In this document: positions 1 to 58,608 of the stretch, in pieces
Position numbering within the stretch: the first letter of the stretch is position 1
Layout: every line of letters begins with the position of its first letter
Assembly: GCF_000717875.1 (NCBI RefSeq)
Contig: NZ_JOCT01000037.1
Coordinates: forward strand, 1 to 58,608
DNA: 58,608 nucleotides
Origin: Streptomyces sp. NRRL S-455
GTDB taxonomy: Bacteria > Actinomycetota > Actinomycetes > Streptomycetales > Streptomycetaceae
Reading direction: 5' to 3'
Notes under the pieces: model-generated
Told to the model about the DNA's origin: nothing
Seen by the model: only the letters and a program-made list of their open reading frames with translations
Databases searched by the model: none
Made by a program: the position numbers and the translations under genes

Positions 1-488
<488 letters not shown>

Positions 489-543
489 TTGTGTCAGCGA
501 TGACATCGAGAGCCCGATTATGAAGCCCCCTCCCGGCAGTGCG

Positions 544-738
544 TCAACGGTCAGGACGCGATTGCTCCGGTGTGAGCCCGCGTTCCGTCAGGCGGGTCCG
601 GTGGTCGCGGACTGTGCCGAGTGCCTCTGCCGTGACGGGTTCACCTGGGCATACGGGCAGGTCAGCGCAGGTGCCCGGGCAGGGGTCGGTGGTGAACCGG
701 CAGGCTTCCGCGACACCGTCGAGGTCCAGGGCGGCCGG
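544..738 (-). pseudogene. Possible remnant of a small Cys-rich protein
   Basis: A stop-to-stop frame of about 65 codons has coding-like GC3 and the cysteine pattern C-x7-C-x3-C-x5-C, followed by a basic helix-like tail ending in EQSRPDR. It has no ATG, GTG or TTG after the upstream in-frame TAA, so it is probably the broken 3' end of a gene or a chance frame. I cannot assign a family. The rest of the 489-916 gap shows no gene. Confidence 0.25.
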
Positions 739-793
739 TTAACGAGTTGTTTCCGGCCTGTTGACCGGTCGGGCCTCGCGGTGCTTCACTTCC

Positions 794-841
794 GGAACCG
801 GTACCGAAACCGGTTCCGGGACCGATTCCGGTACCGGTACC
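794..841. repeat. Degenerate palindromic repeat upstream of lacI-type gene
   Basis: The stretch is built from overlapping ACCGGTACC and CCGAAACCGGTTCC words. It includes an 8-bp inverted repeat (GGAACCGG at 794-801, CCGGTTCC at 810-817) and ends about 75 bp before the regulator start. It could be an autoregulatory operator array; function is inferred only from position. Confidence 0.4.
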
Positions 842-916
842 AAAGTGCTCTGTACGATCGGCACCTTCGGTGCGGGAGGACGTCTCCCGCCTCTGCGGGA
901 AGGGAGGGGAGGTGAC

Positions 917-1924
917 ATGGGAGTCACTATCGCCGACGTGGCCGCGCGGGCCGGGGTCAGCAAGACCACGGTTTCGCGGGTGCTGAACAGCAAGGGCGAG
1001 ATCAACGAGAACACCGTCTTGAAGGTCCGCGAGGCGATCTCGGAGCTCGGCTATGTACCGAGCGCCGGGGCAGTGGGGCTCGCACGCGGCACGACACAGA
1101 TGATCGGCATGCTGGTCCCCGACATGGCCTGGGCCTGGGCCGGCATCGTGCAGGCGGTCGTCGAAACGCTGGAGACCGAGGGCTTCGGACTGCGCGTGCT
1201 GACCGTGAACCGCGGTGAGGAGTCACTGCGCAGGCTGGGCCTGCAGGTCGCCGCCAAGTCGTTCGACGGGCTGCTGGTGATAGAGCCCGAGGGGGCCCTG
1301 GGAGCCATCACGGAACTGCACGAAGCCGGGCTGCCGGTGGTGCTGATCGACGACCGCTTCCAGCGGCCGGGATTCCCGTACGTGGCCACCACCAATCGGG
1401 AGGGCGGTGAGCAGGCGGCACGCCACCTGCTGGACATCGGCCGCCGGCGCCCTCTGGTGGTGACCGGGCCCGAGGAGTACGGCTGTACTCGGGAACGGCT
1501 GGGCGGCTTCGTCGACGTCTGTGCGCACGCCGGGATCGAGCTCGACCCGCGCCGCGTCATCGGCGGTGACTTCTTGTTCGACAGCGCTCGGAGCGCGGTC
1601 GCGGGTGCTCTCGCGGACGGCGTGGAGTTCGACGCGGTCTTCGGCCACAACGACCCCATGGCAGCCGGTGTGCTGGCGGCCCTGCACGAGGCCGGCCTTC
1701 GGATTCCGCGGGATGTCGCCGTGGTGGGCTTCGATGACATCGAGCTGGCGTCGTACACCTATCCGGCACTGACCACGATCCGCCAGCCGATGCGGGAAAT
1801 GGGCGAGGCAGCGGCCCGTCTGCTGCTCGACCACGTGCGGAGATCGCCGCAGGCCGCCCCCTCGCGGATCGTTCCCACCAGCCTCGTCGTCCGTGGCTCG
1901 ACGTTAGAGCCGAGCTCGAACTGA
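917..1924 (+). CDS. LacI-family transcriptional regulator of the fructan/glycan locus
   Basis: 335 residues. The N-terminus MGVTIADVAARAGVSKTT followed by VSRVLNSKG is a textbook LacI helix-turn-helix and hinge. The rest is a periplasmic-binding-protein-like effector domain ending with GFDDIELASYTYPALTTIRQP, diagnostic of the family. The ATG at 917 is preceded by a strong GGAGGTGAC site, which favours it over upstream in-frame codons. It sits between the divergent secreted levanase and the ABC/GH3/GH32 operon and should repress one or both until a sugar ligand binds. The effector (sucrose, a fructo-oligosaccharide or a glucoside) cannot be read from sequence. Confidence 0.92.
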   Translation: MGVTIADVAARAGVSKTTVSRVLNSKGEINENTVLKVREAISELGYVPSAGAVGLARGTTQMIGMLVPDMAWAWAGIVQAVVETLETEGFGLRVLTVNRGEESLRRLGLQVAAKSFDGLLVIEPEGALGAITELHEAGLPVVLIDDRFQRPGFPYVATTNREGGEQAARHLLDIGRRRPLVVTGPEEYGCTRERLGGFVDVCAHAGIELDPRRVIGGDFLFDSARSAVAGALADGVEFDAVFGHNDPMAAGVLAALHEAGLRIPRDVAVVGFDDIELASYTYPALTTIRQPMREMGEAAARLLLDHVRRSPQAAPSRIVPTSLVVRGSTLEPSSN

Positions 1925-1935
1925 CGTCACGTCAT

Positions 1936-2000
1936 CGCGAGGCGCGCAACTGAGGGCGCCTCGCGGCCGGGCGGTGTGTCGCCGGCGACGCACCGCCCGG
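1936..2000. terminator. Two consecutive hairpins after the lacI-type gene
   Basis: CGCGAGGCGC (1936-1945) pairs with GCGCCTCGCG (1956-1965). Directly after it, a 34-bp near-perfect palindrome (1967-1983 with 1984-2000, one mismatch) follows. They lie 11 bp after the regulator stop and are probable factor-independent terminators. The remaining 2001-2337 holds no gene that I can see and should contain the importer promoter. Confidence 0.65.
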
Positions 2001-2337
2001 GCTCCCTGAAACCCCGGCGCACCACTTCGGCCTCGCCTTCCGCACCACTCCGGTCGGCTTCGCCCGCCTTTACGCGGCACCGCCCACCTGTGCCTTTCCA
2101 CCTGCGCCTTTCCACCCGCGCGTTCCCGATCCGGGACACCGAAGGGTGGGCCTGGCCACCCGCCCGGCCGCCACCCACTCCGCGACGGATGCTCCAGCCA
2201 CGACCCGCGGCTGACCATCGACGCCGCTGCCACCGCACACGGTCTCCACTCATGTGCTGACCCATCCGGGCGTCCGCCCGCTCCCACCCTTCGCCGCCCC
2301 CCGGCCTCCGTATCGCTCAACGGCAAGGAGCCGCACC

Positions 2338-3636
2338 ATGCGTATATCCGCCCGTCACGCTGTCAGAACCGTCCAGACCCTGTGCGTCACCGTCACGGCT
2401 GCCCTGGTGGCCACCGGCTGCGGCCGCAGCGACGACTCCGGCCCCGGCAACGACGCGCCCGCCGAGATCGGCGCCGGCAAGGCCAAGGGGACCGTGGTCA
2501 TGTGGTCCATGGGCGACCCCGACGAGGACCTGAAGGAGCTGGCCAAGAAGTTCGAGCAGGAGAACCCGGACGCCGACGTCAAGATCACCGCGGTCCCGTG
2601 GGACGGCGCCCACGACAAGCTGACCACCGCGATAGCCGGCGGCAACACACCGGACATGTCCATGGTGGGCACCACCTGGATGGCCGAGATGGCCGCCCTG
2701 AACGGCTTCCAGGCCACCCCGAAGTCGATCAAGTCGTCGGACTTCTACCCCGGCCAGTGGGACACCACCAAGTACAAGGGCACCTCCTACGGTGTCCCGT
2801 TCATCGCCGACACCCAAGCGGTCTTCTACCGGACCGACATCACCAAGAAGGCCGGTATCAAGGGCGCCCTGGCCGGCGACCGGGCCGGATACCTGAAGGA
2901 CCTCAAGGCCATTCAGGCCACCGCCGGCAAGGAGAACCCCGAGCTGCGCCATGCCAGCGGGCTGGTGATGGGCTTCAACTCCTGGATTTTCTGGGTGCCG
3001 TTGGTCTGGCAGCAGGGCGGTGACATCTACGACGCCGAGACCGGGAAGTTCACCTTCGACTCGCCCGAGGTCGCCAAGGCGCTGGAGGACTACGCGAGCG
3101 TCCCGAAGGAGGGCCTGGCGCCGACCGACAGGTCGGACAACGTGCAGGGCTTCCGCGACGGGCTGATCGCCGTCTACCAGGAGGGTGCGTGGGCCGGCGG
3201 CAGCCTCCACAAGGACGCGCCCGAGCTGGACGGCAAGTGGAAGACCATGCCGGTGCCGTACACCAAGCAGCCCGCCGGGTTCGCCGGCGGCACCGACCTG
3301 GCGGTGTTCAAGGAAGCCAAGAACCCCGACGCGGCTTGGAAGTTCGCCCAGTTCCTGACCGAGCCCGCCAACCTCGCGACCTACGCCAAGGCCACCGGTG
3401 TTCTGCCTCCTTCGCCCCAGGCGTGGACGGAGGGGAAGCTGACCGAGGACGAGAACATGAAGGCGTTCGCCGAGCAGCTGGAGGTCGGCAAGGCGCCGCC
3501 CGCCCTCACGACCTGGCAGCAGATCGCCGACACCATCGACTCCGAACTGGAGAAGCTGACCCTCGGCAAGGCCACCGCCGCCGAGGTGCAGAAGACGCTG
3601 CAGTCCAAGGCCACCAGCATCGGCACCGGCCGCTGA
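2338..3636 (+). CDS. ABC transporter sugar-binding lipoprotein
   Basis: 432 residues from ATG 2338 (preceded by AAGGAG), the first gene of an importer operon. The N-terminus is a lipoprotein signal with lipobox VATGC (Cys28). The mature part is a UgpB/MalE-type solute-binding fold: VVMWSMGDPDEDL, then PDMSMVGTTWMAEMA, then FAGGTDLAVFKEAKNPDAAW. It would capture an oligosaccharide at the outer face of the membrane and hand it to the two permeases downstream (33 and 1038 bp away). The adjacent GH3 and GH32 genes suggest a fructose- or glucose-containing oligosaccharide. Confidence 0.92.
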   Translation: MRISARHAVRTVQTLCVTVTAALVATGCGRSDDSGPGNDAPAEIGAGKAKGTVVMWSMGDPDEDLKELAKKFEQENPDADVKITAVPWDGAHDKLTTAIAGGNTPDMSMVGTTWMAEMAALNGFQATPKSIKSSDFYPGQWDTTKYKGTSYGVPFIADTQAVFYRTDITKKAGIKGALAGDRAGYLKDLKAIQATAGKENPELRHASGLVMGFNSWIFWVPLVWQQGGDIYDAETGKFTFDSPEVAKALEDYASVPKEGLAPTDRSDNVQGFRDGLIAVYQEGAWAGGSLHKDAPELDGKWKTMPVPYTKQPAGFAGGTDLAVFKEAKNPDAAWKFAQFLTEPANLATYAKATGVLPPSPQAWTEGKLTEDENMKAFAEQLEVGKAPPALTTWQQIADTIDSELEKLTLGKATAAEVQKTLQSKATSIGTGR

Positions 3637-3669
3637 GCGCCGCCGCCTGAGGACCCCTCGTACGGACGG

Positions 3670-4662
3670 ATGACCCCCATGTCCACGAAAACGCTCCCCG
3701 AGCGGGGCGACACCCACGAGCAGGGCACCGCACGGCCGGAACAGAGCGTGGCCCAGGGGCGCCGGCGCTTCGTCCTCCGGGACACGGCGCGCGGTCGGCA
3801 GGCCCGGGCCGCCTGGATCCTCGCCGCCCCGTTCCTCGCGCTGTTCGCGGCCTTCATGCTGATGCCGGTGGTGTGGTCGCTGCTGATGGGACTGACCGAC
3901 ACCAAGAGCGCGGACCTGCGCACACCGCTGAACGTGTCGTTCGTCGGCTTCGACAACTACGTACGGCTCTTCGCGGACCCGCAGTTCTTCACGGCCCTGC
4001 GCAACACGGCCGTGTTCGTCCTGGTGGCCCTGCCCCTGACCCTGGCCGCCGGGCTCGCCGCGGCGGTCGCCCTCGACCGCGGCATCCGGCGCTTCCGGGC
4101 CGTCTTCCGGGTCGGCTTCTACCTGCCGGTGATCACCAGCATCGTGGCCGTCGCCGTGGTGTGGAAGACGCTCCTCGAACCGCGCGCGGGACTCGTGAAT
4201 CTCGTCCTGGGCTGGTTCGGGATCGACGGCCCGGCCTGGCTGTCGGACACCCGCTTCGCTCTTCCCGTCATGATCGTGATGGCGGTGTGGCGCAACCTCG
4301 GCACCGTCATGATCATCATGCTGGCGGGTCTGCAGTCCGTCCCGCAGTCCCTGATCGAGGCGGCCGAACTCGACGGCGCCGGGCCCTGGCAGCGCTTCTG
4401 GCGGGTCACCTTCCCGCTCCTGCGTCCGGCCCTGCTGCTGACAGCCGTGACCACGGGCATCGGCTATCTGCAGTTCTTCGACGAGCCGTTCGTGATGACC
4501 GACGGAGGACCTCTGGACTCCACGCTGTCGGCCACGTTGTACGCCTACAAGCAGTTCGGCAACGGCAACTACGAGATGGCCTCGGCCGCCGGCTACGTCA
4601 TCTTCGTCCTCATCGTCGCGCTGACCGTACTGCAGTTCCGCGTGCTGCGAGACAAGGACTGA
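3670..4662 (+). CDS. Carbohydrate ABC transporter permease (MalF/UgpA type)
   Basis: 330 residues with about six transmembrane segments, the first at AAWILAAPFLALFAAFML. The cytoplasmic EAA loop reads EAAELDGAGPWQRFWRVTFPLL, the coupling helix that contacts the ATPase. Two start codons (3670 and 3679) are possible and neither has a strong ribosome site. Six bases separate it from the next permease. No ATPase gene lies in the operon; in Streptomyces such sugar importers usually share the MsiK ATPase, which I infer here. Confidence 0.93.
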   Translation: MTPMSTKTLPERGDTHEQGTARPEQSVAQGRRRFVLRDTARGRQARAAWILAAPFLALFAAFMLMPVVWSLLMGLTDTKSADLRTPLNVSFVGFDNYVRLFADPQFFTALRNTAVFVLVALPLTLAAGLAAAVALDRGIRRFRAVFRVGFYLPVITSIVAVAVVWKTLLEPRAGLVNLVLGWFGIDGPAWLSDTRFALPVMIVMAVWRNLGTVMIIMLAGLQSVPQSLIEAAELDGAGPWQRFWRVTFPLLRPALLLTAVTTGIGYLQFFDEPFVMTDGGPLDSTLSATLYAYKQFGNGNYEMASAAGYVIFVLIVALTVLQFRVLRDKD

Positions 4663-4668
4663 TGCCCC

Positions 4669-5556
4669 ATGAGCACCCTCCCCACCCTGCCGACGGCACA
4701 CCCGGGCACGGACCGCACCCTGAGGCGCCGCCGCGTCCGCCGGACCTGGGGCCAACCCTGGCTGTACATACCGCTCGTCGGCGCCCTTCTGCTCATGATC
4801 GCGCCGTTCCTCTGGATGCTCTCCGGTTCCTTCAAACCCGAGGCCGACATCCGCCGAGTACCGCCCGTCCTGATCCCCACGGCGCCCACGACCGCCAACT
4901 ACGGTGAACTCTTCAGCACGCTCGACTTCACGAGCATGTTCGCCAACTCCGTGATCGTGGCCCTCGCCGTCACCGCGGGCAACCTCATCTTCTGCTCGAT
5001 GCTCGGATACGCCCTGGCCAAGCTGGAGTTCCGCGGACAGCGCGCCGTGTTCCTGCTGGTCATGGCGACGCTCATGATCCCGGGCCTGGTCACCTTCGTG
5101 CCGCTGTACGTACTGGTGTCCAACATGCACCTGACCGGCTCCCTGCTCGGGCTGATCCTGCCGTTCCTGGCCGGTCCCTTCGGGGTGTTCCTGATGCGGC
5201 AGTTCATCTCCACCCTGCCCGACGAGCTGATCGACGCCGCCCGCGTCGACGGCTGCCGCGAACTGGCCATCTTCGCGAAGATCATCCTGCCGCTGACCAA
5301 GCCCGCCCTCGCCACCCTCGGGATCATCACCTTCCTCGGCTCCTGGAACAACTTCCTGTGGCCCCTGGTCGTGGCGCAGAACGAGAGCCAGTACACCCTT
5401 CCCGTCGGTCTCGCCCTGGCCAGCAGCGGACAGTCCTTCACCCGCTTCGGCATCCTGCTCGCCGGCGCAGTGGTCGTCCTGCTGCCGGTGATGATCGTCT
5501 TCCTCCTCTTCCAGCGCCAGTTCGTGGCCGGCATCGCCACCACCGGCCTGAAATGA
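4669..5556 (+). CDS. Carbohydrate ABC transporter permease (MalG/UgpE type)
   Basis: 295 residues, the second half of the permease heterodimer. It shows the typical first segment (LYIPLVGALLLMIAPFLWML), then SGSFKPEADI, the EAA loop DAARVDGCRELAIFAKIILPL, and the conserved end QRQFVAGIATTGLK, which is characteristic of MalG-type permeases. It begins 6 bp after the MalF-type gene and is clearly co-transcribed with it. It acts in the cytoplasmic membrane with the lipoprotein encoded upstream. Confidence 0.94.
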   Translation: MSTLPTLPTAHPGTDRTLRRRRVRRTWGQPWLYIPLVGALLLMIAPFLWMLSGSFKPEADIRRVPPVLIPTAPTTANYGELFSTLDFTSMFANSVIVALAVTAGNLIFCSMLGYALAKLEFRGQRAVFLLVMATLMIPGLVTFVPLYVLVSNMHLTGSLLGLILPFLAGPFGVFLMRQFISTLPDELIDAARVDGCRELAIFAKIILPLTKPALATLGIITFLGSWNNFLWPLVVAQNESQYTLPVGLALASSGQSFTRFGILLAGAVVVLLPVMIVFLLFQRQFVAGIATTGLK

Positions 5557-5621
5557 CGCCCGGCGCCCGCCGCCGGCCATCGACTCCCTGCCCCCGTACG
5601 ACCCATCACCTGGAGAACAAA

Positions 5622-7919
5622 GTGGGACAGCCGGTCCGCCCTGCCGTGTACCTGGACCCGGAAGCGACCGTGGAAGCGAGAACCGAGGACCTGCTGTCCC
5701 GGATGACCCTGCCGGAGAAGGCCGGGCAGTTGCTGATGCTCGACGCACAACACGGGGACCTGGCGGACATCGTGTCGGCCAAACTGGCCGGATCGGTCCT
5801 GCACGTCTCTCCCGACCTGATGCCTCAGGCCATGGAACTGGCCCGGCGGACACGGCTCGGCATCCCGCTGCTGACCGCCGACGACGGCATCCACGGCCAC
5901 TCGTTCTGGCCGGGCGCGACCATCTTCCCCACCCAGCTGGCCATGGCCTGCACCTGGGACCCCGCCCTGCTCCACCGGGTGGCCCGTGCGGCCGCCACCG
6001 AGATCGCGGCGACCGGAATCCACGGGACGTTCTCCCCGGTGCTCTGCATCACCCGGGACCTGCGCTGGGGCCGGATCAACGAGACGTTCGGCGAGGACCC
6101 GTTCCTGATCGGTGAACTCGGGGCGGCGATGGTCCGCGGCTACCAGGGTGAGGGCCTCGGTGACCCGACGGCCGTACTGGCCTACGCCAAGCACTTCGCG
6201 GGCTACTCCGAAACCCTGGGCGGGCGCGACGCGAGCGAAGCGGATCTCAGCCCGCGCAAGCTGCGCTCATGGTTCCTGCCCCCGTTCGAGGAGGCTGTGA
6301 GGGCCGGCTGCCGCGCCGTCATGCTGGGCTACCAGTCGATGGACGGGGTGCCCATCACCGCGAACGAGTGGCTGATCAACGATGTGCTCAAGGGCGAGTG
6401 GGGCTTCACCGGGACGCTGGTGACCGACTGGGACAACGTCGGCCGGATGGTCTACGACCAGCGGACCTGCGCCGACTACGCCGAGGCGGCGGCGGTCGCC
6501 GTCAACTCCGGGAACGACCTCATCATGGCCACCCCCGCGTTCTTCGAGGGCGCGCAGGAGGCGGTCGCCCGCGGCCTGGTCGAGGAGAAACAGATCGACG
6601 ACGCCGTGCGGCGGGTTCTGCGGCTGAAGTTCGAGCTAGGGCTCTTCGAGGACCCTCGCACCCCCGACCCCGAGCGGCAGGCGCAGGTGATCGGCTGCCG
6701 TGAACACGCCGACCTCAACCTCGAGACCGCCCGACGCTCCCTGGTGCTGCTGCGCAACGACGGGATCCTGCCCCTCGAAGGCGGGCTGACCCCCGACGGA
6801 ACCGGCCGCGCCGCGAGCCGGGGCACCCCACGGACGATCGCGGTCATCGGCCCCAACGCCGACAGCACGGAAGCCATGCTCGGCGACTGGGCCGGCGCCA
6901 CCGGCCAGGTTCCCTGGATGCCCGAAGGACATCCACGGGAGTCGGTGGAGACAGTGCTCGACGGCCTTCGCGCCGTCGCACCCGCCGACTGGACCATCAC
7001 GTACACCCGCGGAGCCGACATCGAAAGCCCCGACCAGGACACGGGCTGGACCACCGGGCCGGACGGCCAGCCACAGCCGGCCGTTTTCACCCCCGCCCCG
7101 GTCGACCGGGCCCAACTCCAGGAGGCCATCGCCGCCGCGGAGGCCGCCGACTACGCCGTCGTGGTCGTGGGGGACACCATCGCCCTCACCGGCGAGGTGC
7201 GCTCCACGGCCACGCTCGACCTCCAAGGCGGCCAGATCGCACTGCTGGACGCGGTCGCCGCCACCGGCACACCGATGATCGTCGTACTCGCCCAGTCCAA
7301 GCCGAGCACCCTCCCGGACTCGGCACTGAACGCGGCGGCACTCATCGAGGCGTTCAACCCGGGCATGCGCGGCGGCCGCGCCGTCGCCGAACTCCTCCTC
7401 GGACTCACCGAACCCAGCGGCCGGCTCCCGGTCTCCTTCGCACGCCACGTCGGGCAGCAGCCGGTCTTCTACAACCAGGTGCGAGGCCAGCACGGCAACC
7501 GCTACGCGGATCTCACCCAGGACCCCCTGTTCGCGTTCGGCGAGGGCCTCACCTACACCACCGTCACCTACTCCGACCTCGTCGTGCACGACCCGGACGT
7601 CCCCGCCGACGGCACCGTCCACGCCACGGTACGACTCACCAACAGCGGCAGCCGCCCTGCCCTGGAAACGGTCCAGGCGTACATCAGCGACCTGACCACC
7701 AGCGTCACCTGGGCCGAGCAGGAGCTGAAGGCGTTCACCCAGGTCGAAATCCCGCCCGGCGAAAGCCTGGACGCCACCATCGGCATCCCTGCCGCGCGGT
7801 GCTCACTCGTCACGGCCGACAACCGCCGCGTGGTCGAACCGGGTGAGTTCGCACTCCGCGTCGGGCCCAGCTCACGACGGGAGCAGCAACTGAGCGCGCA
7901 GTTCCGCATCCGGGCCTGA
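5622..7919 (+). CDS. Cytoplasmic GH3 family beta-glycosidase
   Basis: 765 residues from GTG 5622 (TGGAGAAC site); the same frame is open further upstream but overlaps the permease. No signal peptide is visible. GH3 landmarks in order: GIPLLTADDGIHG, the YAKHFAGYSE substrate loop, and VTDWDNVG, whose Asp269 is the expected nucleophile. A C-terminal fibronectin-III-like domain (VRLTNSGSRPALETVQAYI) is typical of beta-glucosidases. It is the fourth gene of the importer operon and would hydrolyse imported oligosaccharides from the non-reducing end. GH3 enzymes also act on xylosides, so the substrate is open; a glucosidase next to GH32 suggests mixed gluco-fructans or broad diet. Confidence 0.92.
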   Translation: MGQPVRPAVYLDPEATVEARTEDLLSRMTLPEKAGQLLMLDAQHGDLADIVSAKLAGSVLHVSPDLMPQAMELARRTRLGIPLLTADDGIHGHSFWPGATIFPTQLAMACTWDPALLHRVARAAATEIAATGIHGTFSPVLCITRDLRWGRINETFGEDPFLIGELGAAMVRGYQGEGLGDPTAVLAYAKHFAGYSETLGGRDASEADLSPRKLRSWFLPPFEEAVRAGCRAVMLGYQSMDGVPITANEWLINDVLKGEWGFTGTLVTDWDNVGRMVYDQRTCADYAEAAAVAVNSGNDLIMATPAFFEGAQEAVARGLVEEKQIDDAVRRVLRLKFELGLFEDPRTPDPERQAQVIGCREHADLNLETARRSLVLLRNDGILPLEGGLTPDGTGRAASRGTPRTIAVIGPNADSTEAMLGDWAGATGQVPWMPEGHPRESVETVLDGLRAVAPADWTITYTRGADIESPDQDTGWTTGPDGQPQPAVFTPAPVDRAQLQEAIAAAEAADYAVVVVGDTIALTGEVRSTATLDLQGGQIALLDAVAATGTPMIVVLAQSKPSTLPDSALNAAALIEAFNPGMRGGRAVAELLLGLTEPSGRLPVSFARHVGQQPVFYNQVRGQHGNRYADLTQDPLFAFGEGLTYTTVTYSDLVVHDPDVPADGTVHATVRLTNSGSRPALETVQAYISDLTTSVTWAEQELKAFTQVEIPPGESLDATIGIPAARCSLVTADNRRVVEPGEFALRVGPSSRREQQLSAQFRIRA

Positions 7920-7993
7920 AGGTCGTATCCCGGACTGGAGGCCGTATCCCCGGTCCTGATGGCCGTATCCCCGGGCCTGAAGGCCGTACGCGG
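7914..7993. repeat. Four tandem ~20-bp repeats between GH3 and GH32 genes
   Basis: Units begin at 7914, 7934, 7954 and 7975, each of the form CCTGAAGGCCGTATCCCCGG with few changes. The first unit overlaps the GH3 stop codon. They lie in the 163-bp gap before the GH32 gene and may affect mRNA folding or be simple slippage repeats. Confidence 0.8.
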
Positions 7994-8082
7994 CTTGAAG
8001 ACCCCGCCCCGCCGGCCCGGCCGCCCCGCCGAACCGAGGGCCGGCGGGGCGGGCCCCCTCCGAAACACCGAAAGGCACGCGT

Positions 8083-9558
8083 GTGTCCACCCACCCCCGC
8101 GATCCGCACCGCCCCGTGGCGCACCTGCGCCCGCCCCGCAACTGGATCAACGACCCCAACGGGCTGGCCTTCCACGACGGCCACTACCACGTGTGCTACC
8201 AGTACAACCCGTACGGAGCGACCCACGCGAACCTGAACTGGGGCCATTTCCGCAGCCCCGACCTGCTGACCTGGGAGCCGCTGCCGATCGCCCTGTCCCC
8301 GACCCCGGGCGGCCCGGACGCCGACGGCTGCTTCTCCGGCAGCGCCGTGTCCGACGGCGAACGGCTGGTCGCCTTCTACTCCGCGCACCGCGAGGACCGC
8401 TCGTCCCAGCACCAGCCGGTCACCTCCGCCGTCTCCCTGGACGGCGGCCGCACCTTCACCCCGCGTGGAGAACTGCTCATCCCCGAGCCGCCCGAGGGCT
8501 GCACCATGTACCGCGACCCGTACGTCTGGCAGCACGGCGACGGCTGGCGGATGCTGGTCGGCGCCGCCCTCGCGGACGGTCGCGCCGCCGCCCTCCGCTA
8601 CGACTCGCCCGACCTGGAGACCTGGACCTACCGGGGCCCCTTCACAGCCCGCGAGAAGGAGCCGATCAGCGGCACCGGCCTGCTCACCGGCGAGGGCTGG
8701 GAATGTCCCCAATACCTCCCGGCGGCGTCCGGACGGCCCGGCGCCCTCATCCTCAGCGCGTGGAACGAAGCCACCGGACCGCAGAGCGTCGCAGCCCTGA
8801 TCGGCGAGGAGCACGACGGCCACTTCAAGGCCGGCGCACCGGTACCCGCCGACCACGGCCCCGACTGCTACGCGCCCGCCCTGCTGCGCGCGCCGGGCAA
8901 CCGCTGGCTGCTGTGGGGCTGGTCATGGGAAGCCCGCGACGAAGCCTGGGCCGTCGCGGACGGATGGGCCGGCGTCCTCACCCTGCCCCGCGAGATCCAT
9001 GTCCACGACGACGGCACCCTGCGCCAGCAGCCCGCCACCGAACTGCTCGCCCTGCGCGGCAGGCACACCATCCACACCGCGGGCGCGACGCACGGCCCGC
9101 AGCCGGTGGACCTCGGCAACGCCGGCCACGCCTTCGACCTGACGGCCCGTCTGGAGCCGACCGGAGACGCCGCTCTGCGGCTGATCACCACGCCGGACGG
9201 CTCCGAGTACCTCGACATCCGCCTCGATGCCGCCGCGGGCGCACTCGTCGTCGACCGCAACCACGCCTCACTGGACGCCCGGGCCCGCGGCGGCTCCTAC
9301 CGGATGCCCTGCCCCGCCGACCGGCCACTCGACCTGCGCGTGGTCGTCGACCACTCCATCGCCGAAATCTTCCTGACCACCACCGGCCAGGTACTCACGC
9401 TGCGCTTCTACCCCACAGGGCAGAGCCCGTGGCGACTGCAGGCCCACACCGCACCGGGTGCGCACCTCGGCTACGCGATCGACGCGTGGGAGCTGCATCC
9501 GCTCGGTGTCGGGGAGCCGAGCACCGGCACCGCGGAGCCTGCTCCGACATCGCCGTAG
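8083..9558 (+). CDS. Intracellular GH32 beta-fructosidase
   Basis: 491 residues from GTG 8083 (GAAAGG upstream), with no signal peptide. The three GH32 catalytic boxes are intact: WINDPNG (nucleophile Asp24), MYRDP (transition-state stabiliser Asp145) and WECPQ (acid/base Glu207). A C-terminal beta-sandwich follows. It should split imported sucrose or short fructo-oligosaccharides to fructose plus the remaining sugar. Together with the secreted GH32 at the left edge it makes a two-compartment fructan pathway; free fructose could enter metabolism through the fruR-fruK operon at the other end of the window. Confidence 0.93.
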   Translation: MSTHPRDPHRPVAHLRPPRNWINDPNGLAFHDGHYHVCYQYNPYGATHANLNWGHFRSPDLLTWEPLPIALSPTPGGPDADGCFSGSAVSDGERLVAFYSAHREDRSSQHQPVTSAVSLDGGRTFTPRGELLIPEPPEGCTMYRDPYVWQHGDGWRMLVGAALADGRAAALRYDSPDLETWTYRGPFTAREKEPISGTGLLTGEGWECPQYLPAASGRPGALILSAWNEATGPQSVAALIGEEHDGHFKAGAPVPADHGPDCYAPALLRAPGNRWLLWGWSWEARDEAWAVADGWAGVLTLPREIHVHDDGTLRQQPATELLALRGRHTIHTAGATHGPQPVDLGNAGHAFDLTARLEPTGDAALRLITTPDGSEYLDIRLDAAAGALVVDRNHASLDARARGGSYRMPCPADRPLDLRVVVDHSIAEIFLTTTGQVLTLRFYPTGQSPWRLQAHTAPGAHLGYAIDAWELHPLGVGEPSTGTAEPAPTSP

Positions 9559-9669
9559 AGCCGTCTCCAACCCCTCGGCCCCCTCACCTCGGCGCGGTGG
9601 TGTCCCACTCGCCTTGTCCCTCTCGCCTTCACAAGCACTGAACAAAGCAGGCCCCAAGGAGGTTCTTCC

Positions 9670-12606
9670 ATGAGCTCGTACGGTCTCGGACGACGCCAGT
9701 TCCTGGCCACCGCCGTTGGTGTCGCCGCCGCCTGGACGCAGATTTCCGGAAACGCCGTCGCCGCCCCGCAACCGCAGCAGACCGCACGCGGCAATTCCGT
9801 GCGTGTGTGGCTGACGGACATGTCGGCCGACAAGTGGGTTGCCGGCCAGGACGATGTGCTGTTCAAGGCGGAGACAACGGCCAACCCCCTCACCATCAAG
9901 ATCGACGACCGCGTCAAGTACCAGAAGGTCCAGGGCTTCGGGGCGGCGATGACCGACTCCTCCGCCTGGCTCATCGACAAGCTGCCCACGGCCCGACGGA
10001 CCGAGCTGATGGGGAAGCTGTTTGATCCCTCGAAGGGCATCGGCCTCAGCCTGCTCCGCTCTCCGATGGGTGCCACGGATATCAACGCGTCCGGGAACTA
10101 CTCCTACAACGACATGCCGGCGGGACAAACGGACCCGAAGCTGTCCAACTTCTCCATCCAGCATGATGTGCCGTACATCATTCCGGCACTGCGGCAGGCC
10201 CTCTCCCTCAATCCGACCATCAAGATCGTGGCCAATCCGTGGAGCCCACCAGGCTGGATGAAGACCTCCGGCTCCATGATCGGAGGCACCCTCAAGCCCG
10301 AGTACACCTCTGCGCTGGCCAACTACTTCGTGAAGTTCATCCAGGCCTACGACGAAGCCGGCGTGCCCATCTCCTACATCTCGCCGCAGAACGAGCCCAT
10401 GGGCACTCCCACCTGGCCCGGCATGTTCCTGTCCGCCTACCAGGAATCCGAGTTGATCCAGGAGATCGGCAAGGCGTTCGAGGCCAACGGGATTTCCACG
10501 AAGATCCTGGCCTGGGACCACAACTGGGATGTGCCCTCGTATCCGGAGACGATTTTCAGCGACCCCGCTGCCTCCAAGTACACCGCGGGAACCGGATGGC
10601 ACATCTACAGCGGCACCCCGACCCACCAGACCCTGGTCCACAACGACTATCCGACCAAAGAAACCTACATCACGGAAGCCACCGGGGGCGTTTGGCAGGA
10701 CAGCGACCGGACAGCGTTCAGCGAAGCACTCGGTACGTGGATCATCAACGGCACCCGTAATTGGGCGAACGGCGTGATGCTGTGGAACATCGCACTCGAC
10801 CCCGACAGGGGCCCGCTCAACAGCGACACCGCCGGCATACCCATGCTGCGGGGGTTGCTCACGATCGATCCGACCGACGGTCGCGTGTCCTACAACGTGG
10901 ACTACTACGCTCTCGCCCACGCCAGCAAGTTCGTCAAGCCTGGAGCACGCCGGATCTACTCGAACACCTTCGGGGAAGGAAGCGTTGAGAACGTCGCGTT
11001 CCAGAACCCGGACGGATCGAAGGTCCTGATCGCGTACAACTCGGGAAGCGCGGCGAAAACCTTCAGCGTCGCGGACGGGACGCACTCGTTCGACTACTCC
11101 CTGAACGCCGGCGACGCCGTCACCTTCACGTACACGGGGCCTGCCCAGAGCATCCACGGCCCTGCAGCCGCCAAGATCTCGGACCCGACACACGACTTCA
11201 CGTTCAAGTCGACGTCCGGTCCGGTCACTGTCACATACGATCCGGCACTCCTGCCCCATCACCATTCCATCCGTACCGGAGAGAAGCTGGTCACTTACTC
11301 CCTCCCGGTCGGAGCCTCCATGCAGACGACAGGAAGGCCGCTGAGTCGCAGCGCATGGACCGCCACGGCTTCCTCGCAGCCGGACTGGGGGTTGGCCGCG
11401 AACGCGATCGACGGCGACATCGACACACGCTGGAGTCTCGGGCACGGGACCACGAGCGGCGACTGGTTCCAGATCGACCTGGGTAGCCCCACGAGCTTCA
11501 ACAAGCTCGTCCTCGACACCGGCGTCGACAATTCCTTCGACTACGTCACCAAGTACCAGATATACGTGTCGAACGACGGTGCCGATTGGGGCAGCGCGAT
11601 CGCAAGCGGCAGCGGGGGCATCGGAAAGATCGCCGTCACGCTGCCGACCCGGACGGCACGGTACATCCGCATCGTCAGTACCGCGGCATCCGGTTTCTGG
11701 TGGGCCATCGGCGACATCCAGGTGTACGGGTCTTCGCGTGGCACCGGTTCGATCACAGCTCCGACAGCGGTATCGAACGGACTCCAGTTGAAGACCTGGA
11801 CCAGCAAGGAAGGGTCGCAGGTCACCGTGATATTCAACGGAACCGCCGACAGCAAGAGCTTTAAAATCTCCACCGACGGCTCGTACGCCTATACGCTGCC
11901 AAGCGGCACCTCGGCCATGTTCACAACCACCAACCTGTCGAGCATCCCAACGCCGAACTTCAGCAGTCTCACGCCGGACCAGGGCATGCCGCGCTCCAAG
12001 TTCACGATCCGCGGCTCCGGTTTCGGTGACGCGCAGGGACTGGGCACGGTGTACTTCGGATCAAGCTACGCCGAAATTGACACCTGGTCGGACACGAGCA
12101 TCAGCGCCTACGTCCCGAGAGGGCTTCCGGCGGGGAAGGTCACGGTTTCCGTGAAGGGAACCAGCGGAGTGGACGCAGGTGAATCCTCGTTCGACGTCAT
12201 AGATCCAGGTGCCGCTCTGCCGCGGACGGGTTGGACCGCAAAGGCTTCGGACGCAAGTCAGTCGGATGCGCCCGGAAACATGCTCGACGGCAATTCCGAC
12301 ACTCGCTACAGCTCCGGAACAGGACAGTACGACGGCCTCTGGATCCAAGTGGACATGGGACAGACACAGACCTTCAGCAAGATCGTGCTGGATGTCGGCA
12401 GCAGTGTCAGCGACTATGCGCGGAGCGCAGACGTGTACGTATCCACGGATGGAACCGACTGGACCAAGGTTTCTTCCGTTGCGGACGGCCAGCGAGTCCA
12501 TCTGATTTCCTTCCCGACACAGACAGCCCGCTACATCAAGGTCGTCAATACCGGCGATGTTGCGCGTAGTTGGTGGTCAGTCGCAGAATTCAATGTCTAC
12601 AACTGA
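9670..12606 (+). CDS. Tat-exported GH30 glycanase with two F5/8C domains and an IPT/TIG domain
   Basis: 978 residues; ATG 9670 follows AAGGAGG. The N-terminus GLGRRQFLATAVGVAAAW is a Tat signal. Residues ~75-520 form a GH30 barrel plus side sheet (KVQGFGAAMTDSSAWLI; SPQNEPMG with acid/base Glu242; YITEATGG with nucleophile Glu336). Residues ~555-687 are a discoidin/F5-8C carbohydrate-binding domain, ~690-745 a short beta domain, ~760-847 an IPT/TIG domain, and ~853-978 a second F5/8C domain. GH30 members of this look include endo-beta-1,6-glucanases and beta-1,6-galactanases; glucosylceramidase is the generic family name. The GC3 bias is weaker than in the upstream genes, hinting at separate acquisition. 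Confidence 0.9.
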   Translation: MSSYGLGRRQFLATAVGVAAAWTQISGNAVAAPQPQQTARGNSVRVWLTDMSADKWVAGQDDVLFKAETTANPLTIKIDDRVKYQKVQGFGAAMTDSSAWLIDKLPTARRTELMGKLFDPSKGIGLSLLRSPMGATDINASGNYSYNDMPAGQTDPKLSNFSIQHDVPYIIPALRQALSLNPTIKIVANPWSPPGWMKTSGSMIGGTLKPEYTSALANYFVKFIQAYDEAGVPISYISPQNEPMGTPTWPGMFLSAYQESELIQEIGKAFEANGISTKILAWDHNWDVPSYPETIFSDPAASKYTAGTGWHIYSGTPTHQTLVHNDYPTKETYITEATGGVWQDSDRTAFSEALGTWIINGTRNWANGVMLWNIALDPDRGPLNSDTAGIPMLRGLLTIDPTDGRVSYNVDYYALAHASKFVKPGARRIYSNTFGEGSVENVAFQNPDGSKVLIAYNSGSAAKTFSVADGTHSFDYSLNAGDAVTFTYTGPAQSIHGPAAAKISDPTHDFTFKSTSGPVTVTYDPALLPHHHSIRTGEKLVTYSLPVGASMQTTGRPLSRSAWTATASSQPDWGLAANAIDGDIDTRWSLGHGTTSGDWFQIDLGSPTSFNKLVLDTGVDNSFDYVTKYQIYVSNDGADWGSAIASGSGGIGKIAVTLPTRTARYIRIVSTAASGFWWAIGDIQVYGSSRGTGSITAPTAVSNGLQLKTWTSKEGSQVTVIFNGTADSKSFKISTDGSYAYTLPSGTSAMFTTTNLSSIPTPNFSSLTPDQGMPRSKFTIRGSGFGDAQGLGTVYFGSSYAEIDTWSDTSISAYVPRGLPAGKVTVSVKGTSGVDAGESSFDVIDPGAALPRTGWTAKASDASQSDAPGNMLDGNSDTRYSSGTGQYDGLWIQVDMGQTQTFSKIVLDVGSSVSDYARSADVYVSTDGTDWTKVSSVADGQRVHLISFPTQTARYIKVVNTGDVARSWWSVAEFNVYN

Positions 12607-12624
12607 CGTGATCTTTCGGCGCCC

Positions 12625-12757
12625 ATGATCCACTGGTCACGGGCCGGAGTCTGGGGCCGGCTGCACGAAGAGATCCTGCACCGGCTCGAGACGCCGACCT
12701 CCTCGACCTCTCCCGCGCCGTCCTCGACTCCGCCCACGTCCGGGCCAACGAGCCGCC
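12625..12757 (+). pseudogene. Remnant of an IS5-family transposase
   Basis: A frame reading RAGVWGRLHEEILHRL continues, after a frameshift near 12690, as ADLLDLSRAVLDSAHVRANE. These match the consecutive blocks of IS5-type transposases up to the first catalytic Asp region. The coding sequence then stops abruptly at the junction with a piece of a second IS (12758-12803). Confidence 0.6.
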
Positions 12758-12803
12758 CCTGCCGCTGGGGGCGTTCGGACCGATCCCTGACCCGCGTAGC
12801 TAT
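12758..12803 (+). repeat. 46-bp IS fragment, left copy of a direct repeat
   Basis: 45 of 46 bases are identical to 14441-14486, which is the start of an IS5-family transposase gene (codes for HLPLGAFGPIPD-LRSY). The two copies bracket the FG-GAP gene in the same orientation. 12804-12922 contains only leader sequence. Confidence 0.85.
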
Positions 12804-12922
12804 CCGCCTGCAACCTTTTCCCCCGTCCGACTGTCTCCTGATCATCAACCGCTCCTGTCTCTGTGGTCCCTGAGAAATCAATCGGCACAGGAGCGGCGCA
12901 CAGAATCATCAGGAGACACTTC

Positions 12923-14263
12923 ATGCGCATTCGCCCCGCAGCCTGCGCGGCACTCCTCGTGGCGTCCCTCGCCCCCGTCCTCACGGCACCTCCCGCCAGC
13001 GCAGCGGCGGCCAGGTACGCGGACGACTTCAACGGCGACGGCTACCGCGACTACGCCGGCTACACCTACGAGCAGTACAGCAAGGGCGGCGGCGTCCGGA
13101 TCACCTTCGGTACCGCCTCCGGACCCGGCACCCAGACCCAGTTGATCACCCAGGACAGCCCCGGTGTCCCCGGCGCCGACGAGACGGAGGACCAGTTCGG
13201 CGACGTCCGGGTGCCCGCAGACTTCAACGCCGACGGATACGGGGACCTCGCCGTGTCGGTGTCGCGCGAGGACGTCGACGGACGCACGGACGAGGGCGGC
13301 GTCGTCATCCTGTGGGGAAGCGCAACCGGCCTCTCGGGTGGCACCGCGATCCCCAACGCCGGCGCCAAGGTGTCGAACGCCCGCTTCGGCCGCGACCTCG
13401 CCGCCGGGGACTTCAACGGGGACGGCAAGAAGGACCTGGCCGCGATCAGCGGGAGCAAGGTCTACGTCTACCGCAGCATCACGCGCACCGGTGTGGCAGG
13501 CTCGGTCACCAGCCACGACAAGACGACGAGTTTCGCGCCCACGTCCCTGGTCTCGGGCAACATGAACGGGGACTCCAAGACCGATCTGGTGGTCATCGGA
13601 ATCACCGACGACACCTTCGGCACGGACGCGTGGTTCATCAAGGGCGGCTCCCCGCTCAGCGCGGGCAAGACCCTGCGCCTCGTCACGGACTACGGCGACC
13701 CCAGCGAGGCGGTGATCGCCGACTTCAACAAGGACGGCTACGGGGACCTCGCGGCGGGCAGCCAGATGTACAACAACAACCAGGGCCGGGTGTCCATCTG
13801 GTACGGCTCCTCCACCGGCCCCGCTACCGCCGTCCGTATCACGCAGGCCACCACCAACGTCGCCGGCACCCCAGAGTCCGGCGACCTGTTCGGCTCCTCC
13901 GTCTCGGCCGCCGACATCAACGGCGACGGCTACAAGGACCTCGCGATCGGCGTCTTCGGAGAGAAGATCAGCCAGGAGACGACCGAGGGCGGCGTCCACG
14001 TCCTGCGCGGCAGCGCGAGCGGGATCACCGGCACCAACTCCCAGTGGCTCGCCCGCAACACCGCCGGCGTCCCCGGCGACGTCGCATGGAACGACTGCTT
14101 CGGCGAGCCGGTCCGCCTCCGCGACACCAACCGCGACGGCAAGGCCGACCTCTACGTCGGCGCCATCAACGGCTCGCTGCGCTTCCCCGGCACGTCGTCC
14201 GGCGTCACCACGACCGGTGTGACCGACGCCGACAGCGAACTCATCTGGGGCATGCTCCAGTAG
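12923..14263 (+). CDS. Secreted FG-GAP (integrin-alpha-like) beta-propeller protein
   Basis: 446 residues from ATG 12923, with AGGAGA upstream. A Sec signal peptide ends near PPASAAA. The mature protein is a chain of about seven FG-GAP blades, each with a Ca-binding loop: DFNGDGYRDYAG, DFNADGYGDLAV, DFNGDGKKDLAA, NMNGDSKTDLVV, DFNKDGYGDLAA, DINGDGYKDLAI, DTNRDGKADLYV. Seven blades fit a complete integrin-like propeller without an added enzyme domain. Such proteins are abundant in Streptomyces; a binding or adhesion role is inferred. It is flanked on both sides by the same IS fragment. Confidence 0.9.
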   Translation: MRIRPAACAALLVASLAPVLTAPPASAAAARYADDFNGDGYRDYAGYTYEQYSKGGGVRITFGTASGPGTQTQLITQDSPGVPGADETEDQFGDVRVPADFNADGYGDLAVSVSREDVDGRTDEGGVVILWGSATGLSGGTAIPNAGAKVSNARFGRDLAAGDFNGDGKKDLAAISGSKVYVYRSITRTGVAGSVTSHDKTTSFAPTSLVSGNMNGDSKTDLVVIGITDDTFGTDAWFIKGGSPLSAGKTLRLVTDYGDPSEAVIADFNKDGYGDLAAGSQMYNNNQGRVSIWYGSSTGPATAVRITQATTNVAGTPESGDLFGSSVSAADINGDGYKDLAIGVFGEKISQETTEGGVHVLRGSASGITGTNSQWLARNTAGVPGDVAWNDCFGEPVRLRDTNRDGKADLYVGAINGSLRFPGTSSGVTTTGVTDADSELIWGMLQ

Positions 14264-14390
14264 GCCCGGCCTCCCGCTCAGCTGCCTGGGGTTCGCCTTG
14301 TTCGTACGAGTGCGCCCGCGTCGTGGCCGCTCGCGCAGTTCCCCGCACATTCCCGCGCCAGGAGGGTGCCGGCTGCGGTAGAGCGGTCGC

Positions 14391-14980
14391 GTGACTCGTG
14401 GTGACCTGACCGACGCCGAGTGGGAGTTGATCGAGCCGCACCTGCCGCTGGGGGCGTTCGGACCGATCCCTGACCTGCGTAGCTATTTCAACGCGGTGAT
14501 GTGGCGGTTCCGTACCGGCAGCCCTGGCGGGATGTGCCGGACAGCTACGGCTCCTGGTCGACGATCTACGACCGATTCCGGATGTGGGCGCGTGACGCGG
14601 TCTTCCAGACCCTCATGGACGCGACGATCGCCGAGGCAGCGACCCGCGACGATGTCGATCTCAACCTGGCCAGTGTGGACTCGACGGTTGTCCGCGCGCG
14701 TCACCATGCGGCGGGCATGGTGGTCGACCCGGAACTCCTTGAGGATCTGGAGAAGGCCGTGGCGGAGGAAAAGGGGCTGCAGCAAAGGGGGCAAAACGAC
14801 CCCGTAGGCGAGGGGTCCGCGGACATGGAGGATCCCGAGAGGGACCAGCGCCGGGCCGTGCGCCGACGCCGCAGGGCCCGGCTGCGGGCCGCCGAACTGG
14901 GCCGCTCCCGGGGCGGACTGACCAGCAAGGTCCACATCGCCGTTGAGCGGCGCTGCCGTCCGCTGTCCATCATCCTCTGA
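14391..14980 (+). pseudogene. IS5-family transposase, frameshifted and truncated
   Basis: GTG 14391 begins LTDAEWELIEPHLPLGAFGP, a typical IS5 N-terminus. Near 14522-14525 one base appears to be missing from an expected CCC (RTGSP-WRDVPDSYGSW), and the reading moves to the frame that runs to 14980 through SVDSTVVRAR (first catalytic Asp) and LTSKVHIAVERRCRPLSIIL, where it ends in TGA. The second Asp and the Glu of the DDE triad are absent. Some IS5 elements use programmed frameshifting, but loss of the C-terminus makes this copy dead. Positions 14981-15245 show no recognisable gene and may hold more degraded IS sequence. Confidence 0.8.
14441..14486 (+). repeat. 46-bp IS fragment, right copy of a direct repeat
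   Basis: Parent-like copy of the 12758-12803 repeat (one mismatch, C/T), located inside the transposase coding sequence at codons 17-32. Confidence 0.85.
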
Positions 14981-15245
14981 GACCAACGCCCAGGCCACTG
15001 TCCGGCTGCACTCCGCCGCCAAGCTCTGTCGCCACCTTGCAGCTCGCCGCCCTGGCAATCGCGCACCTGGCGTAGCCGCTCGACGCTCCTCTTCTTCGTC
15101 CCGAAGCAACTGGGGCGGGCCCTCGACGTGCGGCCTGTGCACCTCTCGCCTGGTGCGATGGTCCGTAGGCATGCGCGGTTGTCCGCCGCTGTACGTAGGC
15201 GTTGTCACGCAGTTAGACACTCACCCCTGCAGCCGGGCAAGGGAT

Positions 15246-16001
15246 TCATGCGTCAGCCAAGCGGAACTGGACGATGGCAATATCATCGGCGGGAACGATG
15301 TCGGGGTAGTGGTACCGCAGCCTGTCGTGTAGTTCTTCGAGATCGCGGAATCCGTCAGCGATGGCGTCCTGCTCGGTCAGCTCGTCGACCTTTTTTGAGA
15401 TGATCTGCGTTACGACACCCTGTAGCACCACCTCCTCATCCAGCTCGAAGACCATGTTGACCGGCCCCGTGGATACCGGATCACGGAAGCGAACGGTCGT
15501 CGTCTTCAGTCCGGTGCGGACGGCGTCGAGATAGTCCCGATGGAAATACATGGACTGCCTCGCTGTCGAATGGCAGCCCGGTTCAGAGGAAGCGGCCTGA
15601 TCGGCCCATACATAGCTGTGCGGTAGGAGGCCCGCTATGGCGATGCTGCGAACCCCTTCGGCCGTGGGCACCAGGACGCGGATGTCTGGATGGTGGTCGA
15701 GAAGGACTTGTCGATCACGGCCACAAGGCGCGAGCACACCGCGGCCCCTGTCGCCGACGGCAACAATGGTTGCCAGCTCACGCGCCCCTGCCGCACGGGC
15801 ATGCCCCAGTGCCACGAGCTCTGCACAGGGTCCGCCAGTGAAGTGGTAGAGGTTGATGCCACCGAATATCCGTCCTCGCGCATCTCGGACAGCGGCGCCA
15901 ACCGTGTGCACCTCCCCGTCGCCGTTGGCCTCCACAATGCGCTGGGCGAACTCGACCAGCTCCATGTCCTCTTCTGTCGGAAATTGCAGGGTGCTGTCCA
16001 C
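15246..16001 (-). CDS. Cytidine deaminase-like domain fused to an ASCH (YqfB-like) domain
   Basis: 251 residues from GTG 16001. The frame is open to 16109, but that extension lies in a dispersed repeat. Residues ~10-130 resemble blasticidin-S/cytidine deaminases: GGINLYHFTGGPCAELVALG gives Cys59-Ala60-Glu61, the zinc ligand and proton-shuttle Glu. The second motif reads PCGRDRQ (Cys93, Asp96) instead of the usual PCxxC, so one zinc ligand is replaced by Asp. Residues ~150-249 are an ASCH fold close to YqfB: the tract around GLKTTTVRF has Lys166 and Thr169 at the spacing of YqfB Lys21/Thr24, and Asp216 in IADGF aligns with Glu74. YqfB is an N4-acetylcytidine amidohydrolase. A two-step action on an N4-modified cytosine compound is my inference. 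Confidence 0.75.
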   Translation of the reverse strand: MDSTLQFPTEEDMELVEFAQRIVEANGDGEVHTVGAAVRDARGRIFGGINLYHFTGGPCAELVALGHARAAGARELATIVAVGDRGRGVLAPCGRDRQVLLDHHPDIRVLVPTAEGVRSIAIAGLLPHSYVWADQAASSEPGCHSTARQSMYFHRDYLDAVRTGLKTTTVRFRDPVSTGPVNMVFELDEEVVLQGVVTQIISKKVDELTEQDAIADGFRDLEELHDRLRYHYPDIVPADDIAIVQFRLADA

Positions 16002-16061
16002 GCCCAGCACCCTACGGCTGGCACTTGGAGGCGACGGACCCAGGGGTGAATTGCGCGTGAG

Positions 16062-16153
16062 GTCGGCGGAGCGGCTTTGGGCTGGAGCTGCTTCGGGGCG
16101 AGTGATCACGGCCCCGTAAGCTGATGGCGAGTCGGGCAGTCAGTGGACCTGCG
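16062..16153. repeat. Dispersed repeat, truncated copy A
   Basis: GGCGGAGCGGCTTTGG and the following ~75 bases match 34267-34356 at roughly 85-90% identity, including the word GGCCCCGTAAGC and CGGGCAGT-GTGGACCTG. The copy stops after GGACCTGC, where the other copy continues into the second arm of a large stem. It lies upstream of the deaminase/ASCH gene. Confidence 0.75.
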
Positions 16154-16370
16154 AGGAGAGCCCGGCCGGCTGGAGGGCTGCTACACCGCCGAGTCGCTGG
16201 TGACCCAGATCGCCGGCACGATCGTGCCGGAGGACATCCGCGGCCGGATCACGCGGGAGCCGACCAACTCACCTCTCCTGCCGCCCAGGTGATCCTGCGC
16301 CTCGCACTCACCCGACTGCCCGGAGAGGGGGCACCCGGGCTGGAGGACCTACCGGTTTGGACGACCGCGT
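16154..16370. other. Gene-less gap with a possible protein fragment
   Basis: The plus strand has a coherent short frame (CYTAESLVTQIAGTIVPED) that ends at a stop near 16291, with no clear start or ribosome site. It may be the relic of a deleted gene. Nothing else is seen. Confidence 0.25.
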
Positions 16371-17045
16371 TCAGCAGGCAGCGGTGACGGCGTCGGTCCG
16401 CAGGGGCGCGGCCGTCTTCGCGGTGATCTCGTCGAGGGTGATGCCGGGTGCGGTCTCGACGATGGTGAGGCCGTCGGGCGTGATGTCGAGGACGCCGAGG
16501 TCGGTGATGACGCGGTGGACGCACCGTTCGCCGGTGAGCGGCAGGGTGCACTCGGTCAGGATCTTCGGGCTGCCGTCCTTGGCGGTGTGCTCCATCAGGA
16601 CGATGACCCGGCGGGCGCCGTGGACCAGGTCCATCGCCCCGCCCATGCCCTTGACCATCTTTCCGGGGATCATCCAGTTGGCCAGGTCACCGCGTTCCGA
16701 CACCTGCATGGCGCCCAGCACCGCGGTGTCTATGTGACCGCCGCGGATCATGCCGAAGGACAGGGCCGAGTCGAAGAAGGAGGCCCCCGGCCGGACGGTG
16801 ACGGTCTCCTTGCCCGCGTTGATGAGATCCGGGTCGACCTCGTCGGCGGTCGGATAACGGCCGGTGCCGAGGATGCCGTTCTCGGAGTGCAGCACCACAT
16901 GCACGCCGGGCGGGAGGTGGCCGGGGACGAGTGTGGGCAGGCCGATGCCGAGGTTGACGTAGGAGCCGTCGGTGAGTTCAGCGGCGGCGCGGGCGGCCAT
17001 CTGGTCGCGGGTCCAGCCGCGGGGCGTGTCCATCGTCGTGCTCAT
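16371..17045 (-). CDS. 3-oxoacid CoA-transferase subunit B
   Basis: 224 residues. The family core is intact: [12 protein letters not shown], then HSENGILG with the catalytic Glu (thioester-forming), and [15 protein letters not shown]. It moves CoA from succinyl-CoA to a 3-oxoacid such as 3-oxoadipate or acetoacetate (PcaJ/ScoB type). Its ATG overlaps the subunit A stop as ATGA, so the two subunits are translationally coupled. It is the last gene of the minus-strand aromatic operon and would activate the ring-fission product for thiolysis; no thiolase gene is present nearby. Confidence 0.93.
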
Positions 17046-17797
17046 GCTCGTACTGTCCTCTTCTCGATCTGTTTGTCAGCGGCCTGAGCGGGGGTGAGCT
17101 CCACGATCCGCTGGACGAAGACGCCGGGGAGGTGGACGGTGTCGGGGCTCAGCTCGCCCGGTTCCACGAGCTCTTCGACCTCGGCGATCGTGATCCGGCC
17201 GGCCATCGCCGCGAGCGGGTTGAAGTTGGCCGCGGCGCGGCGGAAGACCAGGTTGCCGTGCCGGTCCCCCCGCCAGGCCCGGACGAGGGCGAAGTCGGTG
17301 GTGATGGCGTGCTCCAGGATGTGCGGTCGGCCGTGGAAGTCGCGGGTCTCCTTGGGTGGGGAGGCCACGGCGACCGAGCCGTCCGCCGCGTACCTCCACG
17401 GCAGACCGCCGTTCGCGACCTGGGTACCCACACCGGCCGGGGTGTAGAACGCGGGGATGCCCGCGCCGCCGGCGCGCAGCCGTTCGGCCAGTGTGCCCTG
17501 CGGCACCAGCTCCACCTCCAGCTCGCCCGACAGGTACTGGCGGGCGAACTCCTTGTTCTCGCCCACGTAACTGCCCGTCACGCGGGCGATCCGGCCGGCG
17601 GCGAGCAGCACGCCCAGCCCGCGGCCGTCCACGCCGCAGTTGTTCGACACGACCTGCAGGCCGGTGGCGCCCTGTTCGTGCAGGGCCCGGATCACCACTT
17701 CGGGGATGCCGCTGAGGCCGAAGCCGCCGACGGCCAGAGACGCGCCGTCGGCGATGTCGGCGACCGCCTCGTCGGCGTTCGAGCTCACCTTGTTCAC
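17042..17797 (-). CDS. 3-oxoacid CoA-transferase subunit A
   Basis: 251 residues from GTG 17797 (GGGACC upstream); an in-frame extension further upstream runs through an SDR remnant and is not used. Shows [28 protein letters not shown] and [32 protein letters not shown], all standard for PcaI/ScoA subunits. It forms the heterodimer with the subunit B gene that overlaps it by 4 bp. Confidence 0.93.
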
Positions 17798-17811
17798 GGG
17801 AGTGGTCCCTC

Positions 17812-17931
17812 TCAGCTGGGGAGTACGGACGACCGGCCGCCGTCGACGACGAGGTTGGCGCCGGTGATGTGGCCGCCTCGTCGGAGGCGAGGAAGACGGT
17901 TCAGGGCCACCTTCCCTTTCAGCCGCTTCAA
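17812..17931 (-). pseudogene. Collapsed short-chain dehydrogenase remnant
   Basis: From TTG 17931 the frame reads LKRLKGKVAL, the usual first residues of an SDR, and jumps directly to an SDR C-terminus: after a one-base slip the bases encode VFLASDEAA, then HITGANLVVDGGRSSVLPS and TGA. About 200 central residues, including the Tyr-x3-Lys catalytic motif, are gone. It lies immediately behind the intact SDR gene (4-bp overlap with its stop), so it is probably a deleted tandem SDR paralogue. Confidence 0.75.
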
Positions 17932-18710
17932 TGCCCCTCCGGATTCGAGGCAGCCGAATCCACAGCGGCTGAACCCAGAGCGTCCGAGATGGACTTGACG
18001 CCCCCATGCGTGGTGAGTCCGCCGTCGACCGGGATCTCGGCGCCGGTGATGAAGGAGGACTCGTCGGACAGGAGGAAGACCACGAGCGGGGCGACCTCGT
18101 GCACCGTGCCGGTGCGGCCGAGAGGGGTCTCGCGGATGTTCGCCTCGCGGAAGGCAGGGGCGGCGGAGGCGGTCATCTCGGTCTCGATGAAGCCGGGGTG
18201 GATCGTGTTGACGCGGATGCCGCGCGGGCCGAGCTCCGTGGCCGCGGTCTTCGACAGGCCGCGCAGTGCCCATTTGCTGGTCGTGTAGGCGACCGGGTAG
18301 TGGCCGCTGAGCGCGGCGGTGGAACCGACGTTGACGATGGACGAGCCGGGCGGCATCAGCGGCGTCAGGTGCTGGATGGCAAGGAGCGGGCCGGTGACGT
18401 TGACGGCGTGGACTCGGGCGAAGTCGTCGGGGGTCACTTCGTCGAGGCGGGCGCGCCATGTGATGCCCGCGTTGTTGACCAGGCCGTGCACCTGGCCGTA
18501 CGACTCCCTCAGCTCGGCGGCCAGCTCCGCCCAGTGCTCCTCGTCGGTGACGTCGAGGTGGCGGCAGCCGGGGGCCTCGGTCACGTCGGTGGCGATGACG
18601 CGGGCGCCCTCGCGGGTCAGGGCCTCGGCCTCGGCGGCGCCCTGGCCGCGCGCGGCGCCGGTGACGACGACGACCTTGCCGAGGAGCCTCTTGGGGTGCA
18701 GATCGTTCAC
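17928..18710 (-). CDS. Short-chain dehydrogenase/reductase (SDR)
   Basis: 260 residues from GTG 18710, which overlaps the upstream FAH stop as GTGA. It has the Rossmann motif VVVTGAARGQG, the NNAG motif, a catalytic Ser (NVGSTAALSG), Tyr-x3-Lys (YTTSKWALRG), and PGFIETEM. The C-terminus extends about 20 residues past the usual VDGG end with low-complexity sequence, probably a consequence of the deletion that created the neighbouring SDR remnant. Likely an NAD(P)-dependent oxidation or reduction of an alcohol or cis-diol intermediate in the aromatic pathway. Confidence 0.9.
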   Translation of the reverse strand: MNDLHPKRLLGKVVVVTGAARGQGAAEAEALTREGARVIATDVTEAPGCRHLDVTDEEHWAELAAELRESYGQVHGLVNNAGITWRARLDEVTPDDFARVHAVNVTGPLLAIQHLTPLMPPGSSIVNVGSTAALSGHYPVAYTTSKWALRGLSKTAATELGPRGIRVNTIHPGFIETEMTASAAPAFREANIRETPLGRTGTVHEVAPLVVFLLSDESSFITGAEIPVDGGLTTHGGVKSISDALGSAAVDSAASNPEGH

Positions 18711-19684
18711 GGCCGCTCCCGGCTGCGGCGCCGGGCGGTCGGCAGCGGCTCCGGATTCCTGCCCGCGACCACGGTGTTGGAGACGGTGCCGATGCCTTCC
18801 ACGGTGAGGGTGACGGTGTCTCCCGGCTTCAGCGGGGGCGGGGACTGCTCGCCCCGGACGCCCCACAGCTCGGCGAGGCAGCCGCCGTTGCCGCAGGTGC
18901 CGGAGCCGAGCACATCGCCGGGGCGGACGACGGTGCCCCGCGAGGCGTAGGCGACCATCTCCTCGAAGGTCCAGCTCATGTTGGACAACAGGTCCTTGCC
19001 GACGACCTCGCCGTTCACCGAGGCGGTCAGCGCCAGGCGCAGAAAGCCGTCGGTGTCGCGGTACGGCTCCAGCTCGTCGGCGGTGACCAGGTACGGGCCG
19101 AGGGTGGCGGCCGTGTCCTTGCCCTTGCACGGGCCGAGGCGGACCTGCATCTCGCGGGACTGCAGGTCGCGGGCCGACCAGTCGTTGAAGACGGTGTAGC
19201 CGATGATGTGGTCCCGTGCCTGCTCCGGCGTCAGGTCCCGCCCCTCCCGGCCGATGACGGCGGCGACCTCCAGCTCGAAGTCGAGGACTTTGCTGCCCGG
19301 CGGCACCGGGACGTCGTCGTGGGCGCCGATGACGGCGTACGGGTTGGTGAAGTAGAACGTCGGGGCGTCGTACCAGGCTTCGGGCACCTCGCCGACGCCG
19401 GCCCCGTCGACGGATCGCCGTACGCCTTCGACGTGTTCCTCGAAGGTGACGAAGTCCCGCACGGTGGGCGGCTGAAGCGGTGGCAGCAGCCGCACCTCGG
19501 ACACGTGAGGGCCCGGCGGGACGTCGAGCGTGGCGGCGCCGGCGCGCAGGAGCGCGTCGAGTCCGTCGCCGCGGCTGATCAGCTCCGTGAGCGAGCGCGC
19601 CCCGGGAACCGGGTGGAGGGTGCCGTCCTCCTCCACGACGGCGACCCGTCGCTGGTGTCGATGTTCATAGGTGGCGAAACGCAT
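18707..19684 (-). CDS. Fumarylacetoacetate hydrolase-family protein (first copy)
   Basis: 325 residues from ATG 19684. The FAH core is clear: metal-binding FELEVAAVIG, then GYTVFNDWSARDLQ, GPCKGKDTAATLGPYLVT and GSGTCGNGGCL. Members cleave C-C bonds of acylpyruvates or hydrate/decarboxylate oxo-enoates formed by ring cleavage, using Mg or Mn. The residue pattern (ARDLQ, KDTAATLGP) is closer to fumarylacetoacetase/acylpyruvase than to hydratases, but the exact substrate is not decided. It is coupled to the SDR gene. Confidence 0.88.
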   Translation of the reverse strand: MRFATYEHRHQRRVAVVEEDGTLHPVPGARSLTELISRGDGLDALLRAGAATLDVPPGPHVSEVRLLPPLQPPTVRDFVTFEEHVEGVRRSVDGAGVGEVPEAWYDAPTFYFTNPYAVIGAHDDVPVPPGSKVLDFELEVAAVIGREGRDLTPEQARDHIIGYTVFNDWSARDLQSREMQVRLGPCKGKDTAATLGPYLVTADELEPYRDTDGFLRLALTASVNGEVVGKDLLSNMSWTFEEMVAYASRGTVVRPGDVLGSGTCGNGGCLAELWGVRGEQSPPPLKPGDTVTLTVEGIGTVSNTVVAGRNPEPLPTARRRSRERP

Positions 19685-19789
19685 GTACGGCTCCAGGCTC
19701 CGGCGGTCTTCGGCAGCGGTGGGGCCCGGGGACGCGGCAAGGGCGTCAGGGCGGTGACAGGGCCACCGCGTCCCCGGGGTTCGAGGGGG

Positions 19790-20728
19790 TCAGACCGGCG
19801 GGGCGACGAAGCAGCCGCGGTCGACGTCGTTGAAGGACTCCTTGGCGACCAGTTCGTTCATGGGATTGGCGGTGCCCCACTGGTCGGTGACCTCGGGCTG
19901 GGAGAAGTCGTAGACGTGGGGGTGCCAGGTGTCCTCGTCCAGCAGCTCCAGTTCCGTCGTGTACTCGACGGTGTTGCCGTGCGGGTCCAGGAAGTACGTG
20001 AACGTGTTGTCGCCCGCCATGTGCCGGCCCGGCCCCCAGACCTTCTTGAAGCCGGCGCGGATCACGCGGCCGGAGCCGCGCATGTACTCGTCCAGGCCGC
20101 GCATCTCGAAGGAGACGTGGTGCAGTGAGGTGTGCGGGCCCTTGGCGATAGCCATGGAGTGGTGCTGGTTGGAGATCCGCATGAAGTGCATGACCTCGCC
20201 CATGTGCGGCGTGCCGAGGGTGTCGGAGAGCCGGAAGCCGAGGTGGGTCTCGTACCACTCACGGGTCTTGTTCAGATCCGGGGAGTTGAGTACCACGTGC
20301 GACAGGCGGACCGGGATCGCCTCCTTCTCCTCGATACGGCGGTGCTGCCGTGCCTCGACATCGGCGGAGACCTCGATGGTGCGGCCGTCGACGTCGAAGA
20401 AGCGGAAGCCGTAGCCGCCGCCGGGTGTGTCGTTCTTGCCCGGCTGGGAGATCAACTGCACGCCGCCCGCGAGGAGTTGCTCGGCGAGGGTGTCCACGTC
20501 CTCGGTGGAGCCGGCGCCGTACGAGACGAGGTCGAGGCGCTTCTCTTCGGCCTTGCGCAGCCGCACCACGTACTGCTCGGGGCTGCCCTCGGCGGCGAGG
20601 AAGGAGATGCCGGAGTCCTCGGCGACCGGGGTCAGGCCCCAGACGCCGGCGTAGAAGTCGAGCTGCTTGTCGTAGTCGGGCACGGCGAGGTCGACGTGCC
20701 GCAGATGGGTGAGCAGGCGTGCGTCCAT
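19790..20728 (-). CDS. Type I extradiol ring-cleavage dioxygenase (VOC family)
   Basis: 312 residues, two-module vicinal-oxygen-chelate protein like catechol 2,3-dioxygenase. The C-terminal module holds the probable Fe(II) ligands: His in RLSHVVLNSPD, His in LHHVSFEMRG, Glu in NTVEYTTELE. N-terminal module starts HLRHVDLAVPDYDKQL. It would open a catecholic ring next to the hydroxyls, making the substrate for the FAH enzymes in this operon. An ~60-residue C-terminal tail after the last ligand is longer than in classic XylE. ATG 20728 follows GGAGGAAAA. Confidence 0.9.
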   Translation of the reverse strand: MDARLLTHLRHVDLAVPDYDKQLDFYAGVWGLTPVAEDSGISFLAAEGSPEQYVVRLRKAEEKRLDLVSYGAGSTEDVDTLAEQLLAGGVQLISQPGKNDTPGGGYGFRFFDVDGRTIEVSADVEARQHRRIEEKEAIPVRLSHVVLNSPDLNKTREWYETHLGFRLSDTLGTPHMGEVMHFMRISNQHHSMAIAKGPHTSLHHVSFEMRGLDEYMRGSGRVIRAGFKKVWGPGRHMAGDNTFTYFLDPHGNTVEYTTELELLDEDTWHPHVYDFSQPEVTDQWGTANPMNELVAKESFNDVDRGCFVAPPV

Positions 20729-20752
20729 GGTGGGTTTTCCTCCCGTGGGGGG

Positions 20753-21829
20753 TCAGGTCAGGCGCAGCAGCGTTGTCGCGTTGCCACCGCGCACGGCATG
20801 GAAGTCGTCGTCGGGCAGGCGTGCGGCGCGCAGTGCGCCGACGGGGTCCTCGGTGCCCATGTCGAAGGGGAAATCGGAGCCGAGCAGCACACGGTCCGGG
20901 CCGACCGCGCCGACCAACGCCCGCAGTACCTGCGGGTCGTGGACCAGCGAGTCGAAGTACAAGCGCTTGAGGTAGCTGCTGGGCAGGTGGGCGCAGCCGG
21001 CGCCCGCGTCGGAGCGGGCCGACCAGGCGTGGTCGGAGCGGCCGATGTGGGTGGGCAGATACCCGCCCCCGTGCGCGGCGATGACCTTCAGCTCCGGGTG
21101 CCGGTCCAGCACCCCGGAGAAGATCAGGTGCGAGAGCGCGACGGCGTTCTCGGTGGGCTGGCCGACGGTGTTGGACAGGTACCACTGGTCGAGGCGCTCG
21201 TCGAGCGTGCAGCCGAAGGGGTGCAGGAAGAGGATCGCGCCCGTCTCCTCGGCCCGGGTCCAGAAGGGTTCGTACGCAGCGTCGGACAGCTCGCGGCCCG
21301 GTGCGTGACTGGAGATCTCGACACCCAGAAGTCCCTGGTCCTGGGCGTGTTCGAGGGCCCGCACGGCCTGCTCCGGATGTTGGAGGGGGGCGAGACCGAG
21401 CCCTCGCAGCCGGTCGGGCGCCTGTGCGCAGTGCGCGGCCGTCGCCTCGTCCGCGAGCCGGTAGAGCCTCTCGGCCGTCTCCTCGTCCGCCCAGTAGTGG
21501 TAGTGCGAGGGGGACGGGCTGACCAGCTGGACGTCCACGCCCTGCGCGTCCATCGCAGCCAGTCGTACGGCAACGTCCGTCAGCCTCGGAATGCGCTCGG
21601 CGACCATGGGGCCGCTGACGGCCTGGGCCGCGGGCCCGTTGCGGCGGGCATCGAGGGCCTTGGCCTCCGCCAGGCCCGGCAGGTCGGCCACCAGGGCCTC
21701 GACCTCGGGCAGGAGGAGGTGCGCGTGCACGTCCACCGTCCGAACGGGGTGCGCCTCCGTGCTCGACGAGGGGCGGGGGTCGGGCTGGGGGCGGCTCCCA
21801 GCGGTAGCCGGAGGCGGGTGGGCCCTCAC
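20753..21829 (-). CDS. Amidohydrolase-family (ACMSD/decarboxylase-like) protein
   Basis: 358 residues from GTG 21829 (GTGA overlap with the monooxygenase). After a disordered Pro-rich start, the metal motif VDVHAHLLLPE begins an amidohydrolase barrel; later come LEHAQDQGLLGVEIS, FLHPFG, AHGGGYLPTHIGR and GSDFPFD, the pattern of the amidohydrolase_2 group (aminocarboxymuconate-semialdehyde and resorcylate decarboxylases). Probably a metal-dependent non-oxidative decarboxylase or a ring-fission product hydrolase of the pathway. The first ~25 residues are atypical; an internal start is possible. Confidence 0.87.
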   Translation of the reverse strand: MRAHPPPATAGSRPQPDPRPSSSTEAHPVRTVDVHAHLLLPEVEALVADLPGLAEAKALDARRNGPAAQAVSGPMVAERIPRLTDVAVRLAAMDAQGVDVQLVSPSPSHYHYWADEETAERLYRLADEATAAHCAQAPDRLRGLGLAPLQHPEQAVRALEHAQDQGLLGVEISSHAPGRELSDAAYEPFWTRAEETGAILFLHPFGCTLDERLDQWYLSNTVGQPTENAVALSHLIFSGVLDRHPELKVIAAHGGGYLPTHIGRSDHAWSARSDAGAGCAHLPSSYLKRLYFDSLVHDPQVLRALVGAVGPDRVLLGSDFPFDMGTEDPVGALRAARLPDDDFHAVRGGNATTLLRLT

Positions 21830-22947
21830 GGTAGCTCCTTGAGCACCGGCATGGTGGCCTCCAGCAGCCCGGGCACATCACCGGGCACGCCGTCGAGCTG
21901 CCACTGCCCGATCTGCACGGACGCTTCGACGACCATCCGGACCCGGCCGATCCGCCGCTCGTAGTAGCGCGTGAGCAGTTCCTCGTCCCACGCGGATCCG
22001 CTGGTCAGCAGCTGGGACAGCACCCAGGCGTCCTCCAGGGCCATGGCCGCGCCCTGGGCCATGGTGGGCGGGCAGCAGTGCGCGGCGTCGCCGACGAGGA
22101 CGACCCGGCCCCGGTGCCAGGACTCCTCGACCAGCATCCGGTCGAACCAGGTGTAGTTCACCTGCGCCGGGTCGGTGATCGAGTCACGGATCTCGTCCCA
22201 GGCACCGCCGTAGCCCTCGGCGAGGCGGCGCATCTCCCGCGCGTAGGACTCGGGCGGGATCGTGGCGCGGTCGCGGCCGGCCTCCACCAGATAGGCGTAG
22301 ATCGTGTCCTCGCTGGTGGGCGTGTAGCCGGCGATGTAGCAGGGTCCTCCGTGAGAGAGGACGCTGCACTCCACTCCGGCCGGGCGGGGCGCCGGGACAC
22401 GCCAGATGGCCATGCCGGTCGGCTCGGGTTCGACGTCGATGCCGATGGCGGCGCGGGTCGCGGAGTGCAGGCCGTCGGCGGCCACGACGAGGTCGTAGCT
22501 GCCCTCGGTGCCGTCACTGAACCGGACGGTCACTGATGTGTCGTCCTCGGTGAGGATCTCGGCGGTGGTGCCGAGCCGGACGTTCGCGCCGGATGCCCGG
22601 ACGGCGTCGACGAGGATGCGCTGGAGCACCGGGCGCTGCATGCCGAGGGTGGCGGGGAGGTCGTCTCCGCCGGTACGGAGGACGTCACCGACGTGGAGCA
22701 CGGTGCCGTCGGGCGTCGTCAGCCCCAGGGCGTCGAAGCCGAAGCCGTGCTCGCGGACCTCGTCCCAGACGCCGATCTCGCGCAGCACGCGCAGGGCGTT
22801 GCCCTGAAGGGTGATGCCGGAGCCGCGTACGTTCCAGTCCGGTCTGACCTCGACGAGGTCGACGTCGATGCCGGCCCGCCGCAGCAGCACGGTCATGACG
22901 TTGCCGGAGGTGCCCCCTCCGATGACCAGGACTCTCTTGCCTTCCAT
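21826..22947 (-). CDS. FAD-dependent aromatic monooxygenase
   Basis: 373 residues; ATG 22947 has AAGGAGTTGGCG upstream, which decides the start over longer in-frame options. FAD motifs are intact: VLVIGGGTSGNVMTVLLRRAG (ADP site), DLVVAADGLHSATR (DG motif) and GRVVLVGDAAHCCPP (GD motif). The family (salicylate/4-hydroxybenzoate hydroxylases, UbiH-like) hydroxylates an aromatic ring using NAD(P)H and O2, which would supply the diol for the extradiol dioxygenase two genes downstream. Confidence 0.9.
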   Translation of the reverse strand: MEGKRVLVIGGGTSGNVMTVLLRRAGIDVDLVEVRPDWNVRGSGITLQGNALRVLREIGVWDEVREHGFGFDALGLTTPDGTVLHVGDVLRTGGDDLPATLGMQRPVLQRILVDAVRASGANVRLGTTAEILTEDDTSVTVRFSDGTEGSYDLVVAADGLHSATRAAIGIDVEPEPTGMAIWRVPAPRPAGVECSVLSHGGPCYIAGYTPTSEDTIYAYLVEAGRDRATIPPESYAREMRRLAEGYGGAWDEIRDSITDPAQVNYTWFDRMLVEESWHRGRVVLVGDAAHCCPPTMAQGAAMALEDAWVLSQLLTSGSAWDEELLTRYYERRIGRVRMVVEASVQIGQWQLDGVPGDVPGLLEATMPVLKELP

Positions 22948-22970
22948 CGCCAACTCCTTTGTTGAGCAGG

Positions 22971-23942
22971 TCACTTGACGGCGACCGGATTGACGGGGGA
23001 GCCGACGGCTCCGGTGATGGGCAGGGGTGCGGCGGTGAGCCAGAACTCGTACACGCCGTCGGAGGCGCAGTCGTCCGCGAGGGCGTCGGTGTCCCACATC
23101 TCGCCGATCAGCAGGCCCATGTTGGGGATGACGACCTGGTGCAGCGGCTGGAAGGCGCCGTCGAACTCGTTCGGCCGTACCTCGAAGCCCCACGTGTCGG
23201 TGGCGATCGCGGCGATCTCGCTCGTGTGCAGCCAGCCGGCGGTGGTGAAGGACAGGCCGGGCGAGTCTCCGCCCGCGTAGTCACCCCAGCCCTCGCGGCG
23301 GGCGCGCGTCAGCCGCCCGGTCCGGACGACGACGATGTCCCCGCGGCCGACGGCCACGCCGTGCGCTTCGGCGGTCGCGGTCAGGTGTTCCTCGGTGATC
23401 GCGAAACCGTCCGGCAGTTCCCCGCGTTCGTCGCCGATCATCCGGCCGACGTCGAGGAGGACTCCGCGCCCGGCGACGTACGGGGCCATGTGCTCGATGC
23501 CGGTGACCAGATCGCCGTCCGAGGTGACGGTCTTCGCGGCGTCGCGTCCGTTCCACGCCTTGCCGTGGTCGAAGATGTGCCCGAGCCCGTCCCACTGGGT
23601 GGAGCACTGCAGGGGCATCGTGATCACGTCGTCGGCGCCGCCGATGCCGTGCGGAAAGCCCTGGTTGCCCAGCGCCGCGTCCGTTCCCGTGTCCAGCATG
23701 GTGTGGACGGGGTTGGTGCGGCGGCGCCAGCCCTTCTGCGGCCCGTTCATGTCGAACCGCTGCGACAGCGAGAAGCTCACGCCCCGGCGGACCAGTGCCG
23801 CGCCCTCGCGGCGCTTGGCCTCGTCGAGGAAGTTCAGCGTGCCGAGCACGTCGTCCTCGCCCCAACGCCCCCAGTTGGAATACCGCTTGGCGGCCTCGTT
23901 GATCGCGCCCTCGGCGTCCGTGGGGTCGAGCGGGGCCGTCAT
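22971..23942 (-). CDS. Cyclase-family metal-dependent hydrolase
   Basis: 323 residues. Matches the cyclase/kynurenine-formamidase superfamily: SNWGRWGEDDVLGTLNFL at the start, the metal-site segment QCSTQWDGLGHIFDHGKAWNG (a variant of HxGTHxD), and ADDCASDGVYEFWLTAAPLPI. Members hydrolyse amides or lactones. In this operon a lactone or amide intermediate is likely. Its start overlaps the second FAH stop by 4 bp. Confidence 0.87.
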   Translation of the reverse strand: MTAPLDPTDAEGAINEAAKRYSNWGRWGEDDVLGTLNFLDEAKRREGAALVRRGVSFSLSQRFDMNGPQKGWRRRTNPVHTMLDTGTDAALGNQGFPHGIGGADDVITMPLQCSTQWDGLGHIFDHGKAWNGRDAAKTVTSDGDLVTGIEHMAPYVAGRGVLLDVGRMIGDERGELPDGFAITEEHLTATAEAHGVAVGRGDIVVVRTGRLTRARREGWGDYAGGDSPGLSFTTAGWLHTSEIAAIATDTWGFEVRPNEFDGAFQPLHQVVIPNMGLLIGEMWDTDALADDCASDGVYEFWLTAAPLPITGAVGSPVNPVAVK

Positions 23943-24937
23943 GACGCGGTCCCCTCGGCGACGCAGCGGGTGCGCTGCGCGCCCAGACCCGTGATGGAGC
24001 CCTCCATGACGTCACCGTCGCGCAGCAGCCGTCCCCAGTGCATGCCGTTGCCGGCCGGGCTGCCGGTGAGCACAAGGTCGCCGGGCAGGAGCCGGGAGGT
24101 CTGGGAGATGTACGACACCAGCCGGGCGATGCCGAAGAGCATGTCCTTGGTGGACTCGTCCTGCATGGTCTCGCCGTTGAGCTTCAGCGTGAGGCGCAGG
24201 TCACCCGGGTCGGCGATCGACTCGGCGGGCACGATCCACGGGCCGAGCGGGGTGAAACCGGGAGCGTTCTTGCAGCGCAGCCAGTCGGTGCCGATGGCCT
24301 TCATGTCCCGGCGGAAGACGGTGGCGCGGTCGGTGAGGTCGTTGGCGATGGTGTAGCCGGCCACGTACTCCAGGGCCTCCTCGACCGTCACCCGGTAGGC
24401 GGGCCTCGCCATGACGGCCGCCAACTCCAGCTCCCAGTCCGGCTGCTGCGCCCAGTCCGGGAGTACGACGTCGTCGAAGGGGCCGGTGATCGCGCTCGGC
24501 AGGCCGATGAACGCGTACGGCAGATCCTCGGCCGCCCGCCGGTCCATGACCGCGGCGATCTCCGCGCGCGCCTCCTCGACCGTGCGGGGGTCGTCGGGGG
24601 CGCGATGGGCGACCTCCAGATCGATCACGTGCTGCCGGTAGTTGGCGCCGGACTGGAAGACCTGGCGGGGCTCGACCGGCGCGTGCGCCCGCAGGTGCTC
24701 CAACGGCCGCCAGTCGGCCGTCTCGTCGGCCGCGAGTTCGTGCAGGCGAGGGAGCATCTCGTCCCAGTGCTCGAAAATCCCCCGGGTCGTCAGGGCCGGC
24801 TCTCCGAGGGCCGTGCGAAGATCCAGCACGCGCCCCCCGGGGATCACAAGACCGGGGAAAGTCGCCTGGTCAGAGTCAGAGACGACGCCAAGGGCGAAGG
24901 GACCGGAAAAGGACGCGGAAGCGGCTGCGGGTTTCAC
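23939..24937 (-). CDS. Fumarylacetoacetate hydrolase-family protein (second copy), first gene of operon
   Basis: 332 residues from GTG 24937. It has the family blocks VFQSGANYRQH, DWELELAAVMARPAY (metal site), GYTIANDLTDR and GDLVLTGSPAGNG. It differs from the copy at 18707-19684 in length and in the catalytic neighbourhood (TDRATVFRRD rather than ARDLQ), so the two probably act on successive or alternative intermediates. As first gene it sits 131 bp from the divergent LysR gene, with the shared regulatory region between. Confidence 0.88.
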   Translation of the reverse strand: MKPAAASASFSGPFALGVVSDSDQATFPGLVIPGGRVLDLRTALGEPALTTRGIFEHWDEMLPRLHELAADETADWRPLEHLRAHAPVEPRQVFQSGANYRQHVIDLEVAHRAPDDPRTVEEARAEIAAVMDRRAAEDLPYAFIGLPSAITGPFDDVVLPDWAQQPDWELELAAVMARPAYRVTVEEALEYVAGYTIANDLTDRATVFRRDMKAIGTDWLRCKNAPGFTPLGPWIVPAESIADPGDLRLTLKLNGETMQDESTKDMLFGIARLVSYISQTSRLLPGDLVLTGSPAGNGMHWGRLLRDGDVMEGSITGLGAQRTRCVAEGTAS

Positions 24938-24985
24938 GGGAATGTCCTCCAGATTGCGGTGCGACCAATCTGACTCCCACCCCGT

Positions 24986-25002
24986 AATCTGGGAAATAGA
25001 TT
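24986..25002. promoter_or_regulatory. LysR-type binding site between the aromatic operon and its regulator
   Basis: AATCT-N7-AGATT is an interrupted palindrome of the T-N11-A type used by LysR regulators. It sits in the 130-bp divergent intergenic region, 49 bp from the operon start and 66 bp from the regulator start. A half site (TTTAGATG) follows at 25004-25011. Confidence 0.6.
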
Positions 25003-25067
25003 CTTTAGATGTTGATCATCCACAGTGCAAATGTGTCCGCCGCAAGCGGCCTCGCTCTGGAGGCGTC

Positions 25068-26009
25068 GTGTCCCTCTCCGGCCTCGATCTCAATCTCGTC
25101 CTGTCCCTGCGGGCCCTGCTGGAGGAGCGCAACGTCACCCGCGCCGGGCAGCGCGTCGGGCTCAGCCAGCCGGCGATGAGCGCGGCCCTGGCCCGCCTGC
25201 GCCGCCACTTCGACGACGACCTGCTCGCGCGCGTCGGCAAACAGTACGAACTGACCGCCCTCGGCCGCGCTCTGCTGGACCGCACCTCGACCGCCTGCGA
25301 CCTGCTGGAACGGGTCTTCAGCAGCAGGGCCGACTTCGCCCCGGGCAGCGAGGAGCACGAGTTCACCCTGCTCACCTCCGACTACGCCCTCGCCGTGTTC
25401 GGCGCGGAGCTCGCCCGGACCGTGCACGCCGAGGCCCCGGGGGTACGGCTGCGGTTCCAGCGGACGCCCATCGACGTCACGGAGGACACCGCACCGCTGC
25501 TCAGCACGGCCGACGGGCTGCTCATGCCGCGCGGCATCATCGGCGGTTTCCCCGCCGTCGACCTGTTCACCGACCGCTGGGCCTTCCTGGTGGCCGAGAC
25601 GAACGACGAGGTCGGCGACCAGCTGACCATGGAGGACCTGGCACGGCTGCCCTGGGTCATCTACCAGCGCGCCTACGACGCTCCGGCCGCCCGGCAGCTG
25701 AGCATGCTCGGTGTCGATCCCCACGTGGAGATCTCCGTCGACAGCTTCCAGGCGCTGCCCTTCCTGGTCGCCGGCACCCGCCGGATCGCTCTGGTACAGC
25801 AGCGCCTGGCCGAGCTGCTGCGCGGCGTGGCCGCCGTACGCCTCATGGAACCTCCCTACGGGGCGGTGCCTCTCCAGGAGGCACTGTGGTGGCACCCGGT
25901 GCACACCCACGACGCGGCCCACATCTGGCTGCGCGAGACCGCGGCCCGCGTGGGAGCGGAGCTGGCCGCTTCCGAGCCCGGCCGTATCGCCACGGTCGCA
26001 TCGAGATAG
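25068..26009 (+). CDS. LysR-family regulator of the aromatic catabolic operon
   Basis: 313 residues from GTG 25068 (CTGGAGGCGTC upstream). The winged helix-turn-helix is classical: LNLVLSLRALLEERNVTRAG, QRVGLSQPAMSAALARLR, LLARVGKQYELTALG. The C-terminal effector domain is of the NodD/NahR-like kind (SSRADFAPGSEEHEFTLLTSDYA region). It is transcribed away from the operon and presumably activates it in response to an aromatic compound or ring-fission product. The frame is open further upstream through the promoter region, which is not credible coding sequence. Confidence 0.9.
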   Translation: MSLSGLDLNLVLSLRALLEERNVTRAGQRVGLSQPAMSAALARLRRHFDDDLLARVGKQYELTALGRALLDRTSTACDLLERVFSSRADFAPGSEEHEFTLLTSDYALAVFGAELARTVHAEAPGVRLRFQRTPIDVTEDTAPLLSTADGLLMPRGIIGGFPAVDLFTDRWAFLVAETNDEVGDQLTMEDLARLPWVIYQRAYDAPAARQLSMLGVDPHVEISVDSFQALPFLVAGTRRIALVQQRLAELLRGVAAVRLMEPPYGAVPLQEALWWHPVHTHDAAHIWLRETAARVGAELAASEPGRIATVASR

Positions 26010-26298
26010 CGGGTCCGTGCAAGTGCCTGGCATCCAAGGTCCGGATGATCCACATCTTCGATATCGATCGGATGAGGGCTAGGCAGGACCTGTCCGTTGG
26101 CCCATAGTCATCTCCACCCGGCGCCGTAGCCACACCTTCCCCGCTGCCGGGACCCGGCAGGCGCCCGGCGAGCCGGCCCGCCGCGACGCCCGGCAGTCAT
26201 CGGCTCCCCGCTCCGAACCTGCCACGGATACCGGGCGGCCCGACCACGACGGCCGCACCATCCCGTCCCCCTCCCGACCCGCCACGTGGAGTTCCCGC
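26010..26298. other. Intergenic region upstream of the MFS gene
   Basis: 289 bp without a gene. It should carry the MFS promoter. Nothing clear beyond several GC-rich inverted repeats. Confidence 0.4.
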
Positions 26299-27582
26299 AT
26301 GCCTGCACCCGTGCCCCCGCTCCCGTCCCCGACGCCCACAGCCGTCAAGGACACCCCGCCCGAGCAGGCGGTGTCCGGCCCCGGCCACCGACTTCGCCTC
26401 ATGCTGCTGATGGCTGGGAGCTGCCTGCCCATCCTGGGCGCCGTACTCATCGCCCCCGTCCTGCCGCAGATGCAGTCCCACTTCGCCGACGTGCCGGGCG
26501 TCGACGCGCTCGTCCCCATGGCCCTGACCATCCCCGCCCTCTCCCTGGCGCTGCTGGCCCCCTTCGCCGGCGTCATCGCCGACCGGCTCGGCCGCAAACG
26601 CCTGCTCGTCGTCTCGACCGTGCTGTACGCGATCCTCGGCACCGCCCCCCTGTGGCTGGACTCCCTCGGCGCCATCGTCGCCAGCCGCGCCCTCGTCGGT
26701 GTCGCCGAAGCCGCCATCATGACCTGCAGCACCACGCTGATCGGCGACTACTACTCCGGCCGGCAACGCGACCGCTACCTCGCGATGCAGACGATGTGCG
26801 CCTCGATCTCCGCGACGGCCTTCTTCGTGCTGGGCGGCGCGGCCGGATCGGCCGGCTGGCGCGCACCGTTCTGGGCCTACGCGGTGAGCCTGCTGCTCGC
26901 CCCCGCCATGGCCGCCTTCCTGCCCCGGCCCCGACCCGCCGACCACGCGGACGAGCCCTCCCCCACCGCCTCGGAACCGATGGCCAAGAGGCCCTTCCCC
27001 TGGCGCCCGCTGGCCGGCACCTGCGCGCTGACCCTCCTCGGCGCCATCCTCTTCTACACCGTCCAGGTGGAGATGGCATTCCTCCTGAACGACATGGGCG
27101 TGAGCAACCCCGGCGTGATCGGACTGGCCACAGCCAGCTCCAGTGCCGCGGTCGTGATCGGCGCCGTCGTCTTCGCCAAGGCCGGCCGCAGCCCGCAAGC
27201 CTGGCTGCCCACCGCCTTCGGCCTGTCCGCCCTCGGCTTCGCGGTGATCTGGCTCGCCCCCAACCCCGTCGTACTGACCGCCGGCGCGGTGATCAACTGC
27301 CTCGGCAGCGGCATCATGCTGCCGAGCCTGCTCACCCTCGCCATGTCCAAGCTCCACTACGCCGACCGCGGCCGCGGCACCGGCCTGTGGACGGGCTTCT
27401 TTTTCCTCGGCCAGTTCATCTGCCCGCTCGTGGTCCTCGCGCTCGCCTCCGCCGTCGGCACCCTGGCGAACGCCCTGGGCGTACTCGCCCTCGCCGGGGC
27501 CGTCGCCACCGCCGCACTCGGCCTCGCCGCCCGGCGCCACCGGACGGCCATCCCGGAACCGATGCAGCAGACGGCGGGCTGA
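26299..27582 (+). CDS. MFS transporter (aromatic acid/H+ symporter-like)
   Basis: 427 residues, 12 predicted membrane helices. It shows the MFS signature between helices 2 and 3 (GVIADRLGRKRLL) and a second copy-like region around the central loop (PADHADEPSPTASEPMAK). ATG 26299 follows GTGGAG. Downstream of the LysR gene and facing the catabolic operon, it may import the aromatic substrate, although drug-export MFS proteins look similar. Confidence 0.85.
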   Translation: MPAPVPPLPSPTPTAVKDTPPEQAVSGPGHRLRLMLLMAGSCLPILGAVLIAPVLPQMQSHFADVPGVDALVPMALTIPALSLALLAPFAGVIADRLGRKRLLVVSTVLYAILGTAPLWLDSLGAIVASRALVGVAEAAIMTCSTTLIGDYYSGRQRDRYLAMQTMCASISATAFFVLGGAAGSAGWRAPFWAYAVSLLLAPAMAAFLPRPRPADHADEPSPTASEPMAKRPFPWRPLAGTCALTLLGAILFYTVQVEMAFLLNDMGVSNPGVIGLATASSSAAVVIGAVVFAKAGRSPQAWLPTAFGLSALGFAVIWLAPNPVVLTAGAVINCLGSGIMLPSLLTLAMSKLHYADRGRGTGLWTGFFFLGQFICPLVVLALASAVGTLANALGVLALAGAVATAALGLAARRHRTAIPEPMQQTAG

Positions 27583-27686
27583 CCACGCGGCGCCGATCCA
27601 CCACGAGAACCACACACCCGTCGAGATCGGCATCGCGGATTTCCCCGCGATGCCGATCGCCACGCGTTCCACCGGAGAAACGAAGG

Positions 27687-27790
27687 ATGCCGACGCCGAC
27701 CCTGATCGCCGCCATCCGCCGCAAGCCGGGCATGACGCACCAGGCCTTCCTGCACTGACTCCAACACGTGCACGGCTCCCGGACCGCCGC
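27687..27790 (+). pseudogene. EthD-like protein, truncated remnant
   Basis: ATG 27687 (GGAGAAACGAAGG upstream) starts PTPTLIAAIRRKPGMTHQAFLH and hits TGA at 27756. Reading on in frame gives LQHVHGSR, matching the usual EthD continuation (FLxYWxxVHGP), so the stop interrupts an EthD domain and the remainder is lost. EthD proteins often accompany ring-cleavage pathways, consistent with its location after the aromatic cluster. Confidence 0.65.
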
Positions 27791-27959
27791 GAACCCTCTT
27801 CGGATTCGGCGCTGACTCAGCTGCCCAATTCCGTGCGGGGTCGTGCGGGGTGACGATGGGCGCGGAATGATCGTCCGTGCGGCTGTTGCGCTGTCGTACG
27901 GACGTGGGGGTGATGCGGGTGCCGACGCGGCCGAAGGGGCTGCCGGAGGTCCCGCAGGG

Positions 27960-28087
27960 GAGCCTGGCAATCCGACTCTGCCCCTCGACTGCACGATGCC
28001 CAGCTTGCGGCAGGCTCACTTGAACTTCCGGGAGCAGTATGCGCTGCCCCTGTCGGTGTGCATGATCACGCCGAGGGCGTCGCCGCC
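27960..28087 (-). pseudogene. IS3-family transposase (orfB) fragment
   Basis: Minus strand reads GVIMHTDRGSAYCSRKFK, stop, ACRKLGIVQSRGRVG. This is the DDE-region block of IS3-family integrase-like transposases (H-(S/T)D-x-GSQYTS ... G-x-x-x-SMGRVG). It is interrupted by a stop and lacks both ends. It lies about 250 bp outside the AICE left end. The 28088-28339 stretch shows no gene. Confidence 0.65.
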
Positions 28088-28339
28088 CCGGGTGGTGTCT
28101 TCGCACGGCTCCTGTGCGTCACTCCGCGCGGTCCCCGGACGCCCACTGGGTGACCCATGCGCGTCCGTAGTCGTTTCCGTAGCCGTTTCTGTGCGGTGGT
28201 GCGCACCACCGGGTGGATGTGGAACGGGCGTGGGGTGCCATAGCACGCACCGCTCACGCAAACGGCCCCGGGCGAGGAGTCCGAGGCCGGATGGTAGTCC
28301 TCCCTGGGGATAAACCCCAGGTCAGAGTGGTAACGCGTT

Positions 28340-28382
28340 GTGCCCCCGGCAGGATTCGAACCTGCGACACCCGCTTTAGGAG
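28340..28382. other. attL core of the AICE
   Basis: 43 bases identical to 43544-43586, running from just after the tRNA 3' end to the anticodon loop (ends TTTAGGAG). Beyond 28382 the tRNA sequence is lost, so this copy is not a tRNA gene. Confidence 0.95.
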
Positions 28383-28387
28383 TTCGA

Positions 28388-28651
28388 TCACCGGGACGTC
28401 ACAGCGCTGGCAATCGCAGAATGGCGGGGCGTCGTCGGCCACTGAGGGCTGCTGTTGTCCACCGTCGTTGATGTCAGGGGTGGATGTCGGAACGGGAGTC
28501 GATCCGACTCCACAGGGGTCCGCCGGGCAAACTCGTAGACGACTTGCGGTACGACTCGTTGGGCGCTTTTATGCGGCAGCGCTTCGAGGAAGGCTTGCCA
28601 GACCGTCGTGTATGGCTGTCCGGTTTCGTGGCTGGGTACGGTGCCTGGCAT
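28388..28651 (-). CDS. Hypothetical 87-residue protein next to attL
   Basis: ATG 28651 is preceded by GGAGGGGGAACC, a strong ribosome site. The product begins PGTVPSHETGQPYTTVWQAF and is polar, with two short possible helices and a Pro/Ser/Thr-rich tail. No family recognised. The stop lies 6 bp inside the att core, and the frame covers the arm-type integrase site at 28466-28490, so expression might interact with recombination. Moderate doubt that it is real. Confidence 0.4.
   Translation of the reverse strand: MPGTVPSHETGQPYTTVWQAFLEALPHKSAQRVVPQVVYEFARRTPVESDRLPFRHPPLTSTTVDNSSPQWPTTPRHSAIASAVTSR
28466..28490. promoter_or_regulatory. Putative arm-type integrase binding site, left
   Basis: CGTTGATGTCAGGGGTGGATGTCGG matches 43473-43497 at 22 of 25 bases and has an internal direct repeat GATGTC. 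The two copies flank the core on both sides in the circular form, in the same orientation. Confidence 0.55.
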
Positions 28652-28972
28652 CGGTTCCCCCTCCAATGTGCGCGATCTTGCAACGAGTTGTGTATCGTCG
28701 GACCCGCCAACGCTGCCCGACGCGGGCGGCGTGTTACCCGGGGGCTTGGGCCTCGGGGGGTGTGGTGTGAGTGTGGCGCGGTCTCGATGACGCAGGGATG
28801 TGTGCCCCCGCATAGATCACCCGGCAAGACGCGGGAGCGGGACAAGCCGCCCCGATGCGGAGACGGAGGAAGGGCCCACTTCAGGCGCTGGCACCGCCCG
28901 AGGATGATTGCGCGCGTCGGCAGTCTCTCAGTTCACGAACCACGAAGTCAGTGGTCGAACTGAGGCTGCCCG
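28652..28972. other. No gene recognised
   Basis: Cargo-side sequence of lower coding quality; open frames here look like shadows. It may hold promoters for the flanking small genes. Confidence 0.4.
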
Positions 28973-29002
28973 CTTCCAGTTCGGCCCTCTTAGAACTGGA
29001 AG
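28973..29002 (+). promoter_or_regulatory. Hairpin covering the ribosome site of the next gene
   Basis: CTTCCAGTTC (28973-28982) pairs perfectly with GAACTGGAAG (28993-29002) around a 10-base loop. The second arm contains most of the GGAAGG ribosome site for the GTG at 29015, so folding of the leader could block translation. Confidence 0.5.
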
Positions 29003-29014
29003 GCACTGAAGCAA

Positions 29015-29266
29015 GTGGACTGGAACTCCCTCACCTTGACCGTCCTTGCGGTCTTCGGTCTGCTGAGCCTGGTCGTAACGTTGCTCGTTCAGCTCATCAA
29101 GCAGCTTCCCGAACTGATTGGTGCGGTGCGCGAGATGATGTCCGCTCTCAAGTCAGACATCGAGGGCGATGATCTTCTTGCAGAAGACAGGGAAGCAGAA
29201 CGTCCCGCCCGTCCGGTGGTGGGCGGAGAGCCAAGCTATAGGCGCGACCAGGACGAAGCGGCGTAG
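29015..29266 (+). CDS. Small single-pass membrane protein (AICE cargo)
   Basis: 83 residues from GTG 29015. One hydrophobic helix (TLTVLAVFGLLSLVVTLLV) is followed by an amphipathic stretch LIKQLPELIGAVREMMSAL and a charged tail. No family recognised. It could be a toxin, holin-like effector or simply a small AICE membrane protein; the hairpin over its ribosome site suggests controlled translation. Confidence 0.6.
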   Translation: MDWNSLTLTVLAVFGLLSLVVTLLVQLIKQLPELIGAVREMMSALKSDIEGDDLLAEDREAERPARPVVGGEPSYRRDQDEAA

Positions 29267-29487
29267 CCGGGACGGGGACCCCTCGAGCAGCCGTGAGCAT
29301 TCATGAAGATCACCAGTCAGGATGAAGTGGGAGCGTCGGAGTGACGGAGGCGGAGAGAGCGGAGGGGGCCGCCACCTTCGTCAGTCCAGCCGCAACTGAT
29401 CATCGGCGGTCGTGACCGGCGGCCGCGTTATCGATCAGCGTCCTGACCTGCTGCTGAGCTGTCGGTAGCTGTTGATGTTGCTCACCA

Positions 29488-29533
29488 ACGAGCGCCCTCC
29501 CACGGCCCGAGGACGGCCCGGGAGGGCGCTCGT
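29488..29533. terminator. Strong hairpin terminator
   Basis: ACGAGCGCCCTCCC (29488-29501) pairs perfectly with GGGAGGGCGCTCGT (29520-29533) over an 18-base loop. Confidence 0.75.
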
Positions 29534-30251
29534 GCGTGAGCACCGCATTAGGAGAGAGGCGGGGGAGTGGGGGCGCTGACCTGGAGCTTCGATACCTGGT
29601 CGGGCCACCGGGAACTCGACCGCGAGGCACCCCCGTTGACCGCGGCTGACCCCTGCATCTGGCACGGCAGTGGCACGAACCTCAGCCGACGACAGTCAGC
29701 CACGACGGCGGGTGCTCAGCCGCCTGTCCACGTGTGTGCCTCGCTTGATCCTCACCGGCCTCAGTTACGTTGTCGAAGTCGTCGACCAGAGCAAGTCTCG
29801 ACGGTCAGCGCCTGACTACAGGCGGCCGGTCGAGTCCATGCGGAGGGCCGAAGGTGAGTCGCGCGCGTTTCCATATGGTGCTCAGTCGGCACCTTAACTG
29901 CGCTTAGACGCCTACTCAGTTGGTCGGGAGGCTCGCTGTTGTGATCACCGGCGGCCTGTGCGTATCCTGCTACCCCCGAAGCCCCGTTCCGGGAGCCTAG
30001 GCATAGAGCACGGGCAACAGTCCATCCCGCAGCTCTGTGGGTGAAAGTGGTCTAGGAAGACCAACGACAACTGACACGCTGGAACGCTTGACGAGTTGTA
30101 AGCGCATGGACTGGCGCGAGGCGACTCGACCGACTCCTCTGGAGGCTGCACCCGCACGGGTGCCGCTCATGAGGAGGCCACACTAGAGGTGGCCGGTCGA
30201 GGCTTTGCGCGCTCAACCGGTTGCCTCCCCTAGGGGAAGGAAAGAACCGGG
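29534..30251. other. 718 bp without a recognisable gene
   Basis: Short frames on both strands lack ribosome sites and family-like motifs. The composition is less biased than in flanking core DNA. It may hold decayed cargo or untranslated RNA. Confidence 0.4.
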
Positions 30252-30527
30252 GTGAGCCCCAACCGGAAGAAGGCCCTCGCCGTCTTTGTGCTCTTTTTGG
30301 TCGTGAACCTTGTCGCCGTTGTCTGCGGCCACGTAGTCCGTTGGCTCGGGGGCGGCGTGCTTCAAAGCGTCCTGACTGGTGCCGGCGCCTGGGCGGTCCT
30401 GATGACCCTCGGCGTCACCCTCATCGCGCTGTTCGACTTCAAGGACGACCGGCATCCCATACCGGCAGGTACCGGCCACGGAACAGCGCAGGCGCCGCCG
30501 AACCAGCAGGGGACGCCAATTGCCTGA
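30252..30527 (+). CDS. Small two-helix membrane protein (AICE cargo)
   Basis: 91 residues from GTG 30252, with a GGGGAAGGAAAG site close upstream. Two hydrophobic helices (ALAVFVLFLVVNLVAVVCG; GAWAVLMTLGVTLIALF) end in a polar tail. No family recognised. Its reading frame continues open past the TGA for another 50 codons (see the next entry). Confidence 0.6.
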   Translation: MSPNRKKALAVFVLFLVVNLVAVVCGHVVRWLGGGVLQSVLTGAGAWAVLMTLGVTLIALFDFKDDRHPIPAGTGHGTAQAPPNQQGTPIA

Positions 30528-30572
30528 GCTACCACACCGGGCAGGACTGATCGCATCGAGGCACACCCGACT

Positions 30573-30686
30573 GTGGCGGAGTTGATCGCCGACAAGCAGG
30601 CCGAGCTGACCTCGGTCGGCCAGCTTCATCAATACAGCTGGAAGCAGAGCAAGCCGCGGTGGCCAGCACGTGCTGATAGTGCCTGA
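30573..30686 (+). CDS. Possible short peptide or broken gene end
   Basis: In the same frame as the preceding membrane protein, directly after its TGA, a coding-like stretch reads RIEAHPTVAELIADKQAEL, then TSVGQLHQYSWKQSKP, and stops at 30686. GTG 30573 is the only start. Either a 37-residue peptide, a remnant, or a readthrough extension. 30687-31000 shows no gene. Confidence 0.25.
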   Translation: MAELIADKQAELTSVGQLHQYSWKQSKPRWPARADSA

Positions 30687-31000
30687 GCCCCCGGCTTGGG
30701 AAGCTGCGGCGCTCTGCGCTCCCTAAGACGCTGACCTGCACATACAGCTGGCGTGCCCTTCGTCGGGCTCGATCGTTCTCACCGCCACTCCCCGCTGTTC
30801 CCCGCTCGTTCTGGTGCGCTTGTGGTCCAGAGGCCGAGCACTTCTGCGGCTCAAAGTCGGCCTAAACATCGTGGCGACGGTGCGGATGGACGGTCGGTCA
30901 TCGATGCCTCTGGGAGCAACTCCTGCCATATGGGCTGGTCATCGACTGACCGCACGGTACCGTGACAGGTCGGTCATCGTGCGTAAGAAGGAGGGGGACG

Positions 31001-31948
31001 GTGCCGCAGCCAACCAACCGCAGTAAGGCCATCCGCCCGGCCGCGTACACAGCGCTCGTCGAGGCGCTGACCACGATCTACTGGAACAAAGATCCTTTTG
31101 AGCTGTACGTCCGAGCAATGTTGAAGAACCACAGCGAACTCCTGGCACAGCTGAGCTTCCAGTCGTCCACAAAGCGGGAGGTGTCCGGCCAGTTGGTCAA
31201 CTTGCTGCAAGCTAATGAAGCCCGGTACCTCGACCTGACGGTCGCACTCATGCTCGATATCGCCGACATGGAGACCTTCCCTAACCTGACTTCCCAGCAG
31301 GAAGGCGAAGAGAAGGTAGCCAAAGCGACGGCGGCGGTTGCGGAGTTGAGGCGTTGGACTGCAAAGCAGCGGGAGGTCATCGCGGAGCATGAGGCGCACG
31401 CGGTCGCTATCGCGGAGAGCGCCAAGCAGGCTCAGGACGGCCGTGCGTTTGCCCAGGCGCATGAGGAGTTGAAGCAACAGTTCATCGCGATGCACTCGGC
31501 TACCAGTCCGCAGCAACGGGGGAGGGATTTCGAGGGCTTCATCAACGAGCTGTTCGCCCTATATGACCTGGAGCCGCGGGCGGCATACAGCCTGGACCAT
31601 GAGCAGATCGACGGAGCGTTCCTTTTCGACACTGACCACTACGTCCTCGAGGCAAAGTGGTGGAAAGAGGCCGTCGGCCGTCGTGAGCTGGACGTCTTCA
31701 AGAGCAACATCGAGCGCAAGGCCAAGAACACCCTCGGCCTCTACATCAGCATGAGCAACTTCACCTCGGACGCCCTGACGGTCTACAGCCTCAGCACGCC
31801 ATTTATGACGATGGATGGAGGCGACTTCATGGCTGTGCTTGACCAACGCATACGCCTGGACGACCTGATGCGCCGCAAGAAGCGGCACGCGAGCGAGACA
31901 GGGCACTGCTTTCTATCCGTCTCAAAGATCCTCTCTGAGTCGGACTGA
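31001..31948 (+). CDS. Mrr-like PD-(D/E)xK restriction endonuclease (AICE cargo)
   Basis: 315 residues from GTG 31001, chosen because AAGGAGGGGG lies directly before it. Residues 1-150 are helical with a long coiled-coil-like part (AKATAAVAELRRWTAKQREV). Residues ~165-300 are an Mrr_cat-type nuclease: QQRGRDFEGFINELFALYDL, then EQIDGAF with Asp204, and YVLEAKWWKE with Glu217 and Lys219, the complete D-x12-E-x-K site. Mrr-type enzymes cut modified or foreign DNA, or act as effectors of defence systems with a separate sensor domain; here the helical half may sense or oligomerise. No methylase gene is nearby. Confidence 0.8.
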   Translation: MPQPTNRSKAIRPAAYTALVEALTTIYWNKDPFELYVRAMLKNHSELLAQLSFQSSTKREVSGQLVNLLQANEARYLDLTVALMLDIADMETFPNLTSQQEGEEKVAKATAAVAELRRWTAKQREVIAEHEAHAVAIAESAKQAQDGRAFAQAHEELKQQFIAMHSATSPQQRGRDFEGFINELFALYDLEPRAAYSLDHEQIDGAFLFDTDHYVLEAKWWKEAVGRRELDVFKSNIERKAKNTLGLYISMSNFTSDALTVYSLSTPFMTMDGGDFMAVLDQRIRLDDLMRRKKRHASETGHCFLSVSKILSESD

Positions 31949-32022
31949 GTCCGGTCGCCGGCGTCAGTATTGGCAGTTCAGGGCTGCGGTTGGTTGGGGC
32001 TCGCGCCGATCATGTATGAGCG

Positions 32023-33003
32023 ATGGATAGGCGGATGAAAATGACAGATGGGCATGTTCCACAGGGAAGCACGTCCGAGAAGAGTGCTGTGCACCACCGC
32101 TGGCTCCGAGCTGTCGAACAGGACATACAGCAGGAGTACATGAGACTCCACGCTGAAGCTCGTTCCGACCCCCAGCGAGCCGGACACGGCGGTGAAGGGA
32201 CCTGGGCCAGAATACTTAGCGACTGGCTTCCGCCTAGTTATGAGGTGGCGACGAGGAGATACATCATTCCAGAGGAAGGCGACGATGTATTCGAAACGGA
32301 CCTCATTGTTTTCCGTCCTACATATCCGAGGGCGCTAAGATCACGGGAAGAAGTCCTGGCAAGTGGAGTGGCAGCTGCTTTCAGCGTAAAGTTAACTCTC
32401 AATAAGGATGGCATTCGCGACGGATTCGAGCGTGCGGCCAGAATTAGCAGAGGGGTCAAGGCAAGGCTTGGCAGCCCTCGCGAAGAGATCTCGTCTCCAT
32501 TACCTGTAGGGCTTCTGTCTCACTCGCACAGCTGGAAGGCGACTTCTCCCGGGCCTCAATTTGGAGTGCAATCTATCTGCAGAGAGATGGATAACCTTTA
32601 CGCCCAGCACCCTCGGGAAAGTCTAGACCTCCTCTGTGTTGCAAACCTGGGGGTCTGGAGCGTCTCTCGAGTACCCTTTCTCCCGCAAAAATTGGTTCAG
32701 CATCTTGACGCGGAAAAGGGCTGCAATTTTTCCCCGGGAGCTGTGATGACGTCCGTTATGCAATTGGACTCCCAGTCCCCGACGGTTGCTGTTTTCATCG
32801 CCTCTCTATATGAACGACTATCACTCACCGACCCAACTCTTCGTCCGCTTGCTGACGGTTTCAAAGCACTCGGAGACGCTGCGGGGGGTGGCGGTATGCC
32901 GCGTTTCTGGAGCCTTGAAGAGGTTTTTAGTGACGATGTGCAACTAGCATTGTCACGGGGAATCGTAAAGGCTGCCGACCCCAATTGGCGTCCCGTTTAC
33001 TAA
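32023..33003 (+). CDS. DUF6602-like protein with altered nuclease motif (AICE cargo)
   Basis: 326 residues. Residues ~25-135 resemble the DUF6602 nuclease-like domain: GHGGEGTWARILSDWLPPSY, TDLIVFRPTYP with Asp93, and AAAFSVKLTL. The usual ExK is here Ser121-Val-Lys123, so the catalytic acid seems lost. The C-terminal 180 residues are unassigned. GC and third-position bias are visibly lower than in the backbone genes. Two TTA codons (124 and 160) make translation dependent on the bldA tRNA. It lies 74 bp after the Mrr-like gene and 109 bp before the next one, same strand. The ATG at 32023 has a poor ribosome site; ATG 32038 is an alternative. Confidence 0.65.
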   Translation: MDRRMKMTDGHVPQGSTSEKSAVHHRWLRAVEQDIQQEYMRLHAEARSDPQRAGHGGEGTWARILSDWLPPSYEVATRRYIIPEEGDDVFETDLIVFRPTYPRALRSREEVLASGVAAAFSVKLTLNKDGIRDGFERAARISRGVKARLGSPREEISSPLPVGLLSHSHSWKATSPGPQFGVQSICREMDNLYAQHPRESLDLLCVANLGVWSVSRVPFLPQKLVQHLDAEKGCNFSPGAVMTSVMQLDSQSPTVAVFIASLYERLSLTDPTLRPLADGFKALGDAAGGGGMPRFWSLEEVFSDDVQLALSRGIVKAADPNWRPVY

Positions 33004-33112
33004 ACCTCAGGGAGTTAGAGATAGGCATGGCGCGCGCCTGTACCATCAGGCTGAAGTGGAAGCTTGCCTCTCAGGCATTGCTATGCCGCCTCTTTCCTGA
33101 TCTCATTACTAC

Positions 33113-34261
33113 ATGAACATTACTTACGCTTTTGGTGTGTGGAAGCAGGAGTCTGGCCAGCCCGGCATGGACGTTCGGATTGTCCACGAGATGTCTGAGG
33201 ATGAGTTCGACCGACATGTCGATGCTATCAGCGTGTACGAGGCATTGATTGAAAGAGGAGCGTTTTCGCTGATCCTTAGGAACTACTCGAACCTGCGAGC
33301 GATGGTGGACACTTTCGCAAACGTTGAGAGGTATGCTGGCGAGTTTCGGCAAGCGGATCGTGAAGTAGTGAAGGGAGCCCTGATGGCCGAACTCACGAAC
33401 TGGCTGGCGGCTACTCGCCTATACCTTGAGAATGAGCGAGATTTTATTCTTCGGGAGTTCGGTAAGGCGAGCGAGGAAATGTCTGAGTATAAGACCGCGA
33501 CGTCGTCTGCGTTCGACGGTCACGAGGGCTACCGATTTCTGTATAACTTGCGAGATTACACGCAACACTGTGGAATTCCGCCCGGTCGCATGCACGTCTC
33601 AGGGACTCGACCTGACAGGAATGTGGTGGTAGCTCTCGAAAGATCTCGCCTTCTCATGGCTCGGTTCAATTGGAGTTCCCATGCGAAGGCACTTCTGGAG
33701 AACTGGCCGGAGCAGATTCCTCTAATTCCTCTGCTCGACGATGCAATGGAGGGCTATGCCTCCATTGAGGAGCAGATGCTGCGAATTATAATCCGGCGTT
33801 GCGTTGTTGTTTCTCCTCTACTGCTGGATACCTTGCGGTCCGGCGATATAGGCGATGATAACCCCGCTGTTTTTCGAATTTCCGGAGAAGGGGGAGGCGA
33901 TCAGCCTATCGATTTTTCCATTCGAGCGATGCCGAGCGCTTTCGCGCTGGAGAAAGTCATGTCCGCTTCTGGAAATGCAGACCCTCTCGATTCTCTCCGA
34001 GTGCAAGAGTCTTCTCCGTCTCCTCGGATGCCGACAAGTGGGAAGAGGGCTTCCGCCGTGCTTTCCTCATTTTTTGTGGGCGGGGGCTCGCAGGCGGCTT
34101 CTGAAACGGTTAATAGGATTTTGCACGAGGATGGTGAAATCGGCCCGCTGATCAGTGACCTGATCAACATTTCGACCGTTCTTACAAGTATGTTGAGCCA
34201 GATCATGGGAGCCTCCCCGCATGCTCTTCTCGGTAAGTTGGGTGACTCCGACGCTGAGTGA
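33113..34261 (+). CDS. Unknown protein with HEPN-type R-x4-H motif (AICE cargo)
   Basis: 382 residues, mostly helical. Around residues 140-155 it reads YRFLYNLRDYTQHCG, giving Arg147-x4-His152, the signature spacing of HEPN RNases, preceded by long helices (FGKASEEMSEYKTATSSAF). Residues ~200-260 are another helical block, and the C-terminal 100 residues are Ser/Gly-rich with a last helix. HEPN proteins are common RNase toxins in abortive defence. The motif alone is not proof. Low GC and position suggest it belongs with the two genes upstream. Confidence 0.6.
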   Translation: MNITYAFGVWKQESGQPGMDVRIVHEMSEDEFDRHVDAISVYEALIERGAFSLILRNYSNLRAMVDTFANVERYAGEFRQADREVVKGALMAELTNWLAATRLYLENERDFILREFGKASEEMSEYKTATSSAFDGHEGYRFLYNLRDYTQHCGIPPGRMHVSGTRPDRNVVVALERSRLLMARFNWSSHAKALLENWPEQIPLIPLLDDAMEGYASIEEQMLRIIIRRCVVVSPLLLDTLRSGDIGDDNPAVFRISGEGGGDQPIDFSIRAMPSAFALEKVMSASGNADPLDSLRVQESSPSPRMPTSGKRASAVLSSFFVGGGSQAASETVNRILHEDGEIGPLISDLINISTVLTSMLSQIMGASPHALLGKLGDSDAE

Positions 34262-34266
34262 ACGAA

Positions 34267-34407
34267 GGGCGGCGGAGCGGCTTTGGGGTGGCGCTGCTTT
34301 GGCGCGAGTGATCATGGCCCCGTAAGCTTCCGGCGCGTCGGGCAGTCTGTGGACCTGCCCGTTAAAGCACGACGTTGGGGCCATGATCTTCGAGGCTCGC
34401 GCCAAAG
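34267..34407. repeat. Dispersed repeat, full copy B, with a large stem-loop
   Basis: Starts 6 bp after the HEPN-like gene. Two 12-bp perfect arms pair on each side: CTTTGGCGCGAG (34297-34308) with CTCGCGCCAAAG (34396-34407), and GATCATGGCCCC (34310-34321) with GGGGCCATGATC (34377-34388). An inner hairpin CGGGCA/TGCCCG lies in the 55-base loop. The first ~90 bases recur at 16062-16153. Confidence 0.8.
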
Positions 34408-34761
34408 TGGCTCCGTAAAGCCGTGGAGCCGACCGCCCCAGCCACGACGTGCCCTTTCTCTAGCGTCAGGTGGCTGATTGCTGTGCGCGCGGCACGGGCG
34501 CCGGCCGGGTTGGAGCGGGGCGGAGACAGGAGCGCAGGCCCGGCCGGGGGCCGGGCCGCGCGCGGTGAGCGGAGCGAGCCGCCTTGAACCAGTAGAGAAA
34601 GTTGTAACTCAGTCTGTGGTGGGGGGCGTGTCCGGTCCCGGTAGATGCTTGACACTTCGGTCCCAGCTGATGGTTGACAGTGGCCGTGTTCGGCTTTTCT
34701 GTGCGCGTCGTTGCGGCGTGTGTTGGGGCATGTGAGTAGGCGGTTGACGCAGGAGAGGACT
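34408..34761. other. Structured non-coding region
   Basis: 354 bp with several GC-rich complementary blocks (for example GCCGGCCGGG, CCCGGCCGGGGGCCGGG) and no credible frame. Together with the repeat before it, it looks like an RNA-forming or transposon-end sequence. TTGACA-like words near 34648 and 34673 could drive the next gene. Confidence 0.5.
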
Positions 34762-35196
34762 TTGAACGCAGAGGCTGGCTACGGGACACACCCCGAAGTG
34801 ATCGCGGTGCTTCTGGCGGCCATTGGAGGTGCAGCGGTGGTGCTCTCGTATGAGGAGGATCGGTCGTTCGCCGCTGTGAGCTTGAGTCGTTTCGGGTCTG
34901 TGGGGTCGTCGCGGCTGGACTGGAGTGGTGTTGAGGTCCTCCAGCGTTCGCCGGCCTTCGACGGCGAGGGGCTCCGGGAGCTCCTGAGCAGGTTGGCTCG
35001 CCCGGATGAGTTGGCAGTCGTGTTCTGGGGCAATCTTGCGGTGCCCTCGCTCGCCTTGGAGATCGGCCTGGTGGAGGCACAGGCCGACGCGATCCTGGAT
35101 TGTGGGTATGAGTGCTGGATCTACCTGGTCGATAGCGCGGTCGTGATCGAGTTCCAGGACGGCGAAGGCTTCACTGCCGGGCGGGTGCCGTCTTGA
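34762..35196 (+). CDS. Hypothetical 144-residue protein (AICE cargo)
   Basis: TTG 34762 is preceded by AGGAGAGG at good distance; GTG 34732 is the alternative. The product begins NAEAGYGTHPEVIAVLLAAI and is acidic and compact, with GLRELLSRLARPDELAVVFWG and a C-terminal YLVDSAVVIEF strand. Size and acidity resemble contact-system immunity proteins, but I recognise no family. Confidence 0.55.
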   Translation: MNAEAGYGTHPEVIAVLLAAIGGAAVVLSYEEDRSFAAVSLSRFGSVGSSRLDWSGVEVLQRSPAFDGEGLRELLSRLARPDELAVVFWGNLAVPSLALEIGLVEAQADAILDCGYECWIYLVDSAVVIEFQDGEGFTAGRVPS

Positions 35197-35212
35197 CCTC
35201 GGTGGAAGCACA

Positions 35213-35593
35213 TCAGCATCCAGCGCGAGGCTTGAAGCCGTACGCACAGAGCGGGAGTTCGACCCCATGCCGGTGAGCTAGCGGCAGGAACAGCACTGGT
35301 CGAATCGTCCACGTGATGCGGGTGCTGGCGTGGGTCAGAGAGACTGTGCAGGGTTCCATGCGTAAGAGGGCTCGTCGCGTGTCGATGCGGCCGTCGTAGA
35401 GCCAGGCCCAGGCCTCGTCGGAAGCGTCCGGGTCGAGTGCCGGTGAGATGGTTCGCAGGGCGACCGCTACCCATCTGTCCGCCTGCGGTGCCGAGTAGGC
35501 GTCGAACGATGCCCGGAGTGCCGGCCACCCCTTCTCGTCGTTGACGTCCTGCGTCCAGCACTCGCACCAGAAGCCCCGCTGGGGCTTGTCCAT
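35213..35593 (-). CDS. Hypothetical protein coupled to the ATPase gene
   Basis: 126 residues. Its ATG overlaps the stop of the HATPase gene (TGATG), so the two are co-translated. It contains DKPQRGFWCECWTQDVNDE and two Trp-rich patches (DEAWAWLYDG, RITWTIRPVLFLPL). I know no family; the tight coupling suggests a partner or target of the ATPase-like protein. Confidence 0.6.
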   Translation of the reverse strand: MDKPQRGFWCECWTQDVNDEKGWPALRASFDAYSAPQADRWVAVALRTISPALDPDASDEAWAWLYDGRIDTRRALLRMEPCTVSLTHASTRITWTIRPVLFLPLAHRHGVELPLCAYGFKPRAGC

Positions 35594-36018
35594 CAGCGTG
35601 AGTGTCCTCCGGGCCGGGTGTCGGTGAACAGCTCGGCGGTGACGGTGTAGCCGCTGTGGCTGCCGTGGACGACGACCCGGTGTGCGATGACGCTGACCAT
35701 GCCCAAGCCGCGGCCGTGTACCGCGTCCTCGCTTGGCTGCTCGACCTTCGGGGCGGTGCCCGTTCCTCCCTCGTCGGTGACTGACAGGGCGACCACCTTG
35801 GGGGAGACCGCGAGGGCCAGGTGGAAGCTGCCGAGTCCGCCGCTCGCGGTGTGGAGGATCGCGTTCGCGCTCAGTTCGCTCACGATCAGCTCGGCGTCGT
35901 CGGCCAGGGGCGATCCGCGCAGGATGTCCCGCGTCCAGCGGCGGGCCCGGCTCACCTCTTCCGGAAAACCTGGGCAAGTGAGTCCCCAGACCCGGACAGT
36001 GCTCGTATACTCGTGCAT
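35593..36018 (-). CDS. HATPase-fold protein (SpoIIAB/RsbW-like)
   Basis: 141 residues from ATG 36018, chosen for its AAGGAA site rather than ATG 36048. It shows EELIVSEL-like ELIVSELSANAILHT (N-box with Asn), VTDEGGTGTAP (G1-box) and GRGLGMVSVIA (G2-box), the ATP-binding signature of the anti-sigma-factor kinase group. Such short ATPases are very common in Streptomyces and in AICE regulatory regions. A KorSA-like half operator (CTCGTATAC) lies at its start, so it may be controlled by the GntR gene. Confidence 0.85.
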   Translation of the reverse strand: MHEYTSTVRVWGLTCPGFPEEVSRARRWTRDILRGSPLADDAELIVSELSANAILHTASGGLGSFHLALAVSPKVVALSVTDEGGTGTAPKVEQPSEDAVHGRGLGMVSVIAHRVVVHGSHSGYTVTAELFTDTRPGGHSR

Positions 36019-36064
36019 ACAAGTTCCTTCGTGCTGGTAGGCCGCCATGTGCAGCGGGTTCGGG

Positions 36065-36496
36065 CTAGACGAGTTTCACGCCGTCGTGGGCGCGGATGGC
36101 CGGCGGGGATACCGCGTCGAGTGCGTCCAGGACGCGGATCGCGTATGCCTCGTCGGCGAGTTCGATGACCTCTTCGCGGGTGGCCCAGCGCAGTGCGCGG
36201 GTCTCGTCCCCGGTGGTGGGCGTGCCGTCGGCGGCCTCACAGCGGAAGACCATGGAGACGATCAAGCCCTTCATGTTCTTGTAGATCCCGGTCAGGGTCG
36301 CGGGAAGCGCGATCTTGATGCCGGTCTCTTCGAGAACCTCACGCTGGAGAGCTTCGGGGATGGTTTCCTCGCGTTCGAGGACTCCGCCCGGGGGTTCCCA
36401 GTGGCCATTGTCGCGGCGCTTGATCAAGAGGGCCCGGCCCTGGTCGTCGACGATGACTCCGGCGACGCTCACGGAGTGCGGACGGTCGGTGCTCAC
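36065..36496 (-). CDS. Nudix hydrolase, Pif-like
   Basis: 143 residues from GTG 36496 (AGAGGAAC site). The Nudix box is complete: GG-x5-E-x7-REVLEETGI (from GGVLEREETIPEAL on). In pSAM2 the Nudix-domain protein Pif blocks redundant transfer between cells that already carry the element, and its gene sits next to the KorSA-type regulator as here. A general nucleotide-cleaning role is the alternative. Confidence 0.85.
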   Translation of the reverse strand: MSTDRPHSVSVAGVIVDDQGRALLIKRRDNGHWEPPGGVLEREETIPEALQREVLEETGIKIALPATLTGIYKNMKGLIVSMVFRCEAADGTPTTGDETRALRWATREEVIELADEAYAIRVLDALDAVSPPAIRAHDGVKLV

Positions 36497-36551
36497 GTTC
36501 CTCTGCCCTCTCGGATGGCTAGGCTCTCCACCGTAGCAACAAAGCTCGCCC

Positions 36552-36567
36552 ACTCGTCTAGATACCT
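36552..36567. promoter_or_regulatory. KorSA-like operator upstream of the GntR gene
   Basis: ACTCGTCTAGATACCT shares the ACTCGTCTA half with the sites at 37430, 37503 and 40412. It lies 13 bp before the GntR start, between it and the divergent Nudix gene; autoregulation is likely. Confidence 0.65.
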
Positions 36568-36579
36568 AAAGGAGTACAC

Positions 36580-37368
36580 GTGCCCCCTCTTTCCTCCGGC
36601 CTCCTCGGCGACCTCGACCCCACGAGCGATCGTGCGGTCTTCCGGCAGATCGCCGACCAGCTGCGCGAGGCCATCGACCGTGGGCGATTCAAGGAGGGCG
36701 AAAAGCTGCCCTCCGAGGCCGAACTAGTCGAGCATTACGGGGTTTCCCGTATGACGGTTCGAAACTCCTTCTCCGTCCTCCAGGGCGAGGGCCTGGTGCA
36801 CGCCGAGCACGGCAAGGGCGTCTTCGTGCGACCACGACCGCCTGTACGGCGGCTCGCCTCCGACCGGTTCGCCCGGCGCCACCGCGAGCAGGGGAAGTCC
36901 GCGTTCATCGTGGAGGCCGACGCCGCCGGCAGTCACCCGCAGGTGGACAGCCTGGAGGTTAAGGAGGAGAAGGCCAGCCAGGAGGTCTCCACCCGGCTCG
37001 GGTCCGTGCGGCGAGTGCTCGCCCGGCGTCGCCGGTATCTGCTGGACGGGCGGCCGGTGGAGTTCGCCACCTCGTATCTGCCGCTCGACATCGCACGGGG
37101 CACGCCGATCGCCGAGCCGAACCCCGGGCCCGGTGGAATCTACGCACGCCTCGAGGAGCTGGGACACCGCCTCGACCACTTTGAGGAAGAGATCCGCGCC
37201 CGGATGCCCTCGCCCGACGAGGTGCGCACGTTGCGGCTGGCTTCCGGCGTGCCGGTCATTCACCTGATCCGCACGGCGTTCGACCAGGAAGGGCGGGCCG
37301 TAGAGGTCTGCGACACAGTCATGGCGGCCGACGCGTACGTCCTGTCGTATCAGCTCCCGGCGACGTGA
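36580..37368 (+). CDS. GntR-family (HutC subfamily) repressor, KorSA-like
   Basis: 262 residues from GTG 36580 (AAAGGAG upstream). N-terminal winged helix: VFRQIADQLREAIDRG, KLPSEAELVEHYGVSRMTVR, then a UTRA effector domain with YLPLDIARG and VIHLIRTAFDQEGRAVEVCD. In pSAM2, KorSA is a GntR repressor of pra and its own gene, and its loss triggers transfer. The repeated ACTCGT...ACGAGT operators around this gene and before the downstream operons fit such a master switch. Confidence 0.88.
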   Translation: MPPLSSGLLGDLDPTSDRAVFRQIADQLREAIDRGRFKEGEKLPSEAELVEHYGVSRMTVRNSFSVLQGEGLVHAEHGKGVFVRPRPPVRRLASDRFARRHREQGKSAFIVEADAAGSHPQVDSLEVKEEKASQEVSTRLGSVRRVLARRRRYLLDGRPVEFATSYLPLDIARGTPIAEPNPGPGGIYARLEELGHRLDHFEEEIRARMPSPDEVRTLRLASGVPVIHLIRTAFDQEGRAVEVCDTVMAADAYVLSYQLPAT

Positions 37369-37429
37369 GCGCCTGACCGGTGGTGGTGCGCGGGGAGGCT
37401 TCTCCGAACTCGTACACCCCAACAGGCTT

Positions 37430-37445
37430 ACTCGTATAGACGAGT
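37430..37445. promoter_or_regulatory. KorSA-like operator, best palindrome
   Basis: ACTCGT-ATAG-ACGAGT, perfect 6-bp arms, in the promoter region of the transfer operon. Confidence 0.7.
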
Positions 37446-37502
37446 GGGCAAGTTGTGTGGCAAGGTGGTTGCCGTTCCCGGAGATCGGGTTCGAACGCCG
37501 CA

Positions 37503-37518
37503 TCTTGTATAGACGAGT
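37503..37518. promoter_or_regulatory. KorSA-like operator, second copy
   Basis: TCTTGT-ATAG-ACGAGT, 16 bp before the SCO3933-like gene start and 57 bp after the first copy. Confidence 0.65.
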
Positions 37519-37533
37519 AGATGGGAAGAAGTC

Positions 37534-37890
37534 TTGCGCACCATCCGTGTAGAGACCTCCGCCGCGACGATCCTGCTGACCGAGGCGCCCGAGCCCAAGG
37601 TCCGCGACCGGCAGACGGGCGAGATCGCCAAGGACGCCACCAGCGGAGAGGCCCTGATGACGATCGGCGTCGTCTACCTGGAAGACGGCGAGTCGTCGCT
37701 GATCAAGGTCACCGTTCCGGAGAGTGGAGTGTCCGAGGGGCTCACGCTCGGGGCTTCGGTCTCGCTGCCGGGGCTGGTGGCCCGACCGTGGGAGAGCGTC
37801 TTCAACGGGCAGCAGCGGCACGGCATCGCTTACCGCGCCGCCGCCGTGACACCGGCCGTGTTCCCGGCCACCACCGGGGCCGCTGCCTGA
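37534..37890 (+). CDS. SCO3933-family regulatory protein
   Basis: 118 residues from TTG 37534 (GGGAAGAAG site). Matches the small AICE protein family seen before TraB genes: RDRQTGEIAKDATSGEALMT, TVPESGVSEGLTLGASVSL, ARPWESVFNGQQRHGIAYR. Its biochemical role is not known; it may bind DNA or the translocase. The stop overlaps the translocase start (TGATG). Confidence 0.82.
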   Translation: MRTIRVETSAATILLTEAPEPKVRDRQTGEIAKDATSGEALMTIGVVYLEDGESSLIKVTVPESGVSEGLTLGASVSLPGLVARPWESVFNGQQRHGIAYRAAAVTPAVFPATTGAAA

Positions 37891-39266
37891 TGACCGACCT
37901 GACGACACTCCTGGAAGTGGGTGGTCCTGTCGCCGCACTCGGCGGCGGGGCCGCCTACGCCCGGGCCAAGCACCCCGGGGTGTACTGGTCCACGGTCGGC
38001 CTGCCGATATCCACGGCCCGGCTCCTCAGCTCCTACGGCTCGGTCATGGAGGCCTGCGGCCTGACCGTGGCTCCGTCCCGGCTGCGGATGCTGGCGGTCA
38101 AAGCCACCACGCGCCGTGAAGTCCGGCCCGTACCGCCGCGTCGGGGCATCATCCGGCCCACCTCGACCGGGCTGCGGCTGCGGCTCCGGCTCGCTCCGGG
38201 GCAGGAACCAGCCGACGTCGCCGCCTCGGCGGAACGGCTGCGGCACGCCTGGGGCGTTCATGCGGTGTACGTCTCGACGGTCAAGCCGGGTGTGGTCGAA
38301 CTGCGTCTTGTCGGCTTCGATGTCCTGCACCGGGTGCGGATGCCCCGCAAGATCGACAGTGGATTGCTGAGCGTTCCGGTTGCCCTGCGGGAGGACGCCA
38401 CGCCCTTCGTGCGCGACTACCGGACCGTGCCCCACCAACTCACCCTCGGCGCGACGCTGTCGGGCAAGTCCATGTATCTGCGGCACCTGATCGCCGGACT
38501 CGCCTCTCAGCCGGTCGCCTTGGTCGGCATCGACTGCAAGCGTGGTGTGGAGCTGGCACCGTTCGCTCCTCGGCTGTCCGCGCTGGCTACCGACCCGGAG
38601 CAGGCCGCCGAGCTGCTGCCCGTGCTTGTGAAGGAAATGGAGGACCGATACGACCTGATCAAGGCCCGGCAGGGCATCGCCCCGGACACTCCGGCCGAGG
38701 AAATCACTTCGGACGTCTGGGGACTGCCCGACTCCGAACGCCCCGTTCCCCTCGTTCTGTTCGTGGACGAGGTCGCTGAACTCTTCCTCGTCGCCACCAG
38801 GAAGGACGAGGAACGCCGGGACGAGATGGTCACCCAGCTCATCCGGCTCGCCCAACTCGGTCGCGCGGCTGGCATCTACCTGGAGGTCTGCGGGCAGCGC
38901 TTCGGCGCCGAACTCGGCAAGGGCGCCACCATGCTGCGAGCGCAGTTGACGGGTCGCGTCTGCCACCGGGTGAACGACGAGGCCTCCGCGAAGATGGCGC
39001 TCGGCGACATCGCACCCGAAGCGGTCACGGCCGCCTGCGCCATCGCCCCCGAACGGCCCGGCCTCGCCGTGGCCGGTGACACCTCGGGCGGCTGGTCCCG
39101 CATCCGCACGCCGTACTTGTCGCTGGGCGACGCGGCCGAGACCTGCCGCGAGTCGGCCCACCTGGTTCCCGACCTGCCCGCGCTCAAGCCTTTCCGGCCC
39201 GACGTGCCCGTACGGCCCGTCGAGACACCGGGCCCGGCGGTGCGGCCCCGACCGGTGACCGACTGA
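37890..39266 (+). CDS. FtsK/SpoIIIE-type conjugative DNA translocase (TraB/TraSA)
   Basis: 458 residues from ATG 37890. One short hydrophobic segment near the N-terminus may anchor it in the membrane. Walker A GATLSGKS (residues 187-194), Walker B LVLFVDEV (~286-293) and the FtsK-like end AQLGRAAGIYLEVCGQRFGAEL are intact. In Streptomyces a single hexameric FtsK-like pump transfers double-stranded plasmid or AICE DNA between mycelia. It is shorter than pTraB of large plasmids but typical for AICEs. Confidence 0.92.
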   Translation: MTDLTTLLEVGGPVAALGGGAAYARAKHPGVYWSTVGLPISTARLLSSYGSVMEACGLTVAPSRLRMLAVKATTRREVRPVPPRRGIIRPTSTGLRLRLRLAPGQEPADVAASAERLRHAWGVHAVYVSTVKPGVVELRLVGFDVLHRVRMPRKIDSGLLSVPVALREDATPFVRDYRTVPHQLTLGATLSGKSMYLRHLIAGLASQPVALVGIDCKRGVELAPFAPRLSALATDPEQAAELLPVLVKEMEDRYDLIKARQGIAPDTPAEEITSDVWGLPDSERPVPLVLFVDEVAELFLVATRKDEERRDEMVTQLIRLAQLGRAAGIYLEVCGQRFGAELGKGATMLRAQLTGRVCHRVNDEASAKMALGDIAPEAVTAACAIAPERPGLAVAGDTSGGWSRIRTPYLSLGDAAETCRESAHLVPDLPALKPFRPDVPVRPVETPGPAVRPRPVTD

Positions 39267-39345
39267 CCCGCGCAACCTCGGTCGGCGTGACCGCCTCACG
39301 CCACGTCCCTACCCCTCCCATGCCCGAACCGGAAGGAGCCGCAGC

Positions 39346-40005
39346 ATGCGCGCCAACCTGGCCCGCGTCGATGCGGTGCTCGTTCAGGCGGTCATCGCCG
39401 CCGCGCTGTCCTTCGCCCACCTCCATGACGTCGCCTCGGCGGCCGGACAGGACGGGTGGAAAGCGTGGGCCTACCCGATCAGCGTCGACCTGCTGCTCGT
39501 TGCAGCCTGGCGCCGACTGCGCTCCGGGGAGGCGAAAGCGGCCGGGTGGTGCTGGTTCCTGATCGCACTCGCAGCGTCCCTCGGTGCGAACGTGGCCACA
39601 GCCGGACTGCTCGACCTGGACCACGTACCGGCCTGGCTCCGCATCCTCGTCGCGGGCTGGCCCGCGGTCGCTTTCCTTGGCGGAACCCTCCTGGTCCACT
39701 CGCCGCCGGCGTCGCCGGATGAGACCGGGAACGCCGTGGCCCAACAGCAACCCGAGGACATCGAGGACCAGGAGGACGTGCCTCAGCCTGCACAAGAACC
39801 ACCGATGCCACCGGTAGCCGACCCGGCACCTGACCCACCGTCGGCCCCGACTCCGGTCGCTGTCCCGGTCGCCCTGGTCGAGCACGCCCGCAAAGTCGCC
39901 GCCGAGTACCACGCCCGTACCGGAACGGCCATCGACACCCCGACCCTGCGCGCCCGACTCGGCGTCCCGCCGCCCATGGCCGACGCCATCGCCGCCCAGC
40001 TCTGA
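39346..40005 (+). CDS. DUF2637 membrane protein (SpdB-like)
   Basis: 219 residues; ATG 39346 follows GAAGGAGCC. N-terminal DUF2637 with four helices (VQAVIAAALSFAHL, WAYPISVDLLLVAAW, WFLIALAASLGANVATAG, ILVAGWPAVAFLGGTLLV), a Pro/Glu-rich linker and a C-terminal domain resembling winged-helix segments (ARTGTAIDTPTLRARLGVPP). Such proteins help intramycelial plasmid spreading. Confidence 0.85.
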   Translation: MRANLARVDAVLVQAVIAAALSFAHLHDVASAAGQDGWKAWAYPISVDLLLVAAWRRLRSGEAKAAGWCWFLIALAASLGANVATAGLLDLDHVPAWLRILVAGWPAVAFLGGTLLVHSPPASPDETGNAVAQQQPEDIEDQEDVPQPAQEPPMPPVADPAPDPPSAPTPVAVPVALVEHARKVAAEYHARTGTAIDTPTLRARLGVPPPMADAIAAQL

Positions 40006-40017
40006 GAGGAGACCCAC

Positions 40018-40209
40018 GTGAGCGCCAACCGCCGTTTCCGCTCCGTCACCCGCATCGGCCCCGTCCAGGTCGGCACGTCCTACGACGGTCGCGGCCGGGA
40101 GAAGCACACCGCCGCCTGCACAGCCCCGCGCTGCGGCTTCTCCGCCGACTACGACAGCCGCGCTGCCGCCGAGCTGGCCGCCCGTACCCACCGCTGCCCC
40201 GTCCGCTGA
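40018..40209 (+). CDS. Mobile element transfer protein (small, Cys-containing)
   Basis: 63 residues from GTG 40018 (GAGAGGAGACC). Contains TRIGPVQVGTSYDGRGREKH, CTAPRCGF and AARTHRC; four residues could bind a metal. Found in this position in many AICEs as a transfer or spread protein of unknown mechanism. Confidence 0.8.
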   Translation: MSANRRFRSVTRIGPVQVGTSYDGRGREKHTAACTAPRCGFSADYDSRAAAELAARTHRCPVR

Positions 40210-40224
40210 AAGGACCCGGAAACC

Positions 40225-40419
40225 GTGACCGTCAGCCTGCCGCTCGTCGTCGTCCTCGGCTTCTTCGCCTGGGGAGCGGTCAAGTTCCTCGGCGTCCGCA
40301 CGTGGATCGTCGTCCTGATCGCCCTCTTCGGCTTCTGGCTCTCGCACACGTTCATGGCCCCCGCCATCGAGTCCGGTACGCGCTCCGGCGTGGACATCGT
40401 CAACGGCTCACATGACTAG
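40225..40419 (+). CDS. Small Spd-type membrane protein
   Basis: 64 residues from GTG 40225 (AAAGGACC). Two short hydrophobic stretches (LPLVVVLGFFAWGAVKFL; WIVVLIALFGFWLSHTFM) and a polar tail. Belongs to the spread operon; overlaps the KorSA-like site at 40412. Confidence 0.75.
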   Translation: MTVSLPLVVVLGFFAWGAVKFLGVRTWIVVLIALFGFWLSHTFMAPAIESGTRSGVDIVNGSHD

Positions 40420-40425
40420 ACGAGT
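40412..40425. promoter_or_regulatory. KorSA-like operator before spdD
   Basis: ATGACTAGACGAGT carries the CTAGACGAGT half of the other operators and lies 20 bp before the SpdD start. Confidence 0.55.
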
Positions 40426-40444
40426 AGGTAAGGAGAGCTTCGCT

Positions 40445-40690
40445 GTGTTCCTGCCCAAGTACCCCGACAGCCCGACACCGCCGCCCGCATACCGCCACAC
40501 CGTGGCCGACCAGGCGCCCGCGCGGCGTCCCGTTCCTCAGATCTCTGTCAGCACGGGAGCGGTCGCGGCCGTCCTCGTCGGCGGCGTCGTGCTGACCGCG
40601 CTCCTGGCCGCCGTCGCCGTCACGGCCGTCTCCGTGGCCGTCGCCGCCGTGGTCCTGCGCTCGATGCTCCGCGACCAGCACCGCCGCTGA
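40445..40690 (+). CDS. SpdD-like spread protein
   Basis: 81 residues from GTG 40445, preceded by AAGGAGAGC (an earlier in-frame ATG lies inside the operator and lacks a ribosome site). One long Ala/Val helix (VAAVLVGGVVLTALLAAVAV) and a basic end LRDQHRR. Spd proteins aid intramycelial spread of transferred DNA. Confidence 0.78.
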   Translation: MFLPKYPDSPTPPPAYRHTVADQAPARRPVPQISVSTGAVAAVLVGGVVLTALLAAVAVTAVSVAVAAVVLRSMLRDQHRR

Positions 40691-40697
40691 CACACCA

Positions 40698-40747
40698 GAC
40701 CCCCGGGGCGGCCTCGATACCGCCAAGCATCCGCCGCCCCGGGGGTC
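40698..40747. terminator. Perfect 15-bp hairpin between spd and rep
   Basis: GACCCCCGGGGCGGC (40698-40712) and GCCGCCCCGGGGGTC (40733-40747) pair fully over a 20-base loop, 8 bp after the spdD stop. Confidence 0.75.
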
Positions 40748-40780
40748 CTCTCCCTCCAGCCGAAACCAGAAGGAGAAGCC

Positions 40781-42139
40781 ATCATCACCCGCGCCACTCC
40801 GCCCCCGCTCCACGAACTCGGCGAACTGGCCGCCCTGGGCACCATGCCCGCACTTCTGCGCCAGCTCGCCGGCCTCGGCGGCTGCACCCACCCGATCCGC
40901 CTCGACGGCCACCGCATCGAGTACGACCTGAACACCCGCACCGGCGAGATCGGCAACGTCCTCCACCACCTCGACTCCTCCAGCCTCCCGGCCGGTCACC
41001 TCCTGGTCCGCTGCAACAACCGCCGCACCACCCGCTGCGCGGCCTGCGCCGAGGTCTACCGCCGCGACACCTTCCACCTGATCACCAGCGGCCTGCGCGG
41101 CGGCAAGGGCGTCCCCGAACGCGTCGCCGCCCACCCGCGCGTCTTCGCCACCTTCACCGCTCCCAGCTTCGGCCCGGTCCACAACCGCCCCACCGGCCAG
41201 GCCGGATCGGTCCGCCGCTGCCGCTGCGGCACCGTCCACGACCAAGACGACCCCGCCCTCGGCACCCCCCTCGACCCGGACACCTACGACTACGAAGCAG
41301 CCGTGCTCTGGAACGCGCATGCCGGTCCGCTGTGGCGGCGCTTCTCGACCTATCTGCGCCGGGAGGTCGCCAAGCGCGCTGGCCTGGCGCAGCGGGCCTT
41401 CCGCGAGCACGCCCGGGTGTCCTTCGCCAAGGTCGCCGAGTACCAGAAGCGCGGGGCCGTTCACTTCCACGCCGTGATTCGCATCGACGGACCTGAGGGC
41501 GGCGACACCCCGCCCCCTGCCTGGGCCACCGCCGAGTTGTTGACCGACGCCATTCGGGCAGCCGCCACCGCCGCTCGCGTGGACGGACCGGTCATCGACG
41601 GCCGCGCCCACACCTTCACCTTCGGCCGCCAACTCGACGTCCGCACCATCCGCTCCGCCGACTTCGACGGCGGCCAAGAGCTGACCGAACGGGCCGTCGC
41701 CGCGTACATCGCGAAGTACGCCACCAAGGGTGCCGAGACGGCCACCGGAGCTCTGGACCGGCCGCTGAAGTTCCTCGCCGAACTCGCCCAGCTCGACATC
41801 AGCGACCACGCCCGCCGCCTCATCCGCACCGCATGGACCCTCGGCGCCTACAAGGACCTCGAACACCTCCGCCTGCGGGCATGGGCCCACATGCTCGGAT
41901 TTCGCGGCCACTTCTCCACCAAGTCCCGCCGCTACTCCACCACCCTCGGCGCCCTCCGCGACGCCCGCGCCGAATGGCGCCGCGCACAAGCCGCCGCAGC
42001 GGCCGAGACCGACCAGGACACAACCCTCGTCCTCGCCCACTGGGTCTACGCCGGAACCGGCCTCACCGACGCCGAAGCCTGGCTCGCCGAAACCCTCGCA
42101 CCCGCCCCCGGAACGGAAGGAGAACCCACCCGTGCATGA
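40781..42139 (+). CDS. AICE replication initiator (RepSA-like)
   Basis: 431 residues from the first ATG (40844), or 452 if translation starts at ATC 40781, which sits right behind AGAAGGAGAAGCC and begins ITRATPPPLHELGELAALGT. No ATG, GTG or TTG lies between. The protein has a Cys cluster (CNNRRTTRCAACAEVYR; CRCG), the metal-type motif HFHAVIRIDG and YIAKYATKG near the likely nicking Tyr, as in rolling-circle initiators of pSAM2. It lets the excised circle replicate. The stop overlaps the xis start. Confidence 0.88.
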   Translation: MITRATPPPLHELGELAALGTMPALLRQLAGLGGCTHPIRLDGHRIEYDLNTRTGEIGNVLHHLDSSSLPAGHLLVRCNNRRTTRCAACAEVYRRDTFHLITSGLRGGKGVPERVAAHPRVFATFTAPSFGPVHNRPTGQAGSVRRCRCGTVHDQDDPALGTPLDPDTYDYEAAVLWNAHAGPLWRRFSTYLRREVAKRAGLAQRAFREHARVSFAKVAEYQKRGAVHFHAVIRIDGPEGGDTPPPAWATAELLTDAIRAAATAARVDGPVIDGRAHTFTFGRQLDVRTIRSADFDGGQELTERAVAAYIAKYATKGAETATGALDRPLKFLAELAQLDISDHARRLIRTAWTLGAYKDLEHLRLRAWAHMLGFRGHFSTKSRRYSTTLGALRDARAEWRRAQAAAAAETDQDTTLVLAHWVYAGTGLTDAEAWLAETLAPAPGTEGEPTRA

Positions 42140-42314
42140 CGACGAGCTGCTGACAGTGCCCGACGTGATGGCGCGGTTGAAGCTCGGCCGGTCCACGGTC
42201 TACGACCTGATTCGGTCTCGTCGCCTGCCCTCGATCACCATCGGCCGGTGCCGCCGCATTCCGGCACGGGCCGTCCGCGAGTACATCACCAACGAACTGG
42301 AGGCGGCGGCCTGA
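42132..42314 (+). CDS. xis: Excisionase (Xis), MerR-like helix-turn-helix
   Basis: 60 residues from GTG 42132 (GGAAGGAGAACC). One HTH: LLTVPDVMARLKLGRSTVYDLIRSRRLPS, written here in two overlapping halves as LLTVPDVMARLKLGRSTVYD and LIRSRRLPSI, then a basic wing. Directs the integrase toward excision. Overlaps rep by 8 bp and int by 1 bp (TGATG). Confidence 0.88.
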   Translation: MHDDELLTVPDVMARLKLGRSTVYDLIRSRRLPSITIGRCRRIPARAVREYITNELEAAA

Positions 42315-43465
42315 TGGCCCAGCAACGCAAGCGGAACCCCAACGGGGCGGGCACCATCACCAAGCGCAAGGACGGCCGCTTTCAGTGCGCGGTCTACGTC
42401 CTCCAGCCGGACGGCACCCGTGCCCGCAAGTTCGCCTACGGCAAGACCTGGGCGGAGTGCGACGCCAAGCGCCGCGAGCTGCTGGACAAGGTCGACCAGG
42501 GCGTGCCCGTGCCCACCAAGTCGGCCAAGCTCTCGGAGTGGCTGCCGTACTGGCTGGACAACGTCATCAAGCCCCGGCGGAAGCTCGGCACGTTCGACAA
42601 GTACGAGGCGCACGTCCGGCTCTATCTGGTGCCGCTGCTCGGTGCCAAGCGGTTGGAATCCCTCGGCGTCGCCGACGTGCGCCGGTTCCTCGTCCGCCTG
42701 GAGAAGGAGACCACGGCAGCAACTGCCAAGGAGTCGCACCGTGTTCTGCGGTCGGCGCTGTCCTCGGCCTGCCGCGAGGAACTGATCACGCGCAACGTCG
42801 CCAAGCTCGTGGAGCCTCCGCGCACCGACTCACGGGAGCTGAAGCCGTGGACGCTGGACGAGACGCTTGACTTCCTCGCGGCGTCCCGGCGTGACCCGCT
42901 CTACGCGGCCTTCGTGCTCGCCATCACCATGGGCCTTCGCCGGGGAGAGATCGTCGGCCTTCGCTGGTCGGATGTCGACCTCGACGGCCGTGTCCTCCAC
43001 GTGCGTCAGCAGACGCAGCGGCGCCGGGGCGTCCTGTACGACGACGACCCCAAGAGCCGCCGTCGCCGTGCCGTCCCGCTGCCCGCGCTCTGCATCGCGC
43101 CTCTGCGCTGGCACCGGATGCGGCAGGCGGCTGCACGTGCCAAGGCGGGGGAGGGGTGGCAGGAGTCGGACTACGTCTTCACCACCCGCACCGGGCGCCC
43201 GGTCGAGCCGCGGAACGTCTACCGCTCCTTCACCCGCGTCGCCCAGTCCGCCGGCCTCCGCGTGATCCGGCTGCACGACGCTCGCCACGGGACGGCCACG
43301 CTCCTCACGGCTGCCGGAGTCGCGCCCCGCGTTGTGATGGAGATCCTCGGGCACTCTCAGATCAGCATCACCATGGACGTCTACACCCACGTCGTCCAGG
43401 ACACGCAGCGCGAAGCCATGAGCCACATGGATCGCCTGCTCAGGAGACGCCCCATCCGCGCGTGA
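42314..43465 (+). CDS. int: Tyrosine-recombinase integrase of the AICE
   Basis: 383 residues from ATG 42314. It has an N-terminal arm-binding domain (NGAGTITKRKDGRFQCAVYV), a SAM-like core-binding domain, and the catalytic domain with Arg209 (MGLRRGEI), His321-Asp-Ala-Arg324 and Tyr357 (MDVYTHV), so the active site is complete. It lies 79 bp from the attR core, the normal place. It integrates the circle into the tRNA-Arg gene and, with Xis, excises it. Confidence 0.94.
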   Translation: MAQQRKRNPNGAGTITKRKDGRFQCAVYVLQPDGTRARKFAYGKTWAECDAKRRELLDKVDQGVPVPTKSAKLSEWLPYWLDNVIKPRRKLGTFDKYEAHVRLYLVPLLGAKRLESLGVADVRRFLVRLEKETTAATAKESHRVLRSALSSACREELITRNVAKLVEPPRTDSRELKPWTLDETLDFLAASRRDPLYAAFVLAITMGLRRGEIVGLRWSDVDLDGRVLHVRQQTQRRRGVLYDDDPKSRRRRAVPLPALCIAPLRWHRMRQAAARAKAGEGWQESDYVFTTRTGRPVEPRNVYRSFTRVAQSAGLRVIRLHDARHGTATLLTAAGVAPRVVMEILGHSQISITMDVYTHVVQDTQREAMSHMDRLLRRRPIRA

Positions 43466-43472
43466 CCGCCCG

Positions 43473-43497
43473 CGTTGATGTCAGATGTGGATGTCAG
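43473..43497. promoter_or_regulatory. Putative arm-type integrase binding site, right
   Basis: CGTTGATGTCAGATGTGGATGTCAG, 22 of 25 bases shared with 28466-28490, 46 bp from the core. Confidence 0.55.
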
Positions 43498-43538
43498 AAG
43501 GGCCCCACCTCCGAAATTTCGGAAGTGGGGCCCTTCTG
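43495..43538. terminator. Bidirectional terminator between int and tRNA-Arg
   Basis: A 44-bp palindrome with one mismatched pair: CAGAAGGGCCCCAC (43495-43508) pairs with GTGGGGCCCTTCTG (43525-43538), and CCGAAATTTCGG forms the centre. It can end both the integrase mRNA and the opposing tRNA transcript. Confidence 0.85.
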
Positions 43539-43543
43539 AGCTG

Positions 43544-43586
43544 GTGCCCCCGGCAGGATTCGAACCTGCGACACCCGCTTTAGGAG
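43544..43586. other. attR core of the AICE
   Basis: 43-bp copy identical to attL. Covers the tRNA-Arg 3' end, T arm, variable loop and anticodon stem up to the anticodon loop. Confidence 0.95.
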
Positions 43587-43617
43587 AGCGGTGCTCTATC
43601 CCCTGAGCTACGAAGGC
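43545..43617 (-). tRNA. tRNA-Arg (anticodon CCT)
   Basis: The minus strand folds to a complete cloverleaf of 73 nt: acceptor GCCTTCG/CGGGGGC, D arm AGCTCAGGGGATAGAGC, anticodon loop CTCCTAA, T arm GCAGGTTCGAATCCTGC, discriminator A, no encoded CCA. The AICE regenerated the 3' half on integration. Confidence 0.95.
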
Positions 43618-43706
43618 AGTGGCAGCGGACGCGCGTGGCGGCGTGCCTGTGGTCGGGGATGACCACAGGCGTCAGCGTACCGGATACGGCTCGGGTGGGT
43701 GTGGGG

Positions 43707-45497
43707 TCACGTCAGGGGGACGTGGGTGAAGCGGCTGGCGGTGTGGAGGTCCGACTCGATTCGGGTGGCCGTCAGCCGCAGTTCGGGGAGGAGGTCGGTC
43801 TCGCACTCCCGCAGGGTGTGGCGGCTCGCGTGCATGGCTGTGTTGAGGGCGGCTACGACCTTGCCGGAGCGGTCGCGGATCGGGACCGCCAGGGAGCGGA
43901 GTCCCTCTTCCAGTTCTTCGTCGACCAAGGCGTAGCCCTGGGAGTGGACCGAGGTGAGGGTGGTGCGGGTGAGGGTCTTCCGGTCCGTGATCGTGTGGGC
44001 GGTCGTGTTCGCCAGGAGGACCCGGCCCAGTGCCGTCGCGTAGGCCGGCAGGCGCGTGCCCACCGCGATGTTCACGCTCATCACCCGGCCCGTCGCCACG
44101 CTCGCCGTGTACTGGATCTCCTCGCCCGAGTCCGACAGGACCGCCAGTGACGTCGACTCGTGGACGCGGGACGTCAGGTCGGCAAGGTGGGGCTGGGCGA
44201 TCTGAGGGAGGGTGGTGCGGGAGAGGGGCGGGAAGCCGAGCGAGAGGACCCGGGGGGTGAGGGTGAAGGTGCGGCCAGCGGGGGTTACCAGGCCCAGGTG
44301 CTCGTAGGTGATCAGGGCCCGGCGGGCCGTTGCCCTGGCCAGGCCCGTCGCGCGGGCCACCTCGGTGAGTGTCAGCTCCGGCCTGCCCTCGCCGAACGCT
44401 GTGAGGACCGTCAGGCCGCGGGCCAGGGACTCGATGAAGTCGCGTCCCAGTTCTTGCTTCGACGCTCCCGTCCAGAGGGCCAGGTCCGCGGGGGGTGTGC
44501 CGGGCTCGGGGGGCGGGGCGGTGCGCAGCTCGCGTTCCATGTCCGTCACCGCCGACCGGAGTTTCGGCAGGAGTGCGGTCCGCAGGCTGTGGGCCGTGTG
44601 GCGGCTGGTGTGGCTGACCACGCTCGCCACGCACGCGACCCGGTCCCTGGTGTTTTCGTCCTGTCCGTCGCCTGCTCGAGGGAGCCGGACGGGGACGGAC
44701 ACGGCTACCAGGCCCGGCTCGATCAGCTGGTCGTCCAGGGCCCAGTCGTTCGCCGCCGCGTCCTCCACGCGGCGTATGAAGGCCTCGTTCTCGCTCTCGT
44801 CCGGGCCGTATCGGCGTGGGGGTACGGCTGTGAAGGACAGGTCCGTCGGGTCCGCCGCCCTGCGGGCCCGCCAGCGTTGCCAGTCCGTGTCCGTCCACTC
44901 CGTCGCGAACAGTGGGCCCGGTGCGGTGCGTTCGGCGGGGAGCAGGTCGCCGATGCGGAAGCTCAGGGACATCGCGCGGCGGCGGGTCGCCTGGTGGATG
45001 AAGCGGATGCCGTCGCGGTCGGCGACCGCCAGGGAGACCGACTCGTCCAGTTCGTCGGCGAGGGCGTCCGCGCGGGCGGAGAGGAGGGAGGGGAGGCGCA
45101 GGGCGGAGAGGTAGGCGTTGCCCAGGTCCATCAGGCGGGGGGCGAGCCGTACGTCCCGGCCGTCGACGCGGACGTAGCCCATGCGGGCGAGGGTGGCGGT
45201 GATGCGGTCGACGGTGGAGCGGGCCAGGCCGGTGGCTCGTTCCAGGGCGCTCAGGCTCAGTGTGCCGCCCGCGTCCGTCAGCTGGCGGAGTACCGCGATG
45301 CCGCGGATCAGTGGGGTGACCGCCTCAGCGGGGGCTGTCGACGCAGAGATCTCCGGCGCAGAAACCCCAGGTGCGGCTCCAGGCGCAGCTCCGGCAGAAA
45401 CCCCAGGTGCGGCTCCCGGCGCAGGGACTCCCTGCGGGGGAGCCGCCTCGGTGGGGGCTCCCGTCTCGACGGGGTCGTTCGTGGGCTTGGCGGGCAT
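43707..45497 (-). CDS. Double IclR-family regulator (two fused IclR units)
   Basis: 596 residues, about twice the family length. After a Pro/Ala-rich low-complexity start (APGAAPGVSAGAAP), unit one has the helix-turn-helix LSLSALERATGLARSTVDRI and an effector domain; unit two, from about residue 350, has LTLTEVARATGLARATARRA and a second effector domain that aligns with PcaR/PobR (TALGRVLLANTTAH, HASRHTLRECETDLLPELR). It could bind DNA as a pseudo-dimer. Regulators of this double form usually control aromatic catabolism; no target is adjacent. Confidence 0.88.
   Translation of the reverse strand: MPAKPTNDPVETGAPTEAAPPQGVPAPGAAPGVSAGAAPGAAPGVSAPEISASTAPAEAVTPLIRGIAVLRQLTDAGGTLSLSALERATGLARSTVDRITATLARMGYVRVDGRDVRLAPRLMDLGNAYLSALRLPSLLSARADALADELDESVSLAVADRDGIRFIHQATRRRAMSLSFRIGDLLPAERTAPGPLFATEWTDTDWQRWRARRAADPTDLSFTAVPPRRYGPDESENEAFIRRVEDAAANDWALDDQLIEPGLVAVSVPVRLPRAGDGQDENTRDRVACVASVVSHTSRHTAHSLRTALLPKLRSAVTDMERELRTAPPPEPGTPPADLALWTGASKQELGRDFIESLARGLTVLTAFGEGRPELTLTEVARATGLARATARRALITYEHLGLVTPAGRTFTLTPRVLSLGFPPLSRTTLPQIAQPHLADLTSRVHESTSLAVLSDSGEEIQYTASVATGRVMSVNIAVGTRLPAYATALGRVLLANTTAHTITDRKTLTRTTLTSVHSQGYALVDEELEEGLRSLAVPIRDRSGKVVAALNTAMHASRHTLRECETDLLPELRLTATRIESDLHTASRFTHVPLT
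45359..45425. repeat. 36-bp tandem repeat in the IclR gene
   Basis: CAGAAACCCCAGGTGCGGCT and the next 16 bases occur twice (from 45359 and 45395), encoding the Ala-Pro-Gly-rich N-terminal tail. Confidence 0.75.
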
Positions 45498-45582
45498 TTG
45501 CTCTCCGGTACGGCGGTCGCGGCAGGCCTACCGTAATCCCGAATCGGCCTCCGGCATGTGGGCTGAGCGGCCGTCTCACCGG

Positions 45583-47043
45583 CTACCCCCGCCTCACCCG
45601 CACCCGGTGGTTTCCCGCGGGATCCGCCTCCACCACCTTGATCACAATCCCCCTCCGGGTGTCCCTGAACGTCTCCCCGGGCCGGAACGGCGCGTCGGAG
45701 AGCTCCGCGTGGACGTTGGGGGAGCGCGTGCAGCCGCCGCTGTCTCGGCGGGCGTCGTGGACCCTGACCGGGCCCATACCCGTGTCGACATCCGCGTCGA
45801 CCTTGTAGATCAGGACGCCCGGGCGGCACACCGTCTCGTCGTTGCCGGCGCGGGTGCGTAGCTCGGCGACGTAGCCTGTCCGGCTGTCCAGGGGGATGAT
45901 GACCAGCTTGGAGCCGCCTGCGTGGGCCAGGGGGGAGAGGGTGTACTCCGCGGTGCCGGGGGCCGAGACGCAGTGCACCTGCTCGGCGTCCAGCCAGCCC
46001 AGCTTCCACTTGTGCCAGCCGAGGAAGTCGTTGTTGGCGCCCCAGTCCTCGCTCATGATGTCCCAGTGGCCGACAGCGCCCCCGCCGTCCGCGGTGTAGA
46101 GGTCGGGCAGGCCGAAGACGTGGCCGTTCTCGTGGGGGAGGACGCGGTAGCCGGTGCGGTCGTAGGAGCCGGAGCCGTCGTCCTGGCGGGAGTAGACGAA
46201 GGAGGCGTTCGCCACGGGGATGCCGTCGGCGCTCGGGGCCTCGGGGTTGCCGGCGAAGGTGACGGACAGGACCGTGTCGAGGGCGGAGGGGCCCGCGTTC
46301 GGGGTGACCAGGACGTTCAGGATGTCGTACGCGCGGAAGTCCACCTCGGAGTCGGCCGCCGCCACGATGTCCTGGACCAGCGTGCGGTAGCCGGGGTCGA
46401 AAGGGGCGCCGCGCTCTATGCCGTACTCCCGGAAGGACTTCGGCATGCGCAGCCACGCCGGGATCGGGGTCTCGGCCCGGTAGTCGAGGCGGCCGTAGGA
46501 GCTGGTGCGGAACCACTGCCGGGTCTGTGGGAAGAACTCCCGGAAGCGGTCCAGGGCCTTGCCCTCGCCGGGTGCGTCGGAGAAGTCGATCATCAGGGTG
46601 AGGGCGCGGACGGTGCCGGTGGAGCGGGTGTAGATGTCGGAGGTGGGGATGCCCTCGGACATCTGGATCTCGCGGGCGGCCTGGATCATGCAGGGGCCGT
46701 GCGGGGAGGTGTGAGTCAGGGATATGGGGCCCGCTCCTGAGGTCGTGGCGCCCGGGGGGAGGCGGCCCGTGCCGACGGACGTGCTGACCGCGAAGGTCAG
46801 GGCGGTCACGCAGGACACGGCGGCCAGGCGGCGCCTGGGTATTCGGCGGCCCGGCGGTTCCGTGCGGTGGTCTCGGGCCGCCGGTTCCGGACGGTGGTCT
46901 CGGGCGGCCGGTTCCGGGCGGTGGTCTCGGGCGGCCGGTTCCGTACGGCGGTCACGGCCGCCGGGCCGGGCGCCCCGGCCGGGTGGTCCCGTGCGGGCCG
47001 ACCGGGGGCGCCGAGGCCGCGGCTGCATGAAGGGGACCTGCAA
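45583..47043 (-). CDS. Secreted M6-family metalloprotease
   Basis: 486 residues from TTG 47043 (GGAGG upstream); ATG 47028 is an alternative. The zinc motif is HENGH (His304-His308) in YRVLPHENGHVFGLPDLY, followed by GHWDIMSEDWG and LGWLDAEQVHC, typical of M6 (immune inhibitor A-like) proteases. A hydrophobic export segment (LAAVSCVTALTFAVSTSVG) follows an unusually long (~75 residues) Arg/Pro-rich n-region made of repeats. An extracellular peptidase. Confidence 0.88.
   Translation of the reverse strand: MQVPFMQPRPRRPRSARTGPPGRGARPGGRDRRTEPAARDHRPEPAARDHRPEPAARDHRTEPPGRRIPRRRLAAVSCVTALTFAVSTSVGTGRLPPGATTSGAGPISLTHTSPHGPCMIQAAREIQMSEGIPTSDIYTRSTGTVRALTLMIDFSDAPGEGKALDRFREFFPQTRQWFRTSSYGRLDYRAETPIPAWLRMPKSFREYGIERGAPFDPGYRTLVQDIVAAADSEVDFRAYDILNVLVTPNAGPSALDTVLSVTFAGNPEAPSADGIPVANASFVYSRQDDGSGSYDRTGYRVLPHENGHVFGLPDLYTADGGGAVGHWDIMSEDWGANNDFLGWHKWKLGWLDAEQVHCVSAPGTAEYTLSPLAHAGGSKLVIIPLDSRTGYVAELRTRAGNDETVCRPGVLIYKVDADVDTGMGPVRVHDARRDSGGCTRSPNVHAELSDAPFRPGETFRDTRRGIVIKVVEADPAGNHRVRVRRG
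46856..46962. repeat. 27-bp minisatellite in the M6 protease N-terminus
   Basis: Four units starting at 46856, 46883, 46910 and 46937 of the form GGTTCCGGGCGGTGGTCTCG plus GGCGGCC. They code for repeats of RPEPAARDH. Confidence 0.85.
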
Positions 47044-47332
47044 GGGACCTCCCGCGCCACGGCAGCCTCCGGTTCCGGCTGCACCTTGCGATCACCCTGC
47101 GTCGAGGGGGGTGGCGGCGCCCGCTGGATGAGCCCGATCGAGGGTTTCCCGTCAGTAGCGCCCGTCCAGGCTTGTGAGGCAGGTCACAAGGAAAAGGTTC
47201 GAGTGCGGGAAATACCGGGGACTCGGTCCCCGTTTAGCCATGTGTCCGAGCGAAACGGGGAGCCTCTCCCCGGATCGCATCATCGAACACCGCACACACC
47301 TCGCACCTCGCACCTCACATCAGGAGTACGCC

Positions 47333-47977
47333 GTGCAGACCGCCACCCCCGTCGAGCGCAAGGCGCCCCGGCCCCGCGCCGACGCCCTGCGTAACCGGGA
47401 GCGGATCGTCACCGCCGCCCGGGAGATGTTCGTCGAACACGGCCCCGAGGTGCCGCTCGACGAGATCGCCCGCCGGGCAGGCGTCGGCAATGCCACGGTG
47501 TACCGCAACTTCCCGGACCGCGACGCACTGGTCAGGGAGGTCGTCTGCTCCGTCATGGACCGTACGGCCCAGGCGGCCGAGCTCGCGCTCGCCGAGACGG
47601 GTGACGCGTTCGAGGCGCTGGAGCGCTTCGTGCACGCCGCCGCCGACGAGCGGATCAGCGCGCTGTGCCCGATGGTCTCCAGCACGTTCGACAAGCACCA
47701 CCCGGACCTGGAAGCCGCGCGCGAACGGGTCGAGCGGCAGGTCGCGGAGGTCATGGACCGCGCCAGGGCGGCCGGGCAGCTCCGGGCCGACGTGGACGTC
47801 GGGGACGTCATGATCGCCGTGGCCCAGCTCAGCCGGCCCCCGGCCGGTACGGACTGCTTCCATGCCGACCGCTTCGTCCACCGCCATCTTCAGCTGTTCC
47901 TGGACGGACTGCGGGCTCCCGCTCGCTCCGTCCTGCCGGGCACGGCCGTGACTCTGGAGGATCTGCGCCGGCCCTGA
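47333..47977 (+). CDS. TetR-family regulator of the adjacent MFS exporter
   Basis: 214 residues from GTG 47333 (CAGGAGTACGCC). HTH: RERIVTAAREMFVEHG, VPLDEIARRAGVGNATVYRN, FPDRDALVREVV. A ligand domain of the AcrR kind follows. Upstream of and in line with a DHA2 exporter, separated by a repeat array that may be its operator. 47044-47332 otherwise holds only promoters for the two divergent genes. Confidence 0.9.
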   Translation: MQTATPVERKAPRPRADALRNRERIVTAAREMFVEHGPEVPLDEIARRAGVGNATVYRNFPDRDALVREVVCSVMDRTAQAAELALAETGDAFEALERFVHAAADERISALCPMVSSTFDKHHPDLEAARERVERQVAEVMDRARAAGQLRADVDVGDVMIAVAQLSRPPAGTDCFHADRFVHRHLQLFLDGLRAPARSVLPGTAVTLEDLRRP

Positions 47978-48057
47978 CCGACTGGTAGTTCCGCCTGACC
48001 GACTGGTGGTTCCGCCTGACCGACTAGTAGTTCCATCTGACCGACTAGTAGTTCCAC
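47974..48057. repeat. Four 21-bp tandem repeats between tetR and MFS genes
   Basis: Units CTGACCGACTGGTAGTTCCGC, described here as CTGACCGACT + RGTRGTTCC + two variable bases, start at 47974, 47995, 48016 and 48037. The first overlaps the TetR stop codon. CCGACTAGT cores are TetR-operator-like. Confidence 0.8.
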
Positions 48058-48187
48058 CTGTCCCACGCGTCAGTAGCGCAGGTGACAGGCCCCGCGGCCG
48101 TCCACGTGGCGAGCCGTGACCTTTCGACACCCTTTTTCCGTCACGACGTCCCGAATTCCGTCACGAAGTCCCGAAGTGGGTACCTCC

Positions 48188-49723
48188 ATGTCTGAAACAG
48201 CCTCAAAGGCCCCCGGCGTCCCGGACGCCAACCGCTGGAAAGCGCTCGTCTTCATCGCGCTCGCCCAGCTGATGGTCGTCCTGGACGCCACCATCGTGAA
48301 CATCGCCCTGCCCTCCGCCCAGCAGGACCTGGGCATCTCCGACGGCAACCGGCAGTGGGTCGTCACCGCCTACGCGCTCGCGTTCGGCGGTCTGCTCCTG
48401 TTCGGCGGCCGGATAGCCGACCTGTGGGGCCGTAAGAAGGCCTTCGTGGTCGGGCTCGGCGGCTTTGCCGCGGCCTCCGCGCTCGGTGGTGCGGCCACCA
48501 ACGAGGCCATGATGTTCGGTGCCCGCGCCCTCCAGGGCGTCTTCGGCGCCCTGCTCGCTCCGGCCGCGCTCTCGCTGCTGGCCGTGATGTTCACCGACGC
48601 CAAGGAGCGCGCCAAGGCGTTCGGCATCTACGGCGCGATCGCCGGTGGCGGGGGAGCCGTCGGTCTGATCCTGGGCGGCTTCCTGACCGAGTACCTGGAC
48701 TGGCGCTGGACGTTCTTCGTGAACATCCCGTTCGCCGTCGTCGCCGCGGCCGGTGCGTACTTCGTCATCCGTGAGCCGGAGGGCGGCCGCAACCGCTCCC
48801 CGCTCGACATCCCCGGCGTGATCCTGTCCACGCTCGGCCTGGTCGCCCTTGTCTACGGCTTCACCCGCGCCGAGTCCGACGGCTGGGGCGACTCCGTGAC
48901 CGTCGGCATGTTCGTCGCCTCGGCGGTGCTGCTCGCGGCCTTCGTGGCCGTCGAGTCCAGGGTCAAGGCCCCGCTGCTGCCGCTGCGCGTGGTCACCGAG
49001 CGCAACCGTGGCGGTGTCTACCTCTCCCTCGGTCTCGCGATCATCGCGATGTTCGGCCTGTTCCTCTTCCTGACCTACTACCTGCAGATCGTGAAGGGCT
49101 ACTCGCCGGTCAAGACCGGGTTCGCCTTCCTGCCGATGATCGCGGGCATGATCACGGGCTCCACCCAGATCGGCACCCGCCTGATGACCCGGGTCGCCCC
49201 GCGCCTGCTGATGGGCCCCGGCTTCCTGGTCGCCGCGCTCGGCATGCTGCTGCTGACCCAGCTGGAGATCGGCTCCTCGTACGCGGCCCTGCTGCTGCCG
49301 GCGATGCTGCTGCTCGGCCTCGGCATGGGTACGGCGTTCATGCCGGCCATGTCGCTGGCCACCCAGGGCGTCGAGCCGCGGGACTCCGGTGTCGCCTCCG
49401 CGATGGTCAACACCTCGCAGCAGGTGGGCGGCGCGATCGGCACGGCCCTGCTGAACACCATCGCCGCCTCGGCGACCACGGCGTACGTCACCGACCACAT
49501 CGCCGGGGCGACCAGCCGGTCCCAGCAGCAGCTGGTCCAGCTGGAGGCCATGGTGCAGGGCTACACCAGTGCCATCTGGTTCGCCGTCGGCATCCTCGTC
49601 GTGGCCGCCGGTATCGCCCTGACCTTCGTCAACGCCGGCCGGCCCGGCAGCGCCACGGTGACCGGCTCCGGCTCGGACACGGACGTGGCGGACGAGGTGC
49701 AGGTCCCGGTCGTCGCCCACTGA
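48188..49723 (+). CDS. MFS drug exporter, DHA2 (14 TM, EmrB/QacA) family
   Basis: 511 residues. Motifs: LDATIVNIALPSAQQDL (helix 1), FGGRIADLWGRKKAF (motif A), ARALQGVFGALLAPAALSLL (motif B-C), and GVASAMVNTSQQVGGAIGTALLNTI (late conserved block, given in part as QQVGGAIGTALLNT). A proton-driven multidrug exporter, likely released when the TetR upstream binds a drug. Confidence 0.92.
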   Translation: MSETASKAPGVPDANRWKALVFIALAQLMVVLDATIVNIALPSAQQDLGISDGNRQWVVTAYALAFGGLLLFGGRIADLWGRKKAFVVGLGGFAAASALGGAATNEAMMFGARALQGVFGALLAPAALSLLAVMFTDAKERAKAFGIYGAIAGGGGAVGLILGGFLTEYLDWRWTFFVNIPFAVVAAAGAYFVIREPEGGRNRSPLDIPGVILSTLGLVALVYGFTRAESDGWGDSVTVGMFVASAVLLAAFVAVESRVKAPLLPLRVVTERNRGGVYLSLGLAIIAMFGLFLFLTYYLQIVKGYSPVKTGFAFLPMIAGMITGSTQIGTRLMTRVAPRLLMGPGFLVAALGMLLLTQLEIGSSYAALLLPAMLLLGLGMGTAFMPAMSLATQGVEPRDSGVASAMVNTSQQVGGAIGTALLNTIAASATTAYVTDHIAGATSRSQQQLVQLEAMVQGYTSAIWFAVGILVVAAGIALTFVNAGRPGSATVTGSGSDTDVADEVQVPVVAH

Positions 49724-49811
49724 CGGCCGTACCCGGAAAACCACTTCGGGCCACCCGCGGGTACGAGGAAGGGGACGCCCCGTACCCGCGGATTCCAGGA
49801 CCTGCCCCGGC

Positions 49812-50354
49812 TCAGCGGAGCCAGGGCAGGTCCGCCCCCGCTTCGGTCGGCTGGAGTCCCTCGGCGATGATCCGCATGATCTCGCCGAGGGACTTCTGCT
49901 GTTCCGGGGTGAGCCGGTCGAAGACCGCTTGGCGTACGGCCTCCACGTGGCCCGGCGCGGTCTGTCGCAGCACCTCGTAGCCCTGGTCGGTCAGCACGGC
50001 GAACTGGCCCCGCTTGTCGTCGGGGCAGTCCTCGCGGCGCACCCAGCCGTTCTTCTCCAGGCGTGCGATGGCGTGCGAGAGGCGCGAGCGGGTGATCTTC
50101 GCGAGCATCGCGAGCTCGGTCATCCGCAGCCGCCGCCGAGGCGCCTCGGCGAGTTTGACCAGAAGGCCGTAGTAGACGTGCGGCATGCCCGCGTCACGCT
50201 GCAGCTGACGGTCGAGGTGGTCGTCGAGGAGGGTGACGCCCTCCATGAATGAGCGCCAGACGCGCTGCTCCTCGTCGGTGAGCCAGCGCGGTTCTCGGGC
50301 CTCCTCGGCTGGGCCCTGGGTCGGTGCGGATGCGGGTGCCTTCATGCTGTCCAC
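49812..50354 (-). CDS. MarR-family regulator
   Basis: 180 residues from GTG 50354 (or ATG 50345). Winged helix: RLRMTELAMLAKITRSRLSH, AIARLEKNGWVRREDCPDDK-RGQFAVLTDQG. Divergent from a ring-opening dioxygenase-like gene with an 81-bp intergenic region carrying a candidate operator. This MarR/DODA arrangement is frequent in Streptomyces. Confidence 0.9.
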   Translation of the reverse strand: MDSMKAPASAPTQGPAEEAREPRWLTDEEQRVWRSFMEGVTLLDDHLDRQLQRDAGMPHVYYGLLVKLAEAPRRRLRMTELAMLAKITRSRLSHAIARLEKNGWVRREDCPDDKRGQFAVLTDQGYEVLRQTAPGHVEAVRQAVFDRLTPEQQKSLGEIMRIIAEGLQPTEAGADLPWLR

Positions 50355-50370
50355 TCTACGCGGCCCCTCC

Positions 50371-50385
50371 TTGAACTTTAAACAA
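50371..50385. promoter_or_regulatory. MarR-type operator
   Basis: TTGAACTTTAAACAA, an imperfect palindrome (TTG-N9-CAA with TTTAAA core) in the divergent region, as MarR regulators prefer. Confidence 0.5.
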
Positions 50386-50435
50386 ATGGCCCGTACAGTT
50401 TTGTCAGGGAATCATGTTTTGGAAGGAGCCGCAGC

Positions 50436-51221
50436 ATGTCCGCCGCCACCCAGGAGCGCATGCCTGCTCTGTACCTCAGTCACGGCGCCCCGCCACTGGC
50501 GGACGACCCGGTCTGGCCCGGTGAACTGGCCGCATGGTCGGCCGGCCTGCCGCGCCCCAGGGCGATCCTGATGATCTCCGCCCACTGGGAGGAGGCTCCG
50601 CTCGCCATCGGCGCCACCGAGACCGTCCCGCTCGTCTACGACTTCTGGGGCTTCCCGGAGCACTACTATCGGGTCACCTACGGCGCTCCGGGCGCACCGG
50701 AACTCGCCGAGTCGGTGCGGAAGCTGCTGCGCGCCCCCGGGGTTCCCGTCCAGGACGTCCCCGACCGCGGTCTCGACCACGGCGCGTACGTCCCGCTGGT
50801 CGAGATGTACCCGGAGGCCGACATCCCGGTCCTCCAGGTCTCCATGCCGACGCTCGACCCGGTCCGGCTGATGGAGATCGGCCGCAGGCTCGCGCCCCTG
50901 CGGGACGAGGGTGTGCTCATCGTCGGCTCCGGATTCTTCACCCACAACCTGGCGGCGCTCCGGCAGGGCGGCATCCCCGCCTGGTCGGCGGAGTTCGACG
51001 ACTGGGGCCGACGGGCGCTGGAGTCGCGTGACGTGGACGCCCTGCTCGACTTCACCCGCAAGTCGCCGGCGGGACAGCTCGCCCACCCGCGCACCGAGCA
51101 CTTCGCCCCGCTGTTCGTGACCATGGGCGCGGCCGACGCGACCGGTGAGCTGGACGCGCAGAAGTCCGTGATCGACGGGTTCTGGATGGGGCTGGCGAAG
51201 CGGTCGGTGCAGTTCGGCTGA
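50436..51221 (+). CDS. DODA-type (LigB superfamily) extradiol dioxygenase-like protein
   Basis: 261 residues; ATG 50436 follows GGAAGGAGCC. Fits the YgiD/4,5-DOPA dioxygenase group: LYLSHGAPPLADD (His ligand), ISAHWEEAPLAI (His), DHGAYVPLVEMYPEAD, GSGFFTHNL (His). The group opens catechol-type rings with Fe(II) or Zn. The natural substrate in Streptomyces is not known; the divergent MarR suggests phenolic induction. Confidence 0.9.
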   Translation: MSAATQERMPALYLSHGAPPLADDPVWPGELAAWSAGLPRPRAILMISAHWEEAPLAIGATETVPLVYDFWGFPEHYYRVTYGAPGAPELAESVRKLLRAPGVPVQDVPDRGLDHGAYVPLVEMYPEADIPVLQVSMPTLDPVRLMEIGRRLAPLRDEGVLIVGSGFFTHNLAALRQGGIPAWSAEFDDWGRRALESRDVDALLDFTRKSPAGQLAHPRTEHFAPLFVTMGAADATGELDAQKSVIDGFWMGLAKRSVQFG

Positions 51222-51231
51222 TCCCGCCGCC

Positions 51232-51753
51232 CTACGGCAGGGGCTTCTCGTACCAGGCCACGTCCCAGTAGCGGCCGAACTTGCGGCCGACCTCCCGGTA
51301 CGTGCCGACGTACCGGAAGCCGAAGCGCTCGTGCAGCCGGACGGACGCCTCGTTCGGCAGCGCTACACCCGCGTAGGCGCGGTGCAGGTCCTCGCCGGCC
51401 AGGGCCTCGAAGAGGGCCTTGTAGAGGAGCGTGCCGATGCCCCGGCGGCCGGCCTGTGGCGCGACGTACACCGTGGTCTCCACGGAGGTCGCGTAGGCGG
51501 GCTTCGGGCGGAACGGGCTGGATGTGGCGTAGCCCAGAATCTCCTGTGAGTCCGGGTCCGCGGCAACCATCAGGCGGTACGGGCCGTCTTCAGGGTGGGA
51601 GAGGAGCCAGGGGCGGCGTGCCTCCGGAGTGAAGATTTCGGTATCGAATGTGATCGCCGTCTCACGTACGTAGTGGTTGTAGAGGGCTGTGAGGTCCGTG
51701 AGGTCGCTCTCGACTCCCGGCCTGACCTGCACCTCTGTACGCTCCGTCGACAT
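51232..51753 (-). CDS. GNAT acetyltransferase, phosphinothricin acetyltransferase-like
   Basis: 173 residues from ATG 51753 (GGGAGGCGG). Follows the PAT/Bar pattern: ALYNHYVRETAITFDTE, VETTVYVAPQAGRRGIGTLL (acetyl-CoA loop), ALPNEASVRLHERFGF and YWDVAWYEKPLP. Acetylates an amino group of a small molecule; PAT-like genes beside hrdD occur in other Streptomyces. Real phosphinothricin activity is uncertain. Confidence 0.88.
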   Translation of the reverse strand: MSTERTEVQVRPGVESDLTDLTALYNHYVRETAITFDTEIFTPEARRPWLLSHPEDGPYRLMVAADPDSQEILGYATSSPFRPKPAYATSVETTVYVAPQAGRRGIGTLLYKALFEALAGEDLHRAYAGVALPNEASVRLHERFGFRYVGTYREVGRKFGRYWDVAWYEKPLP

Positions 51754-51814
51754 CCCGCCTCCCTGTGTGGCCGGACAGGGTACTGCATGATCAGAAAAAT
51801 TGACGGGTCGGTTG

Positions 51815-51841
51815 GGAATTCTGTCCTGATTCCAGTCGTTG
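51815..51841 (+). promoter_or_regulatory. SigR-type promoter of hrdD
   Basis: GGAAT at 51815-51819, an 18-base spacer and GTTG at 51838-51841 match the SigR consensus (GGAAT-N18-GTT). It lies ~105 bp upstream of the sigma gene. hrdD of S. coelicolor is a known SigR (thiol stress) target. Confidence 0.85.
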
Positions 51842-51945
51842 TTTCCATCGGATGCAGGGCACCCGAGGAGAGTCCGAAGAGTCCCGGAGACGGAGTCCAG
51901 CGTCCGCAGGACCACCCGCTGACCTCACCACGCAAGGGAGCTCGC

Positions 51946-52944
51946 ATGGCAACCCGTGCCGTCGCCCGTCGCCAGTCCGCCAACGGCGAGACGGCCCCCG
52001 CGGCAAGCAGTGTTCGCGCCCATGGCGGCGAGATCGCCGACCGCGACCTGGTCGGCATGTACCTCGACGAGATCGCGCGCACACCACTGCTCGACGCAGC
52101 CAGGGAAGTGGAGCTGTCCCAGGTCATCGAGGCGGGTGTGTTCGCGAAGCAGGTCCTCGACGGATACGAGGAGACCAAGGCGGACGCCACCCGCGAGGAG
52201 CTCGAGGCCCTGGTCGCCGACGCGGAGCGGGCCAAGGACATCTTCATCCGCTCCAACCTGCGCCTCGTCGTCGCCGTCGCCCGCCGCTACCCCCGCAGCG
52301 GCCTGCCGCTGCTGGACCTGATCCAGGAGGGCAACGCCGGCCTGGTGCGCGCGGTCGAGAAGTTCGACTACCGCAAGGGCTTCAAGTTCTCCACCTACGC
52401 GACGTGGTGGATCCGCCAGGCCATCACCCGCTCCATAGCCGACCAGTCCCGTACGATCCGCCTGCCCGTCCACCTGGTGGAGGAGCTGGGCCGGATCCGC
52501 CGGGTGCAGCGCGAGTTCAACCGTGAGCACGGGCGGGACCCGGAGCCCACGGAGATCGCCGCCGAGCTCGGCTCGACGCCGGAGCGCGTCACCGACGTGC
52601 TCGACTGGGCCCGCGATCCGGTCTCGCTGAACATGTCGGTGGACGACGAGGGGGAGACCCAGTTCGGCGACCTCCTGGAGGACACCTCGGCGGTGTCGCC
52701 CGAGCAGTCGGTGCTGACGCTGCTGCGCAGCGAGGAGCTCGACGACCTGATCGGCCGCCTCGACCAGCGCACGGCCTCCATCATCAAGATGCGCTACGGC
52801 ATCGAGGACGGCCGGGAGCGCACCCTGACCGAGGTCGGAAAGGAGCACGGCCTGACCCGCGAGCGCATCCGGCAGATCGAGAAGCACGCGCTGCTGGAGC
52901 TGAAGAAGCTGGCGCGCAGCACCGGCTTCGACGCGGCGGCGTGA
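51946..52944 (+). CDS. hrdD: Group 2 sigma factor HrdD
   Basis: 332 residues, the length of S. coelicolor HrdD; ATG 51946 follows AAGGGAG. Region 1.2 DLVGMYLDEIARTPLL; region 2 SNLRLVVAVARRYPRSGLPL, LLDLIQEGNAGLVRAVEKFD and FSTYATWWIRQAITRSIADQ; region 3 VHLVEELGRIRRVQREF; region 4 MRYGIEDGRERTLTEVGKEH and TRERIRQIEKHALLELK. Recognises housekeeping-like promoters; not essential. Confidence 0.96.
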   Translation: MATRAVARRQSANGETAPAASSVRAHGGEIADRDLVGMYLDEIARTPLLDAAREVELSQVIEAGVFAKQVLDGYEETKADATREELEALVADAERAKDIFIRSNLRLVVAVARRYPRSGLPLLDLIQEGNAGLVRAVEKFDYRKGFKFSTYATWWIRQAITRSIADQSRTIRLPVHLVEELGRIRRVQREFNREHGRDPEPTEIAAELGSTPERVTDVLDWARDPVSLNMSVDDEGETQFGDLLEDTSAVSPEQSVLTLLRSEELDDLIGRLDQRTASIIKMRYGIEDGRERTLTEVGKEHGLTRERIRQIEKHALLELKKLARSTGFDAAA

Positions 52945-53119
52945 CACCGCGTACGCCGGGTGGCGAAAGACCGCGCAAACATGGCGGTGTAACGCCGCTT
53001 AACGCGCAGGGCTCAGGGAACAAGACTTCCGGGTCCACCAGTTCGGGCCGGGGGCCACGTCCCTGGCCCCACAGAGCCAAGTCCCGTCGCAATCCCCCCG
53101 GCGCCGGGACTCTCCCAAG

Positions 53120-53165
53120 GCCGGGCTTCGGCGCCTCTCCCCCCGGGCGCCGGGCCCGGCTTTTT
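53120..53165 (+). terminator. Hairpin terminator after hrdD
   Basis: GCCGGGC (53120-53126) pairs with GCCCGGC (53154-53160), extended inside by GGCGCC/GGCGCC, and is followed by TTTTT. It belongs to a 328-bp gap (52945-53272) that also holds the TetR promoter. Confidence 0.75.
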
Positions 53166-53272
53166 CATGTCCGCGCTGACGGGCCGTGCAGGAGAGCGGG
53201 GCACCCCGTACCTGAACCACGGGGTGGCCCGCCAGATGGCAGATTGTGTCACATGGGCATACCCTGCCGGGC

Positions 53273-53956
53273 GTGAGCAGCACCACCCCGACCCCGCCTC
53301 AGCCCTCGCTGACCGAACGACGCAAGGCCGAGACGCGGATGGAGATCGCCCGGGTGGCGGCCGGACTCTTCGTGCGGGACGGTCTGCGCGCCACCCGCGC
53401 GGAGGACATCGCCCAGGCCGCCGGCATCGCCCCGCGCACGTTCTACCGGTACTTCGCCACCAAGGAGGAGGCCCTCGCCCCGCTCTACGCGGCCGGCGCC
53501 CAGCGCTGGGCGGAGGCGGTACGCGCGGTTCCCGCCGAGGTGGGCGTGCTTGAGGCCCTGGAGCAGGGGGTCCGCCACACCCTCACCCCGGGCGTCGGCG
53601 TCTCGGCGTCCTCCTGGGAGTGGGGCCGCACGCTCCTGCGCCTCGCCGAGGCGAACCCTTCCCTGCGCAGGGTGTGGACGGAGGTCTGTCAGGCCTCCGA
53701 ACGGATGATGGCCGAGGTGCTGCTGGAACGGGTGACACGTGCCCGTTCGGCAGGGGGGCACGCGGTGCCGGACGGTGGCGACGACGTTGCCGACGCCCCT
53801 GAACCGCGCTTCGCCGCCGCCGTCGCGAGCGCCGCCGTACGGACGGCCCTGGAGAGCTGGGCCGAGGGGGACGGGCCCCTGGAAGGCCCGGGAGGACCGG
53901 CGGAGCTGGCGTTGCGGAACCTCGCGGCGCTGCGGGACTTCCCATGGGGGTCGTGA
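53273..53956 (+). CDS. TetR-family regulator
   Basis: 227 residues from GTG 53273 (GTG 53246 also possible; no clear ribosome site for either). HTH: ETRMEIARVAAGLFVRDGLR, TRAEDIAQAAGIAPRTFYRY, FATKEEAL. Ligand domain with WTEVCQASERMMAEVLLERV. A TGTGTCACA-like palindrome overlaps 53246. No obvious target beside it. Confidence 0.86.
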   Translation: MSSTTPTPPQPSLTERRKAETRMEIARVAAGLFVRDGLRATRAEDIAQAAGIAPRTFYRYFATKEEALAPLYAAGAQRWAEAVRAVPAEVGVLEALEQGVRHTLTPGVGVSASSWEWGRTLLRLAEANPSLRRVWTEVCQASERMMAEVLLERVTRARSAGGHAVPDGGDDVADAPEPRFAAAVASAAVRTALESWAEGDGPLEGPGGPAELALRNLAALRDFPWGS

Positions 53957-54110
53957 GATGACGGGGGGTGGGGGCCTTCCTGCCGGGTCGTGAGCCGACG
54001 GGGCGGGAGCTTGCCTGTCGGGTCGTGAGCCCACGGGGCGGGGGGCCTGCCAGGACGTGAGCCGACGGGCGGGAGCTTGCCTGTCGGGACGAGCCGACGG
54101 GGGCCCATCC
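53941..54110. repeat. Imperfect ~35-bp tandem repeats between tetR and WYL genes
   Basis: About four units of GGGTCGTGAGCCGACGGGGC with GGGAGCTTGCCTGTC spacers. They fill the convergent gap and can fold into several stems, possibly acting as a terminator. Confidence 0.7.
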
Positions 54111-54133
54111 CGTCGGGGCCGTGGAACGACGGC

Positions 54134-55105
54134 TCACGTCCCGCCCTCGGCCGCCCTGCTCAACCGTGCCCCCAACTCCCGGACGGCCGTCACGAGTTCC
54201 TCCGGCTGACGCACCGTGAAGTCGCACTCCAGCATGGCCAGCCGGAACGCCACCCACGGCATCCCGTCTCCCACGGACCCCCTCAGCCGGCAACTGCTGT
54301 CGTCCAACGGCTCGGGCGTCCCGAGCCACTTGGGCAGCCGGGCGGCGACGAAGCGGGCCGGCGCGGCGAACGTGACCTCGAAGTCGTAGGAGTCCTGGTG
54401 CCGTTGCACCGACTGCCGGAGGTACTCCGCCGCGCTCCCCGTCGGCAGCTCGCGCGGCGCGAACCGCGCCCCGGTGGCGAACGGCTCGCTCACCCGGTCG
54501 ACGCGGAACGTACGCCAGTCGTCCCGGTCGATGTCATAGGCCACCAGGTACCAGCGGCGGCCCGTCGACACCAGCCGGTACGGCTCCGTCAGGCGCCGCG
54601 ACTCGGTGCCGTCCGCTGCCCGGTAGGCGAACCGCAGCCGCTCGTGCCCGGCCACCGTCGAGGCCATGACGGTCAGTGTCTCGGGCGCGATGCTCGGCCC
54701 GTCGCCGCTGGTCAGCGGAGTGGTCGCGGCCTGGAGCGTGGTCACGCGGTGGCGCAGCCGGCCGGGCAGCACCTGCTCCAGTTTGGCCAGCGCCCGTACC
54801 GACGCCTCGTCCAGGCCCTCCACCGCGTGCCCCGCCCCGGCGCGCAGCCCGACCGCGATGGCCACCGCCTCCTCGTCGTCCAGCACGAGCGGCGGCATCG
54901 CCTTGCCCGCGACCAGCCGGTAGCCGCCGTCGGCGCCCTTGGTCGCCTGCACCGGATAGCCCAGTTCGCGCAGCCGGTCTATGTCCCGTCGGACCGTGCG
55001 GCGGGACACCCCGAGCCGGTCGGCGAGCTCGCCGCCGGGCCATTCGCGGGGCGTCTGGAGGAGGGAGAGGAGCGTCAGCAGCCGGGCCGGGGTGTCCGTC
55101 GTCAT
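54134..55105 (-). CDS. WYL-domain transcriptional regulator (DeoR-like HTH)
   Basis: 323 residues from ATG 55105. N-terminal HTH: ARLLTLLSLLQTPREWPGGE, LADRLGVSRRTVRRDIDRLR. WYL domain near 155-230: RLRFAYRAADGTESRRLTEP, YRLVSTGRRWYLVAYDIDRD, and a WCX-type C-terminus. Divergent from an MFS exporter across 62 bp, which it probably controls. Confidence 0.92.
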   Translation of the reverse strand: MTTDTPARLLTLLSLLQTPREWPGGELADRLGVSRRTVRRDIDRLRELGYPVQATKGADGGYRLVAGKAMPPLVLDDEEAVAIAVGLRAGAGHAVEGLDEASVRALAKLEQVLPGRLRHRVTTLQAATTPLTSGDGPSIAPETLTVMASTVAGHERLRFAYRAADGTESRRLTEPYRLVSTGRRWYLVAYDIDRDDWRTFRVDRVSEPFATGARFAPRELPTGSAAEYLRQSVQRHQDSYDFEVTFAAPARFVAARLPKWLGTPEPLDDSSCRLRGSVGDGMPWVAFRLAMLECDFTVRQPEELVTAVRELGARLSRAAEGGT

Positions 55106-55167
55106 ACAGGCGAGGATGCCGCACCAGTAGGACACGATCTGACCTATTGGGGGTCTAGTTTCGATCC

Positions 55168-56670
55168 ATGACCTCCACCGAGACCATCCCCAGCACGGAC
55201 GGCGGCGGCACCGACCGCCGCCGTTGGTACGCCCTCGCGATCGTGATGACCGCGGCCTTCATGGACCTCGTCGACGTCACGATCGTCAACGTGGCCATCC
55301 CGTCGATCCAGCGTGAGGCGGGCGCGTCCTTCAGTCAGATCCAGTGGATCACCGCCGGATACGCCCTCGCCTTCGCCGCCGGGCTGATCACCGGGGGACG
55401 GCTCGGCGACATCCACGGCCGCAAGCGGGTCTTCCTGGTCGGCATCGGCGGCTTCACCGTCGCCTCCGCCCTGTGCGGTCTCGCGGTGAACCCCGAGATG
55501 CTGGTCGCCTCGCGGATCCTGCAGGGCGGCATGGCCGCGCTGATGGTGCCGCAGGTGCTGTCGATCGTGCACGCCACCTTCCCGGCACACGAACGCGGCA
55601 AGGTGTTCGGGATGTTCGGCGCGGTCGTGGGCCTGGGAGCCGTGTCCGGGCCGCTGCTCGGCGCGCTGCTGACCGAGTGGGACCTGTTCGGGTGGGGCTG
55701 GCGGTCGATCTTCCTGATCAACCTGCCCGTGGGTGTCGCGGGCCTGGTCCTCGGCAGCCGCTTCATCACCGAGTCCAGGGCGCCGCGGGCCCTGAAACTG
55801 GACCTGGTGGGGGTCGCGCTGGTGACGCTCGGTCTGCTGATGCTGATCTACCCGCTCACCCGCGGGCGCGAGCTGGGCTGGCCGCTGTGGGGGTACGTGT
55901 CGATGGCCGGGTCGCTCGTCGTTCTCGCGGTGCTGGTGGCGTACGAGATGCGGAAGGCCCGTCGGGATGGTTCCCCGCTGGTCGAGCTGTCGCTGTTCCG
56001 GGTCAAGAGCTTCGCGGCCGGGATCGCCGTACAGACCGTCTTCGGGGTCGCGCTGGGCGTGTTCTTCCTGGTGTGGACGCTGTACATGCAGATCGGGCTG
56101 GGGTGGAGCCCGCTGAAGGCCGGACTGACCGGGGTGCCGTTCTCGATCGCCGTGTCGGCGGCGGCCGGGCTGTCGGTGCAGATGCTCGTCCCGCGCTTCG
56201 GGCGCAAGGTGCTCCAGGCGGGCGCGCTGGTCATGGCGGGCGGGGTCCTGCTCTATGTCTGGGAGTCCGCGCACTACGGGCTCGGGATCACGCCCTGGCA
56301 GATGGCGCTGCCCCTCGTGGTGATGGGGATCGGCATGGGGCTGATCTTCGCGCCGCTGACCGACGCGATCCTCTCCGAGGTGCCGCGCGAGCACGCCGGC
56401 TCCGCCTCCGGTCTGATCAACACCGTGCAGCAGATGGGCAACGCGCTGGGGCTCGGCCTGGTCTCGGTGGTGTTCTTCGGCACGATCGGCGATCACCTGA
56501 GCCTGAACCAGATCGGTCCTGCCTTCGGGCACGCCTTCGAGAACGCGCTGGGGTGGGTGGCCGCGGTGATGGGCGTCATCTTCCTGCTGATGTTCGCCCT
56601 GCCGAAGCGGCCGGCGCTGCACGTCGAGGGTCAGGAGCCGGACGGGGAGAGCGAACCGGCGCTGGCCTGA
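55168..56670 (+). CDS. MFS drug exporter, DHA2 family
   Basis: 500 residues, 14 predicted helices. Motifs: DLVDVTIVNVAIPSIQRE, GGRLGDIHGRKRVF, ASRILQGGMAALMVPQVLS, and EHAGSASGLINTVQQMGNAL. A second exporter of the same broad family as 48188-49723 but under a different regulator (WYL). Confidence 0.92.
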   Translation: MTSTETIPSTDGGGTDRRRWYALAIVMTAAFMDLVDVTIVNVAIPSIQREAGASFSQIQWITAGYALAFAAGLITGGRLGDIHGRKRVFLVGIGGFTVASALCGLAVNPEMLVASRILQGGMAALMVPQVLSIVHATFPAHERGKVFGMFGAVVGLGAVSGPLLGALLTEWDLFGWGWRSIFLINLPVGVAGLVLGSRFITESRAPRALKLDLVGVALVTLGLLMLIYPLTRGRELGWPLWGYVSMAGSLVVLAVLVAYEMRKARRDGSPLVELSLFRVKSFAAGIAVQTVFGVALGVFFLVWTLYMQIGLGWSPLKAGLTGVPFSIAVSAAAGLSVQMLVPRFGRKVLQAGALVMAGGVLLYVWESAHYGLGITPWQMALPLVVMGIGMGLIFAPLTDAILSEVPREHAGSASGLINTVQQMGNALGLGLVSVVFFGTIGDHLSLNQIGPAFGHAFENALGWVAAVMGVIFLLMFALPKRPALHVEGQEPDGESEPALA

Positions 56671-56679
56671 GAGCGGGGG

Positions 56680-56712
56680 ACGGGCCCGGCACCCTCAGGG
56701 TGCCGGGCCCGT
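56680..56712. terminator. Perfect 16-bp hairpin terminator
   Basis: ACGGGCCCGGCACCCT (56680-56695), one-base loop region, AGGGTGCCGGGCCCGT (56697-56712), followed by TCTTGATTT. Ends the MFS mRNA 10 bp after its stop. Confidence 0.88.
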
Positions 56713-56824
56713 TCTTGATTTCTGATCATGCCCGATTGGGTCCGAACCTGTTTACTTTGGCGAAATCTCGGCGTAGCCTCCCGCTGAAACCACACGTTCG
56801 GGCATGAGTCGGAGGCGAACAGAC

Positions 56825-57586
56825 ATGTACGCACCGGAGCGGCAGCAGGAGATCCTCCGGCTCGCCCGTGACGGCGGCCGAGTGGATGTCGTGTCGCTGG
56901 CCGAGGAGTTCCAGGTGACGGCGGAGACGATCCGCCGGGATCTGAAGGCCCTCGACCGCGCCGGCCTGGTCCGCCGGGTGCACGGCGGCGCCATCCCGGC
57001 CGGGCGTCTCGACTTCGAGCCGGACCTCGCCGAGCGCGAGACCACGGCCCCCGACGAGAAGGACCGCATCGCCAAGGCGGCCCTCGCGGAACTGCCCACC
57101 GAGGGCACGATGATCCTCGACGCCGGCACGACGGTGGCCCGCATGGCCGCCGCCCTCCCCCTGGATGCCTCGCTCACCGTCGTCACGCACAGCCTGCCCA
57201 TCGCGGCCCGCCTCGCCGACCACCCCGGCATCCAGCTCCACCTCATCGGGGGGCGCGTACGGCACCGTACGCGCGCCGCCGTGGATGCCTGGGCGCTCAG
57301 GGCGTACGGCGAGATCCGCGCCGACGTGCTGTTCGTGGCCGCCAACGGCTTCTCCGCCGAACATGGTCTGACCACTCCCGATCTCGCCGAGGCCGCCGTG
57401 AAGCGCGCGGCCGTGGCCGCCGCCCGCCGCGTGGTGCTGCTCGCCGACTCCTCCAAGCACGGCCAGGAGCACTTCGCCCGCTTCGGCGACCTGAGCGACG
57501 TGGACCTGCTGATCACCGACAGCGGGCTGAGCCCCGAAGACACCGTCGCCATCGAGCGCGGCGGCACGGAAGTAGTGCGCGCATGA
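56825..57586 (+). CDS. fruR: DeoR-family regulator of the fructose operon
   Basis: 253 residues; ATG 56825 has GGAGG nine bases before, preferred over ATG 56804. HTH: RQQEILRLARDGGRVDVVSL, AEEFQVTAETIRRDLKAL. Sugar-phosphate domain: GTMILDAGTTVARMAAAL, RADVLFVAANGFSAEHGLTT, LLADSSKHGQEHFARFG. Its stop overlaps fruK as ATGA, so it heads the fruR-fruK operon; fructose-1-phosphate is the expected effector. Confidence 0.92.
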   Translation: MYAPERQQEILRLARDGGRVDVVSLAEEFQVTAETIRRDLKALDRAGLVRRVHGGAIPAGRLDFEPDLAERETTAPDEKDRIAKAALAELPTEGTMILDAGTTVARMAAALPLDASLTVVTHSLPIAARLADHPGIQLHLIGGRVRHRTRAAVDAWALRAYGEIRADVLFVAANGFSAEHGLTTPDLAEAAVKRAAVAAARRVVLLADSSKHGQEHFARFGDLSDVDLLITDSGLSPEDTVAIERGGTEVVRA

Positions 57587-58530
57587 TCCTCACCGTCACC
57601 CCCAACCCGTCCCTGGACCGAACCTACGAGGTGCCGTCCCTCGACCGCGGCGAGGTCATCCGCGCCACCGGCGAGCGGATGGACCCGGGCGGCAAGGGCG
57701 TGAACGTCTCGCGCGCGGTCGCCGCTGCCGGGCAGCGCACCGTGGCGGTCCTGCCCCTGGGCGGCGCCCCGGGCGCGCTCGTCGCCGACCTGCTCGACCA
57801 GCAGGGCATCGAGGTCTCGCCGGTCCCGGTCGCCGGGGCCACCCGCTCCAACATCGCCCTCGCCGAGGCCGACGGCGTCCTGACGAAGATCAACGCGCCG
57901 GGCCCCGAACTCTCCGACGCCGAACGTGAACTGCTCCTGGAGACCGTGCGGCAGCAGTCCCGCGACGCCTCCTGGATCGCCTGCTGCGGCAGCCTTCCGC
58001 GCGGCCTCGCCCCCTCCTGGTACGCCGACCTGGTCGCCCGCACCCACGCCGCCGGGGCGCGGATCGCCCTGGACACCTCCGGACCCGCGCTGCTCGCGGC
58101 CCTGCGCGAGCGGCCCGACGTGGTCAAGCCGAACGCCGAGGAGCTCGCGGGTGCCGTCGGCCGTCCCCTCGCCACCGTCGGCGACGCCGTGAAGGCCGCC
58201 GTCGAACTGCGTGAGATGGGTGCCCGGGCCGTCCTCGCGAGCCTCGGCGCCGACGGGCAGCTGCTGGTGTCCGGCGAGGGCGCCTGGTTCGGCAGCGCCC
58301 GCGTCGACACGGTCCGCAGCAACGTGGGCGCCGGTGACTCCTCCCTCGCCGGTTTCCTGATCGCCGGTGGCAGCGGCCCCGAGGCCCTCGCCTCCGCTGT
58401 CGCCCACGGCGCGGCCGCCGTCCAGCTTCCCGGCAGCGTCATGCCGAAGCCGGGCGACCTCGACCCTGCCGCCGTGACGGTCACGGCCGACATCCCGGCG
58501 GACCGAGCACTGAAGGAGCCGGTGTCATGA
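57583..58530 (+). CDS. fruK: 1-phosphofructokinase
   Basis: 315 residues, PfkB fold: MILTVTPNPSLDRTYEVPSL, GGKGVNVSRAVAAAG, VKPNAEELAGAVG, and NVGAGDSSLAGFL with catalytic Asp252. Converts fructose-1-phosphate, made by the fructose PTS, to fructose-1,6-bisphosphate. Sits between fruR and a third gene, overlapping both by 4 bp. Confidence 0.94.
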   Translation: MILTVTPNPSLDRTYEVPSLDRGEVIRATGERMDPGGKGVNVSRAVAAAGQRTVAVLPLGGAPGALVADLLDQQGIEVSPVPVAGATRSNIALAEADGVLTKINAPGPELSDAERELLLETVRQQSRDASWIACCGSLPRGLAPSWYADLVARTHAAGARIALDTSGPALLAALRERPDVVKPNAEELAGAVGRPLATVGDAVKAAVELREMGARAVLASLGADGQLLVSGEGAWFGSARVDTVRSNVGAGDSSLAGFLIAGGSGPEALASAVAHGAAAVQLPGSVMPKPGDLDPAAVTVTADIPADRALKEPVS

Positions 58531-58608
58531 CCTACCCCGAGCAGCCGGTACCGGCCCCTGAGCGGCGAGCCCGCCCGTTACTCACCGGCCCCGCCCCCGT
58601 CACCCCCC
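58527..58608 (+). CDS. Start of the gene after fruK, probably fructose PTS EII (partial)
   Basis: ATG 58527 overlaps the fruK stop (ATGA). Only 27 codons are visible (TYPEQPVPAPERRARPLLTG), a polar Pro-rich start that is not diagnostic. The fruA PTS permease follows fruK in other Streptomyces, so that is the likely identity. Confidence 0.6.
   Translation, partial: MTYPEQPVPAPERRARPLLTGPAPVTP

What the first reader, a model, noticed from the sequence alone, without database searches (positions are those of the whole stretch)
31001..34261. Three-gene nuclease/HEPN cargo island in an AICE: candidate undescribed defence system
Three collinear genes with short gaps (74 and 109 bp) and lower GC than the AICE backbone: an Mrr-like protein with complete D204...E217-x-K219, a DUF6602-like protein, and a helical protein with Arg147-x4-His152 typical of HEPN RNases. 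DNA nuclease plus HEPN RNase on a mobile element is the usual composition of abortive or anti-MGE systems, and I know no named system with this trio. Co-function is inferred from order and composition.
Basis: partly seen in the sequence, partly recalled or inferred. Interest (0 to 1): 0.8.

Follow-up and report, generated by a model that had tools for sequence, protein, structure and literature searches.

The report
Three stacked immune-like genes, not one system
A mobile DNA element of a soil bacterium carries, in a slot where its relatives carry other genes, three probably unrelated immune-type genes, one of which looks like a DNA-cutting enzyme whose active-site acid has moved to a new place.

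Summary
The three ORFs are real and lie where stated, inside an AICE bounded by a 43-bp att repeat in a tRNA-Arg gene. They fill a cargo slot: DNA shared with sibling AICEs resumes two bases after the third stop codon. Of 20 siblings with both slot flanks, 18 hold other genes there. The 'three-gene system' fails its own test: none of 21 loci of gene A holds B or C, none of 18 loci of C holds A or B, and a related AICE carries a C homologue inverted and without A or B. A is an Mrr-type nuclease. C is an unnamed family with an invariant R-D/N-x3-H motif placed as in HEPN RNases; its fold match is inconclusive. B is the most interesting: a long relative of the CBASS nuclease NucC. In its clade the ExK glutamate is gone (0 of 121), while the residue two before the catalytic Asp is always Glu (121 of 121). 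In 15 of 16 NucC/DUF6602 proteins from elsewhere it is Gln with ExK intact; the 16th groups with B. E...ExD...K is the permuted active site of restriction enzyme PfoI, so B is probably an active nuclease. Best reading: independently acquired immune nucleases stacked in one slot. Function is untested.

The parts
28340..28382 (.). distal att repeat of the AICE (43 bp)
   Evidence: identical to 43544-43586; same 43-bp core in 5 of 20 sibling loci with a repeat pair taken as att: L069, L071, L074, L081, L095
43544..43586 (.). proximal att repeat, inside tRNA-Arg (CCT) 43542-43617 on -
30827..34262 (.). cargo slot holding A, B and C; left edge between 30826 and 31000
   Evidence: sibling DNA reaches 30826 on the left and resumes at 34263 on the right
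34263..34630 (.). right flank of the slot
   Evidence: found in 36 of 41 loci compared; starts at 34263-34267 in 11 of the 20 with both flanks
29541..30826 (.). left flank markers (29541-29819, 30554-30646, 30687-30826)
   Evidence: 20 of 41 loci have at least one left marker and the right flank in the expected order
31001..31948 (+). gene A: Mrr-type PD-(D/E)xK nuclease, D204, E217, K219
   Evidence: Mrr_cat 32.9 bits; conservation in 121 sequences
32023..33003 (+). gene B: long DUF6602 protein, NucC fold, permuted active-site residues E58, E91-x-D93, K123 (S121 where NucC has Glu)
33113..34261 (+). gene C: helical protein with invariant R147 and H152 (R-D-Y-T-Q-H), HEPN-like
42314..43465 (+). 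tyrosine integrase (name recalled)
   Evidence: ORF beside att; relatives in sibling loci
40844..42139 (+). replication initiator, RepSA-like (name recalled)
   Evidence: ORF and relatives in sibling loci
37890..39266 (+). DNA translocase, TraSA/FtsK-like (name recalled); marker used to find sibling AICEs
35593..37368 (.). backbone genes next to the slot: ATP-binding regulator (-), Nudix (-), GntR (+) (names recalled)
   Evidence: conserved in sibling loci

Best explanation
The island is the content of an exchangeable cargo slot in an AICE, in which three separately acquired, individually acting immune-type genes are stacked. A is an Mrr-type (type IV restriction-like) DNA nuclease. B is a DNA endonuclease with the fold of the CBASS effector NucC that stands alone; its catalytic carboxylate has moved from the ExK motif to the position two residues before the catalytic aspartate (E58...E91-x-D93...K123), as in restriction enzyme PfoI. 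C is a HEPN-like RNase that probably stops the cell or the invader by cutting RNA. Each would protect the host, and so the element, against phages or competing elements. Shown here: the slot, the independent distribution, B's fold match and the residue swap. Inferred: catalysis by B and C, what triggers them, and protection.
Confidence: 0.62

Rival explanations
1. The three genes form one undescribed defence system (DNA nuclease plus NucC-like nuclease plus HEPN RNase) recently assembled in this AICE.
For: Collinear, gaps 74 and 109 bp, one slot. A consensus scan found no promoter- or terminator-like site in either gap; the single one of each lies inside gene C.
Against: No recurrence seen outside the inferred near-identical copy; different codon-position-3 GC for A; C inverted and without A or B in a related AICE.
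Confidence: 0.12
2. B and C are a two-gene module and A is a separate passenger.
For: B and C share low GC and GC3; both seem to sit on one contig in Streptomyces sp. URMC 128.
Against: 18 C loci lack B, 2 genome B loci lack C; 84,616 is the only contig length shared between the printed B list (120 of 237) and C list, though cluster representatives can hide members.
Confidence: 0.13
3. B is a catalytically dead NucC relative that works as a binding or sensor protein.
For: ExK glutamate lost in 121 of 121; K replaced by R or T in 26 of 121.
Against: E58, E91 and D93 are each invariant in 121 of 121, and the loss of Glu at 121 goes with Glu at 91 without exception in the proteins compared; a dead site would be expected to drift.
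Confidence: 0.25
4. The genes are addiction toxins or decaying cargo kept by chance, as reported for many AICE cargo genes.
For: A study of AICEs found about half of the cargo genes shorter than 150 codons and took these as probable pseudogenes (PMC9513070, passages read).
Against: All three ORFs are full length against their relatives with intact conserved residues. An antitoxin was not searched for.
Confidence: 0.15

Closest known systems
NucC (CBASS and type III CRISPR effector endonuclease)
   Different: B is 326 aa instead of about 225-255; has an HxHxW motif absent from the nine short forms aligned; ExK Glu is Ser; the position two before Asp is Glu instead of Gln; no cyclase recognised beside it (by eye). 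All 7 short plasmid genes fetched, of 91 records matched, lie next to a CBASS-type gene (6) or are annotated as CBASS NucC (1).
PfoI restriction endonuclease
   Different: Much weaker fold match than NucC; not among the PDB sequence matches up to E 10; B has no known recognition site.
Mrr-type nucleases (PF04471)
   Same: Mrr_cat domain with D204, E217-x-K219 in A.
   Different: The rest of A (residues 1-173) matches no Pfam family above its cut-off; its neighbours vary.
HEPN RNases (HepT, Abi-type HEPN)
   Same: Rx4-6H motif with D/N after R, at the end of a helix, acid on an earlier helix.
   Different: No Pfam, NCBIfam or PADLOC HEPN model matches C at E<=1; one PHROG of unknown function matches at 29 bits; fold match inconclusive.
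AICE cargo variability in Streptomyces
   Same: AICEs of one family with different cargo are published (PMC9513070, passages read).
   Different: Here a slot and its flanks are placed to the base on the right side for one AICE type.

Membership tests
NucC (CBASS effector) | NucC fold | tested here: met
NucC (CBASS effector) | D...ExK active site | tested here: not met
   S121 in place of Glu; 0 of 121 clade members have Glu there
NucC (CBASS effector) | beside a CD-NTase or type III CRISPR | tested here: inconclusive
   none recognised by eye in the AICE, which was not scanned with cyclase models; none annotated within 4 kb of 7 long B-like plasmid genes, from an incomplete gene table
NucC (CBASS effector) | activation by cyclic tri-adenylate | not testable with these tools
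   needs biochemistry
DUF6602 (PF20247) | profile above cut-off | tested here: met
   61.1 bits, cut-off 27
PfoI-type permuted active site | E...ExD...K residues | tested here: met
   E58, E91, D93 in 121 of 121; K123 is K in 95, R in 25, T in 1
PfoI-type permuted active site | spatial clustering of these residues and catalysis | not tested
   no model coordinates in the Python box (file list)
HEPN | Rx4-6H with polar residue after R | tested here: met
   R147 47/47, D 41 and N 6 of 47 after it, H152 47/47
HEPN | motif at the end of a helix and start of a loop | tested here: met
   helix 138-153 of the model ends at the motif 147-152
HEPN | acid on helix 2, often as Ex3[KR] | tested here: inconclusive
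   E/D106 in 44 of 47 on helix 83-116; helix numbering unsettled, Ex3[KR] form not seen
HEPN | HEPN fold | tested here: inconclusive
HEPN | RNase activity | not testable with these tools
   needs biochemistry
Mrr / type IV restriction | Mrr_cat domain with D...ExK | tested here: met
   32.9 bits, cut-off 21; D204 and E217 121/121, K219 97/121
Mrr / type IV restriction | cleavage of modified DNA | not testable with these tools
   needs biochemistry
One three-gene system | recurrent co-occurrence | tested here: not met
   A 0 of 21, C 0 of 18, B 0 of 2 genome loci with a partner; one near-identical B+C copy inferred
AICE | att repeat in a tRNA gene | tested here: met
   43 bp, tRNA-Arg
AICE | integrase, Rep and FtsK-like translocase | tested here: inconclusive
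   ORFs conserved as a block in sibling loci; their names were recalled, no family scan of the window's own backbone was run

The most novel reading that the evidence does not exclude
B belongs to a clade of active, stand-alone NucC-fold endonucleases (named members mostly Streptomyces, one on an Arthrobacter plasmid) in which the catalytic glutamate hopped once from the ExK strand to the position two before the catalytic aspartate, giving a PfoI-like E...ExD...K site and an immune nuclease no longer tied to CBASS or CRISPR signalling.
Probability: 0.5. Interest if true: 0.6.

Novelty: new variant of a known kind. Interest (0 to 1): 0.48.

Why it matters
If B is active it would show that the NucC fold is used outside cyclic-nucleotide signalling and that its active site can be rewired, which makes NucC and long DUF6602 proteins a clean pair for testing how catalytic acids relocate. 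A cargo slot with few known defence hits (2 of 10 proteins tested) is a practical place to look for new actinobacterial immune genes.

Tried and rejected
Trio as a system: rejected for lack of recurrence. C in plasmids, phages and viral contigs: no match. B in viral contigs: no match, and the same for a short DUF6602. C against PDB and BFVD: no Foldseek match at E<=0.001. A against PDB sequences: nothing at E<=0.5. A displaced acid at K+10 (D133; acidic in 120 of 121) was considered as the relocated carboxylate, as in the CCGG family PD...K...D/E (PMC551604 and PMC6344858 passages); E91 fits better because it swaps state with position 121 without exception, while an acid at 133 also occurs in 2 of 15 proteins with intact ExK. 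Enrichment of C beside defence genes: neighbours include AbiTii, TIR and AlbA_2 proteins and, one each among 86 neighbours, matches to DrmA, DrmB and HamA, but among 41 genes more than 6 kb away in the same loci there are defence matches too, so no enrichment is claimed. A beside HEPN-like genes (7 of 42 immediate neighbours, counted by eye, against 70 of 1415) is post hoc and partly the same families counted twice; left as a lead.

Rows dropped: 40 of the 47 best TraSA matches (own genome aside) were fetched, seven left out by hand, most near contig ends. Of 16 genomes with A, the own genome and four with broken or partial matches were left out; of 14, the own one, two already held and one split match. 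Relatives aligned: B 120 listed of 237, A 120 of 883, C all 46. Short plasmid DUF6602: 7 fetched by choice of 91 records (40 listed). The att pairs of 20 siblings were picked by hand; some may be wrong.

Not in print: searches for DUF6602 and for NucC with 'permuted active site' gave 0 papers in the library held, which lacks most subscription papers.

Full report
Observation. All three have close relatives elsewhere (93, 99 and 97% identity), so they are genes. They lie in an AICE bounded by a 43-bp repeat, one copy inside tRNA-Arg 43542-43617.

The slot. I took 40 of the 47 best matches of the AICE translocase gene (89-100% identity) with their surroundings. Of 20 siblings with a repeat pair taken as att, five share the window's 43-bp core. 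Aligned to the window, the backbone from about 35.5 to 42 kb is shared by 38 or more of 41 loci (40 siblings plus L008), while the stretch holding A, B and C is shared by none, except that one sibling (L086) has an A homologue about 6 kb outside its slot. Shared DNA resumes at 34263, two bases after C's stop codon, and on the left reaches 30826 at the furthest. Of 41 loci, 36 have the right flank and 20 have both flanks; the right flank begins at 34263-34267 in 11 of those 20. In 18 of the 20 the slot holds called genes of 100 aa or more, and in each of the 18 at least one has GC 0.56 or less; often it is one long gene (1080, 881, 850, 1221, 495 aa). In L069 the slot is 79 bp, and in L087 no gene lies wholly inside. 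Of ten slot proteins tested, two match PADLOC defence models at E<=1e-5 (a TIR protein, L065, and an OLD/AriA-like ATPase, L093). Among 97 cargo proteins of the 20 siblings with att pairs, RmrA, reverse-transcriptase and PDC-M02 models match one protein each. Variable cargo in AICEs of one family is published (PMC9513070, passages read).

Independence. A: 16 of 295 Streptomyces genomes at E<=1e-30 and 14 of 272 of the family at E<=1e-60, own genome included in both. In 21 full-length loci outside the window there is no B or C; for the ten this was read within three genes either side. B: 3 of 295; the two other loci have neither A nor C. C: 1 of 295 (the window itself); 7 of 394 of the class (the window, two strong matches whose contig lengths equal those of L006 and L007, and four weak or partial ones); and 18 loci from a pattern scan of 84,980 species genomes, none with A or B in the DNA held. 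L009, L010 and L011 of these are near-identical, and seven others match C at only 25-33% identity in other phyla (L015-L021). In Streptomyces sp. I6 (L008) the same AICE backbone carries a C homologue (42%) in the opposite direction with another gene beside it. One further record, Streptomyces sp. URMC 128, seems to hold both B and C on an 84,616-base contig; I did not fetch it, and whether A is there too is unknown.

Gene C. Of 16 positions identical in all 47 sequences, the charged ones and histidine are R102, R141, R147 and H152. R147-[D/N]-x3-H152 sits at the end of helix 138-153 in a good model (pLDDT 85.5), as described for HEPN (PMC3710099, passages read). The fold comparison is not decisive, and no named family matches; one PHROG of unknown function does, at 29 bits. 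Some neighbours are immune-type: AbiTii (L004), TIR and PIN (L007), AlbA_2 (L019); but genes more than 6 kb away in these loci also match defence models. That C is a HEPN RNase is likely, not shown.

Gene A. A carries an Mrr catalytic domain with its D, E and K. In five of the six closest relatives' loci a gene with R[NH]xxxH adjoins A, among them a Swt1-like HEPN above its cut-off in L044. This is a lead only.

Verdict. The finding is real as an observation. The proposed trio is better read as the current load of a cargo slot.

Noticed in passing
L044:10309-13624, L126: An Mrr relative of A lies next to a 366-aa protein with RHRIGH (Swt1-like HEPN by Pfam in L044), a second protein with RNSIVH, and in L044 a reverse transcriptase: a candidate RT-HEPN defence locus.
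   Followed up: partly
L045:10755-11300, L046:11024-11569: A 181-aa protein with RNACAH directly upstream of A in two genomes.
   Followed up: no
L117:1612-2607: Psychrobacter plasmid of 5.4 kb with a long DUF6602 gene besides RepM, MobV, a RelB/DinJ-type antitoxin and two hypothetical genes: hints at a role in plasmid competition.
   Followed up: no
L113:3977-8405, L114:3977-8469: Acetic acid bacteria plasmids carry a long DUF6602 gene about 2.5 kb from an Abi family gene and near transfer genes.
   Followed up: no
G000:C23:77287-78657: A second TraSA relative (83%) in the window's own genome, so probably a second AICE.
   Followed up: no
window 43494-43539: Near-perfect inverted repeat between integrase and att site, probably a terminator.
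   Followed up: no
L063-L102 slots: Slot genes with no PADLOC match at E<=1e-5, such as L063 1080 aa, L095 850 aa and L097 1221 aa, are unexplored candidates.
   Followed up: partly
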